Part shown: one piece after another, positions 1 through 30,555 of the stretch | Numbering within the stretch: the stretch's first letter is position 1 | How the letters are laid out: every line of letters begins with the position of its first letter | Virus record (IMG/VR): IMGVR_UViG_3300049893_000099 | Coordinates: 1-30,555 of that record | Direction: 5' to 3' (one strand) | DNA length: 30,555 bases | Source of the DNA: a virus | Notes under the pieces: generated by a model | Told to the model about the DNA's origin: nothing | The model's database searches: none | The model's input: the letters and a program-made list of their open reading frames with translations, nothing else | Made by a program: the position numbers and the translations under genes

Positions 1-1
1 C

Positions 2-166
2 GAACACTATGCCGACAATTTGGCAAACCTTACGGAAGATGAATTGTGGCAAGTATCCCGATACATTGCCGATTGTGTCAATAATGAGATAAAAAACGGA
101 GGCAAACCCGATAAATTTACTATTTTTTGGGCTTTAGATGCAATTTTAGGAGGGGCTTTAGAATGA
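2..166 (+). CDS. C-terminal part of an unrecognised phage protein
   Basis: An open frame runs from the left edge of the window to a TGA at 164-166, giving the last 54 residues of a protein whose start lies outside. The fragment is acidic and mostly helical in appearance, with residues such as LTEDELWQVSRYIAD, and I do not recognise the family. The next gene starts inside its stop region (ATGA at 163-166), so the two are translationally coupled and co-transcribed rightward. The coupling and the ribosome binding site lying within this frame are the main evidence that it is real coding sequence. Confidence 0.6.
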   Translation, partial: EHYADNLANLTEDELWQVSRYIADCVNNEIKNGGKPDKFTIFWALDAILGGALE

Positions 167-333
167 AAATATGGTTTTGTTTAAATTTTGACGATGGGGA
201 AATTTATTGTTTAGGTAAATTTTCTAATTTTGAACAAGCAGACATTCAGGCAAACATAATAGGGCTTTCTCCCGTTTGGCTAATTGATGAGGAAACCGCT
301 AAACAATGGAAAACTAAATTAGAAATAATTTAA
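163..333 (+). CDS. small hypothetical protein
   Basis: This frame encodes 56 residues starting MKIWFCLNFDDGEIYC. An upstream ATG at 127 would lengthen it, but the start at 163 is preferred because AGGAGGGG lies 7-8 bases ahead and it overlaps the previous stop as ATGA. The sequence looks like a small alpha/beta protein with a middle segment (FSNFEQADIQANIIGL) and a C-terminal helix. No family is recognised. It is the last gene of the rightward unit and is followed within about 20 bases by an intrinsic terminator. Confidence 0.6.
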   Translation: MKIWFCLNFDDGEIYCLGKFSNFEQADIQANIIGLSPVWLIDEETAKQWKTKLEII

Positions 334-353
334 GTTAGTAACCACTCACTTAC

Positions 354-376
354 AACCACCTTCGGGTGGTTTTTTT
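354..376 (+). terminator. Rho-independent terminator, rightward
   Basis: A 7-base stem AACCACC / GGTGGTT closes on the stable tetraloop TTCG and is followed directly by a run of T. The T tract is on the plus strand, so it ends the rightward transcript of the first two genes. It also separates that unit from the leftward operon ending at 471. The rest of 334-470 shows no gene and no clear terminator for the opposite strand, only an A/T-rich inverted repeat near 440-460. Confidence 0.85.
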
Positions 377-470
377 CTGCCATTTTTCCCCGTTTCTGAC
401 CGTTTCTGTTCATCGGACATTACCCAAAATAAAAAAACGCCTAAAAACCCCCTTAAAACGCTTTTAAACG

Positions 471-710
471 CTATTCGTGCGGGTGTTTGTCGGTGCTGGA
501 AACAGTCACCAATCCAATATGCCTTAAATCCATTTCAGTATTCAGCCCTAAATTGTAAAAATGTGCGCTCCACATGATGCAGATTCTCACCCCTTCTGCA
601 TAACTGCCCTTACCTATTGTCCGCAAAATGTGCCGTTCGGGTTCTGTTAACTTGAACAAATGCCCATGTAAATCGTCATATTTTGCTCTATTGGGCAGGC
701 TTTTTGGCAC
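471..710 (-). CDS. small hypothetical protein, last gene of leftward early operon
   Basis: This frame encodes 79 residues. The start codon is GTG at 710, with AAGGGG 7 bases upstream, and it overlaps the end of the RuvC-like gene by 23 bases. The middle of the protein (LTEPERHILRTIGKGSYAEG) looks like a helix-turn-helix-sized helical segment, but I cannot assign it to a known DNA-binding family. Its place directly after a resolvase at the end of an early operon resembles the position of small late regulators in lambdoid phages; that is inference from position only. Confidence 0.6.
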   Translation of the reverse strand: MPKSLPNRAKYDDLHGHLFKLTEPERHILRTIGKGSYAEGVRICIMWSAHFYNLGLNTEMDLRHIGLVTVSSTDKHPHE

Positions 711-1179
711 TTTCTAGCCCCTTAACTTGTGTGCGCCAATATTCGGCTATCAATAGGGCTTCAGCCCTTCCTATGTGCTTTTTAAGCGTTAATTTGGCTT
801 CAGGCCATAACATCCTAGCCATGTCCAATGCTTCGCCCTTATCGCTCGATAGGTGATAGTGCTTTTTCCATGCTTGAGGGCGCACCAAATGCAAGGGATA
901 GCGGGTTAACTCGCAAACTGCCGTAATTACCCCTACTGCCCGCCCAAACTGGAAAGTTGACGCAACCCCTTGGTTTGGCATTGAATGGACTAATTCGCAA
1001 CAGATTTCCCCGCCTTCTTTTGGGTCGATTAGGCGCAGAATCATGTTTTTTAGCACCATTGGCAAAACGTGCTTGTCTTGATGCTGTATTTCAAACGAAT
1101 CGAGATAATCTCCGTTATCCAACAAACCGCCTACTGCACCCGATACCGAGCCTGGGTCTATACCCACCCAAACCGTCAT
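688..1179 (-). CDS. RuvC-like Holliday junction resolvase
   Basis: The product (163 residues from the ATG at 1179) begins with the RuvC/RNase H-fold hallmark VGIDPG, whose Asp8 is the expected first metal ligand. A central acidic residue sits in the CELVHSMPNQG segment, and the C-terminal helix reads GRAEALLIAEYW, the usual phage RuvC form. In the C-terminal metal site the canonical pair of aspartates appears as His and Glu, so catalysis may differ in detail. A TTG 6 bases upstream would add two residues, but the ATG overlaps the preceding stop (ATGA) and has AAAAGG upstream. The protein would resolve branched DNA made during replication and recombination or before packaging. Confidence 0.8.
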   Translation of the reverse strand: MTVWVGIDPGSVSGAVGGLLDNGDYLDSFEIQHQDKHVLPMVLKNMILRLIDPKEGGEICCELVHSMPNQGVASTFQFGRAVGVITAVCELTRYPLHLVRPQAWKKHYHLSSDKGEALDMARMLWPEAKLTLKKHIGRAEALLIAEYWRTQVKGLESAKKPAQ

Positions 1180-1406
1180 TTCCAAAACCTTTTGAGCAAG
1201 TCAGTCGCAAAGTGCTTTTGGTATTCGGTTTCCTTTGGAGTAGTCAATTTACGGGGTTTTTGTGGCAATACGCCTTTGAACACTTCTTCCTTTGTCCTAA
1301 AGAGAATAAAGCAAATATTGCACATTCTTCTACGATAGGTGAATTCCTCATGTTGGATTGTCTCTGTAATCTTGTTTTTGTCTGATTGACACTTAGGGCA
1401 TTTCAT
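1176..1406 (-). CDS. NrdR-like zinc-ribbon protein
   Basis: This 76-residue protein opens with MKCPKC and has a second CNIC pair at residues 29-32, preceded by a run of three arginines (YRRRMC). That layout matches the N-terminal zinc ribbon of the NrdR transcriptional repressor. The ATP-cone domain of NrdR is absent and the rest is a short basic tail. A DNA-binding role is therefore likely, but regulation of ribonucleotide reductase cannot be claimed. It overlaps the RuvC-like gene by four bases (ATGA). Confidence 0.7.
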   Translation of the reverse strand: MKCPKCQSDKNKITETIQHEEFTYRRRMCNICFILFRTKEEVFKGVLPQKPRKLTTPKETEYQKHFATDLLKRFWK

Positions 1407-1641
1407 TCTTGAGTTCCTTTATTCTTTGGGCAATCAAGGTAGGCAGAGTAGGAAAATCCTTTTTCAATTCCCTTGCTCTCAAACGGGATTGCTCTATCGT
1501 GGCTGGGTTCATCGCCATTAGAGCGTAGTGGTTTATCAGATAGGTCAGAAATATCTCCTGTCCGTTGTAGTGCTTGAGTTGTGACAAGTAAGGACATTGG
1601 GTAGCCTTCTCTGATTCTGTCAAGGATTCTGTTTGCGTCAT
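1393..1641 (-). CDS. hypothetical protein, frame B of an overlapping pair
   Basis: This 82-residue frame starts with an ATG that overlaps the stop of the Mom-like gene as ATGA, the junction style used throughout the operon. Its C-terminal half (NPATIEQSRLRARELKKDFP and onward) has the look of a genuine charged amphipathic helix. Its N-terminal third is less convincing. Another 82-codon frame at 1403-1651 covers almost the same bases. At least one of the two, or a frameshifted hybrid, must be real because otherwise a 230-base hole would break the operon. Function unknown. Confidence 0.5.
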   Translation of the reverse strand: MTQTESLTESEKATQCPYLSQLKHYNGQEIFLTYLINHYALMAMNPATIEQSRLRARELKKDFPTLPTLIAQRIKELKNEMP

Positions 1642-1651
1642 TGATTGTCAT
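1403..1651 (-). CDS. hypothetical protein, frame A of an overlapping pair
   Basis: This 82-residue frame is offset by one base from the frame at 1393-1641. Its N-terminus (NDANRILDRIREG followed by TTQALQRTGD) looks like a small helical phage protein, and its TGA overlaps the next ATG as ATGA at 1403-1406. The C-terminal half is poor in typical protein features. No Shine-Dalgarno sequence is evident for its ATG. It may be the true gene, a dual-coding partner of the other frame, or the first part of a gene whose end lies in the other frame. Confidence 0.4.
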   Translation of the reverse strand: MTINDANRILDRIREGYPMSLLVTTQALQRTGDISDLSDKPLRSNGDEPSHDRAIPFESKGIEKGFSYSAYLDCPKNKGTQE

Positions 1652-2450
1652 GGCGTTTTGGGTAAGGTTTGATTAGATGCTGAATTGCGGACAAATGGGC
1701 TTTTTGGGCTTGCTTGCCACCACGAAAGGCAAAATATCTGCCCTTGCTATGCTGTTTTATCTTTTGGACAGAGGGAAAGTGTTTTTTAATGTTTTCAAGT
1801 TGAGTATTCCCACAAACTGCTCTAATGCTTCTAGAAGTCCAAATCTTGCCGTTAATAAGCCAACCATCTCTATCCAACTTACGGCTTTTAACATTGGGGT
1901 TTCCGTCTCTCATAGAGCCAACATAGTAAAAGCCACAGGCTTGGTAAATAGTCCCAAATTCGCCTGCCGCCTCATCAATGGTTGAAGTCACCACCTCGTA
2001 TTTCTCTGGCAACATCTTCATGCTTTGACGAATCAGTTTGCTTGCGCTATGAGGGTGCGCCCAATGGACACAAGCACCACGACTAAGCAAAATCATTTTG
2101 CCTTCAAAGCCATATTTACTCCAATCTGCCCCTGCCAAACCCTTTTCCCGTGTGATTTTTCCAAGGTTTTCAGAGTATTCAGGGCCGTAACAAACAACTC
2201 CAGCACAGAAATTCTCGAAGAAAATGCCATAGCAATGCCAAACAACGGCTGGCATACAACCAAGCCACTCGTAATCTTCTATGATTTTCTCAGCCATTTT
2301 GTAGGGGACTTCACGGATTTCAGCCTTTTTGATGTCCACATCAATGTTTTGCCACCAGTTTCCTAAAAGGTCAGCGTCTGAGTTTTCCAAACGCCTTTTC
2401 TCTCTAATCTGCTTTTGCCAAGCAGTTGTGTTATCAAGCAATAGGTTCAC
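1638..2450 (-). CDS. Mom-like DNA adenine-modification protein (GNAT-like fold)
   Basis: The 270-residue product resembles the phage Mom family, which in phage Mu converts adenine to a carbamoylmethyl form that blocks restriction. Recognisable pieces in order are the VPYKMAEKIIEDYEWLGCMP segment (about 48-67), a YGIFFENFCAGVVCYG strand pair, ILLSRGACV (about 120-128) followed by a long helix, and DEAAGEFGTIYQACGFYYVG (about 159-178), matching the GNAT-like core and the tyrosine-rich end of Mom proteins. The start is GTG at 2450 with GGAGG 7 bases upstream, overlapping the preceding TGA. Neighbours are replication and recombination genes, a normal place for an anti-restriction function. A plain phage acetyltransferase-like protein is the main alternative. 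Confidence 0.65.
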   Translation of the reverse strand: MNLLLDNTTAWQKQIREKRRLENSDADLLGNWWQNIDVDIKKAEIREVPYKMAEKIIEDYEWLGCMPAVVWHCYGIFFENFCAGVVCYGPEYSENLGKITREKGLAGADWSKYGFEGKMILLSRGACVHWAHPHSASKLIRQSMKMLPEKYEVVTSTIDEAAGEFGTIYQACGFYYVGSMRDGNPNVKSRKLDRDGWLINGKIWTSRSIRAVCGNTQLENIKKHFPSVQKIKQHSKGRYFAFRGGKQAQKAHLSAIQHLIKPYPKRHDNQ

Positions 2451-2740
2451 TTTAAAGCCTCCCTAGCAAATTCCAAGGCTATTTTGCTCACGGGCAATCC
2501 CATTTCTTGTTTGGCAATGATGCGCTTTGCCCACCCTTTATTGTCACCAAGGAATCTTTGCCCAAAATCGACATATTCGGAGTAAACAACGGGTTTATCG
2601 TCTTTCCATTGGTGGTAGGAACACATTGGTCTACCAAGGTCAACTGTCCACCTACGCCCGCACCCAGGCTCTGTGCAGAGCAGTTTTCTTTCGTCATCAA
2701 TGGGTTCTTCTTTCTTTTTGCCAAATGCGTTAAATGCCAT
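2447..2740 (-). CDS. small zinc-finger-like protein
   Basis: This 97-residue protein has Cys22, Cys27, Cys40 and His43 in the arrangement CTEPGCGRRWTVDLG followed by CSYH, which suggests one bound zinc ion. The C-terminal half is helical (NKGWAKRIIAKQE and ALEFAREALK). The ATG at 2740 has GAGGGG 7 bases upstream and overlaps the end of the DUF1376 gene by 11 bases. It sits directly downstream of the replication protein, so it may help primosome assembly or bind DNA, but that is inferred from position. The family name is not recognised. Confidence 0.65.
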   Translation of the reverse strand: MAFNAFGKKKEEPIDDERKLLCTEPGCGRRWTVDLGRPMCSYHQWKDDKPVVYSEYVDFGQRFLGDNKGWAKRIIAKQEMGLPVSKIALEFAREALK

Positions 2741-3503
2741 GATATTTCCCCTCTACGATTTTTGCGAAATTGCTAGGTTTAAGAATCCACTCCAAGTCAG
2801 CAGTAAAAACCCGCCCAGACTTGTCATTTACTTTGCCCATCAAGAACTTGGATTCACCTACATAGCCAAATAACCTAGCCCAATAGTCAAACATGACCTC
2901 TTCTGTGACTTGTTTTTCAGCAGATAACTCCAAGGCTATATCTCTCCATCTTTGCCTGAGATAGCCCTTTCTAGCATCGTTCCACACCTCTACCCGTCTA
3001 AGGGTAGGTAAGTGTTGGTGATAGAGGTCAATGACTGCTTGATGATTACACCTTGGTAGACCATTGCCTAACTCAGGTTCACCGCTAGGTGGACATATAG
3101 ATATATTTGGTTCTTGGTTAATGGTTAGTGGTTCTTGGTTAGGTGGAGGTTCGTTAACGAACTGTTCACGCTTCGTGCGTTTTTCCCTACGCTTCGCTTC
3201 CCTTTCAATAGCGATTCGTTTGTTTGTCTCTGCATTGTTATGGTAATTATCTAGTTCTTCACGAATTCTGTTTTGCACATAAAGACCATTTTGGAAAACA
3301 AAAAACTTCTTGAGGACGAACTTAACTGCCTCAATTTCCTCTGTGCTAGATGCCCATGTCCATTCGATGGCTTCATCTATGGTTGGGAATGTTTCTCTGT
3401 CATAGCACGAATCGATCAAAAGCGTGTACGCTCCGTGCTGAAGCATGGTCAAACGACCAGTCTTTTTGGCGTAATCGCCTATGTTTCTTTTATAGTAGTG
3501 CAT
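2730..3503 (-). CDS. DUF1376 (YdaU-like) phage replication protein
   Basis: The first 100 or so residues form a DUF1376 domain, clear from YYKRNIGDYAKKTGRLTMLQ and HGAYTLLIDSCYD. In phages this domain is the N-terminal, winged-helix-like part of replication proteins comparable to lambda O. A basic linker (KRREKRTKRE) and a Pro/Gln-rich stretch containing NQEP twice follow, and the C-terminal 100 residues form a separate helical domain (YLRQRWRDIALELSAEKQ). At 257 residues the size is usual for the family. It overlaps the upstream gene by one base (TAATG). The DNA encoding the linker holds direct repeats resembling an origin, described separately. Confidence 0.8.
   Translation of the reverse strand: MHYYKRNIGDYAKKTGRLTMLQHGAYTLLIDSCYDRETFPTIDEAIEWTWASSTEEIEAVKFVLKKFFVFQNGLYVQNRIREELDNYHNNAETNKRIAIEREAKRREKRTKREQFVNEPPPNQEPLTINQEPNISICPPSGEPELGNGLPRCNHQAVIDLYHQHLPTLRRVEVWNDARKGYLRQRWRDIALELSAEKQVTEEVMFDYWARLFGYVGESKFLMGKVNDKSGRVFTADLEWILKPSNFAKIVEGKYHGI
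3094..3162. other. candidate replication origin: iteron-like repeats, A/T tract and palindrome
   Basis: A 13-base repeat TGGTTCTTGGTTA occurs at 3108-3120 and 3129-3141, exactly 21 bases apart (two helical turns), with a further partial TGGTTA at 3122-3127. On one side lies an A/T tract (3094-3107, ATATAGATATATTT type) and on the other a 14-base perfect palindrome, GTTCGTTAACGAAC, at 3149-3162. In lambda the origin is likewise a set of iterons next to an A/T-rich block within the middle of the O gene. The match of layout and host gene is the basis for the call. The repeats also encode a doubled NQEP, so simple protein-repeat expansion is the alternative. Confidence 0.45.
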
Positions 3504-3733
3504 TATTCGACACCACCAGTTACATAAACAATTAAAAAACGCTCTGTTTCAGCGTCTTGGAAAAGGCGTTTAGCCTCTTTTTCCGCTAGTTCGTATGTGT
3601 CGTGAACACAAGTAAATCGGATGCTATTACTGCTCCTTGCATGGCGCATCACAGCAAATTTCCCGACAAGATTGTTGATTGGTTTTTCGCTCGCAAGCGT
3701 AGGCTTGGGCTTTTTGAGAGTTAGTGTTGCCAC
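3503..3733 (-). CDS. small conserved-type phage protein
   Basis: This 76-residue protein starts at a GTG with a TAAGG motif 8 bases upstream. Its pattern (FAVMRHARSSNSIRFT, then HDTYELAEKEAKRL and ETERFLIVYV) is a small alpha/beta fold that I have seen in many phage early regions without a function. It ends one base into the DUF1376 gene (TAATG), so the pair is translationally coupled. About 100 bases upstream (3734-3835) contain no gene; a TATC-7-GATA inverted repeat there could be an operator but is weak. Confidence 0.6.
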   Translation of the reverse strand: MATLTLKKPKPTLASEKPINNLVGKFAVMRHARSSNSIRFTCVHDTYELAEKEAKRLFQDAETERFLIVYVTGGVE

Positions 3734-3835
3734 TTTTGTAACCTTACTGATATCGGTTGCTGATACTAAAACAATGTCGGCAGGACGGTATCAGAGTCGT
3801 CTTTTCGGGGGCTACCCTAGCCGTGTTTGTTTTTA

Positions 3836-4210
3836 TTATAAAGATGCTCTTGGGTAAACCAAATTCTCTCCTAATCTACTCGGATATTTAAGAAAGTCGT
3901 ATGCCCCTTGCCTATGGCAATTCATTCGCAAATCAGCCCCATCGTAGATTTCTGTGGTCGTTCCAGCAGTTACCTTGGTAGCCTTAACCACCACTTTTTT
4001 CTCTTCCAACTTAGCCACCCCAAAACCTGTGATGTGGTAATAATCACCAATCAAAACCACATATCCCATGCGTTCTAAATCATTAAAATATCTTTCATAG
4101 TGAAAACCTTGGTTTCCTACTGCTAATGTAGAATGTGTAAAGTCTTTGACCGAACAAGACGAGTGTTCTAGCCTTTTTAAAATGTTTTTGTGAGCAAATT
4201 TAAGTTCCAT
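3836..4210 (-). CDS. small winged-helix-like protein, first gene of leftward operon
   Basis: The ATG at 4210 is chosen over a TTG at 4231 because AAGGAG lies 7 bases ahead of it; the product is then 124 residues. Residues 5-60 read as helices and strands in a winged-helix order (ILKRLEHSSCSVKDF, then YERYFNDLERMGYVVLIGDY, then YHITGFGVAKLEE), followed by a strand-rich tail with two cysteines or histidines in MNCHRQGAYDFLKYP. It lies at the head of the leftward operon beside the divergent promoter region, where a regulator would be expected. Repressor or Cro-like activity is inference; the family is not identified. Confidence 0.55.
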   Translation of the reverse strand: MELKFAHKNILKRLEHSSCSVKDFTHSTLAVGNQGFHYERYFNDLERMGYVVLIGDYYHITGFGVAKLEEKKVVVKATKVTAGTTTEIYDGADLRMNCHRQGAYDFLKYPSRLGENLVYPRASL

Positions 4211-4332
4211 TTCAGTCTCCTTTTCAGCCAATCCTACCCTTAAAAATAGTTTGTCAACATAGGGTTTATCCTAGTTTTCAAGCACCTAAAAAGCCTTAAT
4301 AATCCCCTCACCAACATTTAAAAGGAGTTGAT
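4211..4332. promoter_or_regulatory. divergent early promoter region
   Basis: This intergenic stretch separates the leftward and rightward early operons. Leftward, TTGACA (complement of 4252-4257) is a perfect -35 box, followed 15 bases later by TAGGAT (complement of 4231-4236). Rightward, TTTTCA at 4275-4280 is followed after 16-17 bases by TAATAAT at 4297-4303, with AAAAGGAG ahead of the ATG at 4333. Spacing on the leftward side is short, so the exact boxes are uncertain, but a divergent pair of start sites is required by the gene layout. Confidence 0.45.
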
Positions 4333-4620
4333 ATGTCGGTAAAACCAAGTGACTTTAAACATGAAATCTTTGTCTACCTAGACGATATTGGCGAGTGCCT
4401 AGTGTGCTTTGACATCCTCACGCCAGGCGAGGAACTCGACCCTGACCACGCAGACGACTACGAGATTGACTTTGCCGTGTTTGATGCTGAGAACGACAAG
4501 CACATCACATACGACATTAACCGCAAGCAATACAACTATTGCGAAAACAAGGCAATGGACGAAATGCGAGACATAACAACCAAATGGAAACAAGAATGGG
4601 AAGAGTATATGTATGACTAA
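4333..4620 (+). CDS. acidic hypothetical protein, first gene of rightward operon
   Basis: This 95-residue protein has a good Shine-Dalgarno sequence (AAAAGGAG, 7 bases). It is strongly acidic, with the stretch GEELDPDHADDYEIDFAVFD at about residues 32-51, and ends in a charged helix (TTKWKQEWEEYMYD). Acidic proteins made first from early operons are sometimes DNA mimics that block host nucleases or polymerase, but nothing here proves that. No family is recognised. It overlaps the next gene by 8 bases. Confidence 0.6.
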   Translation: MSVKPSDFKHEIFVYLDDIGECLVCFDILTPGEELDPDHADDYEIDFAVFDAENDKHITYDINRKQYNYCENKAMDEMRDITTKWKQEWEEYMYD

Positions 4621-4804
4621 AACAGAGATGATTCAGCACTTAAGAATGGCGGCTTGTGACGAACAGGTTGTATCAGGAATGGGTAATGCTTATGATTTAG
4701 GGGCTGAACATGAGCGTGATGTGGTTTGCTCTTTGATCTACAACATGGTCAAAGATCACCATTTGGCACAAAACCTAGTGGACACAATAAGGGTGCGTGA
4801 ATGA
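4613..4804 (+). CDS. small hypothetical protein
   Basis: A 63-residue helical protein (IQHLRMAACDEQVV, then GAEHERDVVCSLIYNMVKDH). It starts within the end of the previous gene and ends in ATGA with the next, so it belongs to a tightly coupled string. No motif or family is recognised. Confidence 0.55.
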   Translation: MTKTEMIQHLRMAACDEQVVSGMGNAYDLGAEHERDVVCSLIYNMVKDHHLAQNLVDTIRVRE

Positions 4805-5085
4805 CAAAACTTGATGATGCCTTTGATGACTTGGAGTTTATCGATATAACGGACGAAATAAAGAAGTCCACTTATTTTGCTGAACAGAGAAAAGTCGCCA
4901 CGGGTGTCACGGACGGAACTGCTCAGAGGGAATTGGTCAGAGATTTGACTGAGAACCTACGGGCAATTGATCCAGAAATCATCAGAAATGATGTTTTGGA
5001 AGAAGTGGCAAGCGAGTTGGCTAAGTTACCTTTTGGTGATACAGCAAGCAGTTTTGCCGCATTTGTGAGAGCAATGAAGCGTTAA
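4801..5085 (+). CDS. hypothetical protein
   Basis: A 94-residue protein, acidic at the N-terminus (DDAFDDLEFIDITDEI) and helical in its second half (RELVRDLTENLRAIDPEI and VLEEVASELAKL). Its ATG overlaps the preceding TGA as ATGA. There is no recognised family. The arrangement could fit a small protein-binding adaptor, but that is a guess from composition only. Confidence 0.55.
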   Translation: MTKLDDAFDDLEFIDITDEIKKSTYFAEQRKVATGVTDGTAQRELVRDLTENLRAIDPEIIRNDVLEEVASELAKLPFGDTASSFAAFVRAMKR

Positions 5086-5106
5086 TATTTTTAAACAGGA
5101 GTTAAT

Positions 5107-5253
5107 ATGGATAGACCAGTTGTGGGCATTACAGCCCCATACCGAAAGATGGACTACACATACAAAGATATGTTGCTAGACCGCATAAAAGACCTCGAAG
5201 CAATCGTCAAGAAACTTGAGCAACGCATCAAAGTGCTGGAGGGCAAGAAATGA
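5107..5253 (+). CDS. 48-residue coiled-coil protein
   Basis: An ATG at 5107 preceded by ACAGGAG (6-7 bases) opens a 48-codon frame. The N-terminus (DRPVVGITAPYRKMDYTYKD) is followed by a helix with regular leucine/isoleucine spacing (RIKDLEAIVKKLEQRIKVLE) that should form a coiled coil, so the protein probably dimerises. The stop overlaps the next ATG as ATGA at 5250-5253. Function unknown. Confidence 0.6.
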   Translation: MDRPVVGITAPYRKMDYTYKDMLLDRIKDLEAIVKKLEQRIKVLEGKK

Positions 5254-5432
5254 AACTCAAGAATGAACTACAAGACATCTATGATGATTTGTGGAATGTC
5301 TACTTTTGCTGTTACTGCCTTGAACCACAGGGTGGGAAGATGGTTTGTTGCCATGAGAATCACTTTGTGGAATTCAAGTATTTGGACGCAGATTGCAGAC
5401 AAGAAATAGCACAGGAGGTGTTAAATGGATAA
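5250..5432 (+). CDS. small Cys/His-rich protein
   Basis: A 60-residue protein with six cysteines, five of them between residues 20 and 34 (FCCYC, then VCCHENHF), probably a small metal-binding knuckle. It is coupled to both neighbours by short overlaps. No family recognised. Confidence 0.55.
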   Translation: MKLKNELQDIYDDLWNVYFCCYCLEPQGGKMVCCHENHFVEFKYLDADCRQEIAQEVLNG

Positions 5433-5619
5433 CGAACTCATGGGGACAACAAGAATGTTCCCTCGCACACTAGAGACAGCCTTTCCTAAGCAATACGTCA
5501 ACGAAGGCGTGTTTGAAGGGCCGTATTACTCAGCACCTCATATTGGGGATGTTTCAGTTCTATTGGGCTTGATTGCAACGATCAGCATGATTGCTTACGT
5601 CATTTGGAACTATTTATGA
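5425..5619 (+). CDS. small C-terminally anchored membrane protein
   Basis: A 64-residue protein with AGGAGG upstream. The N-terminal 40 residues contain a segment typical of phage early membrane proteins (MFPRTLETAFPKQYV), and residues 43-63 (VSVLLGLIATISMIAYVIW) form one transmembrane helix at the C-terminus. It should sit in the inner membrane with its soluble part in the cytoplasm. Similar small proteins precede recombination genes in many phages; their role is not known to me. Confidence 0.6.
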   Translation: MDNELMGTTRMFPRTLETAFPKQYVNEGVFEGPYYSAPHIGDVSVLLGLIATISMIAYVIWNYL

Positions 5620-5801
5620 ACGACTACTCAACCATATTGATGCGGATAGAACAATCGGTGAAATCCCTAGATAAAAAGTGCATGAACAAGAGTTATGATG
5701 GGTTTGTGTTAGACATAAACAGAATCAACAATGATCTAGTTATGTTGGCACATTGGATAGGTGAACAGCAAGTTAAACAGAGTCAACAAAATAGGAGTTA
5801 A
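5616..5801 (+). CDS. small helical hypothetical protein
   Basis: The start is set at ATG 5616, which overlaps the previous stop as ATGA; a TTG at 5604 would add four residues. The 61-residue product is helical (STILMRIEQSVKSLDKKCM and NRINNDLVMLAHWIGEQQ). It lies just before the annealing protein gene. No family recognised. Confidence 0.55.
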   Translation: MNDYSTILMRIEQSVKSLDKKCMNKSYDGFVLDINRINNDLVMLAHWIGEQQVKQSQQNRS

Positions 5802-5803
5802 TT

Positions 5804-6367
5804 ATGAATAGTGAACAAGTGTTATCGATGCTCAAGACAAATGTCAACGAGCATACAGAGAAGAAGAATGGGCTTACATATCTTTCATGGGCGTGGGCAT
5901 GGGCAGAGGCACTAAAAGCCGATCCTGAAGCCACATACAAAATAGAGATGTTTGAAGGAAAGCCCTTTGTAGACATCAACGGCACAGCAATGGTGTTTGT
6001 AACAGTCACCATGTTTGGCAAACCAATGACTTGCCAATTGCCCGTGATGGACTACCGCAACAAAGCAATCCCCAATCCAGACGCATTTGCAGTCAATACT
6101 GCCATCATGCGTTGTATGACCAAGGCTTTGTCCTTGCATGGTCTTGGGCTATATATCTACGCTGGTGAAGACTTACCTGAAGGCGAAGATGAGTCATCTG
6201 TGGACGAAGGCATGATGTTGGACTACTTGTCTGCGATTGAAGTTACTTCATCCCTTGATCAACTTAAAGACATCTACATCGAAGCGTTTGCCGCTTGCCA
6301 AGGCAACAAAGCATGGCAGACAAAGATGATTGCCGCCAAGGACGCTAAAAAGAAGGAGTTGAAATGA
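5804..6367 (+). CDS. Sak3-type (DUF1071) single-strand annealing protein
   Basis: The 187-residue product carries the DUF1071 signature near the N-terminus (LTYLSWAWAWAEALK, about 24-38) followed by VDINGTAMVFVTVTMFGK and the DYRNKAIPNPDAFAVNTAIM region with the basic/cysteine stretch RCMTKALSLHGLG. These match Sak3-family annealing proteins, which bind single-stranded DNA and pair complementary strands during phage recombination, as Red-beta does in lambda. The acidic segment after residue 120 and a charged tail are variable parts. It is encoded two genes ahead of a YqaJ exonuclease, its usual partner. Confidence 0.85.
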   Translation: MNSEQVLSMLKTNVNEHTEKKNGLTYLSWAWAWAEALKADPEATYKIEMFEGKPFVDINGTAMVFVTVTMFGKPMTCQLPVMDYRNKAIPNPDAFAVNTAIMRCMTKALSLHGLGLYIYAGEDLPEGEDESSVDEGMMLDYLSAIEVTSSLDQLKDIYIEAFAACQGNKAWQTKMIAAKDAKKKELK

Positions 6368-6552
6368 AGAACATTCCAGCCTTCCCAAACAACTTCACCA
6401 TTGAGAAGTATCAAGGGTTAACAATTCGTGATTACTTTGCCGCCAAAGCACTACAAGGCTTATTGGCATCAGAAGTCAACGATTCAATGCAAGAGTTCAT
6501 TTCTCGTTCTTACAAGATTGCCGATGCAATGATGGAAGAGAGGTTGAAATGA
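6364..6552 (+). CDS. small conserved phage protein (LTIRDYFAAKAL type)
   Basis: A 62-residue protein containing GLTIRDYFAAKALQGLLA and a C-terminal helix YKIADAMMEERLK. This small protein is widespread in phages and prophages beside recombination genes, always without a proven function. It is joined to both neighbours by ATGA overlaps, so it is made together with the annealing protein and the exonuclease and may act with them. Confidence 0.7.
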   Translation: MKNIPAFPNNFTIEKYQGLTIRDYFAAKALQGLLASEVNDSMQEFISRSYKIADAMMEERLK

Positions 6553-7172
6553 GTGAAGAGATTATTCAAGGTAGTGAAGAATGGCATCGCCAAAGAATCG
6601 GAAAGGCTACGGCATCACGAATATCAGACATCGTTGCCAAAACAAAGTCAGGTTATTCAACAAGTCGTGCTAACTATATGGCTCAACTGGTAGTCGAGCG
6701 CATGACAAACCAAGTGGCTGAGTCCTACACCAATTCGGCAATGGAATGGGGAACAGAGAACGAACCCTTTGCTAGAGGCGCATACGAAACCAAGATGAAC
6801 CTATTGGTGACAGAAGTAGGTGCTATTGACCATCCAAGCATTGCAATGTCTGCCGCTAGTCCTGACGGGCTGATAGGCGATGATGGATGCTTAGAGATCA
6901 AATGCCCAAATACGGCTACTCACATAGACACATTATTGGGTGGCGAGATAGCAAAGAAATATTACGATCAAATGCAATGGCAGATGGCTTGCACAGGTCG
7001 TAGTTGGTGCGATTTCGTGAGTTTTGACCCACGGATGCCAGAGGGACTTCAATTGTTCATCAAGCGGATACCCAGAGATGACAAGTATCTTGCTGAACTA
7101 GAAGGAGAGGTCATTCAGTTCTTAGCGGAAGTGGATGATAAAGTTAATAAGTTAAATGATTTGAAAGGTTAA
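6549..7172 (+). CDS. YqaJ-type viral recombinase (exonuclease)
   Basis: This 207-residue protein belongs to the YqaJ / lambda exonuclease group. It opens with QGSEEWHRQRIGKATAS, continues with MEWGTENEPFARGAYE (about 65-80), and has the PD-(D/E)XK active site with Asp106 in SPDG, Glu116 and Lys118 in LEIKCP. The following QMQWQMACTGR (about 141-151) is the conserved glutamine helix. The enzyme digests one strand of duplex ends to expose single strands for the Sak3 protein encoded just upstream. Size and motif spacing are normal for the family, so it should be active. Confidence 0.9.
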   Translation: MSEEIIQGSEEWHRQRIGKATASRISDIVAKTKSGYSTSRANYMAQLVVERMTNQVAESYTNSAMEWGTENEPFARGAYETKMNLLVTEVGAIDHPSIAMSAASPDGLIGDDGCLEIKCPNTATHIDTLLGGEIAKKYYDQMQWQMACTGRSWCDFVSFDPRMPEGLQLFIKRIPRDDKYLAELEGEVIQFLAEVDDKVNKLNDLKG

Positions 7173-7173
7173 T

Positions 7174-7410
7174 ATGGATAAACGTGACAATAGTGGTGTG
7201 CTTTTTGCCAATGACAAAAAAGACAATGATCGTGCGCCCAATTACAAGGGAAATATCATGGTAGAAGGCACAGAATATTGGCTGTCGGCATGGGTTAAGG
7301 AAGGCAAAAACGGCAAATTCCTTGGTTTGGCAGTCTCTCCGAAAGATGCACAACCACCAGCAAGCAAACCAGTTCCAAAGAACTTAGAAGAGAGCGATTT
7401 TCCTTTTTGA
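7174..7410 (+). CDS. small SSB-like / DUF736-like protein with acidic C-terminal tip
   Basis: The 78-residue protein has an OB-fold-like strand pattern: NSGVLFANDKKDNDRAPNYK, GNIMVEGTEYWLSAWVKEG, then KFLGLAVSPKD. It ends, after a flexible proline-rich linker, in EESDFPF. Bacterial single-strand binding proteins end in a similar acidic tip with a terminal Pro-Phe that recruits partner proteins. Together with an annealing protein and an exonuclease upstream, this points to a compact phage SSB that coats DNA and docks recombination or replication factors. It is about half the size of E. coli SSB. Assignment rests on pattern recognition, not on a search. Confidence 0.65.
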   Translation: MDKRDNSGVLFANDKKDNDRAPNYKGNIMVEGTEYWLSAWVKEGKNGKFLGLAVSPKDAQPPASKPVPKNLEESDFPF

Positions 7411-7620
7411 TGGGGGTTTCATTTGCATCTTGTATATGTGTCAGTACAGTCTCCCCCATGAAAGACTAAGGGCTGTACTACGCTATTGAAAGGCAACCGC
7501 AGTCTTAATATACTAAGGCGGTGACAGTCGGAGAGACGACACAGAACAACGGGGGGAAAGCGGATGCGTCACAACAGGTTTGGACTCCCAAATGGCGTGT
7601 AGCGAGTACTCCCACCCTTT
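7410..7620 (+). ncRNA. candidate structured RNA or 5' leader element
   Basis: This 210-base gap is the only long non-coding stretch in the rightward operon and is full of complementary segments. A long-range stem pairs 7475-7484 with 7601-7609 (nine pairs with A7480 bulged). Inside lie a hairpin 7497-7500/7518-7521 continued by 7504-7507/7514-7517, a stem 7522-7525/7568-7571, a hairpin 7527-7530/7537-7540 and a hairpin 7579-7583/7588-7592. Upstream, ATGGGGG (7410-7416) can pair with 7453-7459 and AGTACAG (7443-7449) with 7473-7479, which cross like a pseudoknot or compete. The element ends 3 bases before a gene without a Shine-Dalgarno sequence. A weak promoter-like TTGATG-18-TGTATA occurs at 7407-7436. 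No known RNA class was recognised; an origin is an alternative. Confidence 0.45.
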
Positions 7621-7623
7621 AAT

Positions 7624-8133
7624 ATGCGTGATAAATACAACCAAGAATACATCGAAGTTCCGCTTTCTGAGACAGAAATCATGGTTTGTAACTACATTGG
7701 AAAGTTACGAAACCATGTAACGAGCCAACACGCAAACGACAGAAAGCAAGATCAATCCCTTGATGGAGTGCAAATATCCATAAATGGGGTGATTACAGAG
7801 TATGCGGTAGCCAAGTTTCTCCAATTGCCGTTTGACCTAAATTGCAATTACAGAAAATTTGGGGCTGACCTAGTTACAAGAAAAGGCAAGACAATTGATG
7901 TTAAATGCACCAGTAAGGTAGGTGGAAACCTAAATGCCGTTGTTTGGTCAGGAAAGAAACCAGTTGATGCTTTTGTTTTGACTGAAATACACAACACTTG
8001 TGTTCGCATAATTGGATGGATAAATAGCAAGGATTTCCTGATTGAAGAAAACTTGTTTGATGTAGGCAATGGGGAGTATTATTCAGTTAGACAGTCCGAA
8101 TTGATACCTTTTGAAAGGAATTACCATGTCTGA
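7624..8133 (+). CDS. PD-(D/E)XK nuclease-like protein
   Basis: The 169-residue product looks like a restriction-endonuclease-fold protein. A helix carrying a glutamate (GVITEYAVAKFLQL, about 58-71) precedes GADLVTRKGKTIDVKCTS (about 81-98), where Asp and DVK fit the D-(n)-(D/E)xK active site, followed by strands (VDAFVLTEIHNTCVRIIGWI) as in this fold. The first conserved-looking segment is IEVPLSETE, which supports the ATG at 7624, yet no Shine-Dalgarno sequence precedes it; the sequence is instead the 3' end of the structured element. It may process recombination intermediates or host DNA. Other nuclease-fold proteins without activity are possible. Confidence 0.6.
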   Translation: MRDKYNQEYIEVPLSETEIMVCNYIGKLRNHVTSQHANDRKQDQSLDGVQISINGVITEYAVAKFLQLPFDLNCNYRKFGADLVTRKGKTIDVKCTSKVGGNLNAVVWSGKKPVDAFVLTEIHNTCVRIIGWINSKDFLIEENLFDVGNGEYYSVRQSELIPFERNYHV

Positions 8134-8236
8134 AGTCCTAATCTTTGTAGCAGGAATGATTGCTCCTGCCTTCCTAAGTGCCATATTTACCCTCTTCAAG
8201 TCCTTGGAAGAGGTAATCAAGGATAGGGTGAAATAA
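8126..8236 (+). CDS. 36-residue membrane protein
   Basis: An ATG at 8126 with AAGGA 6 bases upstream opens a 36-codon frame overlapping the end of the nuclease gene by 8 bases. Residues 4-24 (VLIFVAGMIAPAFLSAIFTLF) form a single transmembrane helix, followed by a charged cytoplasmic-type tail (EEVIKDRVK). The good ribosome site and the second small membrane ORF right after it support expression. Function is unknown; it could be a regulator of lysis or an inner membrane effector. Confidence 0.5.
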   Translation: MSEVLIFVAGMIAPAFLSAIFTLFKSLEEVIKDRVK

Positions 8237-8238
8237 GC

Positions 8239-8337
8239 ATGATAGAGAGCATCCTAACCCTGTTTGCTCTTCTATTCCTTGGCTTTGTAGTAGGAATAGG
8301 GATAATCCTTGCTATCCTCTACATGACTAGTGACTAG
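8239..8337 (+). CDS. 32-residue membrane protein
   Basis: A 32-codon frame begins two bases after the previous stop. Almost the whole product is one hydrophobic helix (ILTLFALLFLGFVVGIGIIL). It ends at 8337, overlapping by four bases the end of the endolysin gene on the other strand, so the two operons converge here with no room for a separate terminator. The Shine-Dalgarno match (AGGG, 10 bases away) is weak. The pairing with the preceding 36-residue protein suggests a two-component membrane function, but this is inference. Confidence 0.4.
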   Translation: MIESILTLFALLFLGFVVGIGIILAILYMTSD

Positions 8338-8933
8338 GCAAGGACTGCCAAAGCCTGTTGAACGTGCTTGATGCGGTCATCCAAGCCAATAGTTCCACCA
8401 TTGATTATCTTGGTGACTTTAACGTAGTCAAGGGCATCCGCTGGAGGATTGCATTTGTGGGTTGACCAAAACCATCCTGCTGTGAGGGAAGCATACTTTG
8501 GAGTGCTAACCAAATCAGGGTTAGACACAAAATCCACCCCCAATGCCTGACCAGCATGAAAGTAATTAGCGTGACCAGTAAGTTGAATACAGCCACGCCC
8601 ACGAAAACGATACCCATCACCACTAGCCTCATCCCTATTGCCCATACGAGAGGAGTAGACCATGTTGGCGATCTTCTTTGGATTCCTGTCATACGCATTG
8701 GCAATCTCCTGAGTAGGAAAGCGTTTAGGCCATAGTTTCATCAGGGTGGCGGCACGATAGTTCAGATTCTCTTCCAATAACTTAAAGTTACCGCACTCAT
8801 GCGAACATTGACCAATAAACATCGCTTGTTGGTTGTTAGAGGTAATGTCAAAACGAGAAAATGTCTCATTTAGAGCATCTACCCACTCAGCACCAATATG
8901 GAGTTTTTGTAGTTTTTCAGCGGTTAGTGCCAT
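8334..8933 (-). CDS. endolysin, glycoside hydrolase family 19 type
   Basis: The 199-residue protein matches GH19 chitinase-like phage lysozymes. The catalytic glutamate is Glu46 in QCSHECGNF, a second acidic cluster follows in LLEENLNYR (54-60), and the substrate-cleft motif YRFRGRGCIQLTGHANY lies at about 108-124. It hydrolyses the glycan backbone of peptidoglycan at the end of infection. There is no signal peptide or membrane anchor, so it needs a holin for release. It is the last gene of the late operon, overlapping the i-spanin gene by 17 bases. Confidence 0.9.
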   Translation of the reverse strand: MALTAEKLQKLHIGAEWVDALNETFSRFDITSNNQQAMFIGQCSHECGNFKLLEENLNYRAATLMKLWPKRFPTQEIANAYDRNPKKIANMVYSSRMGNRDEASGDGYRFRGRGCIQLTGHANYFHAGQALGVDFVSNPDLVSTPKYASLTAGWFWSTHKCNPPADALDYVKVTKIINGGTIGLDDRIKHVQQALAVLA

Positions 8934-9384
8934 TATTCTTCTCCATTACTGCTTGGTAGGCATCGATACAGGCGTTGAGTTGGTTGATGGCTTTGTCTCC
9001 GTCTGCGATGATTTGAGCAATAAGTCGGAGAACCTCTGTGTCAGATTCGCTTCCCGCTTTTGCGCTATCTCCGCTGGAAGGGGTGGCACTTGCATTGGTT
9101 TGTGGGCAACTTGGGGTCGGGAGGCGCACCCTACCAGCACGAATAGCCCGATCAAGAGAAGACTGTTTTTCATTGATGACATTATTTGCCTCCAAAAGTT
9201 TAGATGACTGTTCATTTAACTGTTTAGCAAGTTCCTGTTCCTTTACCCTTGCTTCCTCATTCTTGACCGCTATCTCGGCTTGCATCTCAATATCCCTATC
9301 ATCCCACCCTCTATGGTGTCCATAGCCATAGAAACCAGCCAAAGCAAGTAAAACGCCCAAAATTACCCAAGGATTTGGAATCAT
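8917..9384 (-). CDS. i-spanin (Rz-like inner membrane spanin)
   Basis: The 155-residue product has an N-terminal transmembrane helix (WVILGVLLALAGFYGYG, about 6-22) followed by a long periplasmic coiled coil (EEARVKEQELAKQLNEQSSK) and a variable tail, the layout of lambda Rz. It spans the periplasm with the o-spanin encoded inside it in another frame, and fuses inner and outer membranes after the wall is degraded. The ATG overlaps the upstream stop as ATGA. The name follows from architecture and from the nested partner rather than from strong sequence motifs. Confidence 0.8.
   Translation of the reverse strand: MIPNPWVILGVLLALAGFYGYGHHRGWDDRDIEMQAEIAVKNEEARVKEQELAKQLNEQSSKLLEANNVINEKQSSLDRAIRAGRVRLPTPSCPQTNASATPSSGDSAKAGSESDTEVLRLIAQIIADGDKAINQLNACIDAYQAVMEKNNGTNR
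8946..9182 (-). CDS. o-spanin (Rz1-like lipoprotein) nested in the i-spanin gene
   Basis: This 78-residue frame lies wholly within the i-spanin gene in a different reading frame. The ATG at 9182 is chosen over an earlier codon at 9215 because GGAGG sits 6 bases upstream. A signal sequence (KNSLLLIGLFVLVGC) ends in a lipobox with Cys19, the lipidation site, followed by a proline-containing periplasmic segment (PMQVPPLPAEIAQKR). Nested Rz/Rz1 pairs are typical of phages of Gram-negative bacteria. The lipoprotein would sit in the outer membrane and bind the i-spanin. Confidence 0.85.
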   Translation of the reverse strand: MSSMKNSLLLIGLFVLVGCASRPQVAHKPMQVPPLPAEIAQKREANLTQRFSDLLLKSSQTETKPSTNSTPVSMPTKQ

Positions 9385-9905
9385 TGTTCAGCCCTCGCTA
9401 AAGCCCTCTCGTTGGCTATTTTCTCCTTCTCAGGGTCGATATAGTCAGGTGGAGTGCTAGGTGGTGGTGGTGCTCTCCATTCCTCATCCAAAGGAGGATT
9501 TACCCATGTCGGCATAGCACCAGAAGGGGCAGTCCAAGTCGATAAACCACTAGGATTGGGTGGTGGTGGTGTTGTAGGCGTAGAAACAGGGGTTGTGGGC
9601 GTTGTATGGGTGCTAGGAGGGCTTGAAATCTTATCTGATACCGCTTGGACACCCTTCCTAGACATAACGCCACCAATGCCACCAACAATCAGCAAAACAA
9701 TGTCGTTTAGCATCTTTAGGTAGCCTTGATCTATCGGTGCAATGCTCTTAATGGGTTGTGTCACAAATGTCACGCTATACAGCATGAAGAAGACAATTCC
9801 CGTCAAGATGCAAGTTACGAGTAGGACAACAACTGCCCAAACCCTAACCTCTATCTCATCTTGCGTCAGAAGCCGATTGACTTGGAATTTGTGGTGGTTG
9901 GACAA
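9381..9905 (-). CDS. two-helix membrane protein with Pro/Thr-rich tail, holin candidate
   Basis: The 174-residue protein starts at TTG 9905 with GGAG 7-8 bases upstream. Two hydrophobic helices are visible (VWAVVVLLVTCILTGIVFF, about 22-40, and DIVLLIVGGIGGVMS, about 67-82). They are followed by a low-complexity region of Pro and Thr (about 93-160) and a charged end. It stands directly upstream of the spanin/endolysin genes, so a holin or a holin-associated role is plausible. The long proline-rich tail is not usual for holins; a virion membrane-interacting protein is the alternative. Confidence 0.55.
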   Translation of the reverse strand: MSNHHKFQVNRLLTQDEIEVRVWAVVVLLVTCILTGIVFFMLYSVTFVTQPIKSIAPIDQGYLKMLNDIVLLIVGGIGGVMSRKGVQAVSDKISSPPSTHTTPTTPVSTPTTPPPPNPSGLSTWTAPSGAMPTWVNPPLDEEWRAPPPPSTPPDYIDPEKEKIANERALARAEQ

Positions 9906-10071
9906 TGTTTTTCTCCAATACAGGGGCTACAAGGTAATCAGGACAATCTTGAGTGAATTGGCAATCAGGTCTTTGGCATCTTTTGGCAGAAAAGTTCTTG
10001 GGATTCTGGCAATAATACCTGTACCTATCTTCGCATCCAACTAAGAGCATAAGCACCAATAAATACTTCAT
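9856..10071 (-). CDS. small lipoprotein with cysteines
   Basis: A 71-residue protein beginning MKYLLVLMLLVGC, a short signal peptide with a lipobox ending at Cys13. The mature part contains four further cysteines (YYCQNPKNF, RCQRPDCQF, DCPDYL) and probably forms disulfides in the periplasm. It overlaps the next gene by 50 bases in another frame, and its ATG overlaps the previous stop as ATGA. Small lipoproteins near lysis genes can exclude superinfecting phages or assist envelope disruption, but no function is shown here. Confidence 0.65.
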   Translation of the reverse strand: MKYLLVLMLLVGCEDRYRYYCQNPKNFSAKRCQRPDCQFTQDCPDYLVAPVLEKNIVQPPQIPSQSASDAR

Positions 10072-10202
10072 TTCTTCTCTCTCAGTTCTTCTTTTAACTT
10101 ACGCAATTCTTTCATTTCCCGCTTCAATTGGGCTTTCATGTAGAGTGTTTCTACGTATGCCATCGAGGTTGCTCCTACAACTACGCAAAGCATCACTCCC
10201 AT
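10068..10202 (-). CDS. 44-residue membrane/coiled-coil protein
   Basis: An ATG at 10202 overlaps the stop of the upstream gene by one base (TGATG) and the frame ends in ATGA with the lipoprotein gene. The first 20 residues (MGVMLCVVVGATSMAYVETL) are hydrophobic and the rest is a strongly charged helix (KRELKEL-type heptads ending EELREKK). A single membrane helix with a cytoplasmic coiled coil is expected. The tight junctions on both sides are the best support for translation. No family recognised. Confidence 0.55.
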   Translation of the reverse strand: MGVMLCVVVGATSMAYVETLYMKAQLKREMKELRKLKEELREKK

Positions 10203-10927
10203 CAGAATCCACCAGACAAGACGTGCAGTTGCCACATTAGCCACCCAAAAATCAAAGATATAAACATCACAGCAATCACTCCTGTTGTAATCTCAATGCA
10301 CCGTATCTCATACAACTCCTTCCTTTGACGAGCCAATCGTGCCTTTCTGATCATCTCAGACCTAGCCCACTCTTGCTCTTGCTCAATCTTGGAATACATC
10401 TTCAGAAACCGACTATACAAGTCCTTCAACTCAGGAGGCGCATATACCATCGCTTCCCTGACTTGCTCCATCAACTTCTCAATCTGTAACTCAATCAAAG
10501 CCCTCTCAATTGCCTTTTTACTGCTGTTTTGCTCAGGATCGTATACAGTTTTTGATTCTTCTTCTAATGCCCGATAGTGATTTGTGATCTGTTGTTGCGT
10601 GTCAAACAAGATACCCAACTTCTCACCAATGTCCTTGATGAGCAAGAGTTCCATTTCTTCATAGGATTGCTGTTTGGCAAGGGCTTTGGCTTTCGTTTTC
10701 GCCACAGGCTTGGGGGCTTCTGTGGGCTTGTCTTTGGGCTTAGAGGGCTTAAAAAGACCCAGAAACCACTCAAATATGCCCTTGATAGCCTTGACATCTG
10801 CCAAGACACCTTCAACAGTCTTTTTAGCCCCTTCCAACTCCATTCTGCCCTCATGGAGCATGGCACAGCCTTGCTTAATAAAGCCGACTGCACCTTGCGC
10901 CAACATGAGAAGGGAGAAAGGATCAAT
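10202..10927 (-). CDS. membrane-anchored structural or lysis-region protein, probable ATT start
   Basis: Reading from ATT at 10927 gives 241 residues beginning (M)DPFSLLMLAQGAVGFIK. The first ATG in frame is at 10906 but has no ribosome site, whereas ATT has GGAG (complement of 10934-10937) exactly 6 bases upstream. The N-terminal helices (about 1-55) are followed by a basic Lys/Pro/Ala linker (KPSKPKDKPTEAPKPVAK), a long helical domain with coiled-coil character, and a C-terminal membrane helix (TTGVIAVMFISLIFGWLMW). It lies between the ejection proteins and the lysis genes, so it may be a virion-ejected membrane protein. Family not recognised. Confidence 0.65.
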   Translation of the reverse strand: MDPFSLLMLAQGAVGFIKQGCAMLHEGRMELEGAKKTVEGVLADVKAIKGIFEWFLGLFKPSKPKDKPTEAPKPVAKTKAKALAKQQSYEEMELLLIKDIGEKLGILFDTQQQITNHYRALEEESKTVYDPEQNSSKKAIERALIELQIEKLMEQVREAMVYAPPELKDLYSRFLKMYSKIEQEQEWARSEMIRKARLARQRKELYEIRCIEITTGVIAVMFISLIFGWLMWQLHVLSGGF

Positions 10928-10930
10928 GGT

Positions 10931-13474
10931 TTACTCCACGATTTCGTAGTCTGAAGGGTTATACATTTGTGGCTTGATCGCTGGTTCAGGTTGTTGTTGA
11001 CCCAAAACTCCACCCACAGCGACACCTCTACGAACCAAAGTGTGTGCTATGCCACCAAATAAATCACTAGCAAACTTTGTTGCTCTTTCCGACACATCTT
11101 GTGGATCGACATTGCCAATCTTCTTAAATGCCTGATTTACCTTCATAACGGCATCTGGATCGGTCAAGAACCTACCAAGTTCTTCTTTAGTCGTATTGTC
11201 AATTTGGTTAACATAAAAGCGACTTAGCAAGTTAATACCCTTGTAGGTAAGTCCTGCCACACGATCACGCAAAACAGACACTAAACCAGCAGGGGAAATG
11301 CCTGTTTGCTCTTCAAATCCTGTGCGCTGAACAGTCTTCAAAGGCGTGTTAATAAACAGTTTGTTTTCTAGTTTGCCTGCGGTTTCTGCCAAATCACTCA
11401 GAACTTTGTAATACTGTTTGCCAAATAGTTGGTCATACGCAGTTTGATTTTCTTGGATAAATTGCAGAGGATTATTGGAATTCAAAGCATCGTCAACCAA
11501 TTTTGCTCGCAAAGTAGCAATTGCAGGTTGGTTGCGCCCTGCACCACTTGGAGACATAAATTGCCTACGGAAGTCTGGGCTTGTAAGAAATTGTGAGGCA
11601 ACACCATCAAGACCAGAAGAACTAAATCTTTGCAAGAGTTTTGCGCTATCTTGGGAATCTTGAATTTTCTTTAAGTCATTAAGTTTTGCAATAGTTGCGG
11701 TTAATTCAAGTCCATCACCTGCAATATTTTGCAGTTGTTGTCTAACTTCAGGCACAGCACTTAGCGTATCTTTGTTAACTTCAATATATCTAGCAAGTTT
11801 TTTAGCGTCTAAAACACCATCTTTGACTACACCATAACGGGTTGCATCAGCAAAGAACGTATCTTTTACTAGATTTAAGCCGTCAGCACGATCAACGCTT
11901 GCCAAATAATCAGTCAAAGCAGTTCTATTCTTGGTAATTGCAGGAATAGATTGCTCTACAAAGTCCTTATATTTAACATCCTGAACTGTTTTAGCCCCAT
12001 AAGGGATGCCAACTTTTGCCAAATATTCTTTGTCAACAGCCTTGTAAGCATCGCCAAGGTTGCCAGGCATATTGTCAATTACTTGCCCAACTTGCTTTTT
12101 CAACTCTAACAAGGTTGGCAATTGTGTTTGGTCAGCCTTGCGAATGGAGTCATTAACAGCCCGTTTTAAACTGTCTAAGTCCTTCATTGATGCTTCAGGA
12201 AACTCCCGTATTGCTGGCATCATTGGTTGATTGGTAACAGGATCAATGATCATGCTTGGTTCAGACACAGTAGGTCTAAACTTTGACTTTATTAAAGGAT
12301 AAAGCGTGGGGAAACGCTTGAAAATGTCATCGTTTTGCTCTTGGTTGACAAAATCATATAGTTTTCCTGTTTCCTCAGAAGAGACTTTATAACCTTTATC
12401 CTCTGCGGCAGATATTACGCTGTCGTACTTGTTTGACAACTCTTTGCGAACTGTTACCTCTTTTGCGGCAACCAAATTACGCAATTTGTCACCAATTTCT
12501 TGGTAATTAGCACGTTCAAATGCCAACCCCATGTCGGCTAGTTGCTCTTCTACTGATTTAATGCGTTGTTCTACTTTAGGGGCTACTTTTGTGGGCGCAC
12601 CCAAAGCATTTGCCATCTTTGCCTCTGAAATAGAACCAAACATCTTTCCTTGTCTTGCGGCAAGTTGGGATGCGGCTTCTTGTTCTAGTTGGGCATACTT
12701 GGATTGAAAATTTAAATCTCTAGCAGATAAACTACGGGCAGTTTGCATCAACACATTTGAGCCTTCTGCCGCCGCCAATAAAGGTATTTTTACTCCTGTT
12801 GCTTGTTGCAACTCTGCCGCACGAAGTAGATTTGCCTTCAAATTAGGGTCTGCCGTATAAGCAGATGCAATCATCAAAGCGGCTTTTTGGTCGCCAAACT
12901 CCTTGAGAAGACTATTAAGTTTGTCAGGAGTTAAGGATTTTGATGCAGTTATTTGATTCAACCCTGCCTCTACTAAAACCGCAGGATTTAAGAATCCACC
13001 AATCAAAGAACCAACAGTTCTTCCACCTTCAGTTCCAGTAAATGCCTCGCCAACCTGACCTCCCATTTCAGTAGAAACAGCAGTAGCAGAGGGAGTTAAA
13101 GCAGTTGCTATGCGTGAACCGCCAGGTATCAAATAGTTATATGGGTTTAAACCTTCTTCTAATCCAGCCCCAACAAGACTTGTAAACAAACCTTGTTTTG
13201 GTAATGGTGCAGTAGTCATTCCCAATGCTTGACGGACTTTGTTAGCGGCATCGGTTATTTCTTGTGCCGTAGGTGTTGGTGCTTGTTCACCCATAGCCAA
13301 AGGAGCAAAACCAGTAGCGGCAGTTGCAAACCCTATGCCTGGCCCTGCGGCGGCACTAATTGGCGCACCAAGTCCACGCAATGCACGTTGACCAAGGTAT
13401 TGTCCTGTTGTCATGGGAGGCGTGTCTGCCTCTGTTACAACCTCATAATCATCAGGGTTATAAGTAGTTGCCAT
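10931..13474 (-). CDS. large internal virion (DNA ejection) protein candidate
   Basis: This 847-residue protein is the largest of three in a row with the composition of podoviral ejection proteins. An Ala/Gly-rich hydrophobic N-terminal region (about 25-180, with stretches like GIGFATAATGFAPLAMG) could cross membranes, and a long helical body rich in Lys, Glu and Gln follows. The same short motif opens and closes the protein: TYNPDDYEVV at residues 4-13 and MYNPSDYEIVE at the end. GGAG lies 5 bases before the ATG, and the next gene begins a few bases after the stop. No enzymatic domain (lytic transglycosylase or protease) is visible. Confidence 0.6.
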   Translation of the reverse strand: MATTYNPDDYEVVTEADTPPMTTGQYLGQRALRGLGAPISAAAGPGIGFATAATGFAPLAMGEQAPTPTAQEITDAANKVRQALGMTTAPLPKQGLFTSLVGAGLEEGLNPYNYLIPGGSRIATALTPSATAVSTEMGGQVGEAFTGTEGGRTVGSLIGGFLNPAVLVEAGLNQITASKSLTPDKLNSLLKEFGDQKAALMIASAYTADPNLKANLLRAAELQQATGVKIPLLAAAEGSNVLMQTARSLSARDLNFQSKYAQLEQEAASQLAARQGKMFGSISEAKMANALGAPTKVAPKVEQRIKSVEEQLADMGLAFERANYQEIGDKLRNLVAAKEVTVRKELSNKYDSVISAAEDKGYKVSSEETGKLYDFVNQEQNDDIFKRFPTLYPLIKSKFRPTVSEPSMIIDPVTNQPMMPAIREFPEASMKDLDSLKRAVNDSIRKADQTQLPTLLELKKQVGQVIDNMPGNLGDAYKAVDKEYLAKVGIPYGAKTVQDVKYKDFVEQSIPAITKNRTALTDYLASVDRADGLNLVKDTFFADATRYGVVKDGVLDAKKLARYIEVNKDTLSAVPEVRQQLQNIAGDGLELTATIAKLNDLKKIQDSQDSAKLLQRFSSSGLDGVASQFLTSPDFRRQFMSPSGAGRNQPAIATLRAKLVDDALNSNNPLQFIQENQTAYDQLFGKQYYKVLSDLAETAGKLENKLFINTPLKTVQRTGFEEQTGISPAGLVSVLRDRVAGLTYKGINLLSRFYVNQIDNTTKEELGRFLTDPDAVMKVNQAFKKIGNVDPQDVSERATKFASDLFGGIAHTLVRRGVAVGGVLGQQQPEPAIKPQMYNPSDYEIVE

Positions 13475-13476
13475 TT

Positions 13477-14673
13477 TTACTCCGCAGGAACAAGTTTTCC
13501 ACCACGCACAATTTCTATTTTTCCAGTTTTCTTATTGCGAAGTTTAGTTCCCTCTGGAGGTAACCCAACTTGCGTTTTAATTGATAAATCAGGCGCAATA
13601 AATTGAGATGTTTTTTCAGGCAAATTCTCAGCAATTGCTCTATCACGATAATTCTTTTTAATTATGTTGTATTGGTTACCTGCATCGCCTTTAAGTTGCC
13701 CAACTAATGACATGGCTTCTTCACGTTGTCCTGGGGTATATCTGCCTTCAAAGAACTGGTTTAATGTTCCAGCCAACCTTTGACCAAGATCACCATAATT
13801 AGCCAATTCATTAACATCTTTATTGGAAATATTGTTATCTCCAGCAAGTTTGTTAAATTGTTTTTTGGCAATAATGTCTCCTAAAGCGGTATTACTTGTC
13901 AAGAGTTTTTCAATTTTATCTGCCGCAGTAATCACGCTTGTAATTGGTTTTGTTTCTGCCACAAAGTCTTTACGCATATTAGATTCTTTATCCACAGTAG
14001 ACAAACCAACATTTACTGTCGTTCCTTTTCCTTGAATTTCAGCCTTAATTGCTTGCTCAACTTCTTTAACTTTAGGATGATTTGCGCCAAGTTGTTCTAC
14101 TAATGAATCCCTATAAGACTGAAGTTTTGCAATTGCAGGTTGTCCACCTTGACCACCACGTTGTAGTGCAGTCAATTCATCTGTTAAAAGTTGTATTGCA
14201 TTTTTGTTTTCAGGTGATTCAGGAGCGGCTTTCAATGTGCGTAATGCCATTTGAATTTGTGCTTCTCGTTGCGCCCTCATCCCTTCAGGGCCAACACCTG
14301 CGGCACGACCTTCACGAAGGTTTTTAACTACTTGAGATAGTTTTACTTCTGCTTCACGAGCCATTGTTGCCAAAGCAGTAGCACCTATTGGATCAAATTG
14401 GGCTAATCTTTGCGCCCCTGCCATGATTGATTCAGGATCGTTAGGATTAACTTCACGCATTACGGCATTACGCTGACTTAATAGTTGCAATTGGGGGTCT
14501 TGTCCACCTAAAACACCCGCCAATTGACGACCGCCATAGATAAGACTTGTCCTAGCAGATGCAAAAGGATCAAGTTGACCTAACTGAGCCGCTTGTGCAA
14601 GTGCTTCCCTATTTTGTTGTGCTTGATACGCCTCTGGAGTACCAAACAAACCACCTACGATTGAATCTGCCAT
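13477..14673 (-). CDS. internal virion / ejection protein candidate
   Basis: The 398-residue product starts MADSIVGGLFGTPEAYQAQQ and is rich in Ala, Gln and Leu, with helical stretches (REALAQAAQLGQLDP and NQFFEGRYTPGQREEAMSL). The C-terminal tail is a compact strand-rich piece (GTKLRNKKTGKIEIVRGGKL) similar to small beta domains at the ends of phage structural proteins. GGAG precedes the ATG by 7 bases. Position between the tail genes and the largest ejection protein, and composition, support an internal virion role; no direct family match is claimed. Confidence 0.55.
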   Translation of the reverse strand: MADSIVGGLFGTPEAYQAQQNREALAQAAQLGQLDPFASARTSLIYGGRQLAGVLGGQDPQLQLLSQRNAVMREVNPNDPESIMAGAQRLAQFDPIGATALATMAREAEVKLSQVVKNLREGRAAGVGPEGMRAQREAQIQMALRTLKAAPESPENKNAIQLLTDELTALQRGGQGGQPAIAKLQSYRDSLVEQLGANHPKVKEVEQAIKAEIQGKGTTVNVGLSTVDKESNMRKDFVAETKPITSVITAADKIEKLLTSNTALGDIIAKKQFNKLAGDNNISNKDVNELANYGDLGQRLAGTLNQFFEGRYTPGQREEAMSLVGQLKGDAGNQYNIIKKNYRDRAIAENLPEKTSQFIAPDLSIKTQVGLPPEGTKLRNKKTGKIEIVRGGKLVPAE

Positions 14674-14684
14674 TTGGTTACTCC

Positions 14685-15749
14685 TTAACCAGCAAAATAT
14701 GGGCTTGTAACACCAGTTGGACTGATGCCACCAGCAGGTTCATTTCCTGACATTCCCCAAGGATTCTGTCCTAGTAAATACCTATCGCCACCACCAAATA
14801 ATCTAGCAGTTCCTGCCGTCAAGTATGGATTTGTTCCAAAACCTTGCAAGATATTGGCATAGGGGTTGTAGGATGCCGCCTGATATTGGTATGGTGTTGC
14901 CGCTTGTGCGCCAAGCATGGTGTATCTACCAGCATTTGCTCCATAAGCGGCAGATTGACCACCTAAACCAGCACCCAATGTCAATGGTTGTTGTCCAAGT
15001 TGCTCAATGCCACTTTGTACGCCAAGACTTGTTTGGAATGGGGCTAATGCACCAATTTGACCCTGTTGATACTGCCCAAGCAACCCTGCACCTTGCCCAA
15101 ACAATCCTGCTCCAAAGGCAGTTTGTTGTTGACCTGCCTGAGTTGCTTGTGCCGCCAACTGAAGGTCTTGCAACGCACGAGCATTAGCCAAAGCCGCTTG
15201 CTCTGGGTTAGCCGCCAACATTCCACCACCTTGCGCTACCGCCAAGCCAGTCCTACCTGTGTTTGCCAATTGGTTTGCCAATAAAGCAGATTCACGCTCA
15301 CGGGCAGGTGCTAATAAGGCTTGTTGGCTTTCCATGTACTTCTGAGCCGCTTGCTCTGGAGTTTGCGCCAAATAACCTGCACCAAGATTGAACAGTCCAC
15401 CTGCCGCCCTTTGTAGCGGCTCATACTGTTGTTGTGCGCCTAAACCTTGTTGGAGTTGTTGTCCGAGCAAGCCTGAGATTTGTTGCTGATAGGCTTGGTA
15501 TTCAGGAGATAGCGTATATCCTGCACTTTGCAAATAACCTTCAGGAGTCATCTGGAACTGTGATGTTCCATAACGAGTTGTTACGCCAACAGGACGGAAT
15601 TTGGCTTGTTCTGCCGCAATTCGTGCCGCCTCTAAGTTTGATTGTGCCGCTTGTTGTGCCGCACTCTTAGCGGATTCGCCTTGTAAGTAGCCACCCAACA
15701 GGCTTGCACCACCCATTAGAGCCATTCCTGTTCCAACTGAAATAGGCAT
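14685..15749 (-). CDS. Ala/Gly/Gln-rich internal virion protein candidate
   Basis: This 354-residue protein is built almost entirely of Ala, Gly, Gln and Leu. It begins with a glycine-zipper-like hydrophobic helix (GMALMGGASLLGGYLQG, about 8-24), continues as helices such as AAQQAAQSNLEAARIAAEQA, and ends in a Tyr/Pro/Gly-rich tail (GTNPYLTAGTARLFGGGDRY). That composition is usual for proteins packed inside podovirus heads and extruded into the envelope to make a DNA channel. AAGGA lies 7 bases upstream of the ATG. It is the first of the three genes of this kind in order of transcription. Confidence 0.6.
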   Translation of the reverse strand: MPISVGTGMALMGGASLLGGYLQGESAKSAAQQAAQSNLEAARIAAEQAKFRPVGVTTRYGTSQFQMTPEGYLQSAGYTLSPEYQAYQQQISGLLGQQLQQGLGAQQQYEPLQRAAGGLFNLGAGYLAQTPEQAAQKYMESQQALLAPARERESALLANQLANTGRTGLAVAQGGGMLAANPEQAALANARALQDLQLAAQATQAGQQQTAFGAGLFGQGAGLLGQYQQGQIGALAPFQTSLGVQSGIEQLGQQPLTLGAGLGGQSAAYGANAGRYTMLGAQAATPYQYQAASYNPYANILQGFGTNPYLTAGTARLFGGGDRYLLGQNPWGMSGNEPAGGISPTGVTSPYFAG

Positions 15750-15750
15750 A

Positions 15751-16047
15751 CTATTTTCCTTTTATCAAAACTTCGTCCACTTTTGACGGGTCTTTCTCGT
15801 CTGTGGCATGAATACAATACCAAACACAATCTGTAATAGCCTTAACTCCATGAGTCAGACCAGACTTAATCTCAATACACGCTGGCGCATCAACAATATC
15901 AATTTCATCACCTCGCAATACAGCCACTTTTCCTTTTGCCAAGATAGACAAATGGCTGTAATCGTGAGTATGCTTAAGGATGGCTTGACCTGCTTCAAAA
16001 ACCATCTCTTTTGCATACAAACCATCACTAAAGTGGTGCGTAATCAT
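15751..16047 (-). CDS. cupin-fold protein
   Basis: The 98-residue product has the two cupin motifs: HTHDYSHLSILAKGKVAV (His26, His28, His32, about 26-43) and GLTHGVKAITDCVWYCIH (His66, His80). It is a single small beta-barrel that probably binds a metal. The ATG at 16047 is preferred because it overlaps the tail collar stop as ATGA; an ATG at 16062 would add five residues. Single-domain cupins occur in a number of phage late operons beside tail genes, with no proven role; an enzyme acting on host surface sugars or a structural barrel are both possible. Confidence 0.75.
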   Translation of the reverse strand: MITHHFSDGLYAKEMVFEAGQAILKHTHDYSHLSILAKGKVAVLRGDEIDIVDAPACIEIKSGLTHGVKAITDCVWYCIHATDEKDPSKVDEVLIKGK

Positions 16048-16721
16048 GCTGTCCGTTTCCATAAATAGACAACGACATAAGGTGGCAAGTTAGCGTTTGT
16101 TGCGCTAGAACCTGTTGTAGAGATTGCCACACTAATGCCTGTCGTTGCAGAACCAGTATTGTGTGATCCATTAAATGTTTGTGTATTATTTGAGCCAGAA
16201 GAACTATCTGTTTGTTGCGCTCCAGTATCAGTATGCGTGTGACCAGGATCGGTAACTGTTGCCGTGTGAGTATGGCTTACAACAATTGCATCCTTAGAAC
16301 CACCTGTATTGCCAACTGTGCTGAAAGTAGCATCGCCACTATCCAAGCCAATCATTACCTTACCTGCACCAAATGCAGTCCAAGTACCAAAACCCAACAA
16401 AGTAGCAGGGTTGGTACTAGATGTAGCATTTGTATACACAGTTCCCACGGGATACAACGCTTGTAAAACAGTCTGTACAAACGCAGTAGTCGCTAACTTA
16501 GTAGAACTATCCGTAGAGGTTTGGGTGGTTGCCGTAGTTCCCGTAGGCAAGACAGGAGAACCCGTAAAGGTAGGGCTTGCCAAGTCTGCCTTGCTTGCAA
16601 CAGCCGTAGCAATACTATTGAACTCGGTGTCAATCTCAGTTCCCTTGACAATCTTCAATGGATTGCCAGAGGAAAGACTATCCTTACTAGCGAAATTCGT
16701 GGCTTTGGTGTAGTCGCTCAT
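16044..16721 (-). CDS. tail collar / tail fibre tip protein
   Basis: The 225-residue protein has an N-terminal connector (DYTKATNFASKDSLSSGN, then a Thr/Ala-rich stretch) and a C-terminal tail-collar-like domain: ALYPVGTVYTNATSSTNPAT, FGTWTAFGAGKVMIGLD, then histidine pairs in VSHTHTATVTDPGHTHTD, and the terminal strand PPYVVVYLWKRT. His-x-His pairs bind metal in related fibres such as T4 gp12. It would form part of a trimeric fibre or collar touching the host surface. AAGGA precedes the ATG by 6 bases. Confidence 0.8.
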   Translation of the reverse strand: MSDYTKATNFASKDSLSSGNPLKIVKGTEIDTEFNSIATAVASKADLASPTFTGSPVLPTGTTATTQTSTDSSTKLATTAFVQTVLQALYPVGTVYTNATSSTNPATLLGFGTWTAFGAGKVMIGLDSGDATFSTVGNTGGSKDAIVVSHTHTATVTDPGHTHTDTGAQQTDSSSGSNNTQTFNGSHNTGSATTGISVAISTTGSSATNANLPPYVVVYLWKRTA

Positions 16722-16730
16722 ACTATTTCC

Positions 16731-18278
16731 TTAATAAACCTTGCCTTCTTTGGCAAAAATCTCAAGTTTTTGGATGCTCAAAGGGAAAGCATTGATGTCT
16801 GCTTCATAACCTGTTTGCACAATCTTTCCAGAACCTGTTGGATAAACACTCAATGTTTGCATCGTAATTCCACCAGAGTATTCTGCGGTGGTATTGTATT
16901 CCGCTACACCATAATATGAAACTGTCTGAGTAGGAACTTTTGCAGATGCTGAGTAATAATTTCCCGAAAATTCGTAACCCCATTTGAAGGTCACATACTG
17001 GTTACTTCCCCCAATCACAACCGCCCTCAACTTCTTCAGAATGGATGTAACAGACGGATTACCCAAATCAGCATTATTCGTAAAATACTGAAATCGATAT
17101 GTAGATGTGTCATCGTTATAACCAGAATAGGTAGCAAGATAGCCCCCTTTCCCTATGTATAACGTCCCATCTTGCTTTGTCAACAAGGATTTAGGTTCAA
17201 TGGAGTCCCAAGTCGTTACCCTTGCCGCACCATCTTGCAATGTGGCTTTCATGTCAAAGCAATAAACTGACTTCAAAACAGGCAAAGTCAGCAGATAAAA
17301 CGCTTCCTTACTGTTGTATACAGACTTAATATTTGCCAATGTCTCACTTGCAATGGCAGAAATCAAGTCATTTCGCACATTCTTAGATAAGTCACGCAAA
17401 GGCATAGACTTCTCTTGGATCGTCCGCAAAGCACTCCTAACACCCGTAGAAGACAGGAATATCAGGTCAGTACCCGTATAAGCCAAAGAGTCCCTTGCCA
17501 CACAACCAATTCCCGTAACTACATCTTGCAATGTCATCGTAGAAGGGGTAGTCGCTCCTTGGTAAACAAGAATATTGTTCTTGCCAAAGATAAACAAAAA
17601 GCCGTTATGCGCCCCTAAAGCGACAATTACATCCCCACCTTTAGGCCACACAGTCGTGGTATCTAGCGTCCCCGCAGTTCCACTATTCCACTTGTTTGCC
17701 AACTTGGTATCGCACCATTGGACAGTTAACTTATCTGACGATACATCTGCTGTCCAAAGTCGTCCATAGGCACTTAGAGCCGTGTTAGCCAACTGAGCCG
17801 TCCCTGCATAACCAGACAACTCGCTAATGCGCCTATATGTCGTGGTAGACAAGGCAGGGTCAAACACCAGAGGATCATGCCCTGATTGGAACAAATAGAG
17901 TGCGCCAGCCAAGGAAACCATCTGCCAATTGCTTGCAGAGATAGTCGGAGCAGTTCCACCACCCCCATAAGTCAAAGTCACCAAGGAAGAACCGCTTAGT
18001 TTGAATAACTTGCTGTTCCCCGCCACAATGGTGTAGGAAGTGGCATCCGCAGTCACAACTTCACCAATAGAGGTAATATCATTGGTGGACAAGTCCGTAT
18101 TTACTGAGGAATTGACCTTTGTCCAACCTTTTCTAGCCCCGATACGTCCATATTGGTCAATCACGCAATTGTTAGCAACCAAAGCGAAACCTTGTGCCAA
18201 ATCCAAGGACGAATCTTGGGTGTTCAACCCATAGAAGCCTGGGGCTGTTATCGCAAAGGCTGAGATTGCTTCTGCCAT
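16731..18278 (-). CDS. DNA-stabilisation / tail-tube-B-like protein
   Basis: The 515-residue product is a strand-rich protein beginning with GFYGLNTQDSSLDLAQGFAL and NCVIDQYGRIGARKGW, the typical opening of podoviral proteins in the position of P22 gp10 or T7 gp12. Repeating blade-like segments (SLAGALYLFQSGHDPLVF, GAHNGFLFIFGKNNILVY, TGTDLIFLSSTGVRS) suggest a beta-propeller, as in those proteins. It would plug or extend the tail after DNA packaging. It sits directly after the adaptor gene (TAATG junction), which strengthens the call. Confidence 0.75.
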   Translation of the reverse strand: MAEAISAFAITAPGFYGLNTQDSSLDLAQGFALVANNCVIDQYGRIGARKGWTKVNSSVNTDLSTNDITSIGEVVTADATSYTIVAGNSKLFKLSGSSLVTLTYGGGGTAPTISASNWQMVSLAGALYLFQSGHDPLVFDPALSTTTYRRISELSGYAGTAQLANTALSAYGRLWTADVSSDKLTVQWCDTKLANKWNSGTAGTLDTTTVWPKGGDVIVALGAHNGFLFIFGKNNILVYQGATTPSTMTLQDVVTGIGCVARDSLAYTGTDLIFLSSTGVRSALRTIQEKSMPLRDLSKNVRNDLISAIASETLANIKSVYNSKEAFYLLTLPVLKSVYCFDMKATLQDGAARVTTWDSIEPKSLLTKQDGTLYIGKGGYLATYSGYNDDTSTYRFQYFTNNADLGNPSVTSILKKLRAVVIGGSNQYVTFKWGYEFSGNYYSASAKVPTQTVSYYGVAEYNTTAEYSGGITMQTLSVYPTGSGKIVQTGYEADINAFPLSIQKLEIFAKEGKVY

Positions 18279-18901
18279 TATGTCGCCTCAAATGTGTCGT
18301 TCTCAGGCGATCTAGCCAACTCTAAGGAAATCAGGTCTGCCAATGATGACTTATACAAGGCATAAGCCTCAGAACTGCTCAAACCACCATCCTCACCACG
18401 CTCCACTAAAGCACGAGCAAATGCACCCAAAACAATAGGTTCTTTTGCCAACAAAGTAGTCGAGGAGTCTGTGGAAAACTCCGCTTCAGGCACGATTAGG
18501 CTAAAACGGATGTTGTATACAGCATCGGGGACAGGCCAAAACACGACTTTAATATCGCCACTACTATCCACCCCTTTGACTGTGTAGTAGAAGGAGTCAT
18601 ACTGTTGGTGAGACAGAGGTGACAAGACATAGTAGTTGGTGGTGTTGATGACATCTATGGTCTTGTAGCGCACACCTGCACCCGTGATGCTATATGGGCC
18701 TGTACTCCCTGCGGTGGTGGTGACAGTTATTGCCGTATTAAAGGCATCCCAATCATAGGCATCGGAGACTTGACGCTTGGCATCATTGATGTATTTGCCA
18801 ACCAAGGAGGAGACAGTATTCTCAGATACGGAGGTGACTTGAGGTTCACGCATCCGAACCAAAACATCGTTAACCAAGTCTAAGTAGGTAGGTAAAGCCA
18901 T
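18278..18901 (-). CDS. head-tail adaptor (tail-tube-A / gp4-like)
   Basis: The 207-residue protein starts LPTYLDLVNDVLVRMREPQV and continues with SLVGKYINDAKRQVSDAYDW, the helical core of the podoviral adaptor family (T7 gp11, P22 gp4 position). Strand-rich insertions follow (YSITGAGVRYKTIDVIN) and a helical end (EAYALYKSSLADLISLELA). It forms the ring joining the portal to the tail. GGGAAG lies upstream of the ATG, which overlaps the preceding stop region. Length is normal for the family. Confidence 0.8.
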   Translation of the reverse strand: MALPTYLDLVNDVLVRMREPQVTSVSENTVSSLVGKYINDAKRQVSDAYDWDAFNTAITVTTTAGSTGPYSITGAGVRYKTIDVINTTNYYVLSPLSHQQYDSFYYTVKGVDSSGDIKVVFWPVPDAVYNIRFSLIVPEAEFSTDSSTTLLAKEPIVLGAFARALVERGEDGGLSSSEAYALYKSSLADLISLELARSPENDTFEAT

Positions 18902-19200
18902 TACTTCTTCCCTTTATTTCTCGCAGAAATCGCTTTTGCTTTTGCCTTTGCGTCAGCCTTGGAGGAAGCCCCCCATGCCTTTAGAGAAAGAAGCAGTCTT
19001 GTCGGTTCACCATTCTTGTACTCAGGGCCACTCATGTTGCCCATTCTTGCCAAGAAACTTGCTCTACGGGGGTTATCCCCCGATTTAACTGGTGCTTTCA
19101 GATTACCACCAGTTTCCGCATTATAGGATGCTCTCCCTTTGGCGTTCAAACCGCCCTTCTTGTTTTGTCCTTCAGAGCGTTGCCAAGCGGGAGTTTTCAT
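18901..19200 (-). CDS. basic DUF6321-like protein
   Basis: The 99-residue protein begins MKTPAWQRSEGQNKKGGLNA and contains NPRRASFLARMGNMSGPEYK and LLLSLKAWGASSKADAKAKA, a layout I associate with DUF6321, common in phages of aquatic bacteria. It is strongly basic with a Lys/Ala-rich end, so DNA or RNA binding inside the virion is plausible. AAAAGG is upstream of the ATG. Function of the family is unknown. Confidence 0.7.
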   Translation of the reverse strand: MKTPAWQRSEGQNKKGGLNAKGRASYNAETGGNLKAPVKSGDNPRRASFLARMGNMSGPEYKNGEPTRLLLSLKAWGASSKADAKAKAKAISARNKGKK

Positions 19201-19201
19201 A

Positions 19202-19363
19202 CTATTTCACCTTTTTTGGTTTCTTTGCTGTTTTAGCCGATTCAATAAATGCCTTGGCAGTTGGCGCACCTTTGCTACCAACTCTACGCATCTTCTCACC
19301 AGAGCCTTCAGCAATCCGTTTGCGTTTTGCCCAAATATTTGCATACAAACCTTGTTTAGCCAC
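19202..19363 (-). CDS. small very basic protein (GLYANI-AKRKRI type)
   Basis: The likely start is GTG at 19363, one base after the upstream stop, giving 53 residues beginning (M)AKQGLYANIWAKRKRIAEGS. A longer reading from a GTG at 19405 would overlap the upstream gene by about 40 bases and add residues that look like an off-frame copy of its lysine-rich tail. The sequence then reads GEKMRRVGSKGAPTAKAF and ends in Lys/Ala repeats. Related small proteins occur beside DUF6321 and DUF6496 genes in aquatic phages. A nucleic-acid-binding virion protein is inferred from charge. Confidence 0.6.
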   Translation of the reverse strand: MAKQGLYANIWAKRKRIAEGSGEKMRRVGSKGAPTAKAFIESAKTAKKPKKVK

Positions 19364-19364
19364 T

Positions 19365-19538
19365 TTAGTAGCCCTTTTTCTTTGGCTTTGGCATCTTTGC
19401 TTCACTCATAGCAATAGCAATCGCTTGCTTGCGTGAGGTCACGACAGGGCCTTTCTTAGAGCCAGAGTGCAGTTTTCCTGCCTTGTACTCGTGCATAACC
19501 TTGCCAACCTTAGCCATTTTGGATGTTTTTGCTTTCAT
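19365..19538 (-). CDS. DUF6496-like small basic protein
   Basis: A 57-residue frame starts at ATG 19538 with AAGGAG 6 bases upstream. It contains GKVMHEYKAGKLHSGSKKG and SRKQAIAIAMSEA, the pattern of DUF6496, followed by a Lys/Pro-rich end. The protein is very basic and short. It fills what would otherwise be an unexplained gap between the flanking genes and forms a trio of basic small proteins with the next two genes. Function unknown. Confidence 0.75.
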   Translation of the reverse strand: MKAKTSKMAKVGKVMHEYKAGKLHSGSKKGPVVTSRKQAIAIAMSEAKMPKPKKKGY

Positions 19539-19547
19539 GCCTACTCC

Positions 19548-19916
19548 TTACTGAAGGGTGAGTTGATAGAGGGTGTTTTGGTATAAACCAACAATTTCAT
19601 CAATCTTGTTTTGCAAAGCAGTCTCAGTCCTTGGGACGATCTGTTGGCGGTTAGACTCAATCCAATCCATTTGCTGGCGCAAGACCTCAGAGACAGTCCC
19701 TTTGTACTTGTTGGTGACATAAGGAACATCAATACGCATTGCATAACGCCCCATATACTGTTGGGCAAAGTCATCTGCCAAAGGGATAATCCCCTCGTAG
19801 AACTCATTTAATGTCTTGTGTTCGGCAAAAGATAGGGTTTTAAGATGGATTCTGTGGGTAATCTCTCTAGCGAGAAACAGTAAACCTACAAATTCACCTG
19901 CGCTGTTCGTTGCCAT
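19548..19916 (-). CDS. DUF5856-like helical protein
   Basis: The 122-residue product has FVGLLFLAREITHRIHLKTL and FAEHKTLNEFYEGIIPLADD, four-helix-like segments with a conserved His/Glu pattern (HRIHLKT, EH, EFYEG) that resembles the DUF5856 family and, loosely, ferritin/Dps bundles. The ATG at 19916 has AAGGA 6 bases upstream; another ATG at 19922 overlaps the previous stop and would add two residues. Metal binding is possible from the His/Glu pattern but unproven. Confidence 0.6.
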   Translation of the reverse strand: MATNSAGEFVGLLFLAREITHRIHLKTLSFAEHKTLNEFYEGIIPLADDFAQQYMGRYAMRIDVPYVTNKYKGTVSEVLRQQMDWIESNRQQIVPRTETALQNKIDEIVGLYQNTLYQLTLQ

Positions 19917-19918
19917 CT

Positions 19919-20329
19919 TCATTCCTTAGTTATTGGGCCACCCGATTTCCAAGCATCACAGGTGCGTTTGGCGGCACAAGTGAAGTGGAAAAGTTCACAA
20001 AATCCTAGATTTGCCGCATCAATAAACTGCTGATCGTAGGACAACTCTTTTTCAGAAATATTCATTGCCTCTAAGCCACCTTTGATGCACTCCATCATCT
20101 TTGGAGTCTGGATAAATGCGGCACAGTTGCCACAACGCATATCCATAATATCTTTGGTAGGGGCTTTGTACATCTTGGCTTTCTTCAGCCAAAACGCATG
20201 GTTAGCATCGTTAGGATTGGGTGGGCCGTATCCATACTCTTTGAAAGCATGGTTTCTGTTCTTCAAATTGGTAGAAACATCCTGAGTTGCCACAGGACAA
20301 ACTGACCCTGACAACATCCCTTGTTTCAT
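19919..20329 (-). CDS. cysteine-rich protein of aquatic-phage type
   Basis: The 136-residue protein (ATG at 20329, overlapping the upstream stop as ATGA) has Cys11, 66, 69, 81, 111, 118 and 124. The core RCGNCAAFIQTPKMMEC and GFCELFHFTCAAKRTCDAWK is reminiscent of small iron-sulfur (HiPIP-like) or zinc proteins, and the N-terminal half contains NANHAF-type and NPNDANHAFW segments repeated twice (NHAF at 26-29 and 43-46). I recall related proteins in other aquatic phages but no function. A longer start at 20398 lies inside the upstream gene and is rejected. Confidence 0.65.
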   Translation of the reverse strand: MKQGMLSGSVCPVATQDVSTNLKNRNHAFKEYGYGPPNPNDANHAFWLKKAKMYKAPTKDIMDMRCGNCAAFIQTPKMMECIKGGLEAMNISEKELSYDQQFIDAANLGFCELFHFTCAAKRTCDAWKSGGPITKE

Positions 20330-20532
20330 CTTATTAACTTTCCACCAACAAAGGTGATCAAACCACCAATAGCCGAAGCAATCATCATCCCTGTCCAAAA
20401 GCCACCCTTAGACTTGTTTGCCAACTCAAGCAAAGCCTTTACATCCTTGGATAACTGGTGAACTTCATTCTGGAGAGCCTCTACTTGGGCTTCCAACTTG
20501 CCAAATTCTCTTGCGCTTATATCGTCACTCAT
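20326..20532 (-). CDS. coiled-coil plus transmembrane protein, holin candidate
   Basis: The 68-residue protein has an N-terminal coiled coil (REFGKLEAQVEALQNEVHQL, continuing to about residue 40), then one membrane helix (WTGMMIASAIGGLITFVGG, about 46-64) and a short basic end. This matches small XhlA-type or related phage holin-associated proteins. It is far from the endolysin (12 kb), which is unusual for a holin but seen in podoviruses such as T7. ATGA overlap joins it to the upstream gene. Confidence 0.6.
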   Translation of the reverse strand: MSDDISAREFGKLEAQVEALQNEVHQLSKDVKALLELANKSKGGFWTGMMIASAIGGLITFVGGKLIR

Positions 20533-20732
20533 AACAGTACCTGTTCCTTACGGGGTCTTCCCATAGGTTTTCTAAGAGTAATTGTGTGCCTTGTTCCATC
20601 GTCTTTAACATCTTCCACCACAATAGAGTCATCAACATACTCATATTCGGGATGACGTTTCATCTCATCAATGTCGTGTTGCGCTGAGAATTGAATCACA
20701 GTTCCGCTACGCTTACATTTGAACAAAGCCAT
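20529..20732 (-). CDS. small hypothetical protein
   Basis: A 67-residue protein starting MALFKCKRSGTVIQFSAQHD, then MKRHPEYEYVDDS, ending in a basic GRPRKEQ motif like an AT-hook core (GRPRK). It is a small conserved-looking component of the late operon just after the second terminator. The AT-hook-like end hints at DNA binding, but a single such motif is weak evidence. Confidence 0.6.
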   Translation of the reverse strand: MALFKCKRSGTVIQFSAQHDIDEMKRHPEYEYVDDSIVVEDVKDDGTRHTITLRKPMGRPRKEQVLL

Positions 20733-20750
20733 AGGTATTCCTTAATAGAA

Positions 20751-20776
20751 GAAAGGAGGGCAAGCCCCCCTTCCTT
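20751..20776 (-). terminator. intrinsic terminator after decoration gene, leftward
   Basis: Just beyond the decoration-protein stop, the minus strand reads AAAGGAAGGG, a short loop, then CCCTCCTTT followed by CTTCTATT. The hairpin is G/C-rich with one or two unpaired bases, and the T tract is imperfect, so termination is probably partial. It would reduce transcription into the downstream tail genes. Confidence 0.55.
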
Positions 20777-21100
20777 TTAGACCATGCGAACTACAACGAG
20801 TCGCAATGTGGTTGACGCTAAGTCAACAGTAGCAGTAGATTCATTCTGAATACGGAATTTGACGGTATTAGCGGCAGAGACATACCCTGTCACAGTCAAA
20901 CCAACCAAATCCACACCCAAAGATGCACCAATAACCATGTCACCCAAGGCAACGCCTGGGATCGTTATGTCATCAGTCTCACCTGCCCCATCAACCAATG
21001 AACCTGCGTTCAGCGTTGCTGTTACAGCCCATGTATCAGAGAAAAGACCACGAAACTGGTCATTACCTCTGCGAGTCGTTACGGAAGAAGCCGTTGCCAT
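20777..21100 (-). CDS. probable head decoration protein
   Basis: The 107-residue protein is almost all strand (TWAVTATLNAGSLVDGAGET, ALGDMVIGASLGVDLVGLTV, then VDLASTTLRLVVVRMV), Ala/Val/Thr-rich and encoded immediately after the major capsid protein. Size, strand content and position fit a capsid decoration or cementing protein. TAGGAG precedes the ATG by 6-7 bases. A small fibre protein is the alternative. Confidence 0.6.
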   Translation of the reverse strand: MATASSVTTRRGNDQFRGLFSDTWAVTATLNAGSLVDGAGETDDITIPGVALGDMVIGASLGVDLVGLTVTGYVSAANTVKFRIQNESTATVDLASTTLRLVVVRMV

Positions 21101-21120
21101 TTATTTCTCCTAATTAAAGT

Positions 21121-21150
21121 TTAAAAAGACCCCCCAGTTACGGGGGGAGC
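21121..21150 (-). terminator. strong Rho-independent terminator after major capsid gene
   Basis: Six G and six C bases (21130-21135 CCCCCC, 21142-21147 GGGGGG) form a perfect stem around a 6-base loop. On the minus strand it is followed by TCTTTTTAAA. It lies 9 bases beyond the capsid stop codon and 21 bases before the decoration ATG. Its position parallels the T7 terminator after gene 10. Confidence 0.85.
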
Positions 21151-21158
21151 AACTGCAA

Positions 21159-22130
21159 TTAGGCTGGAACTGCCAAAGCAAATGCAGATGAGGACTTAGC
21201 CGCACCAGTAGATGCCAAGGTACGCAAGGCGGCTACGCCATACAGAGTGTCAGATGTAAACAATGTACCGAGGTACTCTTGCTTGTACTGAGTCTGTGAG
21301 CGAACTGCTTGCTGTTCCACCAATACCATAGCCTCTTTGTGACCCATCAAGCAAATGCGGTCAGCACCAGAGTTACCAGCACCCGTATCAGCGTTAGAGG
21401 AAACAAACACGGGGATACCGTACAAGTTACCAATCTCACCATTGCGGATTGCATCGCCATTACCCACGAAAGCCTGTTCGGTGTAACGAGCCAAGCCCAT
21501 CAAGGTGTTACGGCTTGAGGGTGGGATGACGAAGAAACGTCCGTCCATTGGGACATCGTTGTCGTCAAGGCGTTGGATGGTTCTACGGATAGCGGCATCT
21601 GTCAAAGCAGAAGCGTTAGAGGTAGAACTGTTGTATGCAGTCGTTCCGTCACCACCAATGTATGCCTTGGTAGAAGAGGAAGAGGTTGCATAGTCATCAG
21701 TACCGATGGTTGCACCATTGAAGGCACGACCCAACTGTACCAAGTCTGTATCGACTTGTTTAGCCAATGCGTAACCTGCGTCACCTGTGTAGAAACTACG
21801 TAGGCTATTCAAGGCTTGTGCTTCAACGATGTCTTCGATCAAACGGCTATATTCATAGTGTTTGTTGATAGACACTTGTACTTCTGACTCGGTGTTAACG
21901 ATCAAAGTTACAGCGTTGGTTGCACCCTTGGCAGACGCAGAACCACGAACAGGTGCTGGAATGTGAACGGTGTCACCTTTCTTGCCCTTGAAGTTCATAC
22001 GCATGACTAGGTTAGCCAAAACGAGGTTTTTCTTGTAAGACGCAATAATCTCGTCCGACCAAATTTCAGGGATGAAATTAGCCGCAGTCGTTACGGTCGT
22101 ATTATTTGCTGGGGAAAATGCTGTCGCCAT
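21159..22130 (-). CDS. major capsid protein, HK97 fold
   Basis: The 323-residue protein has an N-arm (NFIPEIWSDEIIASYKKNLV), an E-loop-like region (GKKGDTVHIPAPVRGSASAK), and a long spine helix with YSRLIEDIVEAQALNSLRSF, followed by P-domain segments (RRTIQRLDDNDVPMDGRFFV, IPPSSRNTLMGLARY) and GNLYGIPVFVSSN, all usual for podoviral capsid proteins. It is flanked by scaffold and decoration genes. TTAAGGAG lies 7 bases before the ATG and a strong terminator follows, both consistent with very high expression. Confidence 0.9.
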   Translation of the reverse strand: MATAFSPANNTTVTTAANFIPEIWSDEIIASYKKNLVLANLVMRMNFKGKKGDTVHIPAPVRGSASAKGATNAVTLIVNTESEVQVSINKHYEYSRLIEDIVEAQALNSLRSFYTGDAGYALAKQVDTDLVQLGRAFNGATIGTDDYATSSSSTKAYIGGDGTTAYNSSTSNASALTDAAIRRTIQRLDDNDVPMDGRFFVIPPSSRNTLMGLARYTEQAFVGNGDAIRNGEIGNLYGIPVFVSSNADTGAGNSGADRICLMGHKEAMVLVEQQAVRSQTQYKQEYLGTLFTSDTLYGVAALRTLASTGAAKSSSAFALAVPA

Positions 22131-22156
22131 GTTAATTCTCCTTAAGAATCAATAAC

Positions 22157-22912
22157 TTACTTCACCCGACCTTCAGCATACGCTTGCATGATTTCCGCAG
22201 AAAGTGCCTCGTATCTGTCAGGATCGGTCATTTTTAGCCGAATTAGGTCAGCCCTCCTGTAAGTACGCTTGCCTGATTCTCCCGATCCACCTACATCCAC
22301 AGATGCCGCCTTGAGACTATTCTTGCGATTTGACTCTGCGTCAGAAGTCACTTGTTTAGTCTTAACGCCACGTAACTGCTTGAAGGTAGATAACAATTCA
22401 TTAGCACTATCGTAGTCAAATTCACCATCAGCCTTCGCATACAACGCCATCCGTACATTGGAGGATTTAACCCAATTTACGAACTCTGGATCGGCAGAAA
22501 TCTGCTGATAATCAGGGTGTTCTTGCGCTAACTTCTGCTGAATCTGCATCCTTTTGAAGTCATTAGCCGCTTGTTTAGCCGCCAACACATCGGGATGTCT
22601 CTCAACCGTACTCTGAATCGCCTTCTGAGGATTCTCAAAAAAGTCTACTTCAGGTTCAACTTCAGCGTGTTGGACTTTCGTTCCGAGATTTTGCTTAATC
22701 AACTCGTCAGCAAGTTTGCGAACCTCTCCAACCTCTTGAGCCTGCTTACCAATCAACTTTTCAGCCTCTTGGTGCATTTTGATGATATCTTCTAAGTTTT
22801 TATTCCTATATTTCTCAGGAATCTTAGTATCATCTACTTCAATTTGGTCTTGAATCTTCGCTTCTTCTGCCTCTAACTCGTTAGGCATCTCGTCTTCTTT
22901 GTCAATCAACAT
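22157..22912 (-). CDS. capsid scaffolding protein
   Basis: From the ATG at 22912 (AAGGA 6 bases upstream) the product is 251 residues. It is acidic at the N-terminus (MPNELEAEEAKIQDQIEVDD), helical throughout (LEDIIKMHQEAEKLIGKQAQ), and ends in a positively charged helical segment (RTYRRADLIRLKMTDPDRYE) as scaffolds need for capsid binding. Directly upstream of the capsid gene, its usual place. An ATG-like start at 22936 has a poorer ribosome site. No protease domain is seen. Confidence 0.8.
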   Translation of the reverse strand: MLIDKEDEMPNELEAEEAKIQDQIEVDDTKIPEKYRNKNLEDIIKMHQEAEKLIGKQAQEVGEVRKLADELIKQNLGTKVQHAEVEPEVDFFENPQKAIQSTVERHPDVLAAKQAANDFKRMQIQQKLAQEHPDYQQISADPEFVNWVKSSNVRMALYAKADGEFDYDSANELLSTFKQLRGVKTKQVTSDAESNRKNSLKAASVDVGGSGESGKRTYRRADLIRLKMTDPDRYEALSAEIMQAYAEGRVK

Positions 22913-22974
22913 ACTGTTTCCTTTTCCTGCCACCAATGGGTTCTAGGAGACTTACACATGAACTCGACAAGTGT

Positions 22975-23205
22975 TTATGAGTTCGCCTTTTGCTCCGCTC
23001 TCAGTTTTTCACGATGGATGCGGTCAAATTGGTTTGCCGCACTAGGGAAATTCCCAGACCACCCTTCTAACTTGAACTTCGGAGCAGAGATTGCTTTGAG
23101 TGCTACCTCTCCGCAATCCCCACACGGAACTTGAGTTGTCTCATAACCAACCAATTTCTCCGTGAGTTGTCCACAAACGCAGACAAAATCATACATTTTC
23201 AACAT
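22975..23205 (-). CDS. FmdB-like zinc-ribbon protein
   Basis: The 76-residue protein has a C-x-C and C-x2-C pair (FVCVCGQ, Cys9 and Cys11; VPCGDCGEV, Cys28 and Cys31) followed by a tail (ISAPKFKLEGWSGNFPSAAN) that is typical of phage FmdB-type zinc ribbons. AGGA precedes the first ATG by 5 bases. The next 60 bases before the scaffold gene show no further gene. Role unknown; possibly a virion assembly factor, given its place between fibre and scaffold genes. Confidence 0.7.
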   Translation of the reverse strand: MLKMYDFVCVCGQLTEKLVGYETTQVPCGDCGEVALKAISAPKFKLEGWSGNFPSAANQFDRIHREKLRAEQKANS

Positions 23206-23428
23206 TTAATTCCTCATAAGCCCGTTTACTGACCTCTCTCAAGGTTTTTAGCCAAACAAGTATGGAAAGTTCGCCTTTTTTGAATTGTAGGCTTTTTTCG
23301 TCAGGGATTGTACTAATATTGTTCAACGATTCCATCATGTTGTCAATATCCTCCATCAAATCCTTCCACCCGTCCATTGCCATCATGGAAAAGCGGTCTT
23401 CGTAGTATTTTTGGAGTTCTGGATTCAT
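23189..23428 (-). CDS. small helical late protein
   Basis: The 79-residue protein begins MNPELQKYYEDRFSMMAMDG and is helical throughout (WKDLMEDIDNMMESLNN, ILVWLKTLREVSKRAYEEL). I recall this opening motif from many aquatic podoviruses, where it lies near the scaffold gene. It shares one base with the preceding gene. Function unknown. Confidence 0.65.
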   Translation of the reverse strand: MNPELQKYYEDRFSMMAMDGWKDLMEDIDNMMESLNNISTIPDEKSLQFKKGELSILVWLKTLREVSKRAYEELNVENV

Positions 23429-23598
23429 TAGGATTCCTCTGCGGGAAGTGGGACGTTGCCCTCGTTAAGCCATGCTAGATAGGCTTGGTAGTCCGCATTT
23501 GCGGAATCTGCTGGAATAAACATAATTGCGTTATCATTCTCATCCAATTTGTTTATTCCTTGCGTTCCATATCCATTCCATTTGGCTAATTTATACAT
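23428..23598 (-). CDS. small tail-associated protein
   Basis: The ATG at 23598 has GGAG 8 bases upstream; the 56-residue product reads YKLAKWNGYGTQGINKLDEN and ends DYQAYLAWLNEGNVPLPAEE. That ending is common in small proteins encoded directly after phage tail fibres, some of which act as fibre assembly chaperones. It follows the fibre gene by two bases. The chaperone role is inferred from position. Confidence 0.6.
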   Translation of the reverse strand: MYKLAKWNGYGTQGINKLDENDNAIMFIPADSANADYQAYLAWLNEGNVPLPAEES

Positions 23599-23600
23599 TG

Positions 23601-26600
23601 TTATAACTCCGCTGATGCTGTCCAAGAAAAGTAATATTCATTTTGATTTCCAGAACCAGGCATGATAATTGTAAATTTTCTATCTCCACCAACAATACTT
23701 CCATTTGTATAGTCTGCATTTCCAGAAATATGATAATAACCAGAACCACCTGCTGTATTGTTATATGTAACTATGGTTGCTGACGCTCGCTTTCGTTGTT
23801 TAAATTGAATGGTTACTGAAAATGCAGATATTGATGTATGGCTTCCTTGCCAGTACTCATAACTTCCACCGCCAAAACCAAATGTTGGAGCAGTACCATA
23901 ATCATGCGATTTTTCGTAGTAGCGTTCACAAAGCGATAACTCACTGCCAATATCGCGATAGTCAAAACTTGTCGCTGTTGAGCCTTTTTCTAGTTGTACG
24001 CCTGTGATGTAGAAGGTTGCTCCGTTTGTACCGACTACGGATGTTGCGCCTGTGGCTGTGTATCCAGCAGTTGAAGTCCACGCTCCAGCAGTAGTTGAAA
24101 AACTAGAGCCAGCACCCATGCCAAATCCTACTTGAATACCAATTCCATTAGTCCCACCAATCCAAGTGCCACTTTGATCTCCAGCAACAGTTACGCTTTT
24201 TTGCTCCCAAGTATTTGCAGAACTAATAGTATAAGTAAAAGGATAGAATCTATTTTCTGCACTATTAAAAAAAGAACCACCAAAAGTTCCTGTCAAAGAA
24301 CTTCTAACCCAAAATGACAATGTTACTGTTTTTGCGTCAACAGTTCCCCATGCCAAATCTGCTGTATTAAAACCTTCAATTTTTTGACGAATAATAAAAT
24401 AATCTGAAGCACCTACGCTATAAGCAGATAAAGATGTAACAAGCATTGAATTGCTAAATCCTACGGGGGCAGTTGATGACTGCTGTGTACTTATTTTTGA
24501 AGACGCAGAAGCATTAAAAACCCATCTATCTAATGTGTATGTATTTCCAGATGCAATAGTCACACTAGCACCAGCATTACGTTGGTCAATCACCATCGCA
24601 CCATTGATGATGCGGTTTTTCATTCCTATATTGCCACCTTGTGTAATGGCTTGCAATTCAGAAGAATATGCTTGTACATCTGTGCCTATTGCTAAACCAA
24701 GATTAGTTCTAGCAGAGGATGCTGTTGTAGCATTTGTTCCACCATTGGCAATTGCCACAGTTCCCGTCACATTGCTTGCCGTTCCCGTGGTGTTTTGGTT
24801 TAGCGTAGGAATGTCTGCGGCAACAATTGCCCTGAATGTTGGCACTCCTGCGCTTCCATTGGGCGAGGCTAAAACATAATTAGCAGTCTTAGACGCATAG
24901 GGATTCTGAGTATCACCATATCCATTTGATAGGCTAATCGCTGGCGTAGCACCACCACTTGAGGCTACTGGTGATGTTCCTGTAACAGAAGTAACTGTTC
25001 CTTGTGGGTTGGACGCAGTTGTGATGCTTGTCACCCGTCCATAGGTATCTACTGTAATTACAGGAATCAAGGTAGAAGAACCCGTAGTCCCTGCCGTGAC
25101 AATTCCGCTTGCTAAATCTATGGTAGGGGTTGCGCCACCAGAAGAAGTAATCCTTCCCGTAGTTCCTGATACAGAAGTAACACCCGTATTGGCAACAGTA
25201 ATCGATCCTGCACCATTGGTGACGCTGATTCCTGTCCCTGCGGTTAAGTTCGCTTTCTCCCACAATGAAGTGGTGGCGTTGTAAATAATCGTCTGTCCGT
25301 TGCTTGGAGATTGAGCCGAAACATTGTGGATTTCGTCTAATTCATAGCCATTTTGGACTTTTACAAACAACTTTCCGTGGACAGCATGGGCATACTCAAC
25401 AACTGCCACATAAACCAAGTGCGTAGGCGCATAGGTCTTGGTTGCAGTCAATGCGCCAGCCGTTGTGCCACTCAAATACAGTTGTGCGCCATCTGTATAG
25501 GCAGAAGTGTCAATCTCAGTAATCAATCCAATGACAGTCACATAGCCATTGGTGTTGTTTGCCAAGTCTGCTGACATCAAGCCTAATGTCTGAGCAGAGG
25601 TAGAGTCAGAAGTAGCCAATGCCTTGGAAACAGTAGGAATCTGTCCCGTAGCACCAGAGATATAAACTGCCGTTCCTTTGGTAAGAGTTGCACCCGTAGT
25701 ATTGCGTACTTGAACCACTACATTTGGTGCATTATTGACAGACAAATCTGCTGTTGTTCCTGTCGTATTGACTGAAACACTATTATCAGTTGAGGTGACA
25801 AACTGTAATGTCTCTGATTGGTCAATCTTTTGCCAAGCAGTTCCATTAAATATCAACCAATCGCCTACCGCCCAATCCGTAATGCCATTAAGATTAGTAG
25901 ACCCAGCAGTAGCAACAACGTAATAGTAACCGTTTGTTCCAGAACTACTAGTAAGAGTTGGAGTATTGCTTGAAGCATTCCATGTTCCTTGGTAAGACAA
26001 ACCACCTGCGACACTTCCCCACGACAAGACACTTCCGTTGGTCGTCAAGAACTTGCCTGAATTTCCTGTTTGACTAGGAATCAGGTTATCTATCTGGGTT
26101 TGAAGGGAGGCTAGAGTATCAAGGACAGACTGAGAAGTACCACCGCCATTGGTAATAACTTTGATTGATTCCGCAAGGTCAGGAGCAACAACTTCACCAA
26201 CATTGAGTTCAACACCACTAGACAACCCAATGATAAGGCTACCATCAAAATCGATACGAGCAGAGGTGACACTAACACCATCAACCCCGTCCACCCCATC
26301 ACGCCCATCTCTGCCATCTTTGCCATTATTTCCTTGAACGCCTTGGTTTCCGTCACGCCCGTCCCTGCCATTGCGCCCATCCTTTCCGTCTTTGCCGTCT
26401 TTACCATCTTTGATAGAGGCAACCCGTTGCTCAATGGCATTTCCGACTTCATCGTACCTAGCACGAATGTCTGCTTCTATGCGTTTTAGTGCATCTACGA
26501 CTAAACCCACATTCTCGCCAATGCGTTGCTTTTGAACTTCCTTGGCTTGGGCGACAGAAGCCTTAATCCCGTCCAAAACAGCCAATTGCTGTTCAGGATT

Positions 26601-26645
26601 CATGTTTTTGAGGATTAACTCCTTGGCTAGGCTTTCAATATCCAT
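23601..26645 (-). CDS. tail fibre with collagen-like stalk
   Basis: This 1014-residue protein has an N-terminal helical part (about 1-78), then 14 collagen-type Gly-X-Y triplets with glycines every third residue from 81 to 123 and mostly charged partners (GKD, GRD, GVD). A long strand-rich region follows, including two copies of a repeat ending SSGGATPTIDL / SSGGATPAISL and an ANGGTNATTASSARTNLGL segment. The last 300 residues begin GMKNRIINGAMVIDQRNAG and look like a sugar-binding tip (NTYTLDRWVF). The trimeric fibre would bind host surface polysaccharide. The gene lies between portal and scaffold, away from the other tail genes. Confidence 0.8.
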   Translation of the reverse strand: MDIESLAKELILKNMNPEQQLAVLDGIKASVAQAKEVQKQRIGENVGLVVDALKRIEADIRARYDEVGNAIEQRVASIKDGKDGKDGKDGRNGRDGRDGNQGVQGNNGKDGRDGRDGVDGVDGVSVTSARIDFDGSLIIGLSSGVELNVGEVVAPDLAESIKVITNGGGTSQSVLDTLASLQTQIDNLIPSQTGNSGKFLTTNGSVLSWGSVAGGLSYQGTWNASSNTPTLTSSSGTNGYYYVVATAGSTNLNGITDWAVGDWLIFNGTAWQKIDQSETLQFVTSTDNSVSVNTTGTTADLSVNNAPNVVVQVRNTTGATLTKGTAVYISGATGQIPTVSKALATSDSTSAQTLGLMSADLANNTNGYVTVIGLITEIDTSAYTDGAQLYLSGTTAGALTATKTYAPTHLVYVAVVEYAHAVHGKLFVKVQNGYELDEIHNVSAQSPSNGQTIIYNATTSLWEKANLTAGTGISVTNGAGSITVANTGVTSVSGTTGRITSSGGATPTIDLASGIVTAGTTGSSTLIPVITVDTYGRVTSITTASNPQGTVTSVTGTSPVASSGGATPAISLSNGYGDTQNPYASKTANYVLASPNGSAGVPTFRAIVAADIPTLNQNTTGTASNVTGTVAIANGGTNATTASSARTNLGLAIGTDVQAYSSELQAITQGGNIGMKNRIINGAMVIDQRNAGASVTIASGNTYTLDRWVFNASASSKISTQQSSTAPVGFSNSMLVTSLSAYSVGASDYFIIRQKIEGFNTADLAWGTVDAKTVTLSFWVRSSLTGTFGGSFFNSAENRFYPFTYTISSANTWEQKSVTVAGDQSGTWIGGTNGIGIQVGFGMGAGSSFSTTAGAWTSTAGYTATGATSVVGTNGATFYITGVQLEKGSTATSFDYRDIGSELSLCERYYEKSHDYGTAPTFGFGGGSYEYWQGSHTSISAFSVTIQFKQRKRASATIVTYNNTAGGSGYYHISGNADYTNGSIVGGDRKFTIIMPGSGNQNEYYFSWTASAEL

Positions 26646-28720
26646 TATTCACCCTTTGATTGGGTTGAAGATAGTTGTTTTGTCAGTTGGTCAAGGAAGT
26701 CTTGCTCCATTCCTTGCACTTTGTTTTGCTTGTCTGCCATCTGCATTTCGACAATCTTAGATTTGTTCTTAATGTCTGCTTCTTTGAGCATCAATTCGGC
26801 TATCTTAACCCTCTTATCAAACTCACGACTTGCCGCTTCATCCGAATTGGGCAGGTTTTGAGTCATAGAGTTGGTCACTTTTGCCTGAACTTCCTGTGGC
26901 AACAACTGTGCTTCTATCATTGTCTTAGTCGCATCAGCCCTATTTTGCTCTGCCTGTGTCGTACTGACAGCAATCTGAGCCTGAGCCGCTTGCAACGCCA
27001 ATTGTTGTTGCGCTTGTTGCATTTGTTGGGCTTGTGGGTCAGGTTGGCTCATCTTATCCAACGCATCCATCAGTTCATACCTATTGGTAAACGAACTATT
27101 GCCAATAATTCCCTTGAGAATCAAAGGCATGACGGGGGTGTTAGGGCCTAGCGTCTGTAAAAGTCCCACAAACTGTTGTTGTTCGTATTCACGGGCAATG
27201 ATTCCAAGGCTTGCCGTTGGGACAAAATTCATGTCCACAGAGGGATAACGCTCTGGATCGAACTGCATATAGCGGAAAGCCGCCTTCTTTATGAAAGGCA
27301 TCAAGAAATCTTCTTGGAAGTTCACCAAAGTGCGCTTGTACTTCTTGATAATGGAAGCAATCGCCATAGACATACCGCCTTGACCACCATCACGGGCTAC
27401 GGCAGAGACTAATCCTTGAGAATCTAGTGTTCCAGTAGCCTGTAAAAGCATGGTTTGGAAGGAAGTGGCGGTGGCAATGTTGCCTTGATCGGTAGTACCG
27501 AACTTGAAAGGCATCAAAATCTCGGCTGGAGAGCCGTTGGTGAGGATTGCCTTGCCTGGCTTGACCTCAAACTTCGCTCCCCTTGGCAATCTAGTCGCAT
27601 CCATCGCAATCATGGGGCTAGTTGTCAGGGCTAGGGAGTCCAAATGACTACGGACTTGAGCATCCGTTGCCTTTTGCATATTGTAGGCTTTCTCTACTGT
27701 TCCTCTTCCCACAATCCTGTTTGGCACAGTATCGGCTTGGAAGGTGATGATAGGACGATCCTTCATCATGTAGGGGTTTGGTTCTGCCTTGAGGAGCAAT
27801 GATTCGTTGGCAATCACCACAATTGCTTCTACTAAGTCTGTGTATTCCTCTGCCACAGAGTTTTCGGGGAAAAGTTCAACAATTTCCTTCTGTTCTTCTG
27901 TGTTTTCAAGGTATTCCCTTGGAACAAGTCCATAGTAGGTCAACAAACGGACTTTTTGATCCTTGTATTGGGTGGTTTCTTGGGTTGGCTCTAAATCTGC
28001 ATCTTCAGGATCGGTATTGATGTCTACTTTCCTGTATACACCCGCCTCTATGCCTTGGACAATCTTGTGGATTGAGACAAACTTCTCTACTGCCACTCCC
28101 ATACAGTCTTCTATGCTTGTTCCATTGGGGTCAAACAAGAAGTTCTTGGGGTTGATTGGGTTGATCCGCACAGAAATGCGGTCTTTTTCCATGACACCGA
28201 TTGCCGCTTGAGTTGGCATCCCCATAATGGGTTGGGTGGCAGGGTAGAACTCTTTTTCAGTCTTGACAATGATTTCACCTATGCCAATGCCATAGATTTC
28301 TCCCATCAAAACTGCTTGGTCGATAGATTTTCTTACCTTGTCCTTGGCAAAGTCCTCCATGAGTTGCGCTTTGAGTGCGCCAACATCTAGGGGATTGCCA
28401 TCTAAGTCTTGAATGTCGTCTTTAATGTCAAAGAACTCGCCTTGACCAAAGATGGCTTCCATGATTTCAGCATGACGGGTTTCCACGGCTTGCTGAGTGC
28501 CTGGGGTTATCAGGCGGCTTCTCTCAGACTCCCGTGTAGCGTCTTGTTCTGCCCATTCACCACGGAAGATGCGCTCGTATTCTGTCCAAGCGTCTAGGTA
28601 ATTGCTATCTCGGTAGTCACGCCATCTATCGCAATGGTCAACCACAAAAGAGACTAATTCTTTGTCTGATTCTGTGGGTTGTGCGAATTCGCTTTGCTCA
28701 AGTGGTTGCTCTTCAGCCAT
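26645..28720 (-). CDS. portal protein, P22-like size
   Basis: The 691-residue product has the podoviral portal layout: an N-terminal helical part (VDHCDRWRDYRDSNYLDAWT, then FRGEWAEQDATRESERSRL), a wing with strands, the crown-proximal part (IVGRGTVEKAYNMQKATDAQ), and a long Gln/Ala-rich helical C-terminus (QAQQMQQAQQQLALQAAQAQ) like the P22 portal barrel. Size is closer to P22 (725 residues) than T7 (536). It forms the dodecameric DNA gate joined to the adaptor and the terminase. It overlaps the HNH gene by 8 bases and the fibre start by one. Confidence 0.85.
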   Translation of the reverse strand: MAEEQPLEQSEFAQPTESDKELVSFVVDHCDRWRDYRDSNYLDAWTEYERIFRGEWAEQDATRESERSRLITPGTQQAVETRHAEIMEAIFGQGEFFDIKDDIQDLDGNPLDVGALKAQLMEDFAKDKVRKSIDQAVLMGEIYGIGIGEIIVKTEKEFYPATQPIMGMPTQAAIGVMEKDRISVRINPINPKNFLFDPNGTSIEDCMGVAVEKFVSIHKIVQGIEAGVYRKVDINTDPEDADLEPTQETTQYKDQKVRLLTYYGLVPREYLENTEEQKEIVELFPENSVAEEYTDLVEAIVVIANESLLLKAEPNPYMMKDRPIITFQADTVPNRIVGRGTVEKAYNMQKATDAQVRSHLDSLALTTSPMIAMDATRLPRGAKFEVKPGKAILTNGSPAEILMPFKFGTTDQGNIATATSFQTMLLQATGTLDSQGLVSAVARDGGQGGMSMAIASIIKKYKRTLVNFQEDFLMPFIKKAAFRYMQFDPERYPSVDMNFVPTASLGIIAREYEQQQFVGLLQTLGPNTPVMPLILKGIIGNSSFTNRYELMDALDKMSQPDPQAQQMQQAQQQLALQAAQAQIAVSTTQAEQNRADATKTMIEAQLLPQEVQAKVTNSMTQNLPNSDEAASREFDKRVKIAELMLKEADIKNKSKIVEMQMADKQNKVQGMEQDFLDQLTKQLSSTQSKGE

Positions 28721-29210
28721 GTTTTACCTCGTAAAGGTTGCTTTTCCGCATGTTTTCAATTGCTGGAATAATTTGTAAATTGCTTGGAACATGCAGTCCA
28801 CTAACATTTTTCCCTTGTAATGGAATTACATGGTCAACATGCCAATCGTAGCCACTCTCCCTAGAGTACATAGCCGCAATTTGATAATAACATTTAATTT
28901 TTAACAGGTCAAATTCAGTCAACCAAGGAGGCATCCTTTGCAATTTTGCGGCTTTTCTACGCATTTGTATCTTTGCTCGAATTGCTTTCGCTTTTTCCCT
29001 ATATTTTTTTAGAGTGGATAAATAATTCTTGTTTTGTTTTCTATGTTTCCTAGCGTAACGGTTAACTTTTTCCCTGTTTTCAGAGTCATATTGCCTATCT
29101 CGTTTCTTTTTACATACTTTGCAATATCCTTGATACCCATCACTTCGCCCTTTATTTTTATAAAAAAAACTAAAGTCTAGGGTTTTGTTACATTTAGGGC
29201 AAAACTTCAT
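28713..29210 (-). CDS. free-standing HNH endonuclease
   Basis: From the ATG at 29210 the product is 165 residues. An N-terminal zinc ribbon (CPKC at 4-7, CKVC at 30-33) is followed by a very basic helical linker (RYARKHRKQNKNYLS, KKYREKAKAIRAKI). The HNH nuclease reads YDWHVDHVIPLQGKN then GLHVPSNLQIIPAIENMRKS at about 125-158. It is inserted between the terminase and portal genes, a common place for homing endonucleases in phages. It probably spreads by cutting phages lacking it; some such enzymes instead help cos-type packaging. A TTG at 29225 is rejected as start. Confidence 0.85.
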   Translation of the reverse strand: MKFCPKCNKTLDFSFFYKNKGRSDGYQGYCKVCKKKRDRQYDSENREKVNRYARKHRKQNKNYLSTLKKYREKAKAIRAKIQMRRKAAKLQRMPPWLTEFDLLKIKCYYQIAAMYSRESGYDWHVDHVIPLQGKNVSGLHVPSNLQIIPAIENMRKSNLYEVKHG

Positions 29211-29211
29211 A

Positions 29212-30471
29212 TCAGAATCCAGCAATTACATCCATAGGTTGCCAATTTTCATCCTCATCGCCTTCGTAATAAGAAGTTATTGCAAGTTGGTCAACATAGG
29301 AAAGGCTGTCAGGCCCGTCATCGTGAACCCCTTGTGATGGGAAAAGCAATAGTTGATCTAAGAACCAATCCCAATCTTCGTCTTGGTTAAGGATAATTCG
29401 ACCATGCTCAAATCTACCCTGCAACGCCCAAATAATTCTATCGCTTTTCTTCCGATTCCCGTGTGTTAAATCCACAATATGAGAATAAACATTATTTTTT
29501 CTCATAAGGTCGCTTAGGTAAGGTAAAACGGCATTTTTTAGTGCGCCACGTTCTATTCCTACTGAAATTGGCCTGTAATCTCTCATTGCCATTAGGATGT
29601 TGGCGGCTGTTTGCCGAATATCCCAACGTCCATGAACTATCTCTTTTACCCACCATTTCCCGTCTTCAGTCACTTTGACCACAGAGATAGCCGACTCGTC
29701 TAGGCGTTTCTTAGCGTTCCCCGCTTGTTTTGCCACTTCCTCAAACCCTGCCAAGTCAATCGCTATGTAGTAACTGCCTTGTTGGGGTTCTTCCCCGTAT
29801 TTGATCCATTTTTCTTTGAAAATATCGCTACCAGCATTGGTAAAACTCGCCATGTACTCTTGCTTAAAAGCAAAGGTAGAGAGGGTTTTCTTGGCAGATT
29901 CGATCTCTGTGGGGTCGATCAGGGGGTTGTCTTTTGTTGTGAAATGCCAAGACTTCCAGTCGGAGTCCTCTGCGCTCTCGCCCAGTCTAAACAGATCGTA
30001 AAACCAGTTTCTTCCCTTGGGCGTTCCCAAGAAGAGTGCTCTTCCTTTGCGGTCTGAGAGGGAGGCTCGGATAACTTGTTCCCACGCTTCGGGCTTGATG
30101 TCTGCGACTTCATCGAGGACTGCATAGGAGAGTGAAACTCCACGTAGCGTGTCTGGCCTGTCTGCTCCACGGACATAGATAGTTGCTCCGTTGATGGTGG
30201 TGATGTTTTGGTTGTTGATGTGGGCATTTTGGATAACCTCCCGTCCTAAGTCTAACAATACGTCCCAAATAATCTGTCTCGCCTGACCATTGGTGGGCGC
30301 AACATAAAGCACGGCAGAACCTTGAGGGCATCTCAAGGCTTCAATCAACAAGGTAATAGCGCAAAGGCGGGATTTTCCACATCTGCGTCCAGCGGCAATG
30401 ACCTTAAATCTCGTAGTGTCGGCAAATACCTCTTGTTGCCAAGGCAAAAGGGAGAAATTTAGGTCACTCAT
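29212..30471 (-). CDS. terL: terminase large subunit
   Basis: The 419-residue protein has an ATPase domain with Walker A at AAGRRCGKS (26-34), Walker B at YAVLDE (Asp120, Glu121) and the coupling motif LGTPKG (148-153). Its RNase H-type nuclease domain carries Asp239 in YIAIDLAG and a late acidic cluster DDGPDSL. It drives DNA into the procapsid and cuts the concatemer. It starts inside the end of the upstream gene (ATG at 30471, stop of the previous gene at 30464-30466). Complete, with no intein. Confidence 0.95.
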   Translation of the reverse strand: MSDLNFSLLPWQQEVFADTTRFKVIAAGRRCGKSRLCAITLLIEALRCPQGSAVLYVAPTNGQARQIIWDVLLDLGREVIQNAHINNQNITTINGATIYVRGADRPDTLRGVSLSYAVLDEVADIKPEAWEQVIRASLSDRKGRALFLGTPKGRNWFYDLFRLGESAEDSDWKSWHFTTKDNPLIDPTEIESAKKTLSTFAFKQEYMASFTNAGSDIFKEKWIKYGEEPQQGSYYIAIDLAGFEEVAKQAGNAKKRLDESAISVVKVTEDGKWWVKEIVHGRWDIRQTAANILMAMRDYRPISVGIERGALKNAVLPYLSDLMRKNNVYSHIVDLTHGNRKKSDRIIWALQGRFEHGRIILNQDEDWDWFLDQLLLFPSQGVHDDGPDSLSYVDQLAITSYYEGDEDENWQPMDVIAGF

Positions 30472-30555
30472 CCTTAACCTCTATATCTTCTGCGTCAATA
30501 GTGGCAGATTGCCCTATTTCCACGCCCCCAATTCCTGTAATCGTAATATTGACTG
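30464..30555 (-). CDS. C-terminal end of an unrecognised protein upstream of terL
   Basis: A frame open to the right edge ends at a TGA 8 bases inside terL and encodes VNITITGIGGVEIGQSATID plus a short acidic tail. The strand-rich, Gly/Ile-rich ending is not typical of a small terminase subunit, although that is the gene often found here. Too little is present to name it. The overlap indicates coupled translation with terL. Confidence 0.5.
   Translation of the reverse strand, partial: VNITITGIGGVEIGQSATIDAEDIEVKDE

Follow-up and report, generated by a model that had tools for sequence, protein, structure and literature searches.

The long non-coding stretch between an SSB-like gene and a nuclease gene in this virus raises the question of whether it holds a conserved RNA and, if so, what that RNA might do. 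The window, i.e. the entire virus record of 30,555 bases, encodes the SSB-like protein at 7174..7410 on the + strand (PHROG 18154, E 1.3e-14, with synteny across 80 loci) and, likewise on the + strand, a PD-(D/E)XK-like nuclease at 7624..8133 (PHROG 18407, with a marginal match to Pfam DUF5843 and a GADL...IDVK motif visible in the sequence). Genes for a Sak annealing protein and a YqaJ/RecE-like exonuclease adjoin SSB at 5804-7172 (+), and their presence beside it makes up a recombination cassette. The gap behind SSB measures 213 nt, and the preliminary description of this DNA had called it the only non-coding one above 200 bases; the two other gaps that were read are 101 nt and 164 nt long, the latter with a likely small ORF. 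The same description correctly pointed out that no Shine-Dalgarno sequence precedes the nuclease ATG at 7624, and it proposed that the gap folds into one multi-branched structure.

Folding energy gave no significance to the region: at -66.3 kcal/mol it was ordinary against shuffled sequences (-63.4 +/- 4.5 kcal/mol; z -0.63), 60 of 200 shuffles folded as well or better, and the minus strand gave a z of -0.01. The same held for element A (see below) of the window and of the related stretch L009 (z from -0.01 to -1.33 over all these tests), and it should be borne in mind that thermodynamic folding programs leave pseudoknots out of their model. Thus, of the checks suggested earlier, comparison with shuffles yielded nothing, so that the decision had to rest on relatives; here another, a search for compensatory changes, was rewarded by helices that covary. 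Searching with the nuclease protein recovered 66 phage contigs; the relatives used in this analysis are for the most part contigs from metagenomes. The entire gap of the window recurs in only two of these nuclease relatives (L001 and L002), about ten others share just its last 75 bases, two (L015 and L016) have a different 160-base element in its place, and 17 (L017-L033) have no element, their nuclease ATG overlapping SSB at its 3' end. In L001 and L002, whose identity to the window across the element is 96-98%, GTCCT stands in place of CGCTA; this breaks the stem 7475-7484/7601-7609 that had been thought to close the multi-branched structure, and we therefore rejected a single fold of that kind. 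Taken with the pattern of sharing, this difference shows the gap to be composite: 7410-7615 consists of two independent RNA elements in tandem, C (7410-7541) followed by A (7551-7613), directly 3' of the SSB stop codon. The 3' strand of the supposed closing stem is part of the separate element A. An internal stem drawn at 7522-7525/7568-7571 is not confirmed either: its 5' strand overlaps a conserved stem end and the GACA linker of C and its 3' strand lies within a covarying helix of A. Judged by the covariation set out below, RNA structure in this gap is almost certainly real and evolutionarily conserved.

Element C (7410..7541, + strand) is a pseudoknotted RNA with a GACR/GANAGA module at its 3' end. 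A pattern made from its 3' end matched 30 stretches, about 25 records having the full element behind SSB, in 13-14 distinct sequences (13 in our alignment) and followed by at least three different downstream genes. Helix Pa (7410-7416/7453-7459, ATGGGGG/CCCCCAT; +), which begins with the A of the SSB stop codon TGA at 7410, is paired in 96.7% of the alignment cells, with two-sided changes in five of its seven pairs. Helix Pb (7443-7449/7473-7479, AGTACAG/CTGTACT; +) has no unpaired cell, each of its seven pairs shows two-sided changes, and on its seven distinct strand pairs, such as AGTACAG/CTGTACT, GCTTACA/TGTAAGC and CTGCAAC/GTTGCAG, the permutation P is 0.0004. For this and the other helices, registration was by hand and the permutation tests ignore the tree; what makes the covariation case strong is how many pair types occur. 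Covariation in relatives thus upholds, to the exact coordinates, two crossing seven-base complements that had been noticed by hand in the single sequence. As Pb crosses Pa, the two make up an H-type pseudoknot. Between their strands lies a small, nearly invariant hairpin, GCAUCUUGUAUAUGU (7425..7439, +), whose GUAUAU (7432-7437) may kiss AUAUAC at 7508-7513, as is suggested by a single compensatory change in L210. Stimulation of stop-codon read-through by the pseudoknot was set aside as an idea, since by eye the stop codons differ and the read-through frames are not conserved.

Further downstream, stem Pc (7496-7500/7518-7522, ACCGC/GCGGT; +) becomes ACCAC/GTGGT in relatives. It corresponds to the outer part of a longer stem first placed at 7497-7507/7514-7521; the inner CTTA/TAAG part of the latter is not conserved. 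The module itself follows at 7523..7541 (+), with GACA at 7523-7526, a hairpin of GTCG/CGAC (7527-7530/7537-7540) around the loop GAGAGA, and A at 7541. This hairpin, which also figured in the preliminary description, is borne out by relatives with a complete four-pair stem. Defining the module as GACR, a four-pair stem NNNG/CNNN with the loop GANAGA, and then A, we find 7523-7541 to be the sole + strand match in the window. The complete four-pair stem was present in 161 of 162 GACR/GANAGA core matches in phage loci, which overlap in part, and the third pair of the stem, left free in a broader search pattern, may be C-G, G-C, A-U or U-A. Across the module lineages, a stem at the position of Pc, directly before GACR, has moderate support (P 0.003). 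A crossing helix that pairs upstream sequence with the loop of this stem reaches P 0.0475, which does not establish it, and hence we do not claim it as a rule in all lineages.

The 3' end of element C, UGACA-GUCG-GAGAGA-CGAC-A, recurs with unrelated 5' parts in L187, L189, L190 and L203; two Synechococcus phages, DSL-LC07 and S-SRP01, have it in the leader of their capsid gene. The module was found in more than 100 phage contigs and, by a generalised pattern, in at least 120 IMG/VR stretches; in Vibrio phages it precedes terS and has a covarying stem. A loose pattern run against 398 bacterial genomes gave 61 chromosomal matches where the reversed control gave 55 (hand count), and as this is chance level the module looks phage-borne. 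A match in a Streptomyces phage is antisense inside a gene and was taken as chance. Most instances of the module are found 50-95 nt before the gene for the T7-type capsid protein in T7-like cyanophages, and others about 13-40 nt before another gene. These capsid leaders include those of S-CBP1, S-RIP2, S-B28, 9515-10a, NATL2A-133, P-SSP10 and uncultured Mediterranean phages, as well as that of P-SSP7, where the module is upstream of the major capsid gene (position 5725 of L376, equivalent to 20724 of NC_006882.2, in which it spans 20724-20742 and the capsid gene starts at 20822). In about 40 of the leaders a tRNA gene or a minihelix of acceptor and T-arm precedes the module, and the acceptor stems of the minihelices vary between phages yet pair (GCTAAG/CTTAGC, GAGTA/TACTC, ACTGAA/TTCAGT and AGGTAAG/CTTACCT). 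In 63 of 128 instances a hairpin with the loop CACCUCA..GU.GGA takes the place of the tRNA or minihelix. A tRNA or truncated tRNA-like structure sits directly before the module in P-SSP7 (L376, NC_006882.2 about 20600-20742) and in the leaders L235-L348, and in L243 and L274 the module is located between tRNA genes.

Element A (7551..7613, +), the exact core of which is present in 33 IMG/VR stretches, is built of helix P1 (7551-7555/7609-7613, +; two-sided changes in three of four tested pairs), helix P2 (7566-7571/7593-7598, +; two-sided changes in all five pairs) and helix P3 (7579-7583/7588-7592, +), the last of these being a hairpin that had been paired by hand before and is confirmed by relatives. 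All cells of P1 and P2 are paired, none of 5000 permutations was as good, and P1 occurs as GGGG/CCCC, GAGG/CCTC, GGGC/GCCC, TAGG/CCTA, AGGC/GCCT and others. Between P1 and P2, GAA (7556-7558) faces AGTA (7605-7608; both +) in a loop-E-like motif; GAA with AGUA is what we take to be the signature of the loop-E (bulged-G) motif. Short forms of the element read GGG-GAA-AGC-GUAA-GU..AGUA-CCC, with a GNRA-type loop. A minimal version of about 25 nt, with a loop-E-like hairpin and a GUAA loop, stands directly behind SSB in L105, L107, L108, L110 and L111, and likewise in L167-L169, L171, L172, L175 and L176. Three matches to the first half of A in reference genomes all came without the remainder of the element.

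In nearly all 33 stretches A is directly 3' of the SSB stop codon, and the genes after it vary: some are the nuclease, some have a good ribosome site (aacaggag...ATG), and there are further ones. In L076 the element stands behind a different gene, HNH-like in appearance. A third element, B, of about 150 nt, is found behind the SSB stop in L015, L016, L121, L140, L142, L145, L149 and L211-L224. By eye its strands co-vary, CTGCC/GGCAG being replaced by CTGGGA/TCCCAG, GGAGGG/CCCTCC by GGTGGG/CCCACC, and GTTTACTTG/CAAGTAAAC by GTTTATTTGT/ACAAATAAAC, which suggests that B contains several crossing helices. Over the 80 SSB loci, the stop codon is followed in most by a plain hairpin, GGGGC-UACG-GCCCC, and in the others by the short or long form of A, by B, by C or by an HNH-like gene. 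The elements begin 0-18 nt after the stop codon and stay with SSB while the downstream genes vary. What the site behind SSB calls for is a structure rather than any one sequence. These observations do not fit a leader specific to the nuclease, one of the roles considered at first: the elements follow the SSB stop in dozens of contigs with varying downstream genes, and in L017-L033 the nuclease is present while the elements are not. A Shine-Dalgarno-like sequence before the nuclease ATG is missing alike from relatives with C and A, with A and with B. The end of SSB is also a hotspot for insertions. HNH-endonuclease-like genes lie at or near it in L014, L069, L119, L126, L132, L143, L156, L159 and L166, that of L014 immediately ahead of the final codons of SSB.

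None of these structures belongs to an Rfam family that we could recognize. At the gathering thresholds of Rfam 15 there was no match for the window, L009 (A), L016 (B), L190 or L225, the single match over 11 whole loci was one unrelated tRNA, and at E<=10 the elements, B among them, drew nothing but implausible matches. With covariance-model scores below the curated thresholds, identity with a known Rfam family is ruled out, and the strong covariation adds weight to the initial view that the region lies outside known RNA families. Among the open-access PMC papers listed in literature searches, none was relevant to the sequence or to an RNA in cyanophage capsid leaders. In isolated phage records A and B gave only chance-level matches, and a pattern with six free bases gave chance matches in coding sequence. 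The module and the elements thus appear to be new as an RNA family, at least with respect to Rfam 15 and the open-access literature searched. ARAGORN found no tRNA or tmRNA gene in the window. A search of 6900-8300 for intrinsic terminators, i.e. a run of T behind a G+C-rich hairpin, found none, with 1.2 expected in shuffles, which rules out a terminator, and the single promoter found, with 3.2 expected, is not better than chance.

We infer the function of the elements from their position, their interchangeability with plain hairpins and their tRNA or tRNA-like neighbors in capsid leaders. Our tentative preference, a little short of an even chance, is for an intercistronic element that acts in cis in the processing or stability of mRNA. 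In this scheme 7410-7615 would be transcribed within the recombination operon and fold into C and A directly behind the SSB stop; the fold would mark or protect an RNA end lying between a gene whose product must be abundant (SSB, or the capsid protein in cyanophages) and its neighbor, and the two halves of the message could then decay and be expressed independently. In favor of this are the covariation of Pa, Pb, P1, P2 and the module hairpin, the retention of the elements with SSB as downstream genes change, the substitution at the same site of UACG hairpins, short loop-E/GNRA hairpins or B, and the absence of a terminator in 6900-8300. The placement of the module before the capsid gene and terS, beside tRNA genes and behind covarying minihelices points the same way; as possible targets of RNase P, the tRNA or tRNA-like neighbors in capsid leaders speak for processing of the RNA at that place. 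The plain UACG hairpins at the SSB site, for their part, argue that some phages need no more than a simple barrier. However, a mere barrier leaves the strong conservation of the GACR/GANAGA core unexplained, L017-L033 manage with nothing between SSB and nuclease, and neither the second element after C nor the missing Shine-Dalgarno sequence in the window is accounted for.

The elements most likely work as a structured element between genes, which is an already known kind of mechanism. T7 RNase III sites and the lambda sib retroregulator are phage intercistronic mRNA processing signals, sib acting on the upstream gene. Like these, the present elements are structured RNAs that lie between genes within a single phage transcript, near strongly expressed ones; unlike them, they feature a pseudoknot, a loop-E motif and the conserved core GACR/GANAGA in place of a long RNase III-type double strand, and processing is for them our proposal. 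The capsid-leader module resembles tRNA punctuation and tRNA-like processing signals in that it follows tRNAs or minihelices, whereas C in the window is free of any tRNA detectable by ARAGORN and has an H-type pseudoknot as its 5' part. A conserved structured RNA directly behind a gene, in the 3' UTR, is described as highly unusual in bacteria, the L17 downstream element (RF01708) being one such case (PMC2864571); it shares its immediate position behind a gene with our elements and differs in gene, host and fold, in having an Rfam model that they do not match, and in that several unrelated folds interchange in the phages. The manA and wcaG motifs are structured leader RNAs of cyanophage genes (PMC2864571), in this case of T4-like phages and upstream of metabolic genes, and the present elements match neither in Rfam. 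Presence of the module in well-studied phages such as P-SSP7 makes its function testable with existing phage-host pairs and possibly existing RNA-seq. Our observations suggest that structured RNAs which can be exchanged for one another serve phages as punctuation beside the genes expressed most, and that the space 3' of SSB is a hotspot of such exchange, involving at least three complex RNA folds unrelated to each other.

Conservation of the GACR/GANAGA core points to a more specific role than that of a barrier, namely a bound factor or catalysis. It is conceivable, if doubtful, that the module represents an undescribed, widespread class of phage RNA, either self-cleaving or machine-recruiting, which would set the 5' ends of major messages, above all the capsid mRNA, and combine freely with tRNA, minihelix and pseudoknot 5' domains. 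A cis-regulatory switch, in which C and/or A would bind a protein (e.g. SSB, in autoregulation) or a ligand to control translation or decay of SSB or the downstream gene, has in its favor the complex pseudoknotted fold, the fixed place at the SSB stop codon and the frequent location of the module just upstream of a ribosome-binding site; it is unlikely, given that no alternative fold that would mask a ribosome site is conserved, that several unrelated folds serve the same place, and that the downstream genes (SSB neighbors, capsid, terS) are unrelated and so offer no common ligand logic.

Another reading makes the core and its adjoining stem an undescribed self-cleaving ribozyme that would cut the message and so set the 5' end of the downstream mRNA. 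The small, nearly invariant core (GACR, GGANAGAC, A) amid freely covarying stems and very different 5' domains, and its usual position 13-95 nt before a start codon, would suit this, but with no match to an Rfam ribozyme, and with A and plain hairpins, in which the core is missing, also accepted at the SSB site, we regard it as quite unlikely. Two known classes were considered separately. The hairpin ribozyme has invariant cleavage-site and loop nucleotides, N*GUC and AGAA; the resemblance of UGACAGUC to it is only suggestive, and identity is ruled out as the bases that follow GACR form a freely covarying stem (GUCG, GUGG, CUCG, GCCG). The hammerhead has a CUGANGA ... GAAA core in a three-way junction, and this core is absent by eye, as is any Rfam match. 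Hammerheads are on record in phage intergenic regions (PMC3088659), a setting that lends the ribozyme idea some precedent; the module shares with hammerheads and other self-cleaving ribozymes of phages a small conserved RNA core between genes, and differs in that it lacks the hammerhead core and an Rfam match.

Excision from the SSB transcript of a trans-acting small RNA, such as a decoy or anti-defence RNA, is improbable: C and B are compact and pseudoknotted and could be stable once processed, and the replacement of one fold by another recalls an arms race, but the region has neither a promoter above chance nor a terminator, and the same module serves as leader in capsid mRNAs. Decidedly improbable, too, is a put-like antiterminator that would bind RNA polymerase and act on transcription of the genes behind it; it would fit the stem-loop architecture, the phage-borne nature and the location in cis where a downstream segment begins, but the place behind SSB is mid-operon, no terminators were found behind the element in the tested stretch, and T7-like cyanophages transcribe their late genes with their own polymerase. 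A replication origin, as first considered, or a recombination hotspot acting at the DNA level is scarcely credible, in spite of the neighboring Sak, YqaJ and SSB genes and of HNH genes inserted at the same locus in relatives, in view of the constant sense orientation relative to genes in the contigs read, the G-U wobble pairs, the loop-E, GNRA and UACG motifs, the reuse in capsid-gene leaders and the absence from some relatives.

Two further observations concern the wider context. The module may occur repeatedly, being present twice in tandem in L292 (around 2075-2113) and twice within 400 nt in L347 (at 3744 and 4139). Elsewhere in the window, at 1638-2450 on the minus strand, there is a gene for a Mom-like DNA modification protein (PF25680).
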